NCBI GenBank assembly: GCA_021904315.1
Contig: CM038916.1
Coordinates: 7,343,065 to 7,407,064 of the forward strand
DNA: 64,000 nucleotides
Source of the DNA: Sphagnum magellanicum
Taxonomy: Eukaryota > Streptophyta > Sphagnopsida > Sphagnales > Sphagnaceae
Direction: 5' to 3'
Of the stretch, positions 1 through 64,000 are shown one piece after another (position 1 is the first letter of the stretch; the number at the start of each line of letters is the position of its first letter). The position numbers were made by a program, and so were the translations under genes. The notes beneath the pieces were generated by a model, which saw nothing but the letters and a program-made list of their open reading frames with translations, ran no database searches and had not been told where the DNA came from.

Positions 1-985
1 GAAATACATTACGAGTTTGCATTTCATTATACAACTTTGAATCAACACATTTTTTATCTTCAATAGCACCTGACAAACTTAGAAATGAATATTAATCATG
101 GTTAGTACTAACTACTCCATGACTAGGGTACATCACAATTAACCACCATGGGCATAATTGGTATTACAAGTGAAATGTGTATCTCGAGGTTTTAGTGATA
201 TATTCAAAATCAAACCAAAAAAATGAGTTTGTTTGTTTGGTTGATGTTTTTTTTCACTAAGTGTAAAGGGGTTTAGCATGGGTTTTTTTTTTAAAATTAA
301 ATTAAATTTATTGTTTTAAAATATTTTTTTATAAAAAAAAATTAGCCAATTTTGTGACATAGCCAAATTGGAGATCATCCATAAGAAGATTTAGCCAAAT
401 TTAGTTATAGACCGAACATGAAAATAAAGTTTTAAAGCAATTCATTTCTATTTTAGCTACAAGTTGTAAAAATCCAACAATTTTAATTTTGAAAAAAAAA
501 AAAAAACTTGACAAATTAGGGCCTAAGATGTTGTTGTTGTTGTTGTTTTTCAACCTACTTATTGGGTGTTGAAATTTGCCAATGAATCAAATGAGAGAAT
601 AAAGATGAATAAAAAAAACACAAATTTACATCCCAACCAATCAATCTTAAGATCACACAAGTTATTACAAATTTTATGATCCAACTTTGAGCTCTAAAAT
701 TTTATTTCTAATAATATTCTAATAAAAGGTGAACATCTCGCCATGCAGATGTTATCTTCTTTGAATATTGCATATGCATAAACATATGCATGAATAATAA
801 GATCATCAACCCATGCAAATGTTACTTTCACTTAATTAGGGATGAACATCATCACATGTAATGAATTCCGTAACTAAACTTCAAACACATAATATTTAAG
901 TTTAAAAAATAACTTGATAAAAATAACTTAATAGAATGTTGACATCCAAAATTGAGAACCTCATCCAGAAAGTATGAGGCAAAAA
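1..985. other. AT-rich intergenic sequence
   Basis: No coding region is supported here. The stretch is AT-rich with poly-A/T runs and a short TTG run at about 530-547. Positions 345-415 carry one copy of a dispersed motif (TTAGCCAAATT followed by TATAGACC) that recurs near 30785, 35373 and, inverted, near 60955. Confidence 0.6.
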
Positions 986-1019
986 AATAAAATAATAATA
1001 ATAATAATAATAATAATAA
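986..1019. repeat. AAT trinucleotide microsatellite
   Basis: About eleven uninterrupted AAT units are visible, directly upstream of the GTAG minisatellite. Confidence 0.9.
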
Positions 1020-1025
1020 GAGTTG

Positions 1026-1171
1026 AATAGGTAGGTAGGTAAAAGATTCCCACCAAATAGGTAGGTAGAAAATGGGTAGGTAGATAGGTATGTAGGTAGA
1101 AGGTAGGTAGATTCTCACCAGTTGAGTAGGTAGGTAGGTAGGTAGGTAGGTAGAAAGATTCTCACTAGGTA
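1026..1171. repeat. GTAG tetranucleotide minisatellite
   Basis: Runs of GTAG of different lengths alternate with spacers containing AGATTC followed by a CAC core. The last and longest run is near 1125-1152. The array ends about 550 bp before the first coding ATG of the bHLH gene, so it probably lies in or just upstream of the promoter. It can be read as an open frame on the minus strand, but only because the unit has no stop in that frame. Confidence 0.85.
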
Positions 1172-1718
1172 GGTACCTATTGATGAGTTTGTAGTAGTGT
1201 TTTTCACTCGGCAGATAAGATTGGGACTTTTGCTTTTGCCGTTTGCTGTGTTTCTCTCGTGGCCGGGGGCTCGCTCGCTCGCTCGCTAGCTCGCTCGTCG
1301 TTGTCCATGGGAAGATCTTGTTGGTTCTCTGTGGATCTCGCTCCTTGGAAAGTTTAGATCTGTCTTCTTCTCGTCTTTTTTTTTTTGGGGGATTTGTTTT
1401 GGATTTTTTCTTGCTATTGTTGTTATTGTTGAGAAGAACTTGGGGGGAAAAATATGAAGTTCAAGGAAGGTTGTTGTCAGGAGAAGAAGAAGAGATGATG
1501 ATGAGGGAGGAGAGGACCAGGAGTAGTAGGAGAAGAGGAAGGAGCAGGGGGAGAAGAAGAAGAAGGAATGTTGTTGTTGTTGTGTGTGGTGCGGCGGCGG
1601 TGGCGGCAGGGGATTTTCTTTTTTCTGCTCCAGGATTGGAATCACGCGCTGCTCGTCAGCCATCATGTTAATGACGACGAGTTTACAGGATAGCTAGCTC
1701 TCTAGCTAGCTCCGTTCC
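1172..1718 (+). promoter_or_regulatory. Promoter-proximal region and 5' leader of the bHLH gene
   Basis: Base composition changes here from AT-rich to a CTCG-repeat and GA/CT-rich leader (CTCG units at about 1269-1298, purine-rich tract 1480-1570). No clear TATA box is seen. An upstream ORF of ten codons plus stop lies at 1665-1697, just before the proposed start at 1719, and could reduce translation of the main frame. A pyrimidine tract ending in CTCCAG near 1632 could be a splice acceptor, so part of the leader may be intronic. The transcription start cannot be fixed from sequence. Confidence 0.5.
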
Positions 1719-4464
1719 ATGGCAGGTAAACCAGCTGCTCCTCTCAAGCCACAAAAAAAGAGAAACAGAACTGTCTCTGGAATGAAATCTGGAAAATTTT
1801 AATTTTCCTCTTGTTGTGGCCAAAGAATGCGGGTGCGTGCGTGGTCGCTAGTCAGTATTTTCTTTTCGCGATTTAGGCCAAAAGGATGCGCATCATGCGT
1901 TCCCGTAAGGATAATTATTCTGGCCAAAGGATGCAGCATTCGTGCTGGTGAGGATTTTGCACGACTCAGAGACCAAAGGATGCATGCGTGCTCGTAAGCA
2001 TTTTGACGATTTACCTATGCGGCTGCGTGCTTGTGGTGGATTTCTCAATCGGAAAAAAGAAAATTTTGGCCATGAGGATGATAATGATGATGATGCGGAA
2101 GTGACCCGCTGTCTGATGCACTCTGTTTTGTGAATCTTGAACTGCATAGTAGGCTCTTCATGATACCCGGATAGATCGCTACTTCTTGTGTTACATTGCA
2201 GTGTTTATTGTCTGTTCTATGTGTGTATTTTGAGCCTCCTCGTGGCGTTGAACGGTAGTCGAAGCATTTGAGAAGAAGAAGCATTCCTGCGATGCAAACA
2301 AACAAGGGGGGAAAGGAAAGGAAGGTGTCTGTCATCTGTTGTTGTGCTGTCTGTTATGTTGCTGATAATGTACTGTACGCGTGGCTTTTGACAGGCATGA
2401 GCCCTGTTGACGAAGAACTTAGTGCAATGCTGCGAAGTGACCTCCACCAGAGCCCCGCTCAGACAACTCTGGCAAGTGTCATGAGCTCACCGGCGGGCAT
2501 GGCCTTAGGACCCGGATCAGAGCACATGGACAGCAGCACTTTCTCTTCTCATTACTCATCATCTCTTGAGGGAGGGGGATTGATCTCTTCTTCTTCAAGT
2601 GGCGGCAGCCATGGAAGGCAGCAGCTGCTTGTACCACCTACAGTGAGGGGGGCAACAAACCTGTCTTCTGTTGAGGTGGCGTCTTCTTCCCATGTCCTTT
2701 CACTGGCAGCAGCTGCAGGTCCAGTCCAATGTAGTAGATTAACGGCTTTGGAGCAACAACAACCGCCTTGGCCACTCATTGCAGCTGATCAGAAGTTACT
2801 AGAACTCCAGGATCCTGCAACAAAAAACCAAGACTTCATGAAGAAAGCAGTGAACTTGCAAGTGATAAATTTCAGTACAAGCTTATTAGATGCTACTAGT
2901 ATGTCGTTACATGACTTGAATCCTCCTCCTCCTCCACAGTTTTCTTCTAGGGGTGGCTTGCAACGTTACCACTCAGCTCCAAGCTCTTTGCTACGGAGCT
3001 TGGCAGCAGATTGCAACAACGAGGATGGTTTAGGTTTCTCCTCCCACCAGGTCTCAAGTCCTCTGGGAAACAACACTGGCAATATTACGGATGACACCAG
3101 AGGTCAAAGCCTTATCCCTCCATTCTTCTCAGGTGCTGGCAACAACAACAACAACAACCTGACTTCAGTAACAGAGTGCGTCGTGCAACCTATGGAAACA
3201 GACAAGATGTTGAATGACTCCAACTTGCATCAGTATGATCAATTTCTTTCACCTGCAACTAAATCTAACAAGCGAGCTTCTCTTGTTACTACTACCTCTA
3301 TGTTTGCGGGAAAGCCAGACTCTAAGCCTGGTAACTCTCTCTCCCTTAGACATTTTTAACAGCTTATGAAAGCTTCCATGATTTGTGTGTAGTTAGAGTT
3401 TTTTTCGCTCAAAGGCATGTGTTTGTTCCTGCTGTTTCTTTCTGTCCCATTTGTGATTTTGGAAGCTCCCTGTCGTGCAGCTGACTTGTTTGGGAACCAG
3501 CCTCAACTTGGTAATGATAACCTTCTTCGCCAGAGCAGTTTACCTGCAGATTGGCTCGCAGCTTTTCACGGTAGCATTGATGACACGGATCCAAGTTCAC
3601 AAATGCCATCCATGACATCCCCTGATGAGAGTTTGTCTGGCAGAACATCTGAGGACACTGCTGGTGTTGGTGTGAGTGGCAAATCCTCAATATACTCAAG
3701 AGATGATTCTTTTCTTGTCATTGATACAACTTCTGGAGGACTGTGGGATTCTCCGACAAGTCCAGGTACAGAATGACTGCTGCATGTTCTTCCTGAGTGT
3801 ATACTGGCTCTGAGTGTTTCTCCAGTTCAGTGCCCAGGTCTCTGCTGAATCTTTCTGGGTGATAGTGTGAAGAACATTCTAGATGAGAAGATAGGCTGTA
3901 TATAATTCAGGAGCTCTCTTTTGATAATACTGTGCATGAATGGGTTTGTGAGGATTCCTCAGCTGTGGTAATTGAGCACAGTGCCTGTTTTTTTGGTTGT
4001 CAGTGGGTCATATTGGAGGCAAGCGGCTGCGTGGCATCCTGGGTGATGCCACAATTGACACAGGCGAAGGCTTACAGAGGGACAGGCTTGGGGGACCTGG
4101 CACCTTGATTAAGCATACAAGTCTACCAGCAAATTTCAATAGGCCAACTATTCCAGTACTTGATGACCTAGCTGACATCTCAGTGCCATGCCAGACTCGA
4201 GCAAAGCGTGGCTGTGCCACTCATCCCCGTAGCATTGCTGAGCGTGTTCGCCGAACCAAAATTAGTGAGCGCATGAAGAGGTTGCAAGACTTGGTTCCCA
4301 ACATGGACAAGCAAACCAACATGTCAGACATGCTGGATGAAGCTGTTGAATATGTCAAACGGCTTCAACAGCAAGTGCAGGATCTTTCTGATACAGTTGC
4401 TCAATTAAGGGATCTGAAGGCAAAAGGGTTAAAGGCAGAAGGCAATGGAAGTTCAGAAGTTTAA
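1719..4464 (+). CDS. bHLH transcription factor, FBH/bHLH122-130-like
   Basis: Spliced gene with four coding exons: 1719-1725, 2395-3330, 3481-3765 and 4004-4464. All junctions are GT-AG and the reading phase is kept across each. The product is 562 aa; if translation starts at the next ATG (2397) it is 559 aa. The first coding exon would hold only ATGGCAG. Exon 2 codes a Ser-, Gln- and Asn-rich region with a [10 protein letters not shown] motif, and exon 3 has [11 protein letters not shown], both like conserved motifs of the FBH group. The bHLH domain is near residues 474-525: [19 protein letters not shown] is the basic region (Glu and Arg contacts present), followed by helix 1, a loop PNMDKQTN and helix 2, then a leucine-rich tail. 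Such proteins are nuclear dimers that bind E-box sites; Arabidopsis relatives activate CONSTANS. The whole bHLH domain lies in one exon, whereas relatives usually have introns within it. Family assignment is firm, the exact orthologue is not. Confidence 0.88.
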
Positions 4465-6200
4465 AGGAGTTCTCATACCCTTCTGGAGCTCAACTTGCTT
4501 ATGGGAGTGCTTTGGAATGTGTACAATAACCCTTAACATTGTTAGAACCATTTGGCGAATCCTGCTTGGTCTGTGAGGATTGTGGAGTGTCCCTGGGGTT
4601 AGAGGTTCATCATGCTCTCTTGAAGAGGCAGATGTCTTCAGCAGAAGGTGACACCAGGCAATTGCAAGGTGGTTGACAGCTTAAAAAGGATTGGGGCCTA
4701 CACCCATAGTGGAAGAAGCAACTCTACTGAGCTGGCACCCTTATATTTTTGTTCTTGTTCCAACTACAATTGATTCCATTTCGAAAGGGAGAGGAAACTG
4801 AGCAGCTTGATCCTCAGTGGGATCAAGCTCCTCATCTTGAACATGTCAAGATCTTCTCTCAAGAGCTTTTACTGGGGTGTCCAATATGTTGTACACAAGT
4901 TTCAATTTTCCTAAATGTGATCCAGCAGCTTCCACCAACAGCCTGAAGTGTGATTTGATTTCCCATTTCTGTGTCATTTAATGTTGTTACATTACCATCT
5001 TCCATCTGATTTACTTTGGTATGTGGTCATGGCCAATTCAGAGCTGCTATCTGCAGCTGACAAGCAAGCCCCAGGATTTGGATGTGGTCTACTACAAACA
5101 CTGGCTACTCACTCGCGAGAGTTCCTTTTGCTGAAACAGCTACGACTGGTGAATTCAGGTATGTATTTGATACACTTCACTTTTAAGTTTCTTTTCTTGC
5201 ACATTATTTGATCTTACTTCCACAAACCAAAGATTTACCATGGACAAGAGAGTAGTGGGGTGTACAAGGAGAAACTCTAGTAGACAACAGACAGTTCAGG
5301 ACCCAGGGAACAAATTCAACCTCAAGCTTAGATACTTACATGAGAACAGGATCATCTTGAGATCCCACCAGAACCAGATACCCATGCAGTTTACCAATTG
5401 AATGTGTGTAGATTGGGCCCAGTTATTCTCAACAAGGGCTATTCCTCTTCTGTGTGGTTAAATACATTGTCCATGAAGGGTATCCTTGATGCCCTTGAAA
5501 CACGGCTTTTATACAACATTCAGGAAACCTCAAGGGACTTTTGGCCCCAAAAACTTAGGTCCTCCTGATTGAAATCCCTCTTCTCTATTCAAAAGGTGAC
5601 CAGCCATCCTACAAACAGGGCCCCCTTCTATTTTGAATGCCATAATGGACTAGGTAACTGGTGAGACTGGGCCTATAACCCACCAATTTGACAATAGAGA
5701 TGAGCTCTTTCCATCCATGTAGACAGTGGTTGTTGTGTTTTCATCCAAGAAGCAACAGGCTTACAGAATCGTGGGCCCAATGAGAACCAACGTCGGTACC
5801 TTGTGCTGAGTAGTAGGTTGCTAATGAAAGAAGGTCAGAGGTTAATGTGATATAATGGCCAATCAGGTGCATTTGAGATTCTCGTTCTGGTCTTGGCTAT
5901 GAACTTAATTGACATTTCTTGAAGAAAGACCAATCCGAACCTGCTGCATCCTCACACTTTTTGGCAACCTTCTGCATCATCCTGACTAACTCAAATCAGC
6001 TGAGAGTAAAGCACACAGCTGGGACACATAGCTGGGGATGTTCAGATCCAGCCCCACAAGCTGTCTATGACCTGTTACTGCATGTTGAACTGTCAGGCAT
6101 TGTAAGCTTTTTCTGGTGAGTGAGCTTACAGTTCATGTATCGATTGATTTATGAAGTATGTTTGATTGTCTGGCATTTAAGCCTGTATGTTGTGAGCTCA
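4465..6200 (+). other. Probable 3' UTR and gene tail of the bHLH gene
   Basis: This stretch is visibly less AT-rich than the spacer beyond 6200 and resembles transcribed sequence, but no frame over about 75 codons looks like protein. A consensus splice donor (CAG then GTATGT) stands at about 5158-5165, so an intron in a long 3' UTR is possible. No poly(A) site can be placed with certainty. It could instead be a decayed gene fragment that I do not recognise. Confidence 0.4.
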
Positions 6201-9200
6201 CAATTCATATATACATGTTTTTTGATGGAGGTTTGGAAGTGTGAATTCCAAGGCATTCAGGTTCAAACTATGAGAGGAGAGGAAGGGGCTTCACCTTGAA
6301 CCTTTAAAACCTCATGTCAAGAAGTCCTGTGTCATGGGTTTGACATAAAAAGCTTGAAAAAACAATAGATTATTAAATTGATTGGTTCCATTTTGTTTTA
6401 AACATGGGTTTGGTCGCAAGGTAATGTTCGTTGCAAGGAACACTTCACCATTCACTATCACAAATGGTCAAATGTGTTTTAGCCTGGTGGCAATATGTAG
6501 TTGTGTTTTGTGGCCTTGGTGTCATAATTCTAAAGGTGGTTATTATGTGAATTGTGAACTGTGTCTGCACAATTGGTCAAAGCTTACATACATTTGTTGA
6601 AAGCAATTTTTAAACCTTTTTTTTAAAAACAATTATTTAACATTCCTTTTTTAGGCAAACCATACTCTATGGTGTTTCTATGTTGATCAAACTATTTCAA
6701 TATATTGAAGTGTTTTGACATACTTTTTGGATGACATATGTGGAGTAAGATTTGAGAGAAATTCAACAAAAAGTAATCAAAGAGAAATCAACCATATATG
6801 ACCAATGAAACCAATCATGGTTGACAATACAACGAACATCAACATGCCAAATTTGGGTACACTACAAATACAACAAGAATGTATTCCTTACCTTTCTACA
6901 TGGTCAATCAACAAATTGCATGTTAGGAGTGTATGAGTAGTGAGAATGGTCATATAGCAACCATATGGCACTATTGAAACTTCATAGTACCTATTTTGGC
7001 AAAAATAGACACGAGGTTTCCATTCTCTTTTATTCTCCTCTAAGATTTGATCATGAAACATTAGCTAATACAAGAAACCAAATTATGGAGTGCAACCCAA
7101 TTTGAATCATAAGAATGCAAATTATGAGGCTTTTGCAATTCACGTTGATGGCACAAAACCCTTGTTTGAAGAATGTCAACACATATGAACCTAAGAATGA
7201 TGTTCAGTCCTATCTCTTAACAATTGATATGCACATAAGAGGTTGATATTCTAGGTGACTTGCAAAACACAATTGTTTCTTTTAGCATGATTCACTTGCC
7301 TAAATGTTGTGGATCCCATTATTATTGGTCATTCGACCTTAAAACAATAATGACCACAATCATACAACTAATTGTGACTACTTATAGTTTGAATGTACAC
7401 TTACATGAATTACTTTTTCATAAAATACATTTTTTACATCTAAACCAAAAACAAATCTAATGAAAATGGACAATTCAAAATTTGATTATATGATAGCTGA
7501 ATTCCATATGCATGTAGTCCTTACCTTGATCAATTTGCTTGCTCATGATCAAATGACACAACATGGGCCCATTCTTCTATGTACAATGGACATTCACAAT
7601 TAGCCTAAACTTTGAGTGGGGGTAAGTAGCATGGTAATAATAGTCCTTTACTTTTTCAATATAACATGGTTGAGCAAAAGGGTGATGATTCTGCATCAAA
7701 ATTACATTTATATAGTTACATAGTTTTAGGACAATTTGAAACAAGGCCCCATATTGATTTATCGGTGTTGCCAATGTTTCGTGTTTACAAGGTTGCACAT
7801 ATTCCTAGTTGAAAATGGGTTTTGAATGTTCTTTTTTCCTTTTTTCTTATGACTATTTTGAAGATTAGTAACACACATATGATGTGGATAAATTTGCATT
7901 TGGACTAAGTAATGATAACTAAATGAAAATAGGCAAGGTGTGTGTTAGTGTTAGGCAAGTATATGGTTTATCATATATTAGTGTGATAATGTTATAAAAT
8001 CTCTTGGAGATTTTAATGTCATAATGCTATTGATATTAACAAATTGTCAACTCTATATGTCATTATGGTGTGGTATAATCAAATTTACGATTTCCAAATA
8101 ATGGTATGAATGTAAATAGTGAGAAAATTAATATAAAAAATTCTTATGAAAAACCACATTATACCCTAAAATGTATTCAATTTCAACTTCAAATTGGTTA
8201 TATTTCAAAATAGAGAACTAACCATTACTAAATTATATATAATACTACTTTGAGTGAAGTAACCATCATTTAAAAACTCAACACTAGGTCACAATATTCA
8301 CCACACAAAATCTTATTTTATGTTTTCACATCCAATTTCATCAACCATGCACTCCTCCTTCAACAACAAATGGCACCTAATAATGAATGTTGGAGATAGT
8401 CTACCACATGTTATTATCAATTTGTTTAGTAAATAATACTTGTCAAATTTTCATACTGACCTAGTCCAAGTATTGACCCCAATATGCTTTAATTGGATAC
8501 TAGATTAGTATGTTTCTTACCAACATTACTTGCACCATGTTAATATATGAAACAACAAATTATATACTTGTTTAATATTAGTATGCAACATGTTTGGACA
8601 TTTAAAATTTTGGTTCAATTTATTGATCCATGAATGGGATTCAAAATTGTAACCATGGAATTCAAAATCTACATAATTAAAAGTCTTTGATAAAATTTTA
8701 ACAAAAATCAAGCAAAGGTTGAAAAAATTAAAAAAATAGATTGGATTCAAATAAAACTTACATCAGATTTCAAATTTCATTAACCATTTTTTTCTTTGAC
8801 ATGACATTAATGACTCATCTTGATGTGGCATTCATATGTTGGTTTCTTATCTCAATTTTTAAATTTTTCATACCTTGTTTACAACTATGTGTTAGATATA
8901 AATATTTTTTATTACATCTTCATCATATACTCATGTATATTATGCATTCATATTTTTTATCGCATGAAAATGAATAACTTTAAAAAGACATTTGCAAAAG
9001 GTCAAAATCTTTTAAGGTGTGTCAAAGATGGGGTCACAATATGAGCTTTTTGAATGTAGTCACAATCCAACAAGCCAAAAAAGGGGTTGGACTACAAAGA
9101 AAAATAGTTAAAATTGGATAAATATTTATGTTTTGCCATTTAAAGCCATAATAATCATGGCAAGTTGTTTGTTTTTCATTCATATGAATATCAAATAATT

Positions 9201-12200
9201 CAAACAAAAAATTCATTTGATAAAATTTTAAGTTTAAGTTTTGCTTTAAAACTTCTAAAAGTGAACAACAACACATCATATAAGAGTCAATTTTGCAAAG
9301 GACTATCAAAAGGACTCATATAATAAAACACAATTGATGGGGATTTTTTTTAAAGGATAAAAACTTATTAACCACATTAAAAAAACACTCATACTCTAAA
9401 TATGTGGAATTTAAAATTTTTAAAAATTCAAAAAAAAATTCCAAAATTGATCCAAAGTTTTAGAATTTCAAAAGTCTTTTTTCACACATAAATGGGGTGG
9501 GTAAAATGTACACAATGTGTTAAGAAAAGTTGTAGTTTTATTATACAAGAAAACATAAAAATGTAAAAAAAGAAAAATTGGCTATGATTTGAAATTATTA
9601 TTTAAAGACAAAACATTAAATTCAAAAGGAATTAGAACACTTTCAAAAATTCACATTTATTCAAAAATGATGAAGAAAAAAACATGTCATGTACTTGCAC
9701 AATTATAAGCATTTTATATAGCAAGTTGCAAAAATAATTTTTCAAAATTGATTAATATGAAAAAGTTTTTTTTGAAAAAAAAAGACATACAATCTTTTTT
9801 TTAAGTAATCATGTTGGCTCATTGTATCTCGTTTGCACACTTTTGTATTCATATAAATTAGTTTGAATGATTGTATTTCACCATGCATGTGACACAAAGT
9901 GGATGATATTGATGGTCCTAGATTATGATGGTTTAAGGTATCATACTTTATAATATTTAACATCTTTTTATTCATTGAATTTGATGGGAATAAAAATACT
10001 TACATCAAGGACTAAGTTTCGGATTTAAATTTTTTTGTCCTAGCTCATACACCTTAAAACTTTTCACTTTGAAATTGAATGAAAAATGCCAAAATGTCTT
10101 GCAAACATAAATTCAACTCATTTTGCTCCTTTATTCATCAAATTTGCTAAGATCATCCTGAATTTTGAAAAGGATGCACATTTGATATAGAAGAAGGATC
10201 TTTGACCAAAAAAAAAATGTCCACAATAAGGTTTTGAGTGTTTTAAACATGCAAAATATTTTTGAAGCAATTTGCATCAAATTTTAATCATTGAAACCTT
10301 ACAAGTAATGGAGCCTATTCCCAAATTTTTTTGACAATCCAAATTAATATGTGCCCATGATGTTTCTTCAAAGATACAAAGGTAGAATTTTTAAGCATTG
10401 TACCCTACCCTTCTTGCATAACTCCTTCTATTGTACAACTTGCACCCATTTATGCATGCATTTATTGGAACTTCACTAAAATCCATGTGAAAGTTTTTGG
10501 TTAGGAGACCATGAAAAATTTATCAAAAGCACCATGCAACCTTGAAAAGGAAATATTTAAATTTCCACTATCCACATTCATTTGAAATTCCCCAAAAAAA
10601 TCATTCTTGGTTTATTATTATGTGTTTAGAGACTAAGGTTAAACAACAAACACCTACTGCCATTTTGCTACATAATTTTTGTTAAAGAGTTTAATGACCT
10701 TTCCAATAGAAGAATATTTAACCCCATTGATTTTGCAAAGTTTTCAATATATATATACACACACAATTTGAAAGGTAATTTGGATTGTAATAAAAAGGAA
10801 ATTTAGTTTTTTCTTTATATAATTTAATTTCATTTGAATTCCAATAATTACCAGAACAAGATTAATACCTCATGTAACCTTGGAATGCCTTATATTGTCC
10901 TACCGTTTGCATGATAGGAATATTTTGAATCATTAAATGGGCAAAGGGTTTTTAAATTTTTAAATGTGTTGATTTTATTTTTTCTAGTTTAAGTTTGCAA
11001 TGGTAGTTGGATTATTTTTTTTGATGATTTGCCAATGTGCCACATAAATGTACACATGTTATACTAACTTTGGTTTACCATACTTAAATTTCCTACATTT
11101 ACTCATTAGATTAAATTTAGGGTGAATTTTGTTAAATGGTAAGTTATACTATTGTCCTATGAAAAGGGTAACCAATTAAAGGTTAATAACCAATAGTTAC
11201 CAAAATCACAAAGCTCATATGACCATTGTTGCTTGGATTTGAAATTTTATGAAACTTATATAAATTGAATCTAGTTAATCAAATTAACATTAACATCTTT
11301 GGTGAATGATTATTTCACTTCTTTTGTTCACATTAAAAGAACATAATAGGTTGGTTAATGTTCATGCTCCTCAACTTGCCACATGTCACATACATGGCAA
11401 TGCAAAATCTACCAAATTGGAAAATAAAATTCCATAACCTTCAAGGATGGAACATATATTAGCAAAGATCAAAACACATGATAACAAATAATCTAATAAT
11501 ATGTTATAACTACAAAATGGACCCACATAGGTAAACCATGGACCTTGGGGGTACAAGCACAAAAAAGGGGCTAGGGAAATGAAGGCCAAAGTCATTTCCA
11601 AGGATTGAATTTTACATACACAACATTCATGTGTTGGTCTATTATACCCTTTCTTTACAATTTTCATATCTATATATATATATAATTTTATTTTCAAATT
11701 TTATATTCAATTGAGACCAAAATATGATCCATAATATAATAAAATTTTGAATTTTTGCATCAAGTTTTAAATTATAATCAAATGTAGAACTTTGTTTTAA
11801 CCCATGATCACAAATTGTGAACTATTTTATCAATTAAAGATTTTTTAAAAATTAAAACCTAGTAAGGTGCATGTAGAAATATTTTTAAATGGTTGAACAC
11901 ATGTGACCCTTCTTGTGAAGTATAATAGTGCTCACAATAATTTTGAAAACATTTGGTGGAAGTTTAACAACAGAAAAAATAAAATAAAATAAAATAAAAT
12001 AAAGAAATGACTTATCCACATCCTTATTTTGAGTGCTTCAAATATGTAAAAGGACTCTTGAAACATCATGAATTTGCATGAAATTTTTGTGACTTTGCAA
12101 ATATAGGAAAATATTCCCAAAAAAAAAAAAAATCCATAATATGGTGATTCCATGGTGATTTTTCAAAGTTTCAAGGGTATAATTTTCAAGCACTATCCAC

Positions 12201-12340
12201 ACATTATGAGACTTCTTTTACTATGCTTTCAACCCTTGCCATGAAAGTTATTACCATCGAAGCCCTCCACAACTTTTGATGCATCTTACACCTTTCAAAA
12301 TTAATAAAGCCAAAGTTTTCTTATTTCCCTTTAGCATGCC
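6201..12340. other. AT-rich intergenic spacer
   Basis: Long AT-rich spacer with many homopolymer runs and short AT microsatellites (for example near 10747-10766 and 11670-11685). Short open frames occur on both strands, but none shows a domain, a codon bias or a splice structure. I see no gene here. Confidence 0.6.
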
Positions 12341-12602
12341 TCATGACAATGACTTTGTTGATTACCCTGAGTAATAAAAAGTCACAAAACAAAAGTTGGA
12401 ATAGTAGAAGCCATACTTTTGCATGCTCAAAGTTGACAAAGCCAATACAATTGAGGTCCCTTCAACATCTTCATCACAATGACCTTATTGATTGCCCTTC
12501 ACCATAAAAATAACACAAGCATCAAAATGGAGCTCAAAGAAGGTAAAACATTTGTATGTTCCAAGTTAACACAACCAAAACATTTAAGGTCCCTTCAACA
12601 TC
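12341..12602. repeat. Two-copy tandem duplication, about 131 bp
   Basis: Two diverged direct copies begin at about 12341 and 12472. Each starts with CA(T)CACAATGAC-like sequence and ends with AGGTCCCTTCAACATC. The origin is unknown. Confidence 0.65.
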
Positions 12603-13094
12603 CTTCAACACAAAACCCAATGATTGGAAATCTACATCCAAAACCTTGCCTTAGGGAAACTAACACATATATTAGTAAGGTATTTTGCCCAATTTTCATA
12701 GGCTTGTCTTTTTCCATGCCCATAGATAAAAATCCCCTTTTTTTGTGACCTCCTATACATTATATATGCATAAGTTCATTGGCTATTGCATGAAAATTAT
12801 GATAGGCACTATAACCATGGATGATACTTACATATAAAGATGACAATTGCACGATTAAATGGATATTAATGATTTGGTAATTAGTGAATGTGGTTGCAAG
12901 TTAGTCATATGGCATTTCTACTTCATTGACAAATCATTGCAAGGGTGAATTGGAATTTAGGACCAATAGGTGTCCTTTCAACATTTGAGGAAGAAAAAAT
13001 TGTGAGTAAAATGGAAGAAATGGGTCACTACAAGCAAGACAAAGGCCACTTATGAGCATGCAACACAAATCACACATGACAAAAAATCTTTTCC

Positions 13095-13370
13095 ATGCTT
13101 GGATTTCACACTACGCACAATCAATTGTGGCATTACAATTCAACCATGGATCTACTTATTTTATATGGGTATGGATCCCATGCGATTTTGGAAGTGGGAC
13201 TTGAAAGCCAAGTTTTAGAGTTACACATGTTCATTCTACCAACTCATGGAACCCATGCACTTCCACCATTGGATGTTAAACATTATTTTGAACCGTTTAA
13301 AAATACTTCCAAAAAACATCAAGATGTTTGGGTTGGCATCCTAGGGAAGTTAGTCATATATATTTAGGAA
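13095..13370 (+). mobile_element. pogo-like (Tc1/mariner) transposase fragment
   Basis: An open stretch of about 90 codons matches the middle and end of a DDE_1 (pogo/CENP-B-like) transposase. It reads YGYGSHAILE, then ILPTHGTHALPPLDV and FEPFKNTSKK. Intact relatives have DGHGSHVTLE at the first block, so the second catalytic aspartate has become Tyr here, while the third (in PPLDV) is kept. The N-terminal DNA-binding part and the element ends are not visible. It is an old, dead fragment of the same family as the copy at 38790-39719. Confidence 0.7.
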
Positions 13371-16249
13371 GCACTTGAAAAAAGCTAGTATTTAAAAATA
13401 GGCTATGCAATAATAGAATTTTAAAAAATTCTATGTATACTATTAGTATTTTTTCATAATGAATAATAAGCACTTTATTTAAATTTAAGTAAATAATTTA
13501 TTGTATATTTTTCAATAATTCACACCTTTTTTTTTTTGGCATGCCATTTGGAATAAAATGGAAATGACTTCCCGAAGGTTGGCATATAAGCATAGACTTG
13601 CTAAAAATTAGGAGGATCTTGGCCAATGCATTTCCTTGGCATTGAAATGAGCTCTAAATCTTGAAAACATATAAGCAACCAACTTTGTTGCAATAGGGAT
13701 ATATTATGGTCTTCCAATGCCCATGAAATGGATTCTAGGTTGGACATTCAAAATCATTTCACCCAAGTTTAAATGACTTTAATGGTGAGAACATTGACAA
13801 TGGTCATGAAAGCTACAACCATGGCAACGAATGGGAAGATGAAAATTTCAAGGTGGAGGAGATTCAAGAGGATTTCAATTATAGCTTTCATGTGAAATCC
13901 CATTGCCATTACTACATTGCAATTATTAAGGTGGGTGTACCTTTGATCTTCAAGGTGGCTTTGGTCCTTATTGTGATTTTGCACCTTAATGATGCAAACC
14001 TCACCAACCATAACCATGATATGTCTAAGATCCAAAAAGGCAAAACAAGGTACAAATTCAATCTCACTTCTATTGAACCCATTTTGACTCACAATTACAA
14101 CTCTACACTAGATAGGTCTACTACTTAGCATTACTATTGAATAGCTCAAATTTCATCTCAATTCATTTTAGGATCATGCAAACAATATCAATGTTTCCAA
14201 GTTCAAACTTATTTTGACATCAATTAACAAATTGTAGTGCCATGAACCCATTCTTTTCTTTAAGAAAAATTGTTAAGTAGAATTTGTTTTCAATAGAATA
14301 TTGATGTCTTGGATTTAACATTGTTTCACCAATTTTTTATTTGTTGGGACACGAATAAAATTCATGCCATTCAAAGAAGGAAATCAATATTTATATTTAG
14401 GCAAGACATACTTTGAAATGGCAACTAACTTTCAAATATGTAAATTGAATTGGGTGTCAATGGTTGGAAATTTAGGGTATTATGTGTGCATAACTATGTA
14501 AATCTTTCATGGCATAAATGTATTGGTTGCACATTCCACTTAGTAATGCATTTGTGAAATATTTGAGATGAACACCCAATCAACCACAAATTATTCATGC
14601 ACACAACTTGGTTGGAAAATAAGCTCGACAAGTTCCATATTAAGAAGAACGTACACAAGTAATCAACTCATCCTAGGTCCATATTAGAACAATCTATCAT
14701 TAACATTCAACAATGCATATCTACTTAAAAGAAGGTCTAGGAAATGAGTAATAAAACTCAAATTACTTGTTGTGTTTTTAAAATTTTCCCCCCAAACACA
14801 AAATGCTTAAGTGAAATTAGGAAATATCCTTATCCACATGGAAACAAGATAAGAGTTCTTACCATATTAATCCCCAAAAGAATTTGGATTGCTTCTAAAC
14901 ATTATAAATTTCCCCTATGAAGACTAAATTAGGATTTCTAAGTACAAAATTAACATTTCTTGAGTAAAATATAGTCAGTAAAAGCATGTCCACCAAAGTT
15001 TTTTTTTTCAGATTTCTCAAGTAGGTTTAGTGTTGAGGATCCCAAAAGGATCTAGCAATAAATGGTGATACTAAATGTTTTCCAAAAACATTTGATTGAC
15101 AAAACTATTGCAACAATTGACAAGCTAGCTACTGCCTAGGTCTAGATATGGGAAATTTTGGGTTTGATTTTTTCAAAAAATGGTGGAAAAAAAAACTTCA
15201 AGATCATGAATTTTTTCACTTTTGAAACTTTTCTGAAAATAAAATTGCCACAAAGAAAAAGAAACACTGTACACAACAACATTTCAATAGGAGAAATTGA
15301 GTTTGGTGTACAAAGATCTCCAAAAGGATTAGCAAAAAGAAATGGGTGCTTTTCATTGGCCTACCATAATGATAGTATCCATGGTCCAATCTATTTGTCC
15401 TATGACTAATGTCCTCTTTTCAGTTACTTTTGAATCTTGATCAATGATTCCCTCTTGCCACTCCTCCCATGTATCAAAATATCTAGAAAATAGCAAGGAC
15501 ACTTGTCTTTTCAGTTTGATGATTGCTTGATAGATAATTTGCTAAGTATTTACCTCCAATGTTTGTCCTTTCCACTCATCCCTTAAATGAAGGAAGGATA
15601 TGATAAGGGTACACAAAGAAGCAGTGGGATTCTTCTTGCAAATTTTGTGAGGTAGGTGGACAGGTGATCATCCACAAGAGGACTTTGCCAAATTTGGCTA
15701 CTGGTTAGAGAAAAAGCAGATTTTTTTTGGAACCCAATGCAAGACATATATGGTAGTGGCAACATTCAAGAACCTATGGTCTATATATGGTGATTTCCCA
15801 ACTTTTTCTTCTTTGGGATATGGCAACTTTGGGCCATTTTTTTTTCTTCCACAAAGAAACTTTGTACAATCGATTATGGAGCAAGAAAGGTCATAAGTGA
15901 TAGATAAGTTATGGAATGTCAAAACTCCAAAGTAGATTGAACAACAATACATGATCTTCCTTTTTCCAGAGTGAACATTTCGGTTGTTGAATTTACAATT
16001 AACTGGCCAGGAAGGTTTCGAAGGAGTTTGGATAGTAAATGAAAGCTTTCAAATCTTGAAACTAATGCTAATATTAGAGAGCTCCAAGGAATTAAGGGAC
16101 TTCTTGCAAATCGCAATAGTCAGAGAATAGTTGAGATCAGACAACAATTTGGCACACTCTACAGCCACCACCATATCCAAGATTTACCATTAGCATGACA
16201 CCAAGGACATCCTTCCTAAATTTGTAATCACATTATACCTTGTCCATTA
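13371..16249. other. Intergenic sequence with no recognisable gene
   Basis: AT-rich sequence. At 15150-16130 it is less AT-rich and contains short open frames on both strands that could be remnants of a mobile element, but no domain is recognisable. No gene is supported. Confidence 0.5.
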
Positions 16250-16890
16250 CAGTTGTGCTCACAATCATCTCACATCTCACAATTTTATCAATCAAGTATT
16301 GACCAATTGGAAGAGCTTTGAGATTCTATCAATCAAGCATCGACCAGTTGGAAGAGCTTTGAGATTCTATCAATCAAGCATTGACCAATTAGAGCTTTGA
16401 GAGCTGTGAATCAAAATATGACTCCCAATAAAATGACACCTGTCCCTTCTTCATGATTAATTACATTCTATTTTATTTAGTTTTGAACAACTGAGAAGAT
16501 CTTATTGCAAAGCAAAGAACAAGGGCGAATCACAGGGCAAGAACAAGGGGATGTCCCTAGGGATTCCAGGGCATCAAATTGATTAATTACATATTTTCAA
16601 CACACTTGTAGCTCTCCAATGGAAAGTGACTAACCTGGCAGCAAGAAACAAGGCCTTATGTCAGTGGCTTTCCTTTAAAAATCACAGCATACTGTGTGTA
16701 ACTGTGATCACAACAGTCTAATGGAAGGAGGTTGTTACTAACTTCCTGTTGCTCAAGGTGCTCTTCCACGGGGTTAATATTCCTCCAAATGCAGCAGCAT
16801 CAAATGAAAATTACACTTCTGTAATGTCTCCTTTCACTGGCAGAGAAAACAAATACTAAATCTTGTAAGAACCCTTTTATTGTATGAGTG
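16250..16890. repeat. Dispersed repeat R1, copy A
   Basis: This segment aligns in order with 29911-30395. Shared landmarks are GTGCTCA, a TCAAGCATTGA minisatellite, a short CTGTCC block, TTAATTACATATTTT/TCAATTACATATTTT, AGCTCTCCA followed by TGGAAAGTGA, GGCAAGAA-type sequence followed by AAGGCC, TGGCTTTCC, and finally TAAGAACCC. Copy A has extra sequence between two GATTAATTACAT motifs. No coding capacity or terminal repeats are seen. Confidence 0.7.
16286..16408. repeat. 41-bp minisatellite inside repeat R1
   Basis: Three near-identical units start at 16286, 16327 and 16368, each beginning TATCAATCAAG and containing GAAGAGCTTTGAGATTC. Confidence 0.85.
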
Positions 16891-17489
16891 TTGGTACACA
16901 ATTGGCGCTCTGAATTATTTTGAATCACAATTTATTTTTTTACAATGTGCATGATTTATGTATCCTACAAATCTGCAGAATGCGCAGACAAAAATTAAAA
17001 TAAAAAAAATCTGATCAAGTTTTCAAGATCAGGTGAGAAAATTGTTGCAGTTCAAACTTGGGCCAAATTCAGCCCAAGTGAGCTAGACTCTGGTAGAATG
17101 CTAAAGGTGCTAAGCTCATCTTTTAGAATGCGAGAAGATGCTAGAATTCTACAGTCGCTGATCATCATGTGGTCGCTCTACAGAGCTACAATCTGCACAT
17201 TAGGGCAGAGAAAAATTTAACAAATCAACCTGATAGATTCTAGATGCTGCAAGGGTAGAAATAAAAAATTGTTTGCAAACTTCGGCCAATTGGGTTGTGT
17301 GGGATTGCAGTTAGCAAGCAACGATCATCAGATCACTGCTAGCTAGCCGCAAATGGACAGGAAAACAAAAAACTCAGCCTGATCTTCTCCTACGGTACAT
17401 GTGTACAAGAAGAGAACTCCCAGCAGCAGCTGATTCGGAACCGCTCACAGTGGAATTCTCAAACTGATCCGGTGCTTAAGGTGCTGATC
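16891..17489. other. 3' flank of the first ERF gene
   Basis: Holds the presumed 3' UTR of the minus-strand ERF gene ending at 17490. No other gene is seen. Confidence 0.5.
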
Positions 17490-18329
17490 TCAGTACCTAC
17501 TACTCGTGTCCAGATATGGAGACAGAAAATTTTCCTGGTCCCAATAGTATGTCCAATCCTCCTGCTGCTCTGTAGGCCAGCAATTCCCCGTGCTTATGCT
17601 GCTGTAGTGATCTAAACCATGTAGCTGTACCCCAAGTGATCTCTGTACCCTAAGCGGTCTTTCAGATCCGTCATTTATACGCTGCGTCTGTAGCTCTTGA
17701 TCTGTACTCCCATTTTGTGGTGGTGTCCCAGGAGCTGTTTCTGCAGAATCCGATGAGCTTTCGGGATGGTTGTTGTTCTCGAGCCCTGTATATTGGTCGA
17801 TGTAGCTCTGTTGTTCACTTAGAGACAGAGCGATCGGTTTCGTGATCGACAACGGAGTACATGGTTCTGATGCTGCAGCAGCGGCAGCGGCGGCAGTCTG
17901 TACATCTTTTGGAGATTGACAGGGAACGTAGAGAGGTGGCGAGTCAGGGAAGTTGAGAGTCGTACTGGTGCAGCCTGCTAGCAGCTTGGGACCTCGTAAA
18001 CAAACGACTGCAGCATCATAAGCTCGAGCTGCCATTTCTGCTGTCGGAAAGGATCCCAGCCAAATGCGACTTCGTTTGTTGGGCTCTCTTATTTCCGACA
18101 CCCATTTGCCCCATTGACGCATACGCACGCCCTTGTACTTGGGACTGGTACTCAGCTGCCGCTGATGCTGCTGCTTCGGGCTTCTTGGAGACTTTGCAGA
18201 TGTCCCTCGAATCTGATTATTGAATGCTGCACCAGTACCATGAGCGCCGAGAAGAAATTTCGAGATATCCTTTCTCCCGGTATAACTATTACTGGCCCCA
18301 GACATTTGATCTTTGTTCTTTTCCACCAT
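17490..18329 (-). CDS. AP2/ERF transcription factor, DREB subfamily (copy 1)
   Basis: Intronless frame of 279 aa starting at the ATG at 18329. The frame stays open further upstream but has no ATG there, and that part codes a hydrophobic stretch over a pyrimidine-rich leader, so it is not used. One AP2 domain lies at residues 64-128 ([19 protein letters not shown], then [18 protein letters not shown]). Domain positions 14 and 19 are Val and Glu, the DREB signature, and the [10 protein letters not shown] type resembles the A-5 group. Such nuclear proteins bind DRE/GCC-like elements and control stress or developmental genes. The domain end carries about six extra residues ([10 protein letters not shown] where copy 2 has NAR) before LNFPDSPP. 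An Ala run and a Ser/Gln-rich tail follow; no EAR repression motif is seen. Its paralogue is at 23003-23824. Confidence 0.9.
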
Positions 18330-18850
18330 GACTGAAAATCCAACTGTGTCAGATCCGACTAGCGCAAAAAAAAATGAAAGAAAAGAGAGAAAGAAACTAG
18401 CAAGCAAGCAAGCACAGAGATAATTGAACAATGTAGAAATACTCTTCAGAAATCGGTGATGATGGGTAGTAGCTGCTATTCAGGAGCTGCAATTAATTAC
18501 AGTAAGAGGAGCTTCAAAACGAAGAATCTCTAAAGAAAAAAACTTTCCGACTCGAATGAGAAGACGAAGCAGAAGAAGAAGAAGAAGAAGATTTCGATCA
18601 GCGAAGAAGAACACAGTCATGAAGGAGAGGCGTTCGGACGAGAACAAGAGCGTTCGGACGGACGGAAAAACAACAACACTCCGTCCAGGCGCAGCGAAAC
18701 CTCGTTTTATGGACCTGCTCCTTTTGGGACCTCGATCAAGACCCCACTCACGTGTCCACACGTGCCGGCTGAATTTATGGCCACGCGGCAGAAATATCAA
18801 AGAACATTCAGAGAAAATATTCCCCATTCCTTTTCGTAACCCCATTCACA
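18330..18850 (-). promoter_or_regulatory. 5' leader and proximal promoter of ERF copy 1
   Basis: Two CACGTG G-boxes stand ten bp apart at 18749-18754 and 18759-18764, each in an ACGTG context typical of ABA- or bZIP-responsive sites. On the minus strand, CCATAAATTC at about 18771-18780 is a weak TATA candidate; if it is used, the G-boxes lie in the leader rather than upstream. A pyrimidine tract ending in GCGCTAG just before the start (about 18359-18385) could be a splice acceptor of a leader intron. A GAAGAA run covers 18568-18590. Confidence 0.45.
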
Positions 18851-18866
18851 CCTACTAAAGACTTGA

Positions 18867-19237
18867 TGACTCAAACCTTATTTTAGATATACCTGAAAAT
18901 AGAGCCTAGCCTGTGGGTTAGAGCGCCAGTCACATTGTTGTTAGTAAGACTTTTCTCCCCGTTCACACTAGTAAGACTTTTTCAACCAAAACTGGTGTTT
19001 TTTTTAATAGTTGAGAGGTTCTGTTTGGACATGCCTGCCATGTGGACAGTAGCTGGCGGAGTTGATTTGCTAGTTCTCTTGCAAAATGAAGCTGTGTTCA
19101 CACATGTAGCGAACAAAAGCATAGTTGATCTAGACTAGAAACATCGTTTGCCCACCACTGTCCACTTATTTGTCCCGCAGTTAATGCTGAGTCATCAACG
19201 TTAAGCAAAATGACTCAATCAGCGCGTGAATGAGTCA
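18867..19237. promoter_or_regulatory. Cluster of TGASTCA (bZIP/GCN4-type) sites
   Basis: TGACTCA or TGAGTCA occurs at 18867-18873, 19188-19194, 19211-19217 and 19231-19237. The last three fall within 50 bp in alternating orientation. They lie upstream of ERF copy 1 and could be an enhancer. The motif is short but this density is unlikely by chance. Confidence 0.45.
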
Positions 19238-21087
19238 TCCATTAGTGAATCAGATTTTTCTAAACACATATTTTATTTTATTTTTGGTTTTTTTAGTTTA
19301 ATTACATTATTTATTTATTTATATTTTCCCTTCTGTCATTAGATAGCTTATCCCTCAGGGGGCCTTCGAGGATGAAACCCTAAAAATCCAGAAATTTAAA
19401 AATAATAATAATTGGAAAAATATAAAATTATCTTTAAAGCCCACAAACATGGCAGCAAAAGGCTTACCCACATGTCACTTACAGAAGGGGAGAAGAAAGC
19501 TCTTTCATTATTATTATTATTACTGTTATTATTATTATTAGTTAGCCAAAAAATGGGCCAAAAAAATATCCTGAATATCAAATTTGTTTGGTGATCACTG
19601 CTTGGTGACAAGTGGAGCTTTGGTGAGAAAATTAACATTTAAGATTTAATTAGTAAAGGTAATCATAATTAATAATGATAAAATATTGTGGAAAATAGGT
19701 GGAAATTTGTGAGAAATCTCTACTTGTCGATACGCTATTGGGTAGTTGGGAAAAAAATTGTCCCATACAGATCCCCATCACAAAATATCAGGCTGTGAAA
19801 CTACAAAATATTCTGTCACAAATTAGGTCACCTGTTTTAATGAATTTTTGCTGAAATTTGAAGAAATTAAATTTTAGAGGAAAATTTGGAAATATTTCGG
19901 TTTTATTTTTGGGGCAGGTTTTTGGCCAGTGTTTTTAATTTTTAATTTTTAATTTTAATTTTACAGTTTTCTAAAATAATTATTGCATGTTTGCCACTAC
20001 CATTTTTTTTTTAAATCTCATTTTTCTCTAACCTATAATCAAATTTGGCCAAGTGCTCTTGTGGATGATCACCAGTCCAAATGAGAGTTTTTTTTTTTTG
20101 GAGCGATTTTTTTTTTCCCCCAGAAAATGAATAAAGAACACAAGAATTTTGTGATTTTTGATATAAAAAATAATTAAATTAGCCATATCTAGACTTAAGC
20201 ATTTCCGAGGTTGCCATTTGTAGAAGCACTTTTGTAAAAATGCTATAGCCCGCATCGGAGAGTTACCATTTAATGCTAATTAGTGCTATGGATCCTCACA
20301 AATGGACTTACTATAGGAATTTTGGTGGGGCTCGGAGCATGCGTTATGTGATGAGTTATTTATTATAAGTTTGTTGATAATATGTTGTAACCAATATTGT
20401 GCTGTTATTTGAATTGAAAAAGAACCATTGGTCCCAATTATTTTTATAAAGAATTTAAAATTAGTTTGATTTAGGATGACCCTTAGTTCCATCTCCCTTC
20501 CATATATCTATTAGTTTGTTTAACTAGTTCAGATGATTCAAAATAAAATTATGTAACATTAATTTATGTACAAAATGAATCAAAACTAATAACTTGCCTA
20601 AAAATATAAGGGCAAGTTTATACCTTTTTTTTTAAAAAAATTACTTGTTTACCTAAAATTTTTATGTCTTCATAAGAAGTCATGAATGAATGAATGTCAC
20701 ACGAAACTTTATCAGAAGAACTCTACAAAATCCAACACTGACACTGGGTTTCTTAGTGATGTCAAAACTACACCCAAAATAAAAGAAAAAGCATCATCAC
20801 CATATCTAATGTTAAAGCACACTCTTTTGTGCACTCCCCAAGTGTCCTCTTAGGACACCACCACACCAAACTCATAAAGATCTTTGAAAGTTGAAGAAGA
20901 AAAAAGGAATTTGTAGATAATGATTTAATTCTATGTGTATGTGCTAAGTATGTAAGTAGTTAAAATCACAAGCAAAAAGTTTGCCACAGACAACTTAAGA
21001 CTAAAAAAAGAAAATTCATTCATCAATTTCAAAATCCTCTTGATATCTCATCACAATTAAGACCCCCAAAAAAACTCAAAGAAAAAA
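19238..21087. other. AT-rich spacer between the ERF genes, part 1
   Basis: Contains a TTA microsatellite (about 19505-19542), poly-T runs and no supported gene. A short segment at 20255-20325 resembles 30665-30735 (CACCATTTAATG-like sequence, then GGATCCT). Confidence 0.5.
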
Positions 21088-21130
21088 GTTTAGGATTAGG
21101 GTTTAGGGTTAAGGTTTAAGATTAGGGTTA
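21088..21130. repeat. Degenerate interstitial telomere-like repeat
   Basis: Diverged TTTAGGG units (TTTAGGATTAGGGTTTAGGG and neighbours), immediately left of the hairpin array at 21180. Confidence 0.7.
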
Positions 21131-21179
21131 CCCCCTTTAACATTCCTTGAAGTCAGTGTTCACGCCTTCCTCCCCAGTT

Positions 21180-21540
21180 GCACTTACTTTGGGAACACCT
21201 CACTCCAAGGGCATTACCCCTCCCTCCCCAGTTGCGCTTAATTTGGGAACACGCCACTTTGAGGGCATTACACTTGCCTACTTACTTGGGGAACACCCCA
21301 GTTTGAGGGCATTACCCCTCGTTCCCAAAGTAAGTGGCCCTTGGAGTTGGCCTTACTTGGGGAACACTCCTACTCCGAGGGCATTACCACTTGCTCCCAA
21401 AGTAAGTGGCCCTCAGATTTGGCCTTACTTGGGGAACACTCCCACTCTGAGGCCATTAAGCCCCTTCCTCCCCAAGTAAGTGCCAATCTAAAGTTGCGAT
21501 TACTTTGGGAACGCCCGGGTTTGAAGGCATTACCCAATGT
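21180..21540. repeat. Hairpin-forming tandem repeat array
   Basis: About six units share TTACTTTGGGAACAC, a variable piece and GAGGGCATTACC. They start near 21184, 21235, 21282, 21353, 21425 and 21500. The middle units also contain the inverted form GTTCCCAAAGTAAG, so each can fold into a stem-loop. The array is GC-richer than its surroundings. An open frame across it (21147-21479) is a by-product of the repeat. Confidence 0.8.
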
Positions 21541-23002
21541 AATGGCTCATGAGAATTTTATTTTATTTTATTTTCATTTTTCTTGTATATACCCAATGAG
21601 TATCACGGTTTTAAAAATGAAAATAAAATAAAATTATGTTAGCATTTTTTATTTTTTTTGAAAAGCCCAACTTTAATGGACGACGGAAAAATCTACTCTC
21701 TAAAGGTTTGCCTCCAAATACACAAGAAAATTGGGGGTATTGTTTTTAGGAACTTAGGAAGCCATCTTTCATTTTGTTGAAAAATGTGTTGAGATTTTTT
21801 TGTGTAGGGTAAAAGACTACAAGGAACCTGTCATGCCCCTTGGAACCTGTGAAGCCTGACACGTGGCTCCCTTATCCATTCATAAAGACTCTTTAAAGTA
21901 AAGTTTGGAAAAGGGCAGCATTCACATTTGCCAGCATAGTGAGGCGAGATACTAGTGTGTGAACACAAAGCTGCTGGAGCTAGCTGTGCGGGCAGGTTCA
22001 CAGAAATAAACACACACAAAATATAAAAAGGAATTTAATTTAGGACAAAAAAGAGAGCCCACGAAGTCTCTGTCTTCCATCTCTTGACCAGGGTTTTGTT
22101 TTTCAGTTTTACGATATTTCCAAGTTTTTGGCAAAATTTTCCCAAAAAAATTAGCAAATTTAGTCTAAATTATGCTAGAAAAACACCAATTTCCAAAACA
22201 AAATCCTAATTTTTACTTTTTAAAGAACAAAAAATTTGGGGGGGGGAGGGGGGGGGGGGGGTCACAAGATTGAAAAGCACAAGTAGTGAATTTGTTTTGG
22301 AAATTGTATGTACATAAGTATTTATGCAGTTTGGAAATATTCCAAATTTCCTAATAGGGGGGGGGTAAGAGCTACAAAATTGTGTATTGAAATTTAATTT
22401 GTTATCAGGGCAGACTTTTGGGCTGTCTTTGAGAGCCTGTAAAAAAAGAATGAACCTAACTCAATGGGGGACAACTCCTCCTCCTAATGTAATGAAGAAA
22501 GAAGCATCCTTATTGTGTAAGTAGCTAATCTGCTACTCATTAAATTTTATATCCTAAAAAGAATGATGTATCCAACAAAGGATACTTTGTGATTACTAAA
22601 AAAAATTGACCTAAAACTACAAGACCTTTGAGTTCTTGATGAAGCTTTAGGGATTTTAGGGTTTAGGGTAATTACTTGCTTGAGAAGTTTAGGTTTTTTG
22701 GGGGGACATTTTTCTCAAGCCTGGAAATTTTGGGCAGTTCAAAAAACTCGCCTAGCCTACCTAGGTGGTCTGCACAAGAAGATTGGGGAATGAATTTGTG
22801 AGTGGGATTGTGTTAGTGTGTTCCAGTTTTGGCAATAGAAGTCTGGATTCCTCCTGGTCCAGTTAGTAAACCCAAGCGGTCCTGATCCACTTCAGTAACC
22901 AGGATGTAGGGTTTAGTGTTTAGTGGGGTTGAGGGTTGGTAGGAGAGTGTGTTGTTTGTGGAGCTCCAATGCCCGGCGAGCGAGCATCGAACTCTCCTAC
23001 TA
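21541..23002. other. Spacer and 3' flank of ERF copy 2
   Basis: A poly-G tract is at 22238-22262 (with one A) and a shorter one at about 22357-22365. TTTAGGG-like motifs lie near 22653-22670. The part next to 23003 is presumably the 3' UTR of the minus-strand ERF gene. Confidence 0.5.
22238..22262. repeat. Poly-G tract, G-quadruplex candidate
   Basis: About 25 bases, all G except one A, in AT-rich surroundings. Confidence 0.8.
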
Positions 23003-23824
23003 CTACCAAGGAAAGCTCCATAAGGAATGCTCGAAACTCTCCTCTTCAAGGACTCGTAAGACCCAATCTGTTTGGTGGTGATCAGCTGCTGCTGCTGCTG
23101 CTGCTTGTGGTTGTTGTTGAGGGAGGTGCTGCAGAAGAGAATTCTCCATTTCGTCGTTCGAAAACTCCAGCTCCGGAAAGTAATCCACTTCCTCAAAATC
23201 TTCGAATTCGCCAAATTCCTCCTCTATCCATTCCACTCCCGCCGAACTCCTCCGCTGCTGCTGCTGCTGCTCTAATTCCGAGCGGCCTGTTGTTCGTGAT
23301 TCTTCCAGTGCAACTAGGTTGAGGTTCTTCATCTTATAGTTGTCCGCTTGTTGGTTGTTGTCTTCTTCATGATCTGAGCTGCTGCTGCTGGATGTTGATA
23401 TTTCTTGAGATTGATCCGGAAAGTGAAGAGCAGTAGCTGGAGGGATAGCAGAAGCTGCGGCTGCGGCTGCCGCTGCTTGAATCGCCTGAGGTGACAAAGT
23501 ATCATGGATTTGAAGAGTAGGAGGAGAGTCAGGGAAGTTGAGACGTGCATTGGGTCCTCGCAATGCCACCACTGCAGCATCGTAAGCTCTCGCTGCCATC
23601 TCTGCTGTCGGAAACGATCCAAGCCAAATGCGGGATCTTTTGTTGGGTTCTCTGATCTCCGACACCCATTTCCCCCATGCTCTCATTCTCACACCCCGGT
23701 AGGCTTTCACATTTGAACAGGTGCTCTGCTGCTGCTGCTTCTTCTTCTGTATGGAACCCGAAATTTTCCCCTTTGCAGCTCTCTTGACGCCCAGAGAAGG
23801 CGCCTTCTTCTTCTCCATCATCAT
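23003..23824 (-). CDS. AP2/ERF transcription factor, DREB subfamily (copy 2)
   Basis: Intronless frame of 273 aa. The start is the ATG at 23824, first of three consecutive ATGs (MMMEKKK); the nine codons upstream in frame contain no ATG. A basic Lys/Gln-rich N-terminus (residues 4-35) could act as nuclear localisation signal. The AP2 domain is at residues 41-99 ([45 protein letters not shown]) with Val14 and Glu19, the DREB signature. Then come an Ala run, a Ser run, Gln-rich segments and an acidic, aromatic region ([15 protein letters not shown]) that looks like an activation domain. The C-terminus is LWSFPW. The AP2 domain is nearly identical to copy 1 and both genes have the same orientation about 5 kb apart, so they arose by local duplication. 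Target genes cannot be told from sequence. Confidence 0.92.
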
Positions 23825-24340
23825 CGTACTGTTCTGTACCAACAACAACACTTCACCAGAAACCGAACTTGATTGCTACTACTGTAATTCTCTAAACCTG
23901 TCAATTACTGACAGCTTCAAACCCAAGAGCCTCTAACCCAAAAAAATTCTCCACTTTTCTTGTCAACTCTGAGTCCGTGAATGGTGATTTCTGAGGGCAA
24001 ATATCAAACTTCACTACGAGAGAGAAGATCTAGATTGCTTCTTCCGGCAGCACAGAAACAAAAGACACATAGAAGAAACTCCTCCTCAATTCTTCTTCCC
24101 CAAATTGGTTTCTACCAAATCAAACAACACTTGGGTTTCTGTGATTTTTCTCGAGATGGGTAGTTGATGTAATTGTTGTATCAGATCAGTGCGAGTTCTG
24201 TCTGCTGAGAGCGCAGCTGAATGAATCCCGATTGCAAATGGAAGCAGGAAGAATTCGGGTATATATACGCGCTCTCTTGCATCCGACGCGCTTGCGGACA
24301 AGAACCCTAAAAAGGTAAGGGCAGGCAGTCACGTGGTGGG
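23825..24340 (-). promoter_or_regulatory. Promoter and 5' leader of ERF copy 2
   Basis: On the minus strand a TATATATA box lies at about 24260-24267, which puts transcription start near 24230 and gives a leader of roughly 400 nt. A CACGTG G-box at 24330-24335 sits about 65 bp upstream of the TATA box, in a good position for ABA or light control through bZIP or bHLH factors. The leader contains an upstream ORF of 18 codons plus stop (24014-24070). Confidence 0.6.
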
Positions 24341-25519
24341 ATATGGAATCACTGCGCGTGGGGATTTCAACTCCCTACAAAAACTCTAATAACTCGGTTT
24401 GTGTACAAATATCGAGTCCTGGCTGGTTCCGATACTGCTTCTAATACCAGCACGTTAGGGGTTTCAAACCCCGATCCCCTTCCAGCGCATAACAACTCAT
24501 ATCCCAACCTCCTAGAACTTAGAAGAAGAAGTGATTTTATTTTATTTTACTTTTAATTGTGGCGAGTTCTCGCCATTTTGCGAAAAATATTTTGGACAAA
24601 GAATATCCTGTATCAAACTCCCTGTTCTTTTGGGAAAAACATTTCAGCGAAAACCGAAAAAATTACTGAAAGTAATCGCCAAAAATCACCTCAGTTGCCT
24701 AGAATATGAAAGGGTGCTTAAGATTTTCTACTTTTTCATATTTTGGGTATTGCCAATTTTGGGTAAATATACTTATGGGTGATCGCTACTTCAGCACTGT
24801 CACAAAATTGAGGGGAAAAAGAAATTACCCCCTGCCCTAGAAGGAGTCACAGGCAGGAACCCTGAATAGATTTTAAATAAATAGATCATTAAATAATTTA
24901 TTATAAAGGTTTCTTTTTTCAGTTTTGTGATATATATATCTTTTTTAATTCCAAAAATATAGGAAAAAAAAATAGTCGAATTTACAAGAGGAAAGTTTTT
25001 GGACGAGCCCAAGTTAAGTAATTTCTTTTTCAAAAAAGAAAAAACTGGATTTTGAGATTTGCAATTTGGGGATTTCCTGAAAGGGCAGCATGTCATCTGC
25101 CCGGACTGTTCCAGCATCATGAAGCGAGTGTTTTTTGGTCTTTTCAAAAAAATTGGCTTGGCAAAAGTGGCGAATTTCAAATGGAAAAAACACATTTCAA
25201 AATGGAATAAATAAATAAATAAATAAAATAAAATAAACTCTATACCGCCATATCTCACACTGATGTTAATAAAGAGCATAAATTTCTTCCCTTAAAGGCA
25301 GAGCCAATTATCACATAGGAACTTACTATAGCTAGTTCACAACCTTTTTTTTTTAATGGGCAGTGGGGCCAGGGACTAGCCTATTGGATTCATTTTATCC
25401 ATCAATGGGTCCTTATTGCAAAAAGTAGAAAAGCACTGGCTCCTTTCTTTTTTTTCCCCTGACTGCCCACTTGCCCAACCAAAGATGTATCTAGTCATCA
25501 CCAGACACATCTTGGTGCT
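24341..25519. other. AT-rich intergenic sequence
   Basis: No gene is supported. A short AAAT run lies near 25206-25236. Confidence 0.5.
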
Positions 25520-25793
25520 GCCCAGACACAAAATTTGTATCTTATAATACACACTCTGGGGCATGTAATGGACTCTTAAGAGGCATAATATTGTGTCTTG
25601 TTGTACACAGTTTGGGCATGTGATGGACATTTAACAGACATAATATGCTTCCTAATGTAATTATGTCTCATAATGTCCATTATACACCCAAACACACCCA
25701 AATTATGTTTTATAAGACACGATTTTATGCCTCTTAGTGTCCATTACACACCTCAAAAGCCTGTATAATAAGACGCAAATTTTGTGTCTGGGC
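25520..25793. mobile_element. Fold-back MITE-like element
   Basis: Two imperfect inverted arms of about 120-130 bp face each other around a short centre. The outer ends are GCCCAGACACAAAATTTG (25520-25537) and its inverted counterpart (25776-25793). Inside, GGCATAA, TAATGGAC and GTGTCTT motifs recur in mirrored order. No coding capacity. A target-site duplication could not be fixed, so the superfamily is open. Confidence 0.7.
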
Positions 25794-26369
25794 ATCGTCC
25801 ATCATTTTCTTGAAAAGATGGATAGGGCTAAACAGACAAGGAAAAAAAAAGAAGTATTTCTTTCTGGACCCATTAGTGATTTCCCTTTCGCCTCTTTTCA
25901 CACCCGTTCTTTGTCCTTTGACACGGAAAACCATTGTAGCTCTTTTAACCTTATCCTTGTCAGTAGTAGTAGTAGTGTATAGCAATTGCTCCCTGAGTTC
26001 CCTTGTAAAAATTTCACATGTGCAAAGTACAAACTAAAATACCCCCCCAATACTATCTATCACCTACAACTAACTCGTCTGTAAGATCAATAAAAAATTT
26101 GCCCAACTAGCACATGTGAAATCCCAGTAATATCATATAGTATTTTGACCCCCCCTCAAGACCTAGAACCCCTCGAACCTTACTCATCTTTAAAAGCTTT
26201 AGAACCTTCCAATTCCACCTCCACAGAGGAGCCGAATGAGCTTATGTGGCTCGAAATGATCATATGCGGTTTGTTTTTTAACATGTTCAAAATATATTAC
26301 AACAAAAAGTTGTCCTTGTACGTCAAATGATTTCATTGGATTTTGAGTGAATTCACTGGTTGTAGGGAT
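25794..26369. other. Intergenic sequence
   Basis: No gene or strong repeat is seen, apart from an AGT run at about 25961-25977. Confidence 0.5.
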
Positions 26370-26550
26370 TGGGACCTAAGTGAGAATGTATTGAATTCAC
26401 CAGTCTAAAACGAACAAAGGCTACAATGAACAGAAGAACCTAGTGAGAATGTTTTGAATTCATTGGTCAAATGAACAAAGGCTACAGTGAACACGAGCTA
26501 GTGAGAATGTTTTGAATTCATCGGTTCTAATGAACAAAGGCTAGTGAACT
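26370..26550. repeat. Tandem repeat, about 58-63 bp unit
   Basis: Three units share AGTGAGAATGT, TTGAATTCA and GAACAAAGGCTA. The GTGAGAATGT cores are at 26380, 26443 and 26501. Confidence 0.8.
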
Positions 26551-26636
26551 GCACACACATTTTGTAACAACGAGAGACATATGCTGATATAAATTGGGGG
26601 CCAAAGTGAATGAGCACTCACCGACACACCATGTAG

Positions 26637-26667
26637 GATGGATGGATGGATGGATAGATAGATGATG
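26637..26667. repeat. GGAT/GATA microsatellite
   Basis: ATGG units change into ATAG units. Confidence 0.85.
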
Positions 26668-27153
26668 TGTTAAATAAGGTAACACTTTTTCATTGTAATC
26701 CTGTCCACTAGCTAAGCAGGATGGTTGGCTATTGTGTACTAAGCCATCCACATTCATCTACCTACCTAGTAACCACTGAGTGCTTTACCTACCCACCTAA
26801 TAATCACTTAACATTCCCAACCTTCTTACCGGTGGGACTTACTGACTTACATAGATGTAGTGTGAAGAGGAAGTAGGAGGCCGTTACTTACCCCATTTAC
26901 CTTTCATAGTGTGAAAGGGGTGAAGTGAGAGGGGTTACAATATAGATTACCTCGGTAAAACCGTGGTAATGCAATTGTTGGTTCATCCATAACTAGGTCA
27001 TAATGGGTTTTCAATGGATGGTGCATTAGCCGATGATGGGTCACATGAATCCATAAAGCACATCAAATTGGGGATCTTTGTCGGTGACAAGTGAAGACTC
27101 AATGCCTTGCCGACAACAATGGGGCAAAGCTTTGGGTAGGTGATATATCATAT

Positions 27154-27268
27154 GACCCTCCCTCCCAAGAAACAAATACAAACCCACCTGACTTTGCTTT
27201 TGACGTCATAATAAACCCCACGTTTCCGGGGTACAAAAAATGCATGTGTTTGTTTCTTGGGGAGGGTC
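27154..27268. repeat. Inverted repeat (hairpin)
   Basis: The arms GACCCTCC...CAAGAAACAAA (27154-27180) and TTTGTTTCTTG...GGAGGGTC (27245-27268) flank a loop of about 64 bp. The loop contains TGACGTCA, a CRE-type bZIP palindrome. Confidence 0.65.
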
Positions 27269-27992
27269 ATTCAACTCTGTTGCCGCATTCGACATTCGAA
27301 GGCTGTCAAAAAAGGGTCTCATGGATATATCAAACATCCTACACAAGTTTATAATCCTTTCGGGGAAGGAACTAAAGAGACCTCCCCCCAACAAATTTAT
27401 TATAATAATAAAAAGGGCTTATTGAAATTTATTTTTTTCAAATGTCATCATTCCTTTTAGAAATATATTCTAAATTATTTTTTAATTATTTTTTAAATTA
27501 TTCAATAAAATATTTTAAAACATTTTTGAGGTGCAATCAGCACACAAAACCTCCAAAATTGACACTTGTATGTGCAACTTTAACCATTATTAATTTCTAT
27601 CTTGTCTCAAGTTCAAAATGTTGAATTTTTTCCCACCAATCTCATATGCCCACATTTTATCTATTATAAAAAAATTAGGATCGTTGAACTATGGTTAGTT
27701 AAATAAAAATATTTCAAAAAATCAAAATTTGAAAGGTACTCATATCTCATAAAATTGCACTTTCAATGGTGGGAATTTTTCGCCTTTTTTCACACAAAGT
27801 ACACTTTTTTTTTTGCCAAAAGATTCAGGCTGAAAAATCCTTTACAACTCTACGGAGTTGAATTTTTTTGAAATGTGGCAAAATTCCGGCTATTGGGAGG
27901 TTATATGGTTTCAACTCCCTCCTTTCACTCGGTACTCATTTAGTCAAACCATCAATTAGAGGTTAACAGCTTTTCCAGTCGGCAAGAATCAC
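27269..27992. other. AT-rich intergenic sequence
   Basis: No gene is supported. Confidence 0.5.
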
Positions 27993-28095
27993 ACATGGAT
28001 GGAACCAAACATCCAGTGTTTTTCCCATCCATGGATGGAACTAAACATCCAGTGTTTTACCAAACATGGATGGAACTAAACATCCAGTGTTTTTT
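27993..28095. repeat. Three-unit tandem repeat with internal hairpins
   Basis: Units of 35-37 bp begin CATGGATGGAAC at 27993, 28030 and 28065. Each contains TGGATG and its complement CATCCA a few bases apart, so each unit can form a small stem-loop. Confidence 0.8.
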
Positions 28096-29357
28096 CAAAA
28101 TGATAAATTCTGGTTCTGGTTCCAGTTCTGAAAATCAGTCTCACTTCAGATTAAAAATGGGGTTTTGTGTAGATATAAACTTCTATAGCTAATTAAAATT
28201 AATCATTTACCTGTCTAATTTTTGCCATTTTTCCAAAAATGGGTTTTGTGGGTGCATGCTGCAATTTCTCATTTGGTTAGCAAAACTTCTTCTATTCCCA
28301 ACTGTGTTCGTCACCTATTTTGGCCTACCGTAATGGCCGGGGCATGAATTGTGGGGTCCAATAAAATATATAATGAAGATCTATCGTCACGAGAACACAC
28401 TCATTTCAGATTTCATTACCTTTTTTGTTTCCGTTTTGTCTTTTTTGGGCACAAACGGACAAAATCCAAGATTTCATTACAATTGGTTTGTCGACCTACT
28501 TGTTGGCTCCATCTAATTCTAGAAAGGACTCAAAAAGGGTCGAATATTTAAATTGTGGGTTCAAAAGCATGAGAATAACTCGTTTCACCCTTTTTCTTTA
28601 TGGTTTTATTTTGCACACTCCTTTTTCTTATGGTTCTAATTTTGTACCTCTCTAACCGAGTCATTTTAGTACAAAGCTATGTGATGACAAGTTCACGGGT
28701 CTCTTCTTACCATGTACAGGTTCCTTGAACGAGGGCTCAAGCATTTCAAAAAGACTAGTAGGTGTACATGGAAATAACTTGAGGGTTTGTTAGCACATTT
28801 AGGCCACAACAATTTGCATTTCCTTTGGGATCAAATAAAAACATTTTAATGTTAGAAGTCCCTTCGACCGTGTGGTGTGAAATACGTAGTCTACAAGCAC
28901 ACCAATTAGAACGACTTCGGATTCTAGAGAACTACCCTAGAAAGGGTAGAACTTAAAGCTCTAGAAGTAAGCAAGTAATTTTTTTTAATTTAATTTAATT
29001 TTTAAATGCCAAGGCAAATGATTTAATACTCATGGATTTCAAAGATCTATTGTAATTAACTTGACTCATTAAATATCTCATTTTATTTCCTCATGGTGCA
29101 ATTTTTGGTTTGGTTGTTCCTTTTGTTTTATATTAAGTAGCATATATATATATATATATATTAAAAGGAGGTTTGTATACATACTCTTGCACTTTCAATC
29201 CTAGTCACAATTGGGAGATGCAGTTGGTTTATGACTATTTGTGTAAGGGGAAGAAGGCATCTTGCATCTTTCCAGTGATCTCATATAACATGAGTCCAAA
29301 TTGAAGGGTAGAAGCACTAGGAAGGGTCAGGTCACATGTGGGCTACTCTATCATGGT
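28096..29357. other. AT-rich intergenic sequence
   Basis: No supported gene. A TA microsatellite lies at about 29143-29161. Confidence 0.5.
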
Positions 29358-29485
29358 ATCCAAGTAGTCAAATTATTGGAGAATAGTCAAATAAATAAAT
29401 AAATAAAATTATTATGTTATTTTTATATATAATTATTTATTTATTTATTTATTTGACTATTCTCCAATAATTTGACTACTTGGAT
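29358..29485. mobile_element. Near-perfect 128-bp palindrome, MITE-like
   Basis: Arms of about 54-56 bp (29358-29411 and 29430-29485) are almost exact inverted copies, starting ATCCAAGTAGTCAAATTATT and joined by an 18-bp AT-rich loop. The outer bases are flanked by TA, as expected of a Tc1/mariner-type (Stowaway-like) MITE, although the right flank is a TA microsatellite, which weakens that reading. Such near identity implies recent origin or ongoing correction. Confidence 0.75.
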
Positions 29486-29910
29486 ATATATATATATATA
29501 TATATATATAAGAAAAGAAGGAGAGTAGAGTTCACATGTGCCATAAACTATTGGTTCATAGTCCTGCCCCCCTACCGCCCATAAACTGTTAGGAGCCCTC
29601 CTACACCGAATGTAACAAATGATCAACTAGCAATGATGGGTTCCATGGCGGCCACCCGAGTGAATGTGCAAAAAGTTGAACCACTTGAATTGAATCTAGT
29701 GGGTCGGGTCAAGGACTCACGGGAAAACTATGGAATCTCTTGTGTTGGGTAGTTGAGTAATTATTTTATTTCCCAGGCCAACATTATCACTCCATCACTA
29801 GATTTCAGAAAATAATGATTGAGTAGCTTACATGTGTGTCCCGACCACGAAGACATCTTTGCATTAGGCTCTCGTGATCACAGGAACTTTCCATTATGTT
29901 TTTCAAAGTA

Positions 29911-30395
29911 GATGTGCTTATAGCCATTTCATAGCTCTATGGGTCAAGCATTGATCAATTGCAAGATGTGCTCATAGTCATTTCAACACAGCTCTATAGG
30001 TCAAGCATTGATCAATTGCAAGATGTGCTCATAGTCATTTCACAGCTCTATAGGTCAAGCATTGATCAACTGCTAGAGTTGTAAGTCAAGTTCCAACTCA
30101 CCATACAATGGCATCTGTCCTTTTTTTTATTATGAAACCAGGCATTCTCAGAGTTTCAAGCATGATCAATTACATATTTTGACCATGGTTTGCAGCTCTC
30201 CACTGGAAAGTGATTGTCCCTGTGGCAAGAAAAAAGGCCCTCTCTCATTGGCTTTCCATTAGATTGTTGTGAACCCAACACACTCTTGGATCACAGCAGC
30301 TTAGTGAAAAGAGACCCAAAGTAGTCCCAAGGGAATACTCCTTTCTCACACATAAGAACCCTTGAGAATTTTCTTCTCATTGTCTTTTATCTATT
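29911..30395. repeat. Dispersed repeat R1, copy B, with 54-57 bp minisatellite
   Basis: Aligns in order with 16250-16890. Its internal minisatellite spans 29911-30070, with GATGTGCT starts at 29911, 29965 and 30022 and the same TCAAGCATTGATCAATTG core as copy A, but a longer unit. Both copies are in the same orientation. Confidence 0.7.
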
Positions 30396-31364
30396 AAGTA
30401 TGGACTAGTGTGGCTTGTGTTGTTGAGAACATCATATATTGTAAAGGACGTCGGGATGAGAAATGAAGCTTCCCTTGAATCCGTCCATCATTTCATCTGT
30501 CCCGTCATCCGTCCAGTCCATCCGTCCCATCATGGTCTGTTTACTCGGACGGGGCGAAGAAAACAATGGAGTACAGACGCGACAGATGCTTAAACTAGAT
30601 TTAGACAGTGAGTCCGTGTAGCTCGCCTAGATTTAGGCAGGATTGCAGAAAAAACTGTACTGTCCGCTTAGGACAGTCACCATTTAATGTAAATTAAAGC
30701 TGGGGATCCTTGCCACTGCACCTACCTAAGGAATTTGAAAAAAAAATATCCCTATTATACAGGGTTTGCTTTCTTTCAATTTTTGTGATTAGTTATCCCA
30801 CAAAGAGGATTTAGCCAAATTAAGCTATAGACCATATTAATGACAGTGAATAAAACATTTAAGAATATTTATGCTTTATATTTATTTGGAGAATTTAAAT
30901 TATTTTTTCTAAATTTGGCGATTAGGGCCATTCCTTTTCACAAAAAATGTTAGAGTGTGTAGAAAAAATAAATTTCAGGTTGAAACAATGAAAATAAATT
31001 CCCCCAAAAAGAACCTAGCAATGTGGTATATAGAGAGGTTTTGGAAATGTAGTTTGTAGTTGTAATTTTGTAATATGTACCGTCAAATACACACACACCT
31101 GTGCATTAGGCACGGGGTTCACACTAGTATGAATGTAAATACAGTGTTGGCTGCTTCTCAGGGGCGGCCTGAAAACTAACACAATTTTCAGGCCACTTCT
31201 CAAATCAGGTGAAAACTTGACTGAGAACCTAATCGATGATTCTCATCCCATTGGGAACCACCCCTTTGAGAACCTTTAAGGTTCTTTAAAAAAAATTAAA
31301 AGCTAAAAACTGAAAAGGGTATCTTCAAGTACTTTTTTCGGTTTTCAGCTTTAGGGTTTAGGGC
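30396..31364. other. Intergenic sequence
   Basis: A GC-richer patch with repeated CCGTCC motifs lies at about 30480-30545. A copy of the TTAGCCAAATT motif is at 30785-30830. No gene is supported. Confidence 0.5.
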
Positions 31365-31830
31365 TAGTCGTTTTAGGGGTAGCTGTTTAGTTTCTATCTT
31401 AAGCTTCTGCTTATGGTTCTTGCTTGGTTCGTGCTTTTCACTTCTAGCTCTTGCTAGCTCTCGTTTCTTGTTTATGGCTCTTGTTTGGCTCTCGCTATTC
31501 ACTTTTATCTTTTGCTTTTAGTTCTTGTCTAGCTTTCGCTTTTCATTTTGGCTCTCTCTTGGTTCTTGCTTCTCACTTCTATCTCTCATTTACGTCTTTT
31601 GTTTATTGTTTCTATCTCTCACTTCTAGCTATGACACGGCTTTCACTTTTCACTCTTATTTTTTTGCTAACCTTAATTATTTATGGCTTTGCTTTAGCTG
31701 GTGGTTCTAACTTGATTCAAGCCCCGACTCTCAATTTAGCTATAGTTACTTGCTTCATATATTAAAATACCTTTCTACTTTGGCTCTTGTTTTTCGCTTT
31801 TGTTTCTAGCTTTATGTTTCTATCTTTTGC
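31365..31830. repeat. Pyrimidine-rich degenerate tandem repeat
   Basis: Loose repeats of GCTCTTG, GCTTTTCACTT and TTCTAGCT motifs run for about 450 bp, starting next to a TTTAGGGTTTAGGG piece (31361-31374). The strand asymmetry (CT on plus) leaves an open frame at 31451-31765 that codes only a low-complexity Ser/Leu/Phe string. Confidence 0.6.
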
Positions 31831-32379
31831 TTGCACTCTAGCTTGCACTGGATGCATTGTTTTTACAAACTAATACTCCCCCTCCACCCCTAATTTTTTT
31901 TATAGGTTTAAAATTCCAAGGCCGATTCAAGGTGGAGGTCAAGCTTCCAAGCCCTTTTTGACATAGACTTGAAATCAACTTTTACTTTTTCCAAAAAATT
32001 TTATATCTTTCAATCAACAAAATTATAATAAATATCTATCTTGTAAAAAAAAAAAACTTGTGTCTTTTTTCTTTGTTTATTTCTTAAGGTAGGGTTAGGT
32101 TGTTTTAATATTTTCCATTAAAATCATATCCTAACCCTAAAACCTCAAAAAAATATTTTTGTGGCTAGATGGTGCAAGAAAATTACTTTTCTACAAAGAT
32201 TATTTATTATACATTTTTCACTTCAACTATGCTCGAAAGTGAGTTTTTTTATTTATAATTTTTTTAAATGATTTCTTAACCCTAAACCCTAATCTCTTTT
32301 CCTTGCTTACTTTTCAAGTTTTGTAATTGCAGTTTTTTTTATAATTATTTTTTTATATAAACTAAATACTAATAAAATA
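31831..32379. other. AT-rich intergenic sequence
   Basis: Contains telomere-like TAGGGTTAGG and CCTAACCCTAAAA motifs in opposite orientation near 32091-32140, and AACCCTAAACCCTAA near 32277-32293. No gene. Confidence 0.5.
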
Positions 32380-34690
32380 ATGGCTCGGTCCAACCAAAAT
32401 GAAAATGTTATGAGAATTGAAATAAAGTATTATGAAATATTCCAAAATGATGTTTTTATGAAAGAAGAATTTTTTTTTGAACCATCACAAGGAAATGAGA
32501 GCTTACAAACCCAACTAAATACAATTCCAAAAAGTGATCAAGAAAGTGTGAATGAGATATTTTAGGTTTTGCATGCTTAGAGATTGTTTTGGAATCTTAT
32601 GGCAAAAATGCACTATGCTAGGCCTTTTATGTTGTCAATGACAATACATAAATAGATAGTAAGGTACTTCAAATGATGCATTACATGATTTGTCACAAAA
32701 AGTATGTCTTTTTTAATACAAGAACCAAACTCAAAAAAGGAGTTATATCATATTTTAATCTAATAAAATAACTACCTTTAAAAAACATGTGGATGTAAAA
32801 CGTACAATGTTTGCAAAGAAATTCGAAAAGGAAGTAACCAATCCTATGAAAAGTGGTTTGGAAAAACAACTAGCAAAGAAAATAACTAATGTGTTTGCTA
32901 ATGAAATCTTTGAGTTTTTTTCTACTAAAGATCCTTTTAAGGATAATGATGTGCAACAAAAGTCATTTTTGCAAGACCTTGGTTTGTTAGTTGTTAAAAG
33001 TCATGTTCCTATGCATTATGTGAAAAATTCCTAGTTCAAATGACTTATTTATATTTGTGTCCTCAAGTTATCATCCCATCAAAAAAAAGTAATTTCCCAA
33101 GAACTTTTGCTTAATTTGGTGGAGAAAACAATAAAGTTGTATGTTTTACCTCAATTAGCAAAATGTCTATTAGCCACTACTAATTTTGATTTATGGATAT
33201 GTAAAGGAGCCCAAATGTTTTTGCGTTGGTTAACTTTTTAAATGCAGATTGGTAGCCCAAGCAAGTGACTATTGGGATATTTGAAGCTATTGAAACCACA
33301 TGGCAAGCTTTAGTTGTCAACTTGAATAATCTTTTGGATTCCTTTGGCCTTAGGAAGAAAATCATTACATTTGTTAAAAATGAAGGTGTTAATTTGAATG
33401 CAATGACTTTAGCATTAAGGTCTATTGTGAGTTGTCATATTCTAAGGTTGGAGGAAAGTTTCAATGGAAGTTGTTTTAAACATGTTTTTTCCAAGGCATG
33501 TCAATATGGGATTGTTGAAGATAAAGTTTACAAAGACATGGGATTCATGCAATTAAAAATGCACATTCTAACATTTAGAAGTGCATTACTTGGTTGAAAA
33601 AGTTTGGTAAAGGTAGACAAGAGTGAAACAAAACATGTATGGAGGTTGGGATTCATCCCAAAAAATTAAATACACCTTAAAAAACAAGGTTAATATTTCA
33701 TGTAAATTTCATTGTTATTTCATGAAGTTGTTGTAACATGTTATATTAAACAAATTGTTTTTTGGGTTTATGGACATGTCCCACTTCCTAGCATGTCTCT
33801 CAAACTATTATTAACCGTTTAAAATTCGTTGTGATTACTTGTGTTTTGAATCAATCATGTGGTCATTAATTGTTGTTTAATGCCTTGAATTATTTTATAA
33901 CCTTGAGTTTAAATATGAGGGAAAAAACAAGAATGCAACCAACCTTTGACCTTCTAATGGATGATGATGGAAAAATTACCCTTGAGTTGTCTTTGTTAGC
34001 CTCTAATATCATAAAAGAAGTTGTTGGGTCTCTTAATTATTTTCTTACATTCTTAAGAAATTATGAACAAAAAAAAATTCATAAGATGTTTTCCCTGATA
34101 AGGAATGTCTATTGTGGAAAAATGTGATGCAAAAACATTGTATCCTATGTTTTTGAAGTGTTACCATTACTTACATCCGATGGGAGAAAGTGAATTGGGT
34201 GGTGTTGTAGATCACAAAAATGATGATTGTAGATTAGACATCTTCCAAATGACCACCACCAATAGCAAGCCTACGAAAGAGTTGGTGACTATAGAATTGT
34301 TAGACTTTAGGAAATTTCATATAAATGTGAAGGACATTAAGAGCCCTTTGTTATGGTGAAAGAAACATCATTTTAAGTTTATAATTATAGGGTTTCTAGC
34401 AAGGAAAATACTTGGCATTGTAAGTTCTCAAATAGAGGAGTGTATTTTTTATCTTGCTAGAATTTTAACAAACCTTAAAAGATGTTGGCTGTAATAAAAA
34501 AAACTTTAAAAAGCTTATTTTTGTTAACAAAAACTAATTGAATGATCCTAGAATAGGTTGTAAGGAGGCATCTAACTTGGTAGAATTTATAAAGAGAGAA
34601 AAGAACTTTGAGGAAGAATTGGAGGAATTTGAAAAAAAATGTGAAAGAGAGGAGATTGAAAACTATGAATGATAAATGTGAAAGATTCAA
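32380..34690 (+). mobile_element. Decayed hAT transposase
   Basis: Several separate open pieces follow the order of one plant hAT transposase. At 32789-33034 an N-terminal region contains FFSTKDPFKDNDV. At 33265-33597 the RNase-H-like core contains TIGIFEAIETTWQAL and GLRKKIITFVKNEGVNLN. At 34105-34359 comes LYPMFLKCYHYLHPMGESE, and at 34387-34480 the dimerisation block GFLARKILGIVSSQIEE. The pieces lie in different frames separated by stops, so at least five or six breaks are present. No terminal repeats or target duplication were found. It is AT-rich like its surroundings, unlike the GC-rich hAT at 50353, so it is clearly older. Confidence 0.75.
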
Positions 34691-37600
34691 TGTGAAAGAA
34701 ATTGAAAATTGTATTTCTTTGGTGGATTTTTGTTATTAAAATTACAATTTTGAAAAAAATATTGAAGTTATTATCATTATTATTTTGAAATAGTAGTTGT
34801 GATAACCACTCTGAAAACCAATGGTTCAAAAACTTGTGAAAATTGGCTACCTTGAAAACCACTAAATTTCATTTCTTTATAATTTTTGAAAATCAAGGTG
34901 ATTATTAAAAAATAAAAGTTTGAAATCAAAAAAAGAACTAAGGTGGTTCTTTTAACCCTGTTAAAGAATTGAAACCGATGGTTCTCATAAATAAATAATT
35001 TTTTTCTTAAAGTTTTAAAAAACTACCCAACACTAATGTAATATTAAATGAATTTTGATATAACAAATGATACACCTTTTATAGCTTAAGTCTAATTTCA
35101 ATTTTCATTAAATTATATATTTTTATTGTAATTCTAATGACAAAGATTACTCAAAATTCAATATATCTCATGTATCAAATCTAAAATTTAAAAAATCATT
35201 TGGATGAAACCCTATTCATTGAGGACTTTTCAACATGGTTAAAAGTGTGGAATGTTTTGTAAAATTCTAAATTTTTAATTATTTAATGATCACTAATAAA
35301 ACTATTCGATATTTTATCATTAATGTACTATATGTCATTATGAAACCACCTCAACAATGGTTTGTTTCAATTTTGTGATGTAATAGAGGTAATGATCATC
35401 CACAAGTTTATTTAGCCAAATTTGGTTATTAAAAAAATATGATAGGAAAAATTGAACATTCTTAATTTTTTTTGTTAACTAATTTAACCATGTATAGAAA
35501 TTAAATGATTTTGAAAGTAACTTTCAATTTGTTTGTGATTTTTCATGACTTTTTAAACATTATTGATTTTGCAACATAAGAATTGTTAAATTTGATTCAA
35601 AACAAGAGGTTGCACTTCAATGCACCCCTATTCATCAAAGGTTTTCCAATAATATGAAAAGTAGTATAAGGAGCACTGTGGTTTAGAAGGTCTCAACATG
35701 ACAAAACAAAACAAAATAAAACAAGGCATCATAGACATGTGGGCCATGCCATGACATCAATTTGATATTGATTGATGAAAACAAAATCAAATAATGAAAT
35801 TGTTTAAGTATTGTAAATAAATTATGTTTTCAAAGGAATTTATGAATATATATATATATATATATATATTACAAACAATAAAATTGGGCAAAACATGATT
35901 AGAAAAAACGTTCATATAATTTGGAATATTTTTCAAAAATAGATTACATGTTAAAATAAATTCAAGATTTATATTCATGTTATTAAATAATTAAACCCAA
36001 AAACATTTGGATATATTTTGAACCTTTTTTTTCTACCAAAATTATGTATATTGTTTTTAAATAGCCTTGAGCTTGATAAATTGGACAAATAAATTATAGT
36101 GTCCCTTACTATTTTTTTTGCTTCAATAAACCTAAATGTTGTTTACAATTAATTTAAATAATGAACAACACCTTTGTAAAAATTCTAACTACCTTTGTTT
36201 ATGTTTTTATATATTTTGCAAAAGTCACTAATTATTGGAAAGTAAATATTCTCAAACAAAAGTTAAAATACTAAATACAATGTTGTTTTATTTATTTACA
36301 TTATTAACTTCCTTGTGATTATACCTAGAGATTGTAATAAGGGAAATTTGTCTCCCTACAAAAACTATTGTACTACCTTGGCAACTTCAACAAATGTTTG
36401 TCAAATAATTAATAATATTTGAAGATTCCATTTCAACAAATGATATATCCCAAAATATTCCATCAAATTTTTAACTTTCCTTTTGAAAAAATAGTTTTTT
36501 AAATTTTTAATGTTTTTGAAAATAATATAATTAATGTCAAAACTTGCCTATGTAATATGGCAATAAAGTATTTTGAAATTTGATTAACTTAACGTCCAAT
36601 TATTGTGAATTAAAATTAGACTTGAGGACATGCATTTTATCGCACATTCAAATTTCAAACTAAATTTTTTAATCTAGATTCATGCATTTCTATGGAACAT
36701 GCCCATCCATCATATGCACATATAATAGTCCAAATGTCATTCATACATTGGGTCAATTTAAAGTCAAATTTTTACGCCAAAATCCTATATAATGCGTAGG
36801 TTTTCATCTCTTTTCTATGGGTAGAACTAGCAAGCATTCGTTATTTTAACATGTAGAATGAAGACACATTCCCAAATGAATGAGAGTCCTCAATCTTGAA
36901 AACTTATTGAACAATCCAATGTAAAATGCAAAAAAAAAATCATCCAAAATGAAAAAAATAATGAACACCAAATTAGTTGAAATGATTGAAAAAATATTAA
37001 AAGAAAGGACAAAAGTCCCATTAGGAGTGCTAAAAGTTTGGACATATCTTACTATTAACCAAATTTGGCCCTCACTTGTAAATCAATGATATGGAATTAA
37101 AAATCATTATAGAATACATAGTAGTTTCAAAGGATTTTGGCCCTTGTAAATTAAGCGAGATGATTCATCTTTTTTTTAAAATTGTCATTTATTTCTAGAA
37201 GATTCACATTCATCTCATTAGTTTTTAAGACACAAGCTTGAATTGGCTTAGGGTAAATTGGCCCATCACCAAACAGAAGTTGATCACTGAGCACCCATGT
37301 AGTGCAAAAACTAACTTATGTTAGGACAAAAAATTGCCTATGGGTGTTGTCTTTTTAACCCATTACCAAATGCTTGGTTTAGAAAAAAAATGTTTTAAAT
37401 TTTTCATATTGGTGACCAATCATCAAATTTTAATGTTTGGTATTAAGGGTTTAGGTGGGCACATTTGTAAAAAAAATGAATAATATTACAAGGGATTAGT
37501 TTAATGATGGGCCATGAGTTGATTTTCATTATGCAAGGGGGGGGGAACATGAAAGGTACTTTTAATGTTTGGTCATGGGAAAAAAATGATCCAATTTTAC

Positions 37601-38789
37601 ACCAACCCCAAGTTTGGAATGGGAATGAATGTTTTGTCATAGGCAATTAGAATGCACACTAAAATGAATATCACCGTGGTGATGGGGTGCAAAGGTCATG
37701 TTAAATAGCACACAACTGACCATAAACAAGGATTAGGGTCTGTGAGAATCCAATGCAAGAATAGTAGGTACACATTAATTAAGACTTCCAATTTCCCCCC
37801 AAATTCCAGCACATCCAATTCCCACCAAAATTAATTTGTCAAATTCACAAGGCAAGGTTTGGACACACAATGTTGTCTTTCAAATTCACAAGCAAAATTC
37901 TTTCAACATGTCAAAGCTTCCAAATTGTGGGAAAGATAGTTTAAAATCTTTCATTAACATTTTGAGAGCATATGGGCTAGAACAACAAAGGGAAAATAAC
38001 ATAGGAGTTGTAAAGAGTTCTAGATCATAAATAGAAATCTTAGCATATCAACCAGAACAAGGAAGGCATCTTAGAGTAGCCAAAGAAGAACTATAAGAAC
38101 TAGAAGTAGATTAGTAAAATGTAAATAATAGAGTAGCCATTGAAGATCTGCAACAACTTGAACATCAAGGATCATATCCTAGTGTTATCAAAGAAAAGAT
38201 AGGAACTCAAAATTCAAACATGGATGTAAAGGGACAACTAAGAAAGTTTACAATATTTCAATTTTACAACCAAAAGTTCAAGAAGCTTATATGTTACAAT
38301 TGGGTGCAAAGTTCCATAGTTCATAGATACAATCTAGGTAGTCACAAGAGAGGCTGATTTTATCCAACTCCAAGAAATCATTGTTTGTTGTACACACCTA
38401 TTACATGTACAAAAACAACAGACTAGGATTTCGTTTGGGATGACTTTGAACAATTATATGCATTGATAACTTCTTCCCAACAACTAGAAACATGCATTTC
38501 AAACATACCTTGACTTGTCATACTTCTTTGAAAACTGGGCAAAATACAAAAGATTTAAGTCTATACCTCTTGTAGGGCCAAATAACACACCCCCAACATG
38601 TTGGAGGTTGGGATTAGGGGGATCTAGATCATGATGATCAATGTACCTCATAGGAAGCGAAGTGGACTACAAGAGGAGTTAAGCCAAGATAAGGAAAATG
38701 TCCCACCATCTTGCGGATAAGAACCAACAAGAAAATAGAGGAAAGTTAATAGATGCAATCCTCTAATCACTAGAGGCAAATGGACCAAT
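34691..38789. other. AT-rich spacer with dispersed repeat R2
   Basis: No gene is supported. A copy of R2 lies at about 35200-35660 (CACCCCTATTCATC motif, then AAAGGTTTTCC; TTAGCCAAATTTGG at 35420). A TA microsatellite is at 35848-35870. The part from 37840 has weak protein-like frames that may belong to the mobile element starting downstream. Confidence 0.5.
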
Positions 38790-39719
38790 GAAGCATTGGA
38801 GGAGGCAATGGATGCAATTGAAAATGGAACAACTTCATTGAGGAAGGCAAGTAGGCATTGGAACATACCTTTTACCTCATTGTCTAATCATTTGTATGGG
38901 AAAACAAGATCTAGGAAACTTGGACTAATAGGCGTGCTAACAATAAAAGAAGATCATGCAGTGGTTGCTTGGGTTTTTTCTATGCAGGAAGTTGGGCTAT
39001 CAATTAGCCTACAACAATTAAAAATGAAAGTGGCAGAACTAACTCAAACAAGGCCAACACCTTTTCGAAAAGGTGTACCAAAGAGCTTTTAGTGATATTG
39101 GTTCAAGAGACATCTTGAGCTTAGCATTCATCAAGCTGAAGGATTGGATAATAATCAAACATAAGGGCTAATAATTCAATTTTGCCAAAACTTCTACTAA
39201 AACACCAATCCATTTATAATAAACACAACTATGTTAAAAACCATATTTGGAATTCTGATGAAACATGCATCCAAGCAGGAAAACAATCAGGAGCAAGGGT
39301 TTCAAAAGATTTATACCAAGTGGAATATCCATAACAAATAGACATATGTTCATCTTGGATGGGCATGGATCCCATGTCACCCTTGAAGCAATTGAACAAG
39401 CTCAAAAGTTTGGGTTGGATATGATTATTCTACCTTTATATACATCTAATGCACTTCAACCTTTAATTGTGGCTTGCTTCAAGCCTTTCAAGACCGCTTT
39501 CAAAAAGGAAAGATACATAGCAGTGGTTAGGAGGAATTACACAAAACCGGATAAAATAGCATTGGCAAGGTGGGTAGACAAAGCACTTACAAGACAAAAT
39601 ATCAAGCCACTTAACCCTAGGGCTATGGATTCAAAAATTGGCCTTAGTACTATGTACACATTATAAAATCAAGCCAGGGAAGAAGAAGAACCAAAGCAGG
39701 AGGATGGTGAAGAAGAATA
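38790..39719 (+). mobile_element. Broken pogo-like (Tc1/mariner) transposase
   Basis: The N-terminal part (38796-39092) is a psq/CENP-B type helix-turn-helix region: ATTSLRKASRHW-like start, SLSNHLYGKTRSRKLG, then GLSISLQQLKMKVAELTQTR. The first catalytic Asp is visible in IWNSDETCIQAG near 39245-39280, in another frame. The C-terminal part (39265-39666) has ILDGHGSHVTLEAIEQAQ with the second Asp, then NALQPLIVACFKPFK, where intact relatives have LQPLDV, so the third catalytic Asp is lost. The core between SDET and FIPSGIS is deleted. Frameshifts and stops are also present. No terminal repeats were identified. Confidence 0.82.
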
Positions 39720-41264
39720 GATATAACATATAATTATAGAGGAGTTCATCAACATATGCTCAACAACAAAAATTCCAAATATTACTAGTTTATCTAAATA
39801 TCAACCTAAGTATTATGTGAACATGCCTAGATTTCCTATAGTCACCAACCATGCATCTATAATAAAATCAAAGAACATGGTTGAAAATTTGGCATAAACT
39901 TGATTAGATGAAATTGCAGAGCTCAAGATTTTTGAAAGTTTAACTTAAGTGGCATTAACATAAAGGTGTCATGGTTTGTTGTCATTACCACATCTACTTG
40001 CAAGAAGGACCAATGGAAGATAACCATTAGTCGATTATTCTCAAAGCCATGTTGTAACATTAGAAGAGTATTTGAAGATTATGTGACAAAAGGCAATGGA
40101 TAGGGAAGTAGCAAAGTAGATCTGAGAAAGCAAAAGGAAAGAACGCAAGAGAAGCAAGCAAAAAAAACACTTATAGTGTTTATTGCAATTGAAAATTTTG
40201 CTGAGAGAAAACTTGTAAAACAACAATGAACTAATTTCATTACAACTTGGTCATCCTTAGTAGTTAAAAAGGTAGGAGACAGATTTCACTCTAATTTCAA
40301 GGCAGGTTTGCAAGTTCACCTTCTTAGATACATGGGTGTGAATCTTGGTGAAATAACATAGGTGCAAAAACAAGCTTAGCAATGAGCCTTGGCTCGAATT
40401 CGAACCAAAAAGAAAGTTGTAACATCCTTACAACAACCACAAATGGACAATTGAACTACTGGGGTGGAATAATTAAAGGGTGGAATAATTGTAATTGAGG
40501 ATGAATAAGATATCAAATAAGGTAGCTAATGTTGGGGTGGCATAATTAAAAGAAATAACACAAGTGTTAAAATGGAACAACTAGGAGGAAGAACAACTTC
40601 TAATGGGCTAAAATAGCTAAGAAAAAGAGCAAGTGTAGTTGAATATGAATAAGAAGTCAGGAGGAACAATTGTTGTTAAGGTAAAAAAACTAGGAGGAGC
40701 AATAGCTACTACTAATGATGAACAATGTTTTTTAATGATTTTAAGATTCAGGGATCTCCAATGATCCTATAACTATAGATGTGATGCAAATTTACATGTA
40801 ATTTTCCATATATAAATGATTATTTTATAAACCTCTCACTTCAAACGTAGTAGATTATATTAGCAATTGTGCGTTTTTTGGTAATGTCAAGATTAAAGAA
40901 TCTCCAATCCTATAATTCAAGAATGTCAAATGAATTTACATGCATTTTTTTACATTGAAGTAATCAAAATAACACCATTAATAACCACAATAGTTTGTTT
41001 CCATAATAAATAAACTTCTTTATACATTTGTGGAAATCACTTTAATCACTTACTTGAAAGCTAAACCACTAGCATTATGTACACTCCAAATCATCACAAC
41101 AATCCCCATTACAGAAATGTATTTTTTCCATTACATCTATGTTCATTTTCAACCCAAATGTAAGTACACTACTATAGAGAGTAGACATTTTCAGTTAGTG
41201 AAGATGAACTTTGAGTTAAAGAGTAACACTTCACCTAAATCAATGAAAGGTAATGAACTACCAC
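39720..41264. other. Intergenic sequence
   Basis: Less AT-rich near the pogo relic, then AT-rich. The open frame 41030-41341 runs across the left end of the CACTA-like element and is not a gene. Confidence 0.5.
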
Positions 41265-43213
41265 CACTAGAAGAAATCTTGTCCTTTCCAACCAAGAAAT
41301 CAATGATTAAATGTTTTAAACGACTAGTAATTGATTATTAATATTAATAGGATATTATTTCAAATCCTATGTGTAAAAAATTGTAGTCATATATTAATGG
41401 TGCATTGACTAATAAACGATGACATGGTAACAAGAAGGTTATTGTTATTTTTTCATTACATGTTTTCATCCATATGGCATCCACGATTGATGACAAAATG
41501 ACGCGAATGTCCAAAATATCATATGGAAATGTGATTAGGATAAAATCATTTCAAATATAATTAAAGAATGATTATACAAATGGTGTGGACAAAATGATGT
41601 GTCATTACATACACAATGTGATCATAAAATTACTTTACAATGATTAAAAAATGACTATTAAAATAAGTTCACACATAAAAAACTACGACATGTAGGGATT
41701 TAATTTCAACTAATATTATACATATAAGTAATTTAAAAAATAATTATATTTTTCTTGAATATACTTGATATATGATCCATTTTCAAATATTTTATATGAA
41801 TAAATTAATTATCACACATTGAAATAAATTTTACTAATAAAAAATGATATACCAAAAGAAAATGTTATAAGTTTAAAATAAAATAGAAATGTAAGATATG
41901 GTAAATATATAATTTATTTTTTACATTAAATTTTTATCATCAATTTAAGTAAAACTTATATTATATGTATATAAATAAATATTACACACTTATATTAAAG
42001 TATACGTGTAAAATTAAATAGAATTTATAATTTCAGAAAATTATTCAATATTTAATATTAATTATTTTCTAATTTATAATTAAAATATTTTAATTACATT
42101 TATAAATCAACTTAATATGACTAAAATTTAAAAAAATTTATATTTATTTATTTATTTAGATATTAGAATTGATTTATGATCCATTTATAAATATTTTATG
42201 TGGATAAATTTTATGGATTCATATGTTTAACTTAAAAGTTATTAATAAAATTATGATATACTGGAAGAAAATATGTATAATGTAAATTCATAAATCAAAT
42301 GAAGGTTTAAGATATGAAAAATATATATTATTTATTCTTGTACTACCCACAAAGGATTTCCCATTTACAAATCATGTGTTTGAATTTTTTTTTTCAAGGA
42401 ATGGTCATTGAAATATTATTCAATAAAAAAATTCAAATATTTTTCTTTTGAAATGAATTCACATTTTTACATATATAATAATAATGCTAATAAAATAATA
42501 ATAATAATAATTTGTCTACATTATTGAAGGAAATTTATGAATAAGTTTTTTATTTTTTTCATTTGAACAATTTATCAATAAAATATGAATCATTAAATTT
42601 GAAGTTGTGTGTAATATTAAAATGAAGTATGGTTTAAATAAAATAAAAATTAATTTGTTTACACAACAAGCAAGGTGGTTTGGTGGTAAAGGAGTTAAAT
42701 TTCTATCCTTGGAGTCCAAGGATCAAACTTAAAAAATGACATTGTTGTGATTAACAATGGAATATTGATGGAATATTCCTTACCTAATTAAATTACTTAG
42801 GTTAGGTGCCTACCTAAGTAGATTAGGTGGTCTACTTAACCATTTAAATTAGTTTTTAACCTATTTTAAGCGGTGACACATGTCAACAATTGATAAGATG
42901 AAAATAATGAAATTAAAAATAATGGAAATAAAAATATTTTATTATTATTTACATTATAATAATATCAATTATTATAATTTGTAATAATAAAAAATAATTA
43001 CACAAATGACTAAACTATGGGTAATGCTTTCACATATGTCTTTTATGACTAATGAATGAAACGTGCTTTATTAACACATCATTGTGCCACATCATGTCCT
43101 AAACAACTATTGTCTTCAATGATTCATCCATAATGACTTTAGGGTCATTTTTGTCCTTTATGACTAGAATATTAGTCATGAACTTACTCATATATTTAAG
43201 ATTTCTTCTAGTG
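41265..43213. mobile_element. Non-autonomous CACTA (En/Spm-like) element, 1949 bp
   Basis: Perfect 16-bp terminal inverted repeats CACTAGAAGAAATCTT stand at 41265-41280 and, inverted, at 43198-43213. A 3-bp target duplication CAC flanks them (41262-41264 and 43214-43216), as expected of CACTA elements. Subterminal GTCATA/TATGAC and GACTAA motifs occur near both ends. There is no transposase. It contains a tRNA-like module at 42670-42900, and its 42390-42960 segment is homologous to 56965-57480 in the CACTA element further right. Confidence 0.85.
42670..42900 (+). repeat. tRNA-like module, copy A
   Basis: Starts GCAAGGTGGTTTGGTGG (A-box-like), then AAGGATCAAACTT (B-box-like) about 40 bp later. 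It continues with self-complementary TTAGGTTAGGTGCCTACC sequence and GGTGACACATGTCAA. It resembles a tRNA-derived SINE head and body. Related copies are at 47100-47345 (minus) and 57221-57430 (plus). It points toward the right end of its host element, 313 bp away. Confidence 0.55.
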
Positions 43214-44019
43214 CACCAATTTGGAAGATGTAAAAGAGCCTATTTCAAACGATGCACCAAGCTACAACAAATGAAATGGGAAAAACCAAATTTGTAGCAA
43301 ATAACAACCAATATATTTCATTGCTAAACTACTTATCAAAAAACACACTATCAAAATTGAAAAACAATTTCATGTTGCTTGATCCATGATTATAAATGTA
43401 AAAGTTTTGACAAAAATGTTTATTATTGTAATGTGTTTTGATTTCGCTCCATTTCATTAATCTCCTCCTTTGTAAAGGGACATCATAATAGAAGAACTAA
43501 ACATCAAGCTATGCACTCCCTTTGTTGCTGAAAAACTTGAGCAAGAAGTTTAAACCAAGGAGGTTCAAACTCTTTTCAATCTCTAAAATTAGGCCTTGCC
43601 TTCTTATAGGAAATCCATGCACATGTTAGAGATTCATGCTTATGTACTTATAACACAAAGAGGTGAATGATAATTAAGTTAGGAGAAACCCAACCTGTGC
43701 GAGGAAAATAGATGAACAAAGGAGCAAGAGTTGAATTAAGGGGAACCCAAACCGTGCATGGAAAGGAGATGGACAATGTAGTGAGAATTGAATCAGGAAG
43801 AACCTAACTCATGCGCAAAAAACAGACCAAAGGGGGAACAAACGTCAAGTCAGGGGGAACCTAACTTGCATAGAAAGGAAATCAATGGGGGAGTTGAGGT
43901 GCGAAGGTCACGTGCAAAGAGGAAACAAATGGGAGGAAAGTTCAAAGAGGTGATGGGCAACGTAATTGCAAGAATTTGACCCATGTGTGAAAAGGAAACA
44001 AAAGGGGGAAGGGGGTAGG
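43214..44019. other. Intergenic sequence with loose repeats
   Basis: At 43675-43990 a purine-rich degenerate repeat (GGGGGAACCTAACTTG-type units with GAAGG and GGAAA) is visible. No gene. Confidence 0.45.
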
Positions 44020-44581
44020 CCCGCAGGCCTCATAAAATTAGGCGAACGCCTAATTTAAACAAAATAAGCTAAATTAGGCGTTTCCTGTGCCGGCAAATTA
44101 GGCATTTACTAAAAAAGGCCCTTTTGTGGTCATTTTGTCGAATTACTCGACCGGATTGAGTAAGCCAAGCATTTCGCCGATGGTGCCCATCTATTTCGTC
44201 TGGAACACGCCTTCCAGCAATAGTGCCATCAAGCACGTACGGTAGGCGTCCTTCTCGCACTTTAAGATTGAGAAGTCGTTTTCCACGCACGTCGTGTTGG
44301 CAAAGGCGCTCGCCAAGCCACCGCAGAACAATCGGAGATGGTTCAGGGCGGGCTGGGCCGGCAGGGCGTCCCAGGCGTCGTTGAACATTGTTTGGAAGCT
44401 ATGATTGTCAACAATACGCTTTAGAGGAGCACAGCCACGACACAGTTTATCACTCCTTGGCGGCTTGGCCCCAAATTCCAATGCACGTCAATTATGATTT
44501 TTCCTTATTTTAGGCGTTTGGCTCATTTAAAATTAGGCTAATTAGGCGTCTATTTTTAAAACGCCTAATTTTATGAGGCAT
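44020..44581 (-). mobile_element. Non-autonomous hAT-type element with transposase remnant
   Basis: Exact 18-bp inverted repeats GCCTCATAAAATTAGGCG lie at 44027-44044 and 44562-44579. GGGGTAGG occurs on both sides (44012-44019 and 44582-44589), a plausible 8-bp hAT target duplication, although it lies in a G-rich context and leaves a few unmatched bases at the left end. Subterminal copies of AATTAGGCG or TTAGGCG crowd both ends. The centre is strikingly GC-rich. On the minus strand, 44191-44481 codes about 96 residues with SAFANTTCVENDFSILK followed by YRTCLMALLLEG, which resembles the C-terminal dimerisation region of hAT transposases. The rest of the transposase is missing. Confidence 0.7.
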
Positions 44582-46829
44582 GGGGTAGGGGGTTTTTGGA
44601 TTGGTGCCGCATGGGAGAATGGTGGCTATTTGAGGGTTTAACAAACTTTAGGATTTGATAACCAAACATTATTTTGCCTTGTTTTAAGGTTTTAATCTCA
44701 ACCTTTGAATAAAGGTGTTTAGTTTTTTCAACCAACATGATTAGTTTGAGCATGAAATTGTTTAGCGATAAGGTAGATTTGTGACATGTGTCAGTGCAAA
44801 GGTGTTTAGTGATAGGATTTCCATTATTTGAACATAGATCAAAAAAATGTTTGGTGACTTTTTTTTGTTTGGACAATGAGATTGAGAACTTCCAAAGGCT
44901 ATATATTTTTGCATCTCTTGTCCAAATCCAATGATCTAAAGCACATTATGTGCGCCCAAAGCTCTTCAATAACTCATCTTTGGACCCTAAAGGCAACTGA
45001 GGTCTACCCAAATCACAAAGTTCCTCTATGTTTTTAGGTGTATTATGATCGGCCAATTTACCCTTATGGATTGAAAATCTTAAAAAAAGGTAGGTTGCAA
45101 AGTAAGATAGTACCTCACATGGCAAGTAGTAATCCCTAACTTGAAAGATGAAAAAATTCAAATCTTCATGTATTTCAACATTGAAATCTAGCATTTTTTC
45201 AAAAGAGAATTTTTGCATGCAAAGTTCGTGAAGAAAATTGAGATCCATGTGTAGTCTCTAAAAATAAAGAGAGAAAAATAGGATGTATTTATAATTTTTT
45301 GAGATGTGTAGTTCGATGCTTAAAGAATTTGAAGAACCTAGCATTTTAAAGGTCTATACATGGGTCACATAATGGATGTAACTTGGTAGAAAAATTGCAC
45401 ACGAACAAAAAGGATGCAAAAACTAGGAGTTAGGCCTAATTGCATCAAGTATGTTGGTGCAATATCAACAACAATTGCCTTGAAACAATGGGCCATTAAT
45501 CAAAGCTTCATCAACAAAACAAAAATGCATATTTTTGTCTATTCTTAGAAACATCTTTAACTAGTTGATTTTTAATGAGTCCATTGAAAATGTTGTTTGG
45601 GTTACAAAATGACCTTTTATATAATGAAATAATCAAAGAAAAAATATTTAAAGATGCTATGGGTATGTGCATAAGCAAAACACCTAGAAAAGCTTTAGGT
45701 CTTCTTTTTTTGGGATGTTGGAAGGTGGATACCAACCCACATTAATGCGTTACAACTTTTTGCTAAATGTATATGAGAAAGTAAGGCAATGGGAAGAAGC
45801 CTTAAAGACAAGTTTGTTTGAATCTAAGATGATGGATTTATGCCATAAGATGCAAAATAGAGGGGAAAGGGACATTGTGCATTGTTAAAGCACATGGTCT
45901 AGGGTTCCAAGCCCAATACAAGATTATCCATAGGAACATGTTTCAATCATTCTTTCATGTTGGGTTAATAAACCCCTTGTTGGTTAATGGGAAATGGTTA
46001 GAATTACTTGTGAAGTGATGCAAAAAGGTGAGGGGGGTTTCTAAGGGTTATAGTGCAAAAGATAAGGTTGAAATAATAATCAAGAATATAGTTTCTTTTT
46101 CACTTATGGAACCAAATTTCTACTTCATTTTTGTTTGGGAAGTATTCGTAGCTTATAACATGTAAAGCTTCAAGAATCACTACTAATAAGTAAGTAAGGG
46201 GGAAACAACTTCTTCACATGTATGTATGTGTCACCAAAAGTTGAATAAAATTGGGAATGAATGTTGAAGTCAAACTATTGCAAGGATGTTAAATGATGTC
46301 AAGTAGGAATGAAATAAGTTTAGTCAATGGGAAGAAGCTATTGGTGGTGGAATAAAAAAAAATCACTTTAAAAATCCCTCGTATGAAGAGCAAATTATAT
46401 GTGCAAAAAGAGCATTATAAGAGAGTAGGAGCAAAAGGAACATGTAGAAAATTGTTCGAATGTCAATTTACTAATGAAAAACATCATGTGTAACAATGTT
46501 TGCACATTTACATGGTTTCTTTCTTATTTCTTGTTAGCAACCATTTTCATTAGAAGTTTTGGTATGCCTTTTCCGTCCAGTCTTTCAATAGTTATCATGT
46601 CATGATCAACCACCTTAAATCATTGTTTTGGGAGGGGTTCATTCACGGTTGGGGTTCTAAAAAGGAATGTTTAACAAAAAAAGACTACAAATAACTAGTC
46701 TAAATTTTCATAATGTTCAATATATTGTAACTATCGTGTATTATTGTGTTCTCATTATTAGAATATTGAGAAAACAAGCTTTCAAAAACATTCAATAATT
46801 ATTGGATGTTGTATAAAATTCCTTTTAAG
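44582..46829. other. Intergenic sequence with unidentified protein-like remnants
   Basis: Minus-strand frames of 100 and 74 codons (44946-45248, 45511-45735) have no recognisable domain. The plus strand at 45730-46450 reads in several frames as broken protein-like sequence that I cannot assign, probably an old mobile element. The outer transposon begins at 46830. Confidence 0.4.
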
Positions 46830-47099
46830 CACAACATCAAAATGTGGCATTTACAATTACAAAAATCTAGTCATATGTGCCATTTATGACTAAAGCTAAT
46901 TACATGACTACCTAGTTTAAATGACCATGTCGTAAATCCCAATAGTTGCATAAGTCACAACCACATTAACGATTACAATTCACCATGACTACAATTGCAA
47001 AAAAAAAATCCTAGATCCATCAAGACACATGGCAACATCACAAAGTGCCACGTGTCACATTTTTAAAAAAATAAAAAATAAAAAAAATTTTCTTTCCAA

Positions 47100-47345
47100 T
47101 CCAATATTGCCACTGCCACATGTTCACCTCTTAACCTAAGGGACCTAACCTAGGCCACCTAGCCTAAAAAACCTACTTTAAGCAACTTAACCTAGGTGCT
47201 AAAAAAACTTCATAGGTTAGGCAAGCCACCAAAGTAGATAGGCATCTAAAATGTTTAAGTGTTTAAGGGTCAGGGTTTATAAGTGGGAGGAATTGAACTC
47301 TTTAACTTCCGCTTTGGAGAACAAGTCCTTAACCATTGCACCACA
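47100..47345 (-). repeat. tRNA-like module, copy C
   Basis: On the minus strand it reads GTGGTGCAATGGTTAAGG (A-box-like) and, about 45 bp later, GAGTTCAATTCCTCCCAC (B-box-like), the most tRNA-like of the three copies. Then come CCTAGGTTAAG/TTAGGCTAGGTGGCC sequence and GTGAACATGTGGC. It points toward the left end of the outer element, about 270 bp away. Confidence 0.6.
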
Positions 47346-47399
47346 TTATTTATTTAGAATACAAATTACTTACCATTAATCTATAAACAATAATGTTTT

Positions 47400-49168
47400 T
47401 AATTCAAGTTAACAAAACTCACCCTAAGTTGACCTAGGTTGACCTAGGCTAATTTACGCTTAGCTTTAACTAACACATGTTAACCTAGATTAACTTAAAC
47501 ATTTCTAACCTAAATGTGGGCCTACTTATTATAAATTAACATAGACTTAGATTGAGGTAAAATAGGCTAAACATAATTATTTAGGCTAAACTTGGATAAA
47601 TTTTGCTAAATTAAAATATTGAAAATAAGATAAATTTGGCTACACTAGAATATTGAAAATAAACTTGGCAAAACATGGCTATTTAGGTTTACATTGGCTA
47701 AACATGGCTATTTAGGTTAAACCTTGGTTAAATTGGGCAAAAATTAAATAAATAAAGCTAAATTAGGATATCGAGACAAAATTTGGCTAAACATGGTTAT
47801 TTAGGTTAAACTTGGCAAATTTTGGCTACTTATGTGAAACTTGGCAAAATATGGCTATTTAGGTAAAATTTGGTAAATTTTGGTTATTTAAGTTAAATTT
47901 GGCTAAACTTGGTAAAACTTGGAAAATTTTGAATAAATAAAATAAAATAAAGATATTGAGGCAATACTTGGAAAAAACTAAATAAATTAGGATAAAATAG
48001 AGTATTGAAGCAAAACTTGGTGAAACATGGCAAAACATGGCAAAACATGGCAAAACATGGCTATTGATGCAAAACTTGGCAAAATTTGGCTAAACATGGT
48101 TATTTAGATTAAATTTGGTTAAATTTGGTTTAACATGGTTTAAAATGGCAAAACATGGCTATTTAGGTTAAACTTGGCAACATTTGGTTATTTAGATTAA
48201 ACTTGATAAAATTTGGCAAAATTTGGCTCTTTTGTTTAAACTTGGCAAAATTTGGTTAAACATGGTTATTTTGGTTAAATTTGGCTAACCTTGGAAAAAA
48301 ATTAAATAAATTACATTAAACTAAGGGAGTGAGGCAAAACTTGGCAAAACATGGCTAGACTTGGCAAAACTTAAATAAATTAAGCTAAACAAGGGGATTG
48401 AAGCAAAATTTGATAAAACATGGCTAAATTTAGCAAAACTTAAATAAATTATGCTAAACTAGGGTATTGAAACAAAAATTGGTTAAACATGGATATTTAT
48501 GTTAAATTTAGTTAAATTTGGCAAAACTCAAATAAATTACGTTAATTTAGGGTATTGAAGCAAAATTTAACAATATTTGGTTAAACATGAAAATTTAGGT
48601 TAAATATAATTAGACTTAACAAAACTTGGATGAATTATGCTAAACTAGGGTATTGTGATTAAACATGGTTACTTAAGTTAAATTTGGCTAAACTTGGCAA
48701 TAAATAAATAAATTTGGTTAAACAAGCTACATAGTTTTAAATTGGCCAAACTTGGCAAAACTTGGAGAAGTTGGGTTAAATTAGGGTATTGAGGTTATAT
48801 TTGGCTAAACATGATTTAATTTAAAATTAAACTTGGCTAGACTTGTCAAAATTTATATAAGTTAAGTTTAAATAAATATTAACATTAAACTTGGTTAAAC
48901 ATGGCTATTCAGACTAAACTTGAATAAAATTAGCAAAACATGGTTAAACTAAGGTTAATTTTGGTTAAATTTATTTCAATTTGGTTTTTTTTTAAAAAAA
49001 TGAGCTAAAATTGGCTAAATCATGTTAAACTAAATTAGTAATATTTTGTCAAGTTAAAATCAAAATAATTAAACTAAGATAAATTAGTTTAAATTATATT
49101 AAATTATGTTAAATTGGGCTACATTAGGTTAAATTAAATTAAACTATGTTATTTATGTTACATTAAGC
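47400..49168. repeat. Degenerate satellite-like tract
   Basis: About 1.8 kb of loosely repeated AAACTTGGCAAAACATGG, GGCTATTTAGGTTAAA and TTGGCTAAACATGG motifs, with roughly 30-40 bp periodicity and much divergence. Similar sequence resumes at 57726-57795, on the other side of the inserted CACTA element, which confirms the insertion. Confidence 0.75.
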
Positions 49169-49790
49169 TAACACTACTACCAAAATCAAGTGTAATTTAC
49201 TAGCTTAAATCACTGCGGTGCCTTAAAAATGAAATAACTTCATTGCATTTTATTGATTTCACGTAGTGAAAATTATTTCACTATAATATCACTATGTAGA
49301 CATCATGTTTCATTATTAATTAACATAATTCACTATTACAATTTATTAAAATAAATAGGTTCATTTCTATGTTTTTAAAAATATTATCTATGCTAGTTTA
49401 TGATATATCTTATATTATTTCAAGTTATTTTAATTATTCTAACTTATATTTTATGTTATTATAGGCTATTATAAATTATTATACCCAAACTTATTATATG
49501 TTATTTTAAGTTATATTTTAAATTATTCAAGGTCATTTTATTTTATGTTATTATAAATTATTTTATCCTAAGCATAATAACTTTAAAATAATCTAAAACA
49601 AAATATAATGACCTAAGGTAAAAATTACTTAGAATATAAAATAATAACCTATGAAAAATAATTTCAAATACCTTACAATATAATAACTACTAATAGCCTA
49701 TGATATTATAACATAGAATATCAAACAATAATTTATAATCACAAATAGTTATAATATAACATATAATAACCAACAATAACTTATAATACA

Positions 49791-50352
49791 ATAACCATTA
49801 ATAAAATAACCATCAATAATCACCAATAGCCATGAATAGAATGGCCACCAATAGCCATCAATAGAATAGCCACCAATAGCCATGAATAGAATAGCCACGA
49901 ATAACCATCAATAGAATCGCCATCAATATCCATTAATAGAATAGCCACCAATAGCCATCAATAGAATAGCCACCAATAGCCATCAATAGGATAGCCACCA
50001 ATAGCCATCAATAGGATAGCCACCAATAGCCATCAATAGGATAGCCACCAATAGCCATTAATAGGATATCCACCAATAGCCATTAATAAAATAGCCACCA
50101 ATAGCCATTAATAAAATAGCCACCAATAGCCATTAATAAAATAGCCACCAATAGCCATTAATAAAATAGCCACTAATAGCCATTAATAAAATAGCCACTA
50201 ATAGCCATTAATAGGATATCCACCAATAGTCATTAATAAAATAGCCACCAATAGCCATTAATAAAATAGTCACCAATAATCATTAATAAAATAGCCACCA
50301 ATAGCCATTAATAAAATAACCACCAATAGTCATTAATAAAATAACCACCAAT
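49791..50352. repeat. 25-bp tandem array, left part
   Basis: The unit is ATAGCCACCAAT followed by AGCCATTAATAAA, itself two related half-units of 12 and 13 bp. More than 20 copies run to the hAT insertion at 50353 and the array continues at 55902. Confidence 0.92.
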
Positions 50353-50657
50353 TAGGCCTCGGCAAGGTAAGGTAGACAACTGGTTGTTACTCGGTAAAAC
50401 GGTAAAAGTTAGTGGTAAAGGTAGAAGGGAATGCAACAGGTAAGGTAGCGGGTAGAGTAAAGGTAAAGCCGAACGGATTACCCGATTACCCGGTAATTAC
50501 AGGTAACTAGGTAAATTATTTATTATGGCCCCGGTGCCTTAATGGAGTTCGCCGTCAGTCCGCACGAAGTCCACCATCAAGCTTGAGTCCGCCATAGAGT
50601 CCACCTTGCAAGTCGCCACGATCTTCCGCTGTGGCGCTGAGGGAGCTACAAAGTACA

Positions 50658-52769
50658 ATGTCGAGCAACGGTGATCCTACTGTGAGCATGGTCGTTGGTG
50701 AGGACGCTACTGTCGTCGTTGCGTTCGATGACAACGACAACATGCAAGCGGCCGTGCATTCTGTCGCCAAGTCAAAGCGGAAGCGCCAAAAACACCAGTT
50801 TCCATGGGAGTATGTCAAGGATTGGTAAGACGGCGACTCCGCCAAGCATTGCGGAAAGCGCCAGTGCATGGTGTGTCGTAATTGGTATTCCGGATCGACC
50901 AATGCATCAGGCTGGAAAGCCCACATGAAGAGCGCGCACGGCATCACCGGCAACGACATCGCGTTGTCTGCCTCGTCCGGCAAGCTCATATTCCAGTCGA
51001 CATTCAGCAGCAAGCCCATGTTTTCGGAGCCCGTTCTACGCAAGTATGAAAATGCCGTCGTGGACTACGTCGTCGAAGGTGGCGTCACCCTACGCGCGGC
51101 TGGCGGCATTCATTTCAAAAAGTTCATTGTTTCGTTGACAAACGGATACGAGCCGCCATCGACTCGAACAATCCTACGACGGATCGCCGAGTTGTACTAC
51201 ATCTTGGAGCCATTGCTGGCGGCATTTTTGTGCAACCTCGATGTCGCCATCTCCCTGACGCTAGACGGTTGGTCGAATCGCAACCTGAAGGGCTTCTACA
51301 TTGTCACCGCGCATTGGGTCGACGTCATTTCTCTAACCAACAAGAACATTCTCTTGACGATCCTTGATGTCAAGTGCGGGACTGGCGTCAGCAACCGCGT
51401 CGGGGCTGCCCTGTTCGAGTACCTGAAGCGCCTAGGCCGGGATGTCGTGACGCGTTTGCTCAACGTTGTCCGTGACAATGGGATAGACGCGACGGTTGCT
51501 ATCGCGCGGCTCTTCCAGCTAGTCAATATTTTCGTCGGCAACAAGCATATGCGCAAGGTCAACAACGTCCGGTGTGCTGACCACTCCGTCCAGCTCGCTG
51601 TGCTCAAGGTGTTGACGTTCATTAAGGAGCCCACCGAGCAGCTACGAGATGCGCTGATCAAAATCCGCCGCAACAAAGTCATGCGACAACAGTATCGCAT
51701 CCAAGCCGCAACAGCCGCGCTTGCCAGCAAGGAGCCGACGCACCAGGACTCGCCCACGCGCTGGAACTCGACTCACGAGATGTGCGCCGACGCTTCTGGC
51801 AAGCGCATCATTTTGGACTGCATCATGGACCAGTACGCGGCCGACATTGGCCACGGTGCTCTCCCTGACCTAGAATGGCATGCCATTGACGACGTGTCGA
51901 CGTTCCTTCGTGCGCCGCGCCAGGTCATGGAGAGCCTCGCGGCCGATCACAAGCCGACGCTCGACCTAGTGTCGATGTCCGTCTCTCTACTCTTGAAGCA
52001 CTGTGACGACAACGAGCAGCAGTTGCAAGAGATCAACGGCAAGCTAACAGCGATCGGAATGAAAGCGAAGCTTGAGAAGTACAAGAATAAGCTGGTGCAG
52101 GAACCAACGATCATTGCGGCGTACTTGAACCCGCAGATCCCCAAGCCGACCGACCCGACGGAGCTGAAGCTCGTCGTCGATCTCGTTCGCAATTCGTTGC
52201 AACGTCGCTACTCGGCCGAGATGAGCTCTCACTAGAGCATCGAGCAGGAAGCGGCCGACAACTCACTTTTTGCCGCGATGTTTCAGCTGCAGCGCGACGT
52301 CGGTGGTAATGGCGACGAGGTCGACCAGTATCTATCGATCGACGTTGTCCATTCATCAGGGTTCATCGACGTCTTGTCGTGGTGGTCAGCCCAGAAGGAA
52401 TCGTTGCCGGGCCACTACCAGATGGCCATGGACTACCACGGAACGCCGGCGACGTCGACGCCATCAGAGCGGGTCAACAGCGCTGCCGGTCGTGAATTCA
52501 CATGCACCCGACAGTCGCAGTCATCGTCGGTGTTCATCATGACAATGTGCCTACGTTCGTGGATGAATGCCGGTATCCTCAAAGTGCCGACGAATCGAGC
52601 GCAGGCGACGGCTGCCCTCGGACAGGACGGCACCAACAATGTGGAGTCGGTCGTCCAGGAACTTGAGGAGGAACAGGAGGAGTGGGACGAGGAGATCCTT
52701 GACGATGGTGTCGTTCAGATACTCCACAACCAATTCGCCGACTTGGTCTCTGAATGCCAAGAACTTTGA
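50658..52769 (+). pseudogene. hAT transposase, open except for two stops
   Basis: A single frame of 704 codons from the ATG at 50658 to the terminator at 52767-52769. It is interrupted by TAA at 50826 (codon 57) and TAG at 52233 (codon 526), with no frameshift seen. A BED-type zinc finger follows the first stop (Cys70-x2-Cys73, His89, His94, with FPWEYVKDW just before). The RNase-H-like core has SLTLDGWSNR (first Asp, codon 203), VRDNGID (second Asp candidate), CADHSVQLAV and SPTRWNSTHEM. The hAT dimerisation region after codon 540 has LSWWSAQKESLPGHYQMA and TSTPSERVNSAAG. The product would cut and paste the element through its terminal repeats. The gene is much GC-richer than its surroundings. 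The TAG could come from a CAG by C-to-T change; the origin of the TAA is less clear. Confidence 0.9.
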
Positions 52770-52954
52770 GAGCTGAAGATGAAAGTACTAAAGAGAGAGG
52801 GAAAAGCGATCAAATGTTCAGATTGTTGAAAATAGTTGAGCAGCAAGGTTGTGACTCGACAATGTTTGTTTGATCCATGTGAACTCTGTACGAGATTAGA
52901 GCTCCTCCTCAATTTACATCTTGGCCCATCAAAATCTCTTGTTATTACAATGTC

Positions 52955-55645
52955 TAGTAAGGAATTAAGGTTTGAGCAACTAGAACAGCATTTCATCGAT
53001 GAGTACAAATCAACTGCCACCTTGTATTGGCACCAAAAGATTGGTGCTGAGATCATGTCAGTTACCAATGAGGATGAGATAAGGTCTTTGGCATTGTCTT
53101 TCACACCCCACCGTAAGTGACTATGGAGTTCTTTTCATCTGTTCGCCCCTGCCCAGAGCATTTTGTGAAGTCACCATCATATTCTGTTCCTACTGTGAAC
53201 CACATGTAGTACCATGTACTGATGCCAATGGAACTGCCTGCCATCTGCTGTTGTTTTTTATGATGCAAAATTCAAACAATACCCTTTTCCAGAAACTGGC
53301 ATCCCTAGTTTTGGTCTATAGCTCTTGTTGGTTTGTGTACGAGGCTAGAAGGTGGAAGGCAGGAATTCATTTTCTTGAAATGTCTGAAATTGCAGGAAAG
53401 ACTCCACAGGGATACCACACATATTGGAACACAGTGTGCTGTGCGGCTCAAGGAAATATCTGTTGAAGGAGCCATTTGTAGAACTGCTTAAGGGGAGTCT
53501 CCACACTTTCCTGAACACCTTTACTTACCCTGACCGCACCTGTTACCCTATCACATCCACAAACATCAAGGTATTTGTCTGTTTTGTTGATTGATGAATT
53601 GCATATTCCAATTTCAAAAATTGTTTGTCTACTTCATTCTTGTAGCTCATCACAGGAGGAGGAGCAGTGTATTATTATCATGAAACTGAGAACTAGCAAT
53701 GTCTTTGAGTTGTTTCTGAAAGCTATTTGACTAAAGGAATGAGAGTATTAGGAACTCTGGTACCTTTGCCACAACACTCTGCTGCACTATAGTTCTAACA
53801 CAATTGAACTTGCCCTTTGTTTTCCTGCAAGGTTGGGACTTGGGTCTTCTGGGATGGTTTAGGGTTTAGGGTTTAAACCCTAAACCTTCTACAATCTGGT
53901 GGATGTGTATCTAGATGCTATATTCCACCCTCATTGCGTGGATGAGGTACACACCTTTCAGTAGGAAGGGTGGCACTATGAGTTGAATGACCCATCTGAG
54001 GACATTACCTATAAGGGTAAAAAGGCTACCTGTGGTACACAATGATTCTGCTGCTGTCTACAATTCTATTTTTCTTTGTAAAAGTTGCAATTGTGACCAG
54101 GAAATTGAATTGTTGATTATGTAACATTTGGTATCTGAACCTGAAAGTGACAGTATGTGAAATGATGTTACTTCGATAAAGAGGTTTCTGTGTATATTCT
54201 AAGGAGGGCTACCTTTGATTATACATTGTTGAAGAGGTGATTGTGTCAAGTGTCTGACAACCATTCATTTTGTCTTGTGATGTTGTTACAGGAGTGGTGT
54301 TTAATGAGATGAAAGTCATGTCTAATGATATTTGCAAGTTGCACAGGACTGCTTTCCATCAGGTTCTTCAGGGGAACTCATCCATGTTCTACTCTGTAAA
54401 AGTTGCTGTTGATTTTGAGGAATGATGTCCTATTGGAAGTGCTCTTATCTTGTTGGGGCTCATAAAACTCCTGGAGGTTGGTTTTCATTTCTCAACATTT
54501 TCAATTTGAATTTGTGTTCTTGTACTCTTGTTCTGTCCATGCCTCTCTGGCCTGAGTTTACTGATGATCATGCAACAGTTCTGTAGATCTTTAGCCCTCC
54601 AGTCAATACTGAAGTATTTCAAGAACTGGAAACAGGAAAGGAGTGAAATAAAGTGAAAAGTTGGATGCTTCTCAACATCATCACCCCTGGGTTTCAGCTT
54701 CCTTGGTGCTGGTGGACTGGCAAAAGATTCAAGAAAGATTTCCAGTAATAAAACTAGGCAAGTATAAAAAGACTTGTGGTCCATTCACTGAATATTGATG
54801 AGTAGGGCTTCAATGGAGGCAATCTAATCAACTACTTGTGTTGGATGTCTGATCCTTCATTGTGAAACTTGGCAGTGAACTTGCAATTTGTATGACCCAG
54901 TAGTTAATATAATAGAGTAATGCTATGGATGTGTGACCCATTGAACAATCCTGTTTCCTGAACAATTTTTTTGGGAAATTTGGGTGTAGTAGTTTCATGT
55001 TGGCTACAAGTGACAATTGTGATTTAGTTTACTCCACTAAAAGACAAGCAATTATATATATATGGAGTTGTACTTCTACCAATTGTCAAAAATCATAGAG
55101 AATGGGTAGAAATGGAGAAATAAAATTGGGCTTGGGCCGTGTCTCTCAGCAGGCTTGGACCCTAGTTCAAAAATGGATTTGCTGTTAGGTTTTTGTGGTT
55201 CGTCTTCACAACATGGCGATTAGAAATTTCTCAAGGTTTAATCAAGTTGGGTTTGAGAAAGATATGGTGACTGATGAAGTATAAAATTTGCAAGTGCAGG
55301 CTTTATTTCCTGACAACGCGTATGGTGTTGATAGTGGTGGACCTCCCACTGTTATTCCAAATCTGACCTTTCAACAATTCCAGGTTTGTTTTTTGTTTCT
55401 TTGTGGGTGGACAAGCAAATATATGTTCCAAGCTATTGTTGGAGCAGCACTAGGCAAGTTCAAGATGTTGGAGTATTAATGCTGTTTGTGGTGATTTTTT
55501 TTCTGGCTAGAAGCATGGTACATTTTTCTCCACATGAAACTGTTTTGTGTGTGTGAAGGCAAGTCTTACTGCCCCATCCTCAGCTCTCCTTTATGTTCAT
55601 GACAGGAATTTCGTGCCAAGTTTTATCATCCAAGCAATGATCTAG
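52955..55645 (+). pseudogene. PreP: Captured fragment of a presequence protease (PreP) gene
   Basis: Six exon-like blocks match plant PreP, the M16C zinc metalloprotease that degrades targeting peptides in mitochondria and plastids: about 52955-53112 (TATLYWHQKIGAEIMSV), 53396-53570 (GIPHILEHSVLCGSRKY with the inverted zinc motif HxxEH intact, then EPFVELLKGSLHTFLN), 53887-54016 (FYNLVDVYLDAIFHPHC), 54292-54361 (GVVFNEMK), 55300-55383 (AYGVDSGG and IPNLTFQQFQ) and 55606-55645 (EFRAKFYHPSN). Most splice sites are still GT-AG in matching phase. Defects: a frame slip near the end of block 1, a TAG in place of Gln in block 3 (HTFQ then EGWHYELN), loss of the acceptor before block 3, and no 5' transit-peptide part or C-terminal two thirds. 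It covers only part of the N-terminal catalytic domain. It lies wholly inside the hAT element and, with introns kept, was taken up as genomic DNA. Confidence 0.9.
53863..53886. repeat. Telomere-like perfect palindrome
   Basis: A 24-bp perfect palindrome in which TTTAGGG units meet CCCTAAA units head to head. It abuts directly the first Phe codon of PreP block 3 and replaces its splice acceptor. Confidence 0.85.
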
Positions 55646-55663
55646 TAATCATGCACAATGATT

Positions 55664-55805
55664 ACTGGGTAATTACCCGGTTGAAGGGGTAGGGAAAGGT
55701 AAAAACATTTTACTGGGTAATTACCCGGTTGAAGGGGTAGGGAAAGGTAAAAACATTTTACTGGGTAATTACCCGGTTGAAGGGGTAGGGAAAGGTAAAA
55801 GTAAA
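55664..55805. repeat. 48-bp subterminal tandem repeat of the hAT element
   Basis: Nearly three identical units start ACTGGGTAATTACCCGG at 55664, 55712 and 55760. GGGTAATTACCC is palindromic. Related ACCCGGTAATTAC motifs lie near the left end, so these may be transposase-binding sites. Confidence 0.85.
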
Positions 55806-55901
55806 GGTAGGCGTGGGCGAATTGGGTAAGGGTAATGGTAAGGTAAGGGTAGGAGACAATGTATTACACGTTAACCTTTTACCCTACCTTGCCGAGGCTT
55901 A

Positions 55902-56365
55902 CCACCAATAGCCATTAATAAAATAACCATCAATAGTCATTAATAAAATACCCACCAATAGCCATTAATAAAATACCCACCAATAGCCATTAATAAAATA
56001 GCCACTAATAGCCATTAATAAATTAATCACGAATAACCATTAATAGAATAGCCACAGTAACCATTAATAAAATAACCACCAATAGCCATAATATAATAAT
56101 CACCAGTAGCAAGTAAGAGAATAACCACCAATAGCCATTAATAGAATAACCACGAATACCCACTAATAGAATAACCACGAATAGCCACCAATAGAATAAC
56201 CAGGAATAGCCACCAATAGAATAACCAGGAATAGCCACCAATAGAATAACTACTAATGGCCTTTAATAGAATAACCACCAATAACTATTAATAGAATAAC
56301 CATTAAAAAACATTAATATCCACAAATAGAATAGGTACCAATAGCACTAATAAAAGAACAACTAA
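55902..56365. repeat. 25-bp tandem array, right part
   Basis: Continuation of the array interrupted by the hAT insertion. The units become more diverged to the right (AATAACCACGAATAGCC variants). Confidence 0.9.
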
Positions 56366-56880
56366 TAGCCATATATTATAATTGCTTAGGATTGCCAAAA
56401 ATAATTTAAAGTGAAATAATTTATAATAAACAAAAATAACTTAAGGTGAAATAATTTTCAATAGCCAAAAATAACATAGAATAAACAAAAAAAACTTACA
56501 ATAGTTGAAAATAGCCTAAGGTGAAATAAGTTAAAATATCCAAAAATAATTTATAATAACTACAAGTAGTCTAAATTGAAATAATCTACAATAGCCAAAA
56601 ATAACATAGAATAACCAAAAGGACTTACAATAATTGAAAATAACCTAAGATGAAATAAATTAAAATAGCCAAAAGTAATTTATAATAACTACAAGTAGTC
56701 TAAATTGAATAATGTACAATAACAAAAAAAACATAAAATAACCCAAAAAAATTACAATAGCTAAAAATAGCCTAAGGTGAAATAAGTTAAAATAGCCCAA
56801 AATAACTTAAAATAACCAAAAATAATTATAAATAGCCATAAATAGCCATATATAATGTAGGGTGAAATAATTTCAATTAA
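56366..56880. repeat. Tandem repeat of about 129 bp
   Basis: Three units share CTTACAATAGTTGAAAATAG, CCTAAGGTGAAATAA and TATAATAACTACAAGTAGTC. Their CTTACA points are near 56495, 56624 and 56751. More diverged copies flank them. Confidence 0.75.
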
Positions 56881-57220
56881 TGAAAAATAATCATATAATA
56901 ATTGAAAGTAGCTTAACATAGGTAGTATTATTATCTTAACAAAAACAAATTCATTTATTAAATTTTTTTTTCAAAAGAATGGTCATTGAAATGTTATTGA
57001 ATAATGATATTCAATTTTTTTTTTGTTCAAATGATTTTTAAATTTTCAAAAAGAAATAAATGTAATTATGTACATTATTGAATTTCTTAAAAAAGTAAAC
57101 TCGAATCATTTCATTTGAACAAAATCTCAATAAAATATGAATTTTCAAAGTTTATGTTTTTGTAATGTTTAAAATGAAGTATTTGATAAATAGAATGTAA
57201 TGTAACATAACATCACAACA

Positions 57221-57430
57221 AGCGGTATGGCTTGATGTTAAGGATGTTTGACCATATTCCAAAGGTTAAAGGATCAAACCTCATGGGTGGTGTTGTGTGT
57301 GGTCAATAATGGTATGTTGATCAAATACTCTCCTATTGAATTCCAAGGCTAGGTGCCTAGGTTGATTACGTGACCTACCTACCTAAGTTAAGTTTTTAAC
57401 CTAGCGTAGGTAGTGACATGTGTCAATAAA
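57221..57430 (+). repeat. tRNA-like module, copy B
   Basis: AGCGGTATGGCTTGATG (A-box-like), then AAGGATCAAACCTCATGGG (B-box-like), CTAGGTGCCTAGG sequence and GTAGTGACATGTGTCAA. It points toward the right end of its CACTA element, 292 bp away. Homology with the copy A region extends about 250 bp upstream of the module. Confidence 0.55.
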
Positions 57431-60400
57431 TAATAGGCTTTAAAAATCATGAAATTATCAATAATATTATATATTAAATAATTAAATTTTAATAAATTTC
57501 CATACTTGTTAGTTAATTAACTAGCAAGTGAATGGTTTGGTAAATTTATATTTCACTTAAAAGTAACCTTGTTTCACTAGGTACTAGTGAAACAACTCAT
57601 TATCCGTAGCAACTGGTGCCCGTTCACTAAGGGGTTAAACAATTTCACTAGGTAAAACTGTCCAAATTCACTAAAAAATCTAGTGAAACCCATAGTGAAC
57701 TAGGACGCATTTCCTAATAGTGTAAAGTAAGTTAAATTATGTTAAAATATGTCAATCTAGGTTATGTTAAACTAAATTAGATTACTTAAACGTTTGTTTG
57801 TCCATTTCAATTGAATTTGGTTATACTATTTCAAATTCAAATATTGTTTTCAATATGAATACATTAGGTATGTAGTCATATTCTTAATCATAATTATTTT
57901 AAATCCTAATTATAATCATATGTATAGTTATGTAGTCATAATTTTAACTATAGTCATTAAGGTGGTAGTGATTAAATATCACATATGATTCATGACTATG
58001 TTTGGACATTATTCGCAACATGTCCTAGTCATAAAAACCACATTTTGGTGTTGTGAAGTCCTTGATCAATTTATGGTCAATTGTCCATATTACAATTATT
58101 ATGAATTAATGCAAAAAGAATGCATAAAATGATCCAATTGATTTTTAAAATTTTGTAAAGGAAAACCATGTTTCCCTTTATGCAACTACATGTTCATTAG
58201 GTCAATTTGATGGGAAAAAAACCATACAAAAATTTCAAAGTTTTAAAATTTTGAAATAAAAGGTTAGAAGGGAAATGATTATTTTATTAAATCATTTGGT
58301 TAATTTTTTACTTTGTAGGTTCAAAAAACTTAACTATAAATGCAAGTCATGTGTAGGAAATAATCAAGCACAAAACATGTTTAGTTGATTTTTAAAACCC
58401 ATTTTGGCATTTTTATGTTTCTACTTGTAAACCAAAATATTCATGCACAATTATGTGAAAGATTACCATTAGTATTGCATGAATTATTTTATTTTGGACT
58501 ATTCAAATTTTCTTACTTATATTTGATTCATGTAAATGTTATTTGTAGAAAGTAACCTTTAAAAAGTCATGGAGCCAATTTTCCTTTTTTAGGTATCCTA
58601 ATTATGAATGGATTTGGGGACCCATTATTTGATGATCCAAATTGCTTTTCCTAGTAACTATACCACTTTTAAAACCAAAAGCATTTCTAGCACAATAGGC
58701 ATGGGATTAATGTCAAGTACCTTCTTCATTAATTCCAAACATAATAAAACACAGTGAGGGAAATGAACTAATCCCATCCATATGTAAAAGTCACATCAAC
58801 AACTCATGTTCATGTATCTAGAGTCATAGCCCATGCACCTACTCACATTCATGCACTAATTGCAATAGCCCCAACTCCCATTCCACACATATGAGGAATT
58901 CATCATCATCATCATCATATACATCTACATTTAGGTTATGTTTTATTGCATTTTAAAACTTCTTTTATATTTTATCCTTTCACCTTCACTTAATTGTCCA
59001 CATTTTCATGCATTCACATCTATAGTTCATTATTAGATGGTAGTTCCTACTTAATTTTTGCACCTAGTACATATTCACCACATCCAATACCAATGTTTTT
59101 TCCAAGCCACTTTCAAAATATTACTCACAAGCTAGTACAATTTTTTACACCCAATGATTTTTTTAACACCTTTGAATATTTGGGTTGACATGTTGTTGGT
59201 GTGTTAAATGTAAATAAGGAGCTACTTCCTTGTGGGTTTTATGAAAAATTTGAACATGAATAGGAGTTTGAGGTCATGGAAGGTAATGATGTGCATTACA
59301 TATTTTATTCTTTCCATATGTTACCTTAGTGTTGAGGTTCCAAGTGGTTGTGAAGGATTGGTGATCAAAATGGATTGTGTTGAAAGTATGTTAGAAATCA
59401 TTTCTATTCAATGTTGTTAATTTGTGTGCATGGATGTTTGAAACATGAAGAGATTCATGCATGGACCCATTGATTGTATTTGGATCAATTATGTTAGGGT
59501 TCCCAAAGGCAACTTAGGGAAAGTAGCAATATGGTCATTCCAAGGTTACATAGCTAAGTTACAATAGGTTGTGAAATTAAATTAAAATTTGACTTCTTAT
59601 TTACTATTCATATAATGGACCTTTTCACACCTAAAAGGTAATTTGGTTATTGTTCTCATTTGCACACTTGGTTTTTAAAAATAATTGTTGGTGTGCATGT
59701 ATTTTGTACTCCTAACATACCTTGGATGGCAAGAACAAATATTTTGAATCTAGAATTTCAAAGAGAGAATTTTTTTTAAAAAATGATTTATTTTGTAAAA
59801 CTCCACACCAACTTTCCTGCAAGCCCCACAATGGATACTTTTCTTTGTGTAACACCAATTTCGATAATGCCCCAATGTAATATATTTTCCATGTCATAAA
59901 AAATGTTAATAATAAAAACATTAGTAATTGAAATGCATTGAGAATATTTGGATGTCGTCATATGATAGGCTTGGAGTAATTGGACATAATTATACCATCT
60001 TTGTGTTTTGAAGTTTGATGGTTCTTATAACTATTACCAAAATGCTTCCAGTTTTATAAGTATGAATTTTGACGTTGCTTCCCATTTGTGAATTAGCTTC
60101 CATCTTGTTGATTTACTTTCACTAACAATAATTTGACTAATGTTGTATCATTAAAAGATGGATCATATTTTGAAAATAGATTTGTTTTCAAGCCATTTGT
60201 GTTGACAAATTGCGATTATTTATAAGCGATATTCAAAATTGATATTTCCAAATATATTACATTTTCAAATGCCTCCAAATATATTCATCATACCTCCAAG
60301 TTTTATTACATGCATTTTCATATTAAAATCATTTATGAATATACAAATGGAATTGAATGTTAAAATCATACTAAATGAGACTGAATGTTGAAATCATCTA

Positions 60401-60449
60401 CAATGTATATTTTTTAGTCTATAGCCCAACCCCCTTCATTGTGCTTTTG

Positions 60450-61000
60450 TACCTTTGGAAAACTTGGATGAATAGGGGTGCGCTAATGATTTTGTAATGT
60501 TTAAATGTAAGGTGTGTGAATTATGAAATATTGAACAATATTGTGATTGAAAAATGAATAAAATCAAAATCCAAAATTTAAAGAAAATTTGGGGGTGCCA
60601 TTTGTACTATGGAAAAACCCTTGATGAATATGATTTCATGGAGGTTTCATGGAGGTGTTTTTCATAATTTTAAAACCTAAGATGCAAGAAATATTGAATT
60701 TGAGTAATTTATGTCATTTTAGTTCAATAACAATCAATTTAAAAAATTTAATAGAAATTAGATTTGATATTTAAACAAAAAAATTGTGAAGATTTTTTGG
60801 TGAGAAAAAAAGGATTATCACTCATACATAGATTTTAAATTATAAAACTCAAAATCTCCATATTTTGAAGCAAAACAATTGAAATCATGAAAGGTATATG
60901 ATAAGTTTCAACATGTTGCCAATAAATAGTGGGGTCCAAAACAATTAAATATATTGTTAACCTATAGCAAAATTTGGTTAAATCCTATGTGGACAATTAC
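60450..61000 (-). repeat. Dispersed repeat R2, inverted copy
   Basis: Read on the minus strand, it contains AGGATTTAACCAAATTTTGC and CTATAGG near 60955-60995, then two CCTATTCATC/TATTCATCAAGGG motifs with TTTTCC near 60610 and 60465. This is the same order as in the plus-strand copy at 35373-35660. Shorter copies are at 345-415 and 30785-30830. The class is unknown. Confidence 0.55.
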
Positions 61001-62517
61001 CAATTCACATTCCTTACAATATTGAAAAAAACCCTAGACTTAGGCTAAAAAAGGTGTACCATGCATTTGCCCTTTCAAAATTCATTCAATATTTGTGTTC
61101 ATTAGCACATGCAACAATATTATAATATTATAATATGGTTTAGTAATAATTAAATTAGTTTTTCAAGTGCCAAAATTTTAAATTTTTATTTGGCCTTCAC
61201 ATTGAAAGCTTTAAAAATTAGTTTTCATTGATGTCAAAATTTTAAGATTTCTTAAGGTTTTTGAAATTTTCTTACTTTGTTGCATTTTTGTTGTAGTCAT
61301 TTATTGCATCCAACATGGGAGTTCAATGATACATGCCTTGCTTCTTTTCATACAAAAATGATTGAATTATGATTAATTGATGACATGAATTGTGATTGGC
61401 AATGAAAGTTTGGATACAATGGTTGGCTTTTTCATAATTGTGTTGTGGTTTGTGAAGGGAAATAGGGTCTATGATTTCTTTTCATGAATTTTTAAAACAA
61501 ATTACATGGACTAGTGTTGTGGTTTATGCAGGGGGATGAAGATTATGATTTTTTCCAACCATTCTTTTGACTAAATTTGTGAAAACCAATGTTGTGGTTT
61601 ATATGGGGAAACAAGGGCTTATTTAGATCTAATTATATAAATACGGCAACAAGATCTTATGGAAAACGTCTTTCATGTTCTCTAACATTGATCGACCGAT
61701 GATTTTATTAAATGTAAAATCCAACTTGAGTTTATGAATTTCATTTTTCCTTCATTTGAAAATGGTAAACATTTGTGGGTTGTACATATGAATACAACCT
61801 ATTCATGTGGGTATCCATTTAGGTGTTAAGGGTGGAAGACAAGAAACAAAATTAATATGGTAGTATTTTTAGCTACAAATGGATACCTATTTTATTATAT
61901 AACTATTTTTTGTTGGGTTGCTCCAACATAATTTGGCTTAAGTTTTCTCTTTTGGTGTAAACCAAATCCGCAAGTTACTTCTAGTTAGCTTTTCATATGG
62001 ACTTGCAATTTTTGGGTTTTGGTAAGTAGTTCACAAATAATGAACAACATTAGATTTGACTCATATATTCTCCTTTTGATTTTTGATGTTAAGAAACTCA
62101 CTTTCATCTTGGTTGTTTGCACATTTTTCTTCACCTTTCTCTTGTTTGATCTCTCTTTGTAAAGTTGCTACAAATTTTCTTGGTCACCCAACATGGTGTC
62201 TTTGTACACTCTTTTGCATTGATCCTTATGTTTGATTGGCATTCTTGTTGAACTACTCAACTTCTTTTTGCAAAGTTTTCTCTTATTTTACACTTGTGAT
62301 AGTCTTGAATAAAGCCTTGCATTCATTTTACACTTGTGGTAGTCTTTAATAGACCAAGGAACAAACTTTGTTACATTTTTTCCATCCCCATTTCAACTCT
62401 CAAATGCATGTACATTAAAAGTAAACTAAACATAGGACAAAAACCCTATGGTATTTTTTTCACCTTTTACTCCTCCTCACCACATGTTTTGAAACATAAC
62501 CAATTCCTCTATAGGAA

Positions 62518-62720
62518 TTGGTGACATGGCGTCACCTCATTAGCAGAGAGGTCACAAGTTACAACCCATATCCATTGCATATTGGGTCAGTTAGACAAGC
62601 ATAGGAAGGTTATGGCAACAATGACAATGACATTCATCCCAAACAATGACATAGTCATCAATTATGGGTGAGTGAAATTTCATCCGTTGAATCATTGGTT
62701 ATGTCTCGTAACATGGCTTG
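62518..62720 (+). repeat. Possible tRNA-derived SINE relic
   Basis: TTAGCAGAGAGGTCACAAGT followed by TACAACCC resembles the B-box region of plant tRNA-derived SINEs (AGGTCACNGGTTCRAATCC), with a possible A-box in TGACATGGCG upstream. No target duplication or 3' tail could be fixed. Confidence 0.35.
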
Positions 62721-64000
62721 AACAGGTGAGTTACAAAAAAAAATCTCGCCATTCACGCAACTCGATTTTTTCCCATAACCAGCTTACTTTTGCCAATTGT
62801 GTAGTCCAAAGTTCTTTCCAAAATGAATACACAATATTAAGAATCAAAATTTTAACAAATTTAAATCAAGGAAACAAAAATCCGCAAATTCAAATTTAAA
62901 AAAATAAATGTATTACAAAAATAAATATGTACATATACTAACATGGTTTTACATCATTGTTGTGTATTTAAAATTTTAAATAATAAATTGCTGAATTTGT
63001 CACAAAAAATCATTGCTAAAATTGATTTTGAAAAATAAAATAATTATCATGCACTTAAGTGCCAAACCTAAAAAGGTTCTACAATGAACCCCATTTATAA
63101 TCATGCCCTTGGTGGCCACTTTTTTTTTGACACTAATGAATTGTGATTTAAATGAGTATAATCACATTCCATATAAACCTTTACAAGCTTTTGATTATAG
63201 GGGGGAAAAAAACCCTTACAAAATAACCTTTTATGCTAGAATAAAAATGTCAATTATTTAAATTTCTTACATGGGTTATTATAAGGTTTATTGTGCGTTA
63301 TTAGACTTGAAAAAAAGTTGATTTTTGCTTGTTTTAATGTGATGATTTACATTGAGTTTGAGCTTCTTAACTATTAGCTTGTGTATCTTGTCAACTAGAT
63401 TTTTTTAATTAAGATTTTTTGTTTTCTTGACAAGTTCATATATATTTTGCTTGTCTAAACTAGAAAGGTTATTGTTTTTTCTTTTGTTTTCAATTGGATT
63501 CATTGTTGTTAGTTTGCACAACTTGAACACAAATCAACATTAAAATTGACAAAGGGAATTACAATTTACAAAACCCTAATATTTGCCTTAGATTTCTGCT
63601 CATTTTAATCACATTTACAAAGAAAGCTTTACAAATATTTTGTGCTACTAATGAATGGGTGTGATAGTGATTCTAAAAAGTGGTGTTTCTTATTAAAACA
63701 AATGGTTACCAAAAAATGTGTGACACAAACAAGAATGTGACTAAAATGGGCATGATTGTAAAGGGGTTTACTATAATAAGATAATAAAAATCAATCACCA
63801 AGGGTCCATTATTTAGTATTCCTTTTTCAGGTATGTATGTGGCTAACCATTCACATGCACACATACATGTTCCCCTAAATTTTATAATTGTTTTCACCCA
63901 ATTGAAAATAAAAATTTGTTATACATGCCCAAAATTGGGTGGGAGATAGACTATACTACCAAGAACAGGCATCTGTGCCTGTAAATTTTATTATTTTTAT

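Follow-up and report, generated by a model that had tools for sequence, protein, structure and literature searches.

The 5549 bp between positions 50353 and 55901 are a single hAT transposon insertion that carries, inside its ends and together with a transposase frame, about 1.9 kb of a presequence protease (PreP) gene with introns. The insertion lies in a stretch of 64,000 nucleotides of Sphagnum magellanicum DNA, hereafter the window (C10:7343065-7407064 of an assembly of 438,994,042 bases in 31 contigs). Considering this insertion together with related copies in the same genome, we propose, with a probability of roughly 0.88, that a hAT element gained host DNA behind its transposase gene in successive break or gap repair events, that it transposed in between, and that the cargo is a passenger. 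Copies that contain the PreP piece are called carriers below. The features, with positions in the window, are the following:

50345..50352, no strand: left 8-bp target site duplication, CCACCAAT, tested for register by array spacing
50353..50374, plus strand: terminal inverted repeat of the left end (22 nt), 91% complementary to its right-hand partner; the remaining carriers have a near-identical end
50658..52769, plus strand: hAT transposase frame, 703 codons and a stop, with Dimer_Tnp_hAT and premature stops at 50826-50828 and 52233-52235
52854..52860, plus strand: scar of a 271-bp deletion relative to the PreP-less copies and to carriers L013 and L014
52953..52960, plus strand: TCTAGTAA at the 5′ capture junction, with PreP-derived sequence next
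52961..54313, plus strand: first part of the captured PreP piece, with the remainder of exon 1, exons 2 and 3 and introns, and the beginning of exon 4
53858..53886, plus strand: patch of telomere-type repeats (TTTAGGG units followed by CCCTAAA) that takes the place of the beginning of PreP exon 3; found in five of seven carriers
54314..55132, plus strand: second capture, 819 bp from C12:9954380-9955198 (4 mismatches, 99.5%), replacing about 28 bp of PreP exon 4
55133..55639, plus strand: remaining part of the captured PreP piece, from the end of exon 4 through exon 5 into the beginning of exon 6
55641..55648, plus strand: the other copy of TCTAGTAA, at the 3′ capture junction; CAATG, common to donor and hAT, lies before it (55635-55639)
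55662..55805, plus strand: three 48-bp subterminal repeats of the element
55880..55901, minus strand: right terminal inverted repeat, a 22-nt arm that pairs with the left arm
55902..55909, no strand: right 8-bp target site duplication, CCACCAAT

The left end of the element reads TAGGCCTCGG, and its 22-nt arms are short terminal inverted repeats, as is usual in the hAT superfamily. The insertion splits a tandem array with a 25-bp unit (21.3 copies at 49821-50352 and 16.2 copies at 55901-56302). Because most units of this flanking array contain CCACCAAT, its presence on both sides is by itself little proof, and the target duplication was tested by register against the array. The phase shift across the element is 5582, which equals the element (5549) plus one unit (25) plus the duplication (8), and therefore there was one insertion at 50353-55901. 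An earlier note on this DNA had reported matching terminal repeats and an exact 8-bp duplication; the two arms bear out the former, and the phase jump, in register with the 25-bp array, confirms the latter. Further tandem arrays were observed near the element, at 48271-48655 and 56414-56816 (periods 69-98 and 129), and outside it there are two frames on the minus strand, 17490-18479 and 23003-23875, that we take to resemble AP2/ERF-type transcription factors.

PreP exon 2 aligned residue by residue with the solved chain 2fge (E 3.5e-32), listed as a zinc metalloprotease and presumably Arabidopsis PreP; the chains ranking after it for this exon carry the name presequence protease. A tblastn search with P0001, the closest PreP relative found, returned six PreP exon blocks in order, with block 4 cut short and block 6 partial. 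The best named PreP relative, among the best 120 of 7997 matches listed, comes from Ceratodon purpureus (77%). The blocks and their order agree with the six PreP blocks with introns that had been described within the element ends, except that the inner block cannot be PreP as a whole, 54314-55132 matching C12 instead. No PreP sequence was found outside the element when a 1-kb flank was searched on each side: the matches end within 50353-55901, so that the refuting case named earlier, PreP continuing beyond it, did not arise.

The donor stretch, with its introns, is C14:4169471-4171396. When the own genome was searched with the PreP piece of L014 and 9 of 9 candidates were scored, the seven carriers and two loci, on C14 and C13, were found, and a search for the M16C-associated domain also gave two PreP loci, on C13 and C14. 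The C14 locus is 93% identical to the L014 piece over its whole length, while C13 reaches 72-86% in pieces and was rejected as the donor for that reason. In the window, the first and second PreP parts are 89.7% and 95.1% identical to C14. The C14 alignment runs through the introns (1932 columns); introns were kept in the cargo, and therefore the capture was from DNA. PreP exons continue past the captured stretch at C14, and at C13 PreP was matched exon after exon. Exons 2 and 6 of C14 have gaps (4 bp and 1 bp, respectively) that are missing from the captured copies, so these copies represent an older state of C14. The wider locus (C14 4169430-4176329; L015, L037) shows frame-breaking gaps, query residues ~339-396 have no listed match there, and it looks like a decaying paralog of C13. 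Judging from these alignments, the donor is this decaying PreP paralog on C14; the donor anticipated earlier was found and its introns align, but it is not intact.

Searching this genome with the element yielded 90 matches; 40 of 81 candidates were scored, so that the family size is a lower bound. The comparison covered six sister carriers, 12 members without PreP, and the loci on C14 and C12. The seven carriers, the window copy included, lie on seven contigs, the six sisters have near-identical ends, and all seven have exact 8-bp duplications (8/8), each different from the others. All seven hold transposase sequence together with PreP at different sites, two of them with an uninterrupted 704-codon frame, in agreement with the earlier suggestion that cargo and enzyme could have moved together. 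Sister copies with PreP, whose existence had been in question, were thus found, with PreP-less members besides. That the ends belong to two unrelated insertions, or that an assembly join imitates one element, is exceedingly improbable, because seven copies on seven contigs have the same ends and nested structures and each has its own duplication. For the 10 PreP-less members listed, the duplication matched at 8/8 positions in five and 7/8 in three, and there was no match at the cut used in two: L028, where the right-hand cut is not at the end, and L017, where GGTAGTAG can nevertheless be recognised on either side, at a distance of 7 bases from the left end.

A tree was built from the transposase region with 17 rows of the 19 family members, leaving out L027 (5′-truncated) and L028 (short). 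All carriers group together in one clade (99/95). Nested in it is a clade of the five that have the deletions and the telomere patch (100/100), and nested in that is a clade of the three that contain the C12 piece (98/92). The placement of L013 versus L014 is weak (83/79). The order in the tree agrees with the order of the indels. Since the seven carriers form one clade with the same junctions, the copies indicate that there is one PreP capture, followed by repeated transposition. The carriers are explained by hAT, C14 and C12 sequences with no stretch longer than 60 bp left over, save for a 2443-bp insertion in L013. This later insertion (3779-6221 in element orientation) contains internal tandem repeats and is flanked by a hAT repeat of about 9 bp. 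The PreP-less copies L024, L025, L026 and L027 have insertions of 496-1358 bp at different points; these insertions share repeated sequence, up to ~820 bp long and 71-88% alike, in both orientations, which probably represents another transposon family. L028 and other short matches consist of a left end of ~242-257 bp and a right end of 142-198 bp and are probable miniature non-autonomous derivatives of the same hAT.

The comparison of copies shows a series of states, to which we add an inferred route of repair. The starting state (step 0) is a 3.5-kb hAT without PreP; the PreP-less copies of this kind in the same genome correspond to the element before capture. Next (step 1), 1.9 kb of the C14 PreP paralog lies at one point 3′ of the transposase gene with no hAT loss there. 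The five carriers of the nested clade have lost 271 bp and ~470 bp and have the telomere-repeat patch (step 2). The window copy, L009, L010, L011 and L012 all lack these two segments of hAT sequence, L013 and L014 retain the hAT 3′ part around the PreP piece, and the patch includes two full telomere units in the window copy and L012 and three in L009, L010 and L011. Finally (step 3), three of those five, the window copy included, have 819 bp of C12 where ~28 bp of PreP are gone. The C12 piece is common to the window copy, L009 and L010, which differ from the C12 segment by 4, 10 and 6 bases, respectively, L010 having in addition a 7-bp gap. Its source lies ~0.7-1.6 kb past the last frame assigned by eye to a neighbouring gene on the same strand; a PAM2 motif in this gene scores 21.8 bits (cut-off 20), one of four frames being above its cut-off. 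The C12 piece may thus be 3′ UTR.

After excision or another break, repair synthesis would run from a second copy of the element, quit this template at short shared sequences, copy a host locus and rejoin the element; a switch of this kind would leave the enzyme gene and the ends intact. The junctions were read in three states. PreP-less copies have CAATG-TCTAGTAA-TCCTG, the donor has TTGTGAA-GGAATTAGG ... AAGCAATG-CATG, and the carriers have CAATG-TCTAGTAA-GGAATTAGG ... AAGCAATG-A-TCTAGTAA-TCCTG. In the first capture no hAT sequence was lost and TCTAGTAA is present twice, its right copy being changed at one base in L013 and in L014. The microhomology consists of AA at the 5′ junction; at the 3′ junction it is CAATG, with a single additional A. 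Sharing of at least 5 bp is expected for 0.1% of position pairs taken at random, or for 0.3% if one base of slack is granted. At the second capture, AGT is shared on the left, one base short, and TTGGGC is repeated on the right. Together, the junctions of both captures suggest template switching during break or gap repair. As read from the letters of the junctions, such repair would require a slip or a second switch for the extra A, and the left junction of the second capture is likewise one base off. The sequence CAATGATC also occurs in the hAT, 20 bases further on from the 3′ junction, and a double template switch via CAATGATC could give the extra A with no untemplated base.

The junctions could also have originated from a staggered cut, in which the hAT transposase or another nuclease makes an 8-bp break, PreP is ligated or copied in, and fill-in duplicates TCTAGTAA. 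If CAATG is counted as donor, the duplication flanking PreP is exactly 8 bp, the length of the target duplications of the family. We consider this route improbable nonetheless, because the adjacent 5-bp CAATG common to donor and hAT would then be due to chance (0.1-0.3%) and the second capture shows no duplication and instead lost ~28 bp. Donor homology also extends to within 0-1 bp of the duplication, so that transposon ends would not fit, and a nested transposon was rejected as an explanation of the PreP block for the same lack of room.

The transposase of the window copy contains the hAT dimerisation domain (E 5.4e-15), and the hAT C-terminal dimerisation region, PF05699, was found in L009 and L010 with E-values of 2.9e-14 and 3.6e-14. 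Against solved structures, the best match was Hermes, a weak one (E 0.003) in the C-terminal region, and zf-BED at the N-terminus scored 18.3 and 18.5 bits, under the 20.6 cut-off. The transposase frame reported by the earlier note is present, but it is not intact, and its two in-frame stops rule out a working enzyme in the window copy. An own-genome census with the L009 transposase (37 of 37 candidates scored, 35 matches) found two unbroken full-length 704-codon frames, C2:27220011 (L009) and C3:16519747 (L010). Both sit in carriers that have the PreP piece and the C12 piece, and within the 35 matches frames of this kind were confined to carriers. Premature stops number two in the window copy, one in L011, five in L012, three in L013 and 12 in L014; the full-length PreP-less copies L017 to L022 have 4, 10, 7, 8, 12 and 12 in-frame stops, respectively, with frameshifts in addition in L018 and L022.

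Selection on the transposase after capture is unsupported. NG86 dN/dS values were 0.2-0.4 in 15 of 15 pairs computed, dead copies among them. The value for L009 versus L010, 0.33, is not significant: the neutral simulation gave a mean of 0.42, with values from 0.23 to 0.74, and a chance of 6.7% that this pair would show no stop in the absence of selection. Branch tests, which counted changes confined to a single row or a single stem and dropped shared and repeated ones, were not significant either (p = 0.16 for the stem compared with dead branches and p = 0.22 for the entire path since capture), with a chance of no stop of 0.32 on the changes counted. Changes between carriers are mostly transitions (75 transitions and 8 transversions for the window copy versus L009), and singletons of the C-to-T type amount to 0.34 per CG, 0.27 per CHG and 0.21 per CHH site, biases that would fit methylated, decaying copies. 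We regard the carriers as no more than possible autonomous elements, since for such young copies the intact frames are statistically no better than chance.

It might then be asked whether the carriers owed their movement solely to enzyme acting in trans, in the manner of common non-autonomous Pack-type elements, with the two intact frames being incidental. The frames broken in five of the seven carriers and the lack of significant selection on the frame after capture would be expected in that case, and earlier PreP-less sources may since have died. We find it doubtful: as the unbroken full-length frames that were found all belong to carriers, any enzyme that this family supplies in this assembly would have to come from the carriers themselves.

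The PreP cargo lies 3′ of the transposase and on the same strand. A 1-bp deletion in exon 1, absent from C14, is common to all seven carriers; unless the same base was lost repeatedly, the reading frame was therefore already lost in their common ancestor, and the cargo looks like a passenger. Expression of the cargo as a protease was rejected on account of this deletion; in the window copy, moreover, exon 3 contains a stop and exon 4 is broken. A use to element or host, for example through small RNAs acting on PreP genes or as 3′ regulatory sequence, seems very unlikely to us. The cargo is downstream of the transposase on its strand, and in the four of seven carriers checked it has exact runs of at least 21 nt with the C13 PreP gene (2-4 per carrier) and with C14 (28-33). 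On the other hand, among 25 of 28 pairs listed for the element there was none in which the cargo forms a long inverted repeat (the longest one touching cargo is 27 nt, 74%), the frameshift is in all carriers, and the later patches add damage.

Abortive gap repair is a source of Ds elements. Extending the proposed history of successive repair events, we tentatively suggest that a coding-intact hAT lineage may repeatedly gather host DNA in a tolerant zone behind its enzyme gene, as interrupted repair of excision gaps resumes rather than aborts. The copies with cargo would have become the sole remaining possible source of enzyme in the genome, and capture would be a by-product of autonomy and not of its loss; for the first capture, the transposase itself may have supplied the break, as an 8-bp staggered cut. 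This extension is far less secure than the history itself.

Going by the published description of Hatvine-6, the coexistence of transposase and cargo in hATs is already known. In these grapevine elements, host exons, introns and non-genic DNA were matched in variable regions (Benjak et al. 2008, PMC2528002), and like them the element described here combines transposase sequence and ends shared among copies with pieces of host genes. Unlike them, it has one capture common to seven copies, two unbroken frames within the carriers, and a stepwise series of empty, donor, filled and second-fill states, a series that does not appear in the parts of that report considered here (PMC2528002). In the pertinent sections of the Pack-TYPE survey (Gisby and Catoni 2022, PMC8903248), elements that match transposases are all classed as autonomous and Pack-hATs are defined as non-autonomous. 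The carriers resemble Pack-hATs in having host coding DNA between hAT ends, 8-bp target duplications and spread via transposition; in contrast to that definition, which excludes transposase, all seven hold transposase sequence, two of them unbroken, which places them outside the count of that survey as far as those sections define it (PMC8903248). They behave as transduplicating transposons, with a gene piece wholly inside the ends, a donor on C14 and seven copies at different sites.

The maize elements Ds2-22 and Ds-l4 carry gene fragments, and the account consulted states that the capture mechanism is not known and cites replication errors in the repair of excision breaks as a suggestion (PMC3260210). 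As described there, they share with the carriers the hAT superfamily, an intron-bearing gene piece from another chromosome and filler DNA, but they are non-autonomous Ac relatives, while two carriers have a full transposase frame (PMC3260210). Fungal hATs with histone H3, according to the portion of that study used here, also join a transposase domain to the sequence of a housekeeping gene and were amplified and decayed by transitions; H3 is described there as a retrocopy, with copy numbers in the hundreds, unlike the introns retained and the DNA source found here (PMC6710886). A tandem-insertion route for Pack-CACTA appears in a 2026 review, in the part drawn on here (PMC13317346).

The present case contributes a series of states that is unusually readable step by step; in addition, the two full-length frames found unbroken both belong to cargo carriers. 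One genome holds the empty element, both donors and the states after the first and the second capture, with readable junctions. The pickup of host genes by cut-and-paste transposons is still mostly inferred, and the template switching proposed here is testable across accessions. Surveys that set aside all transposase-bearing elements would miss a class of hATs that carry cargo plus enzyme.
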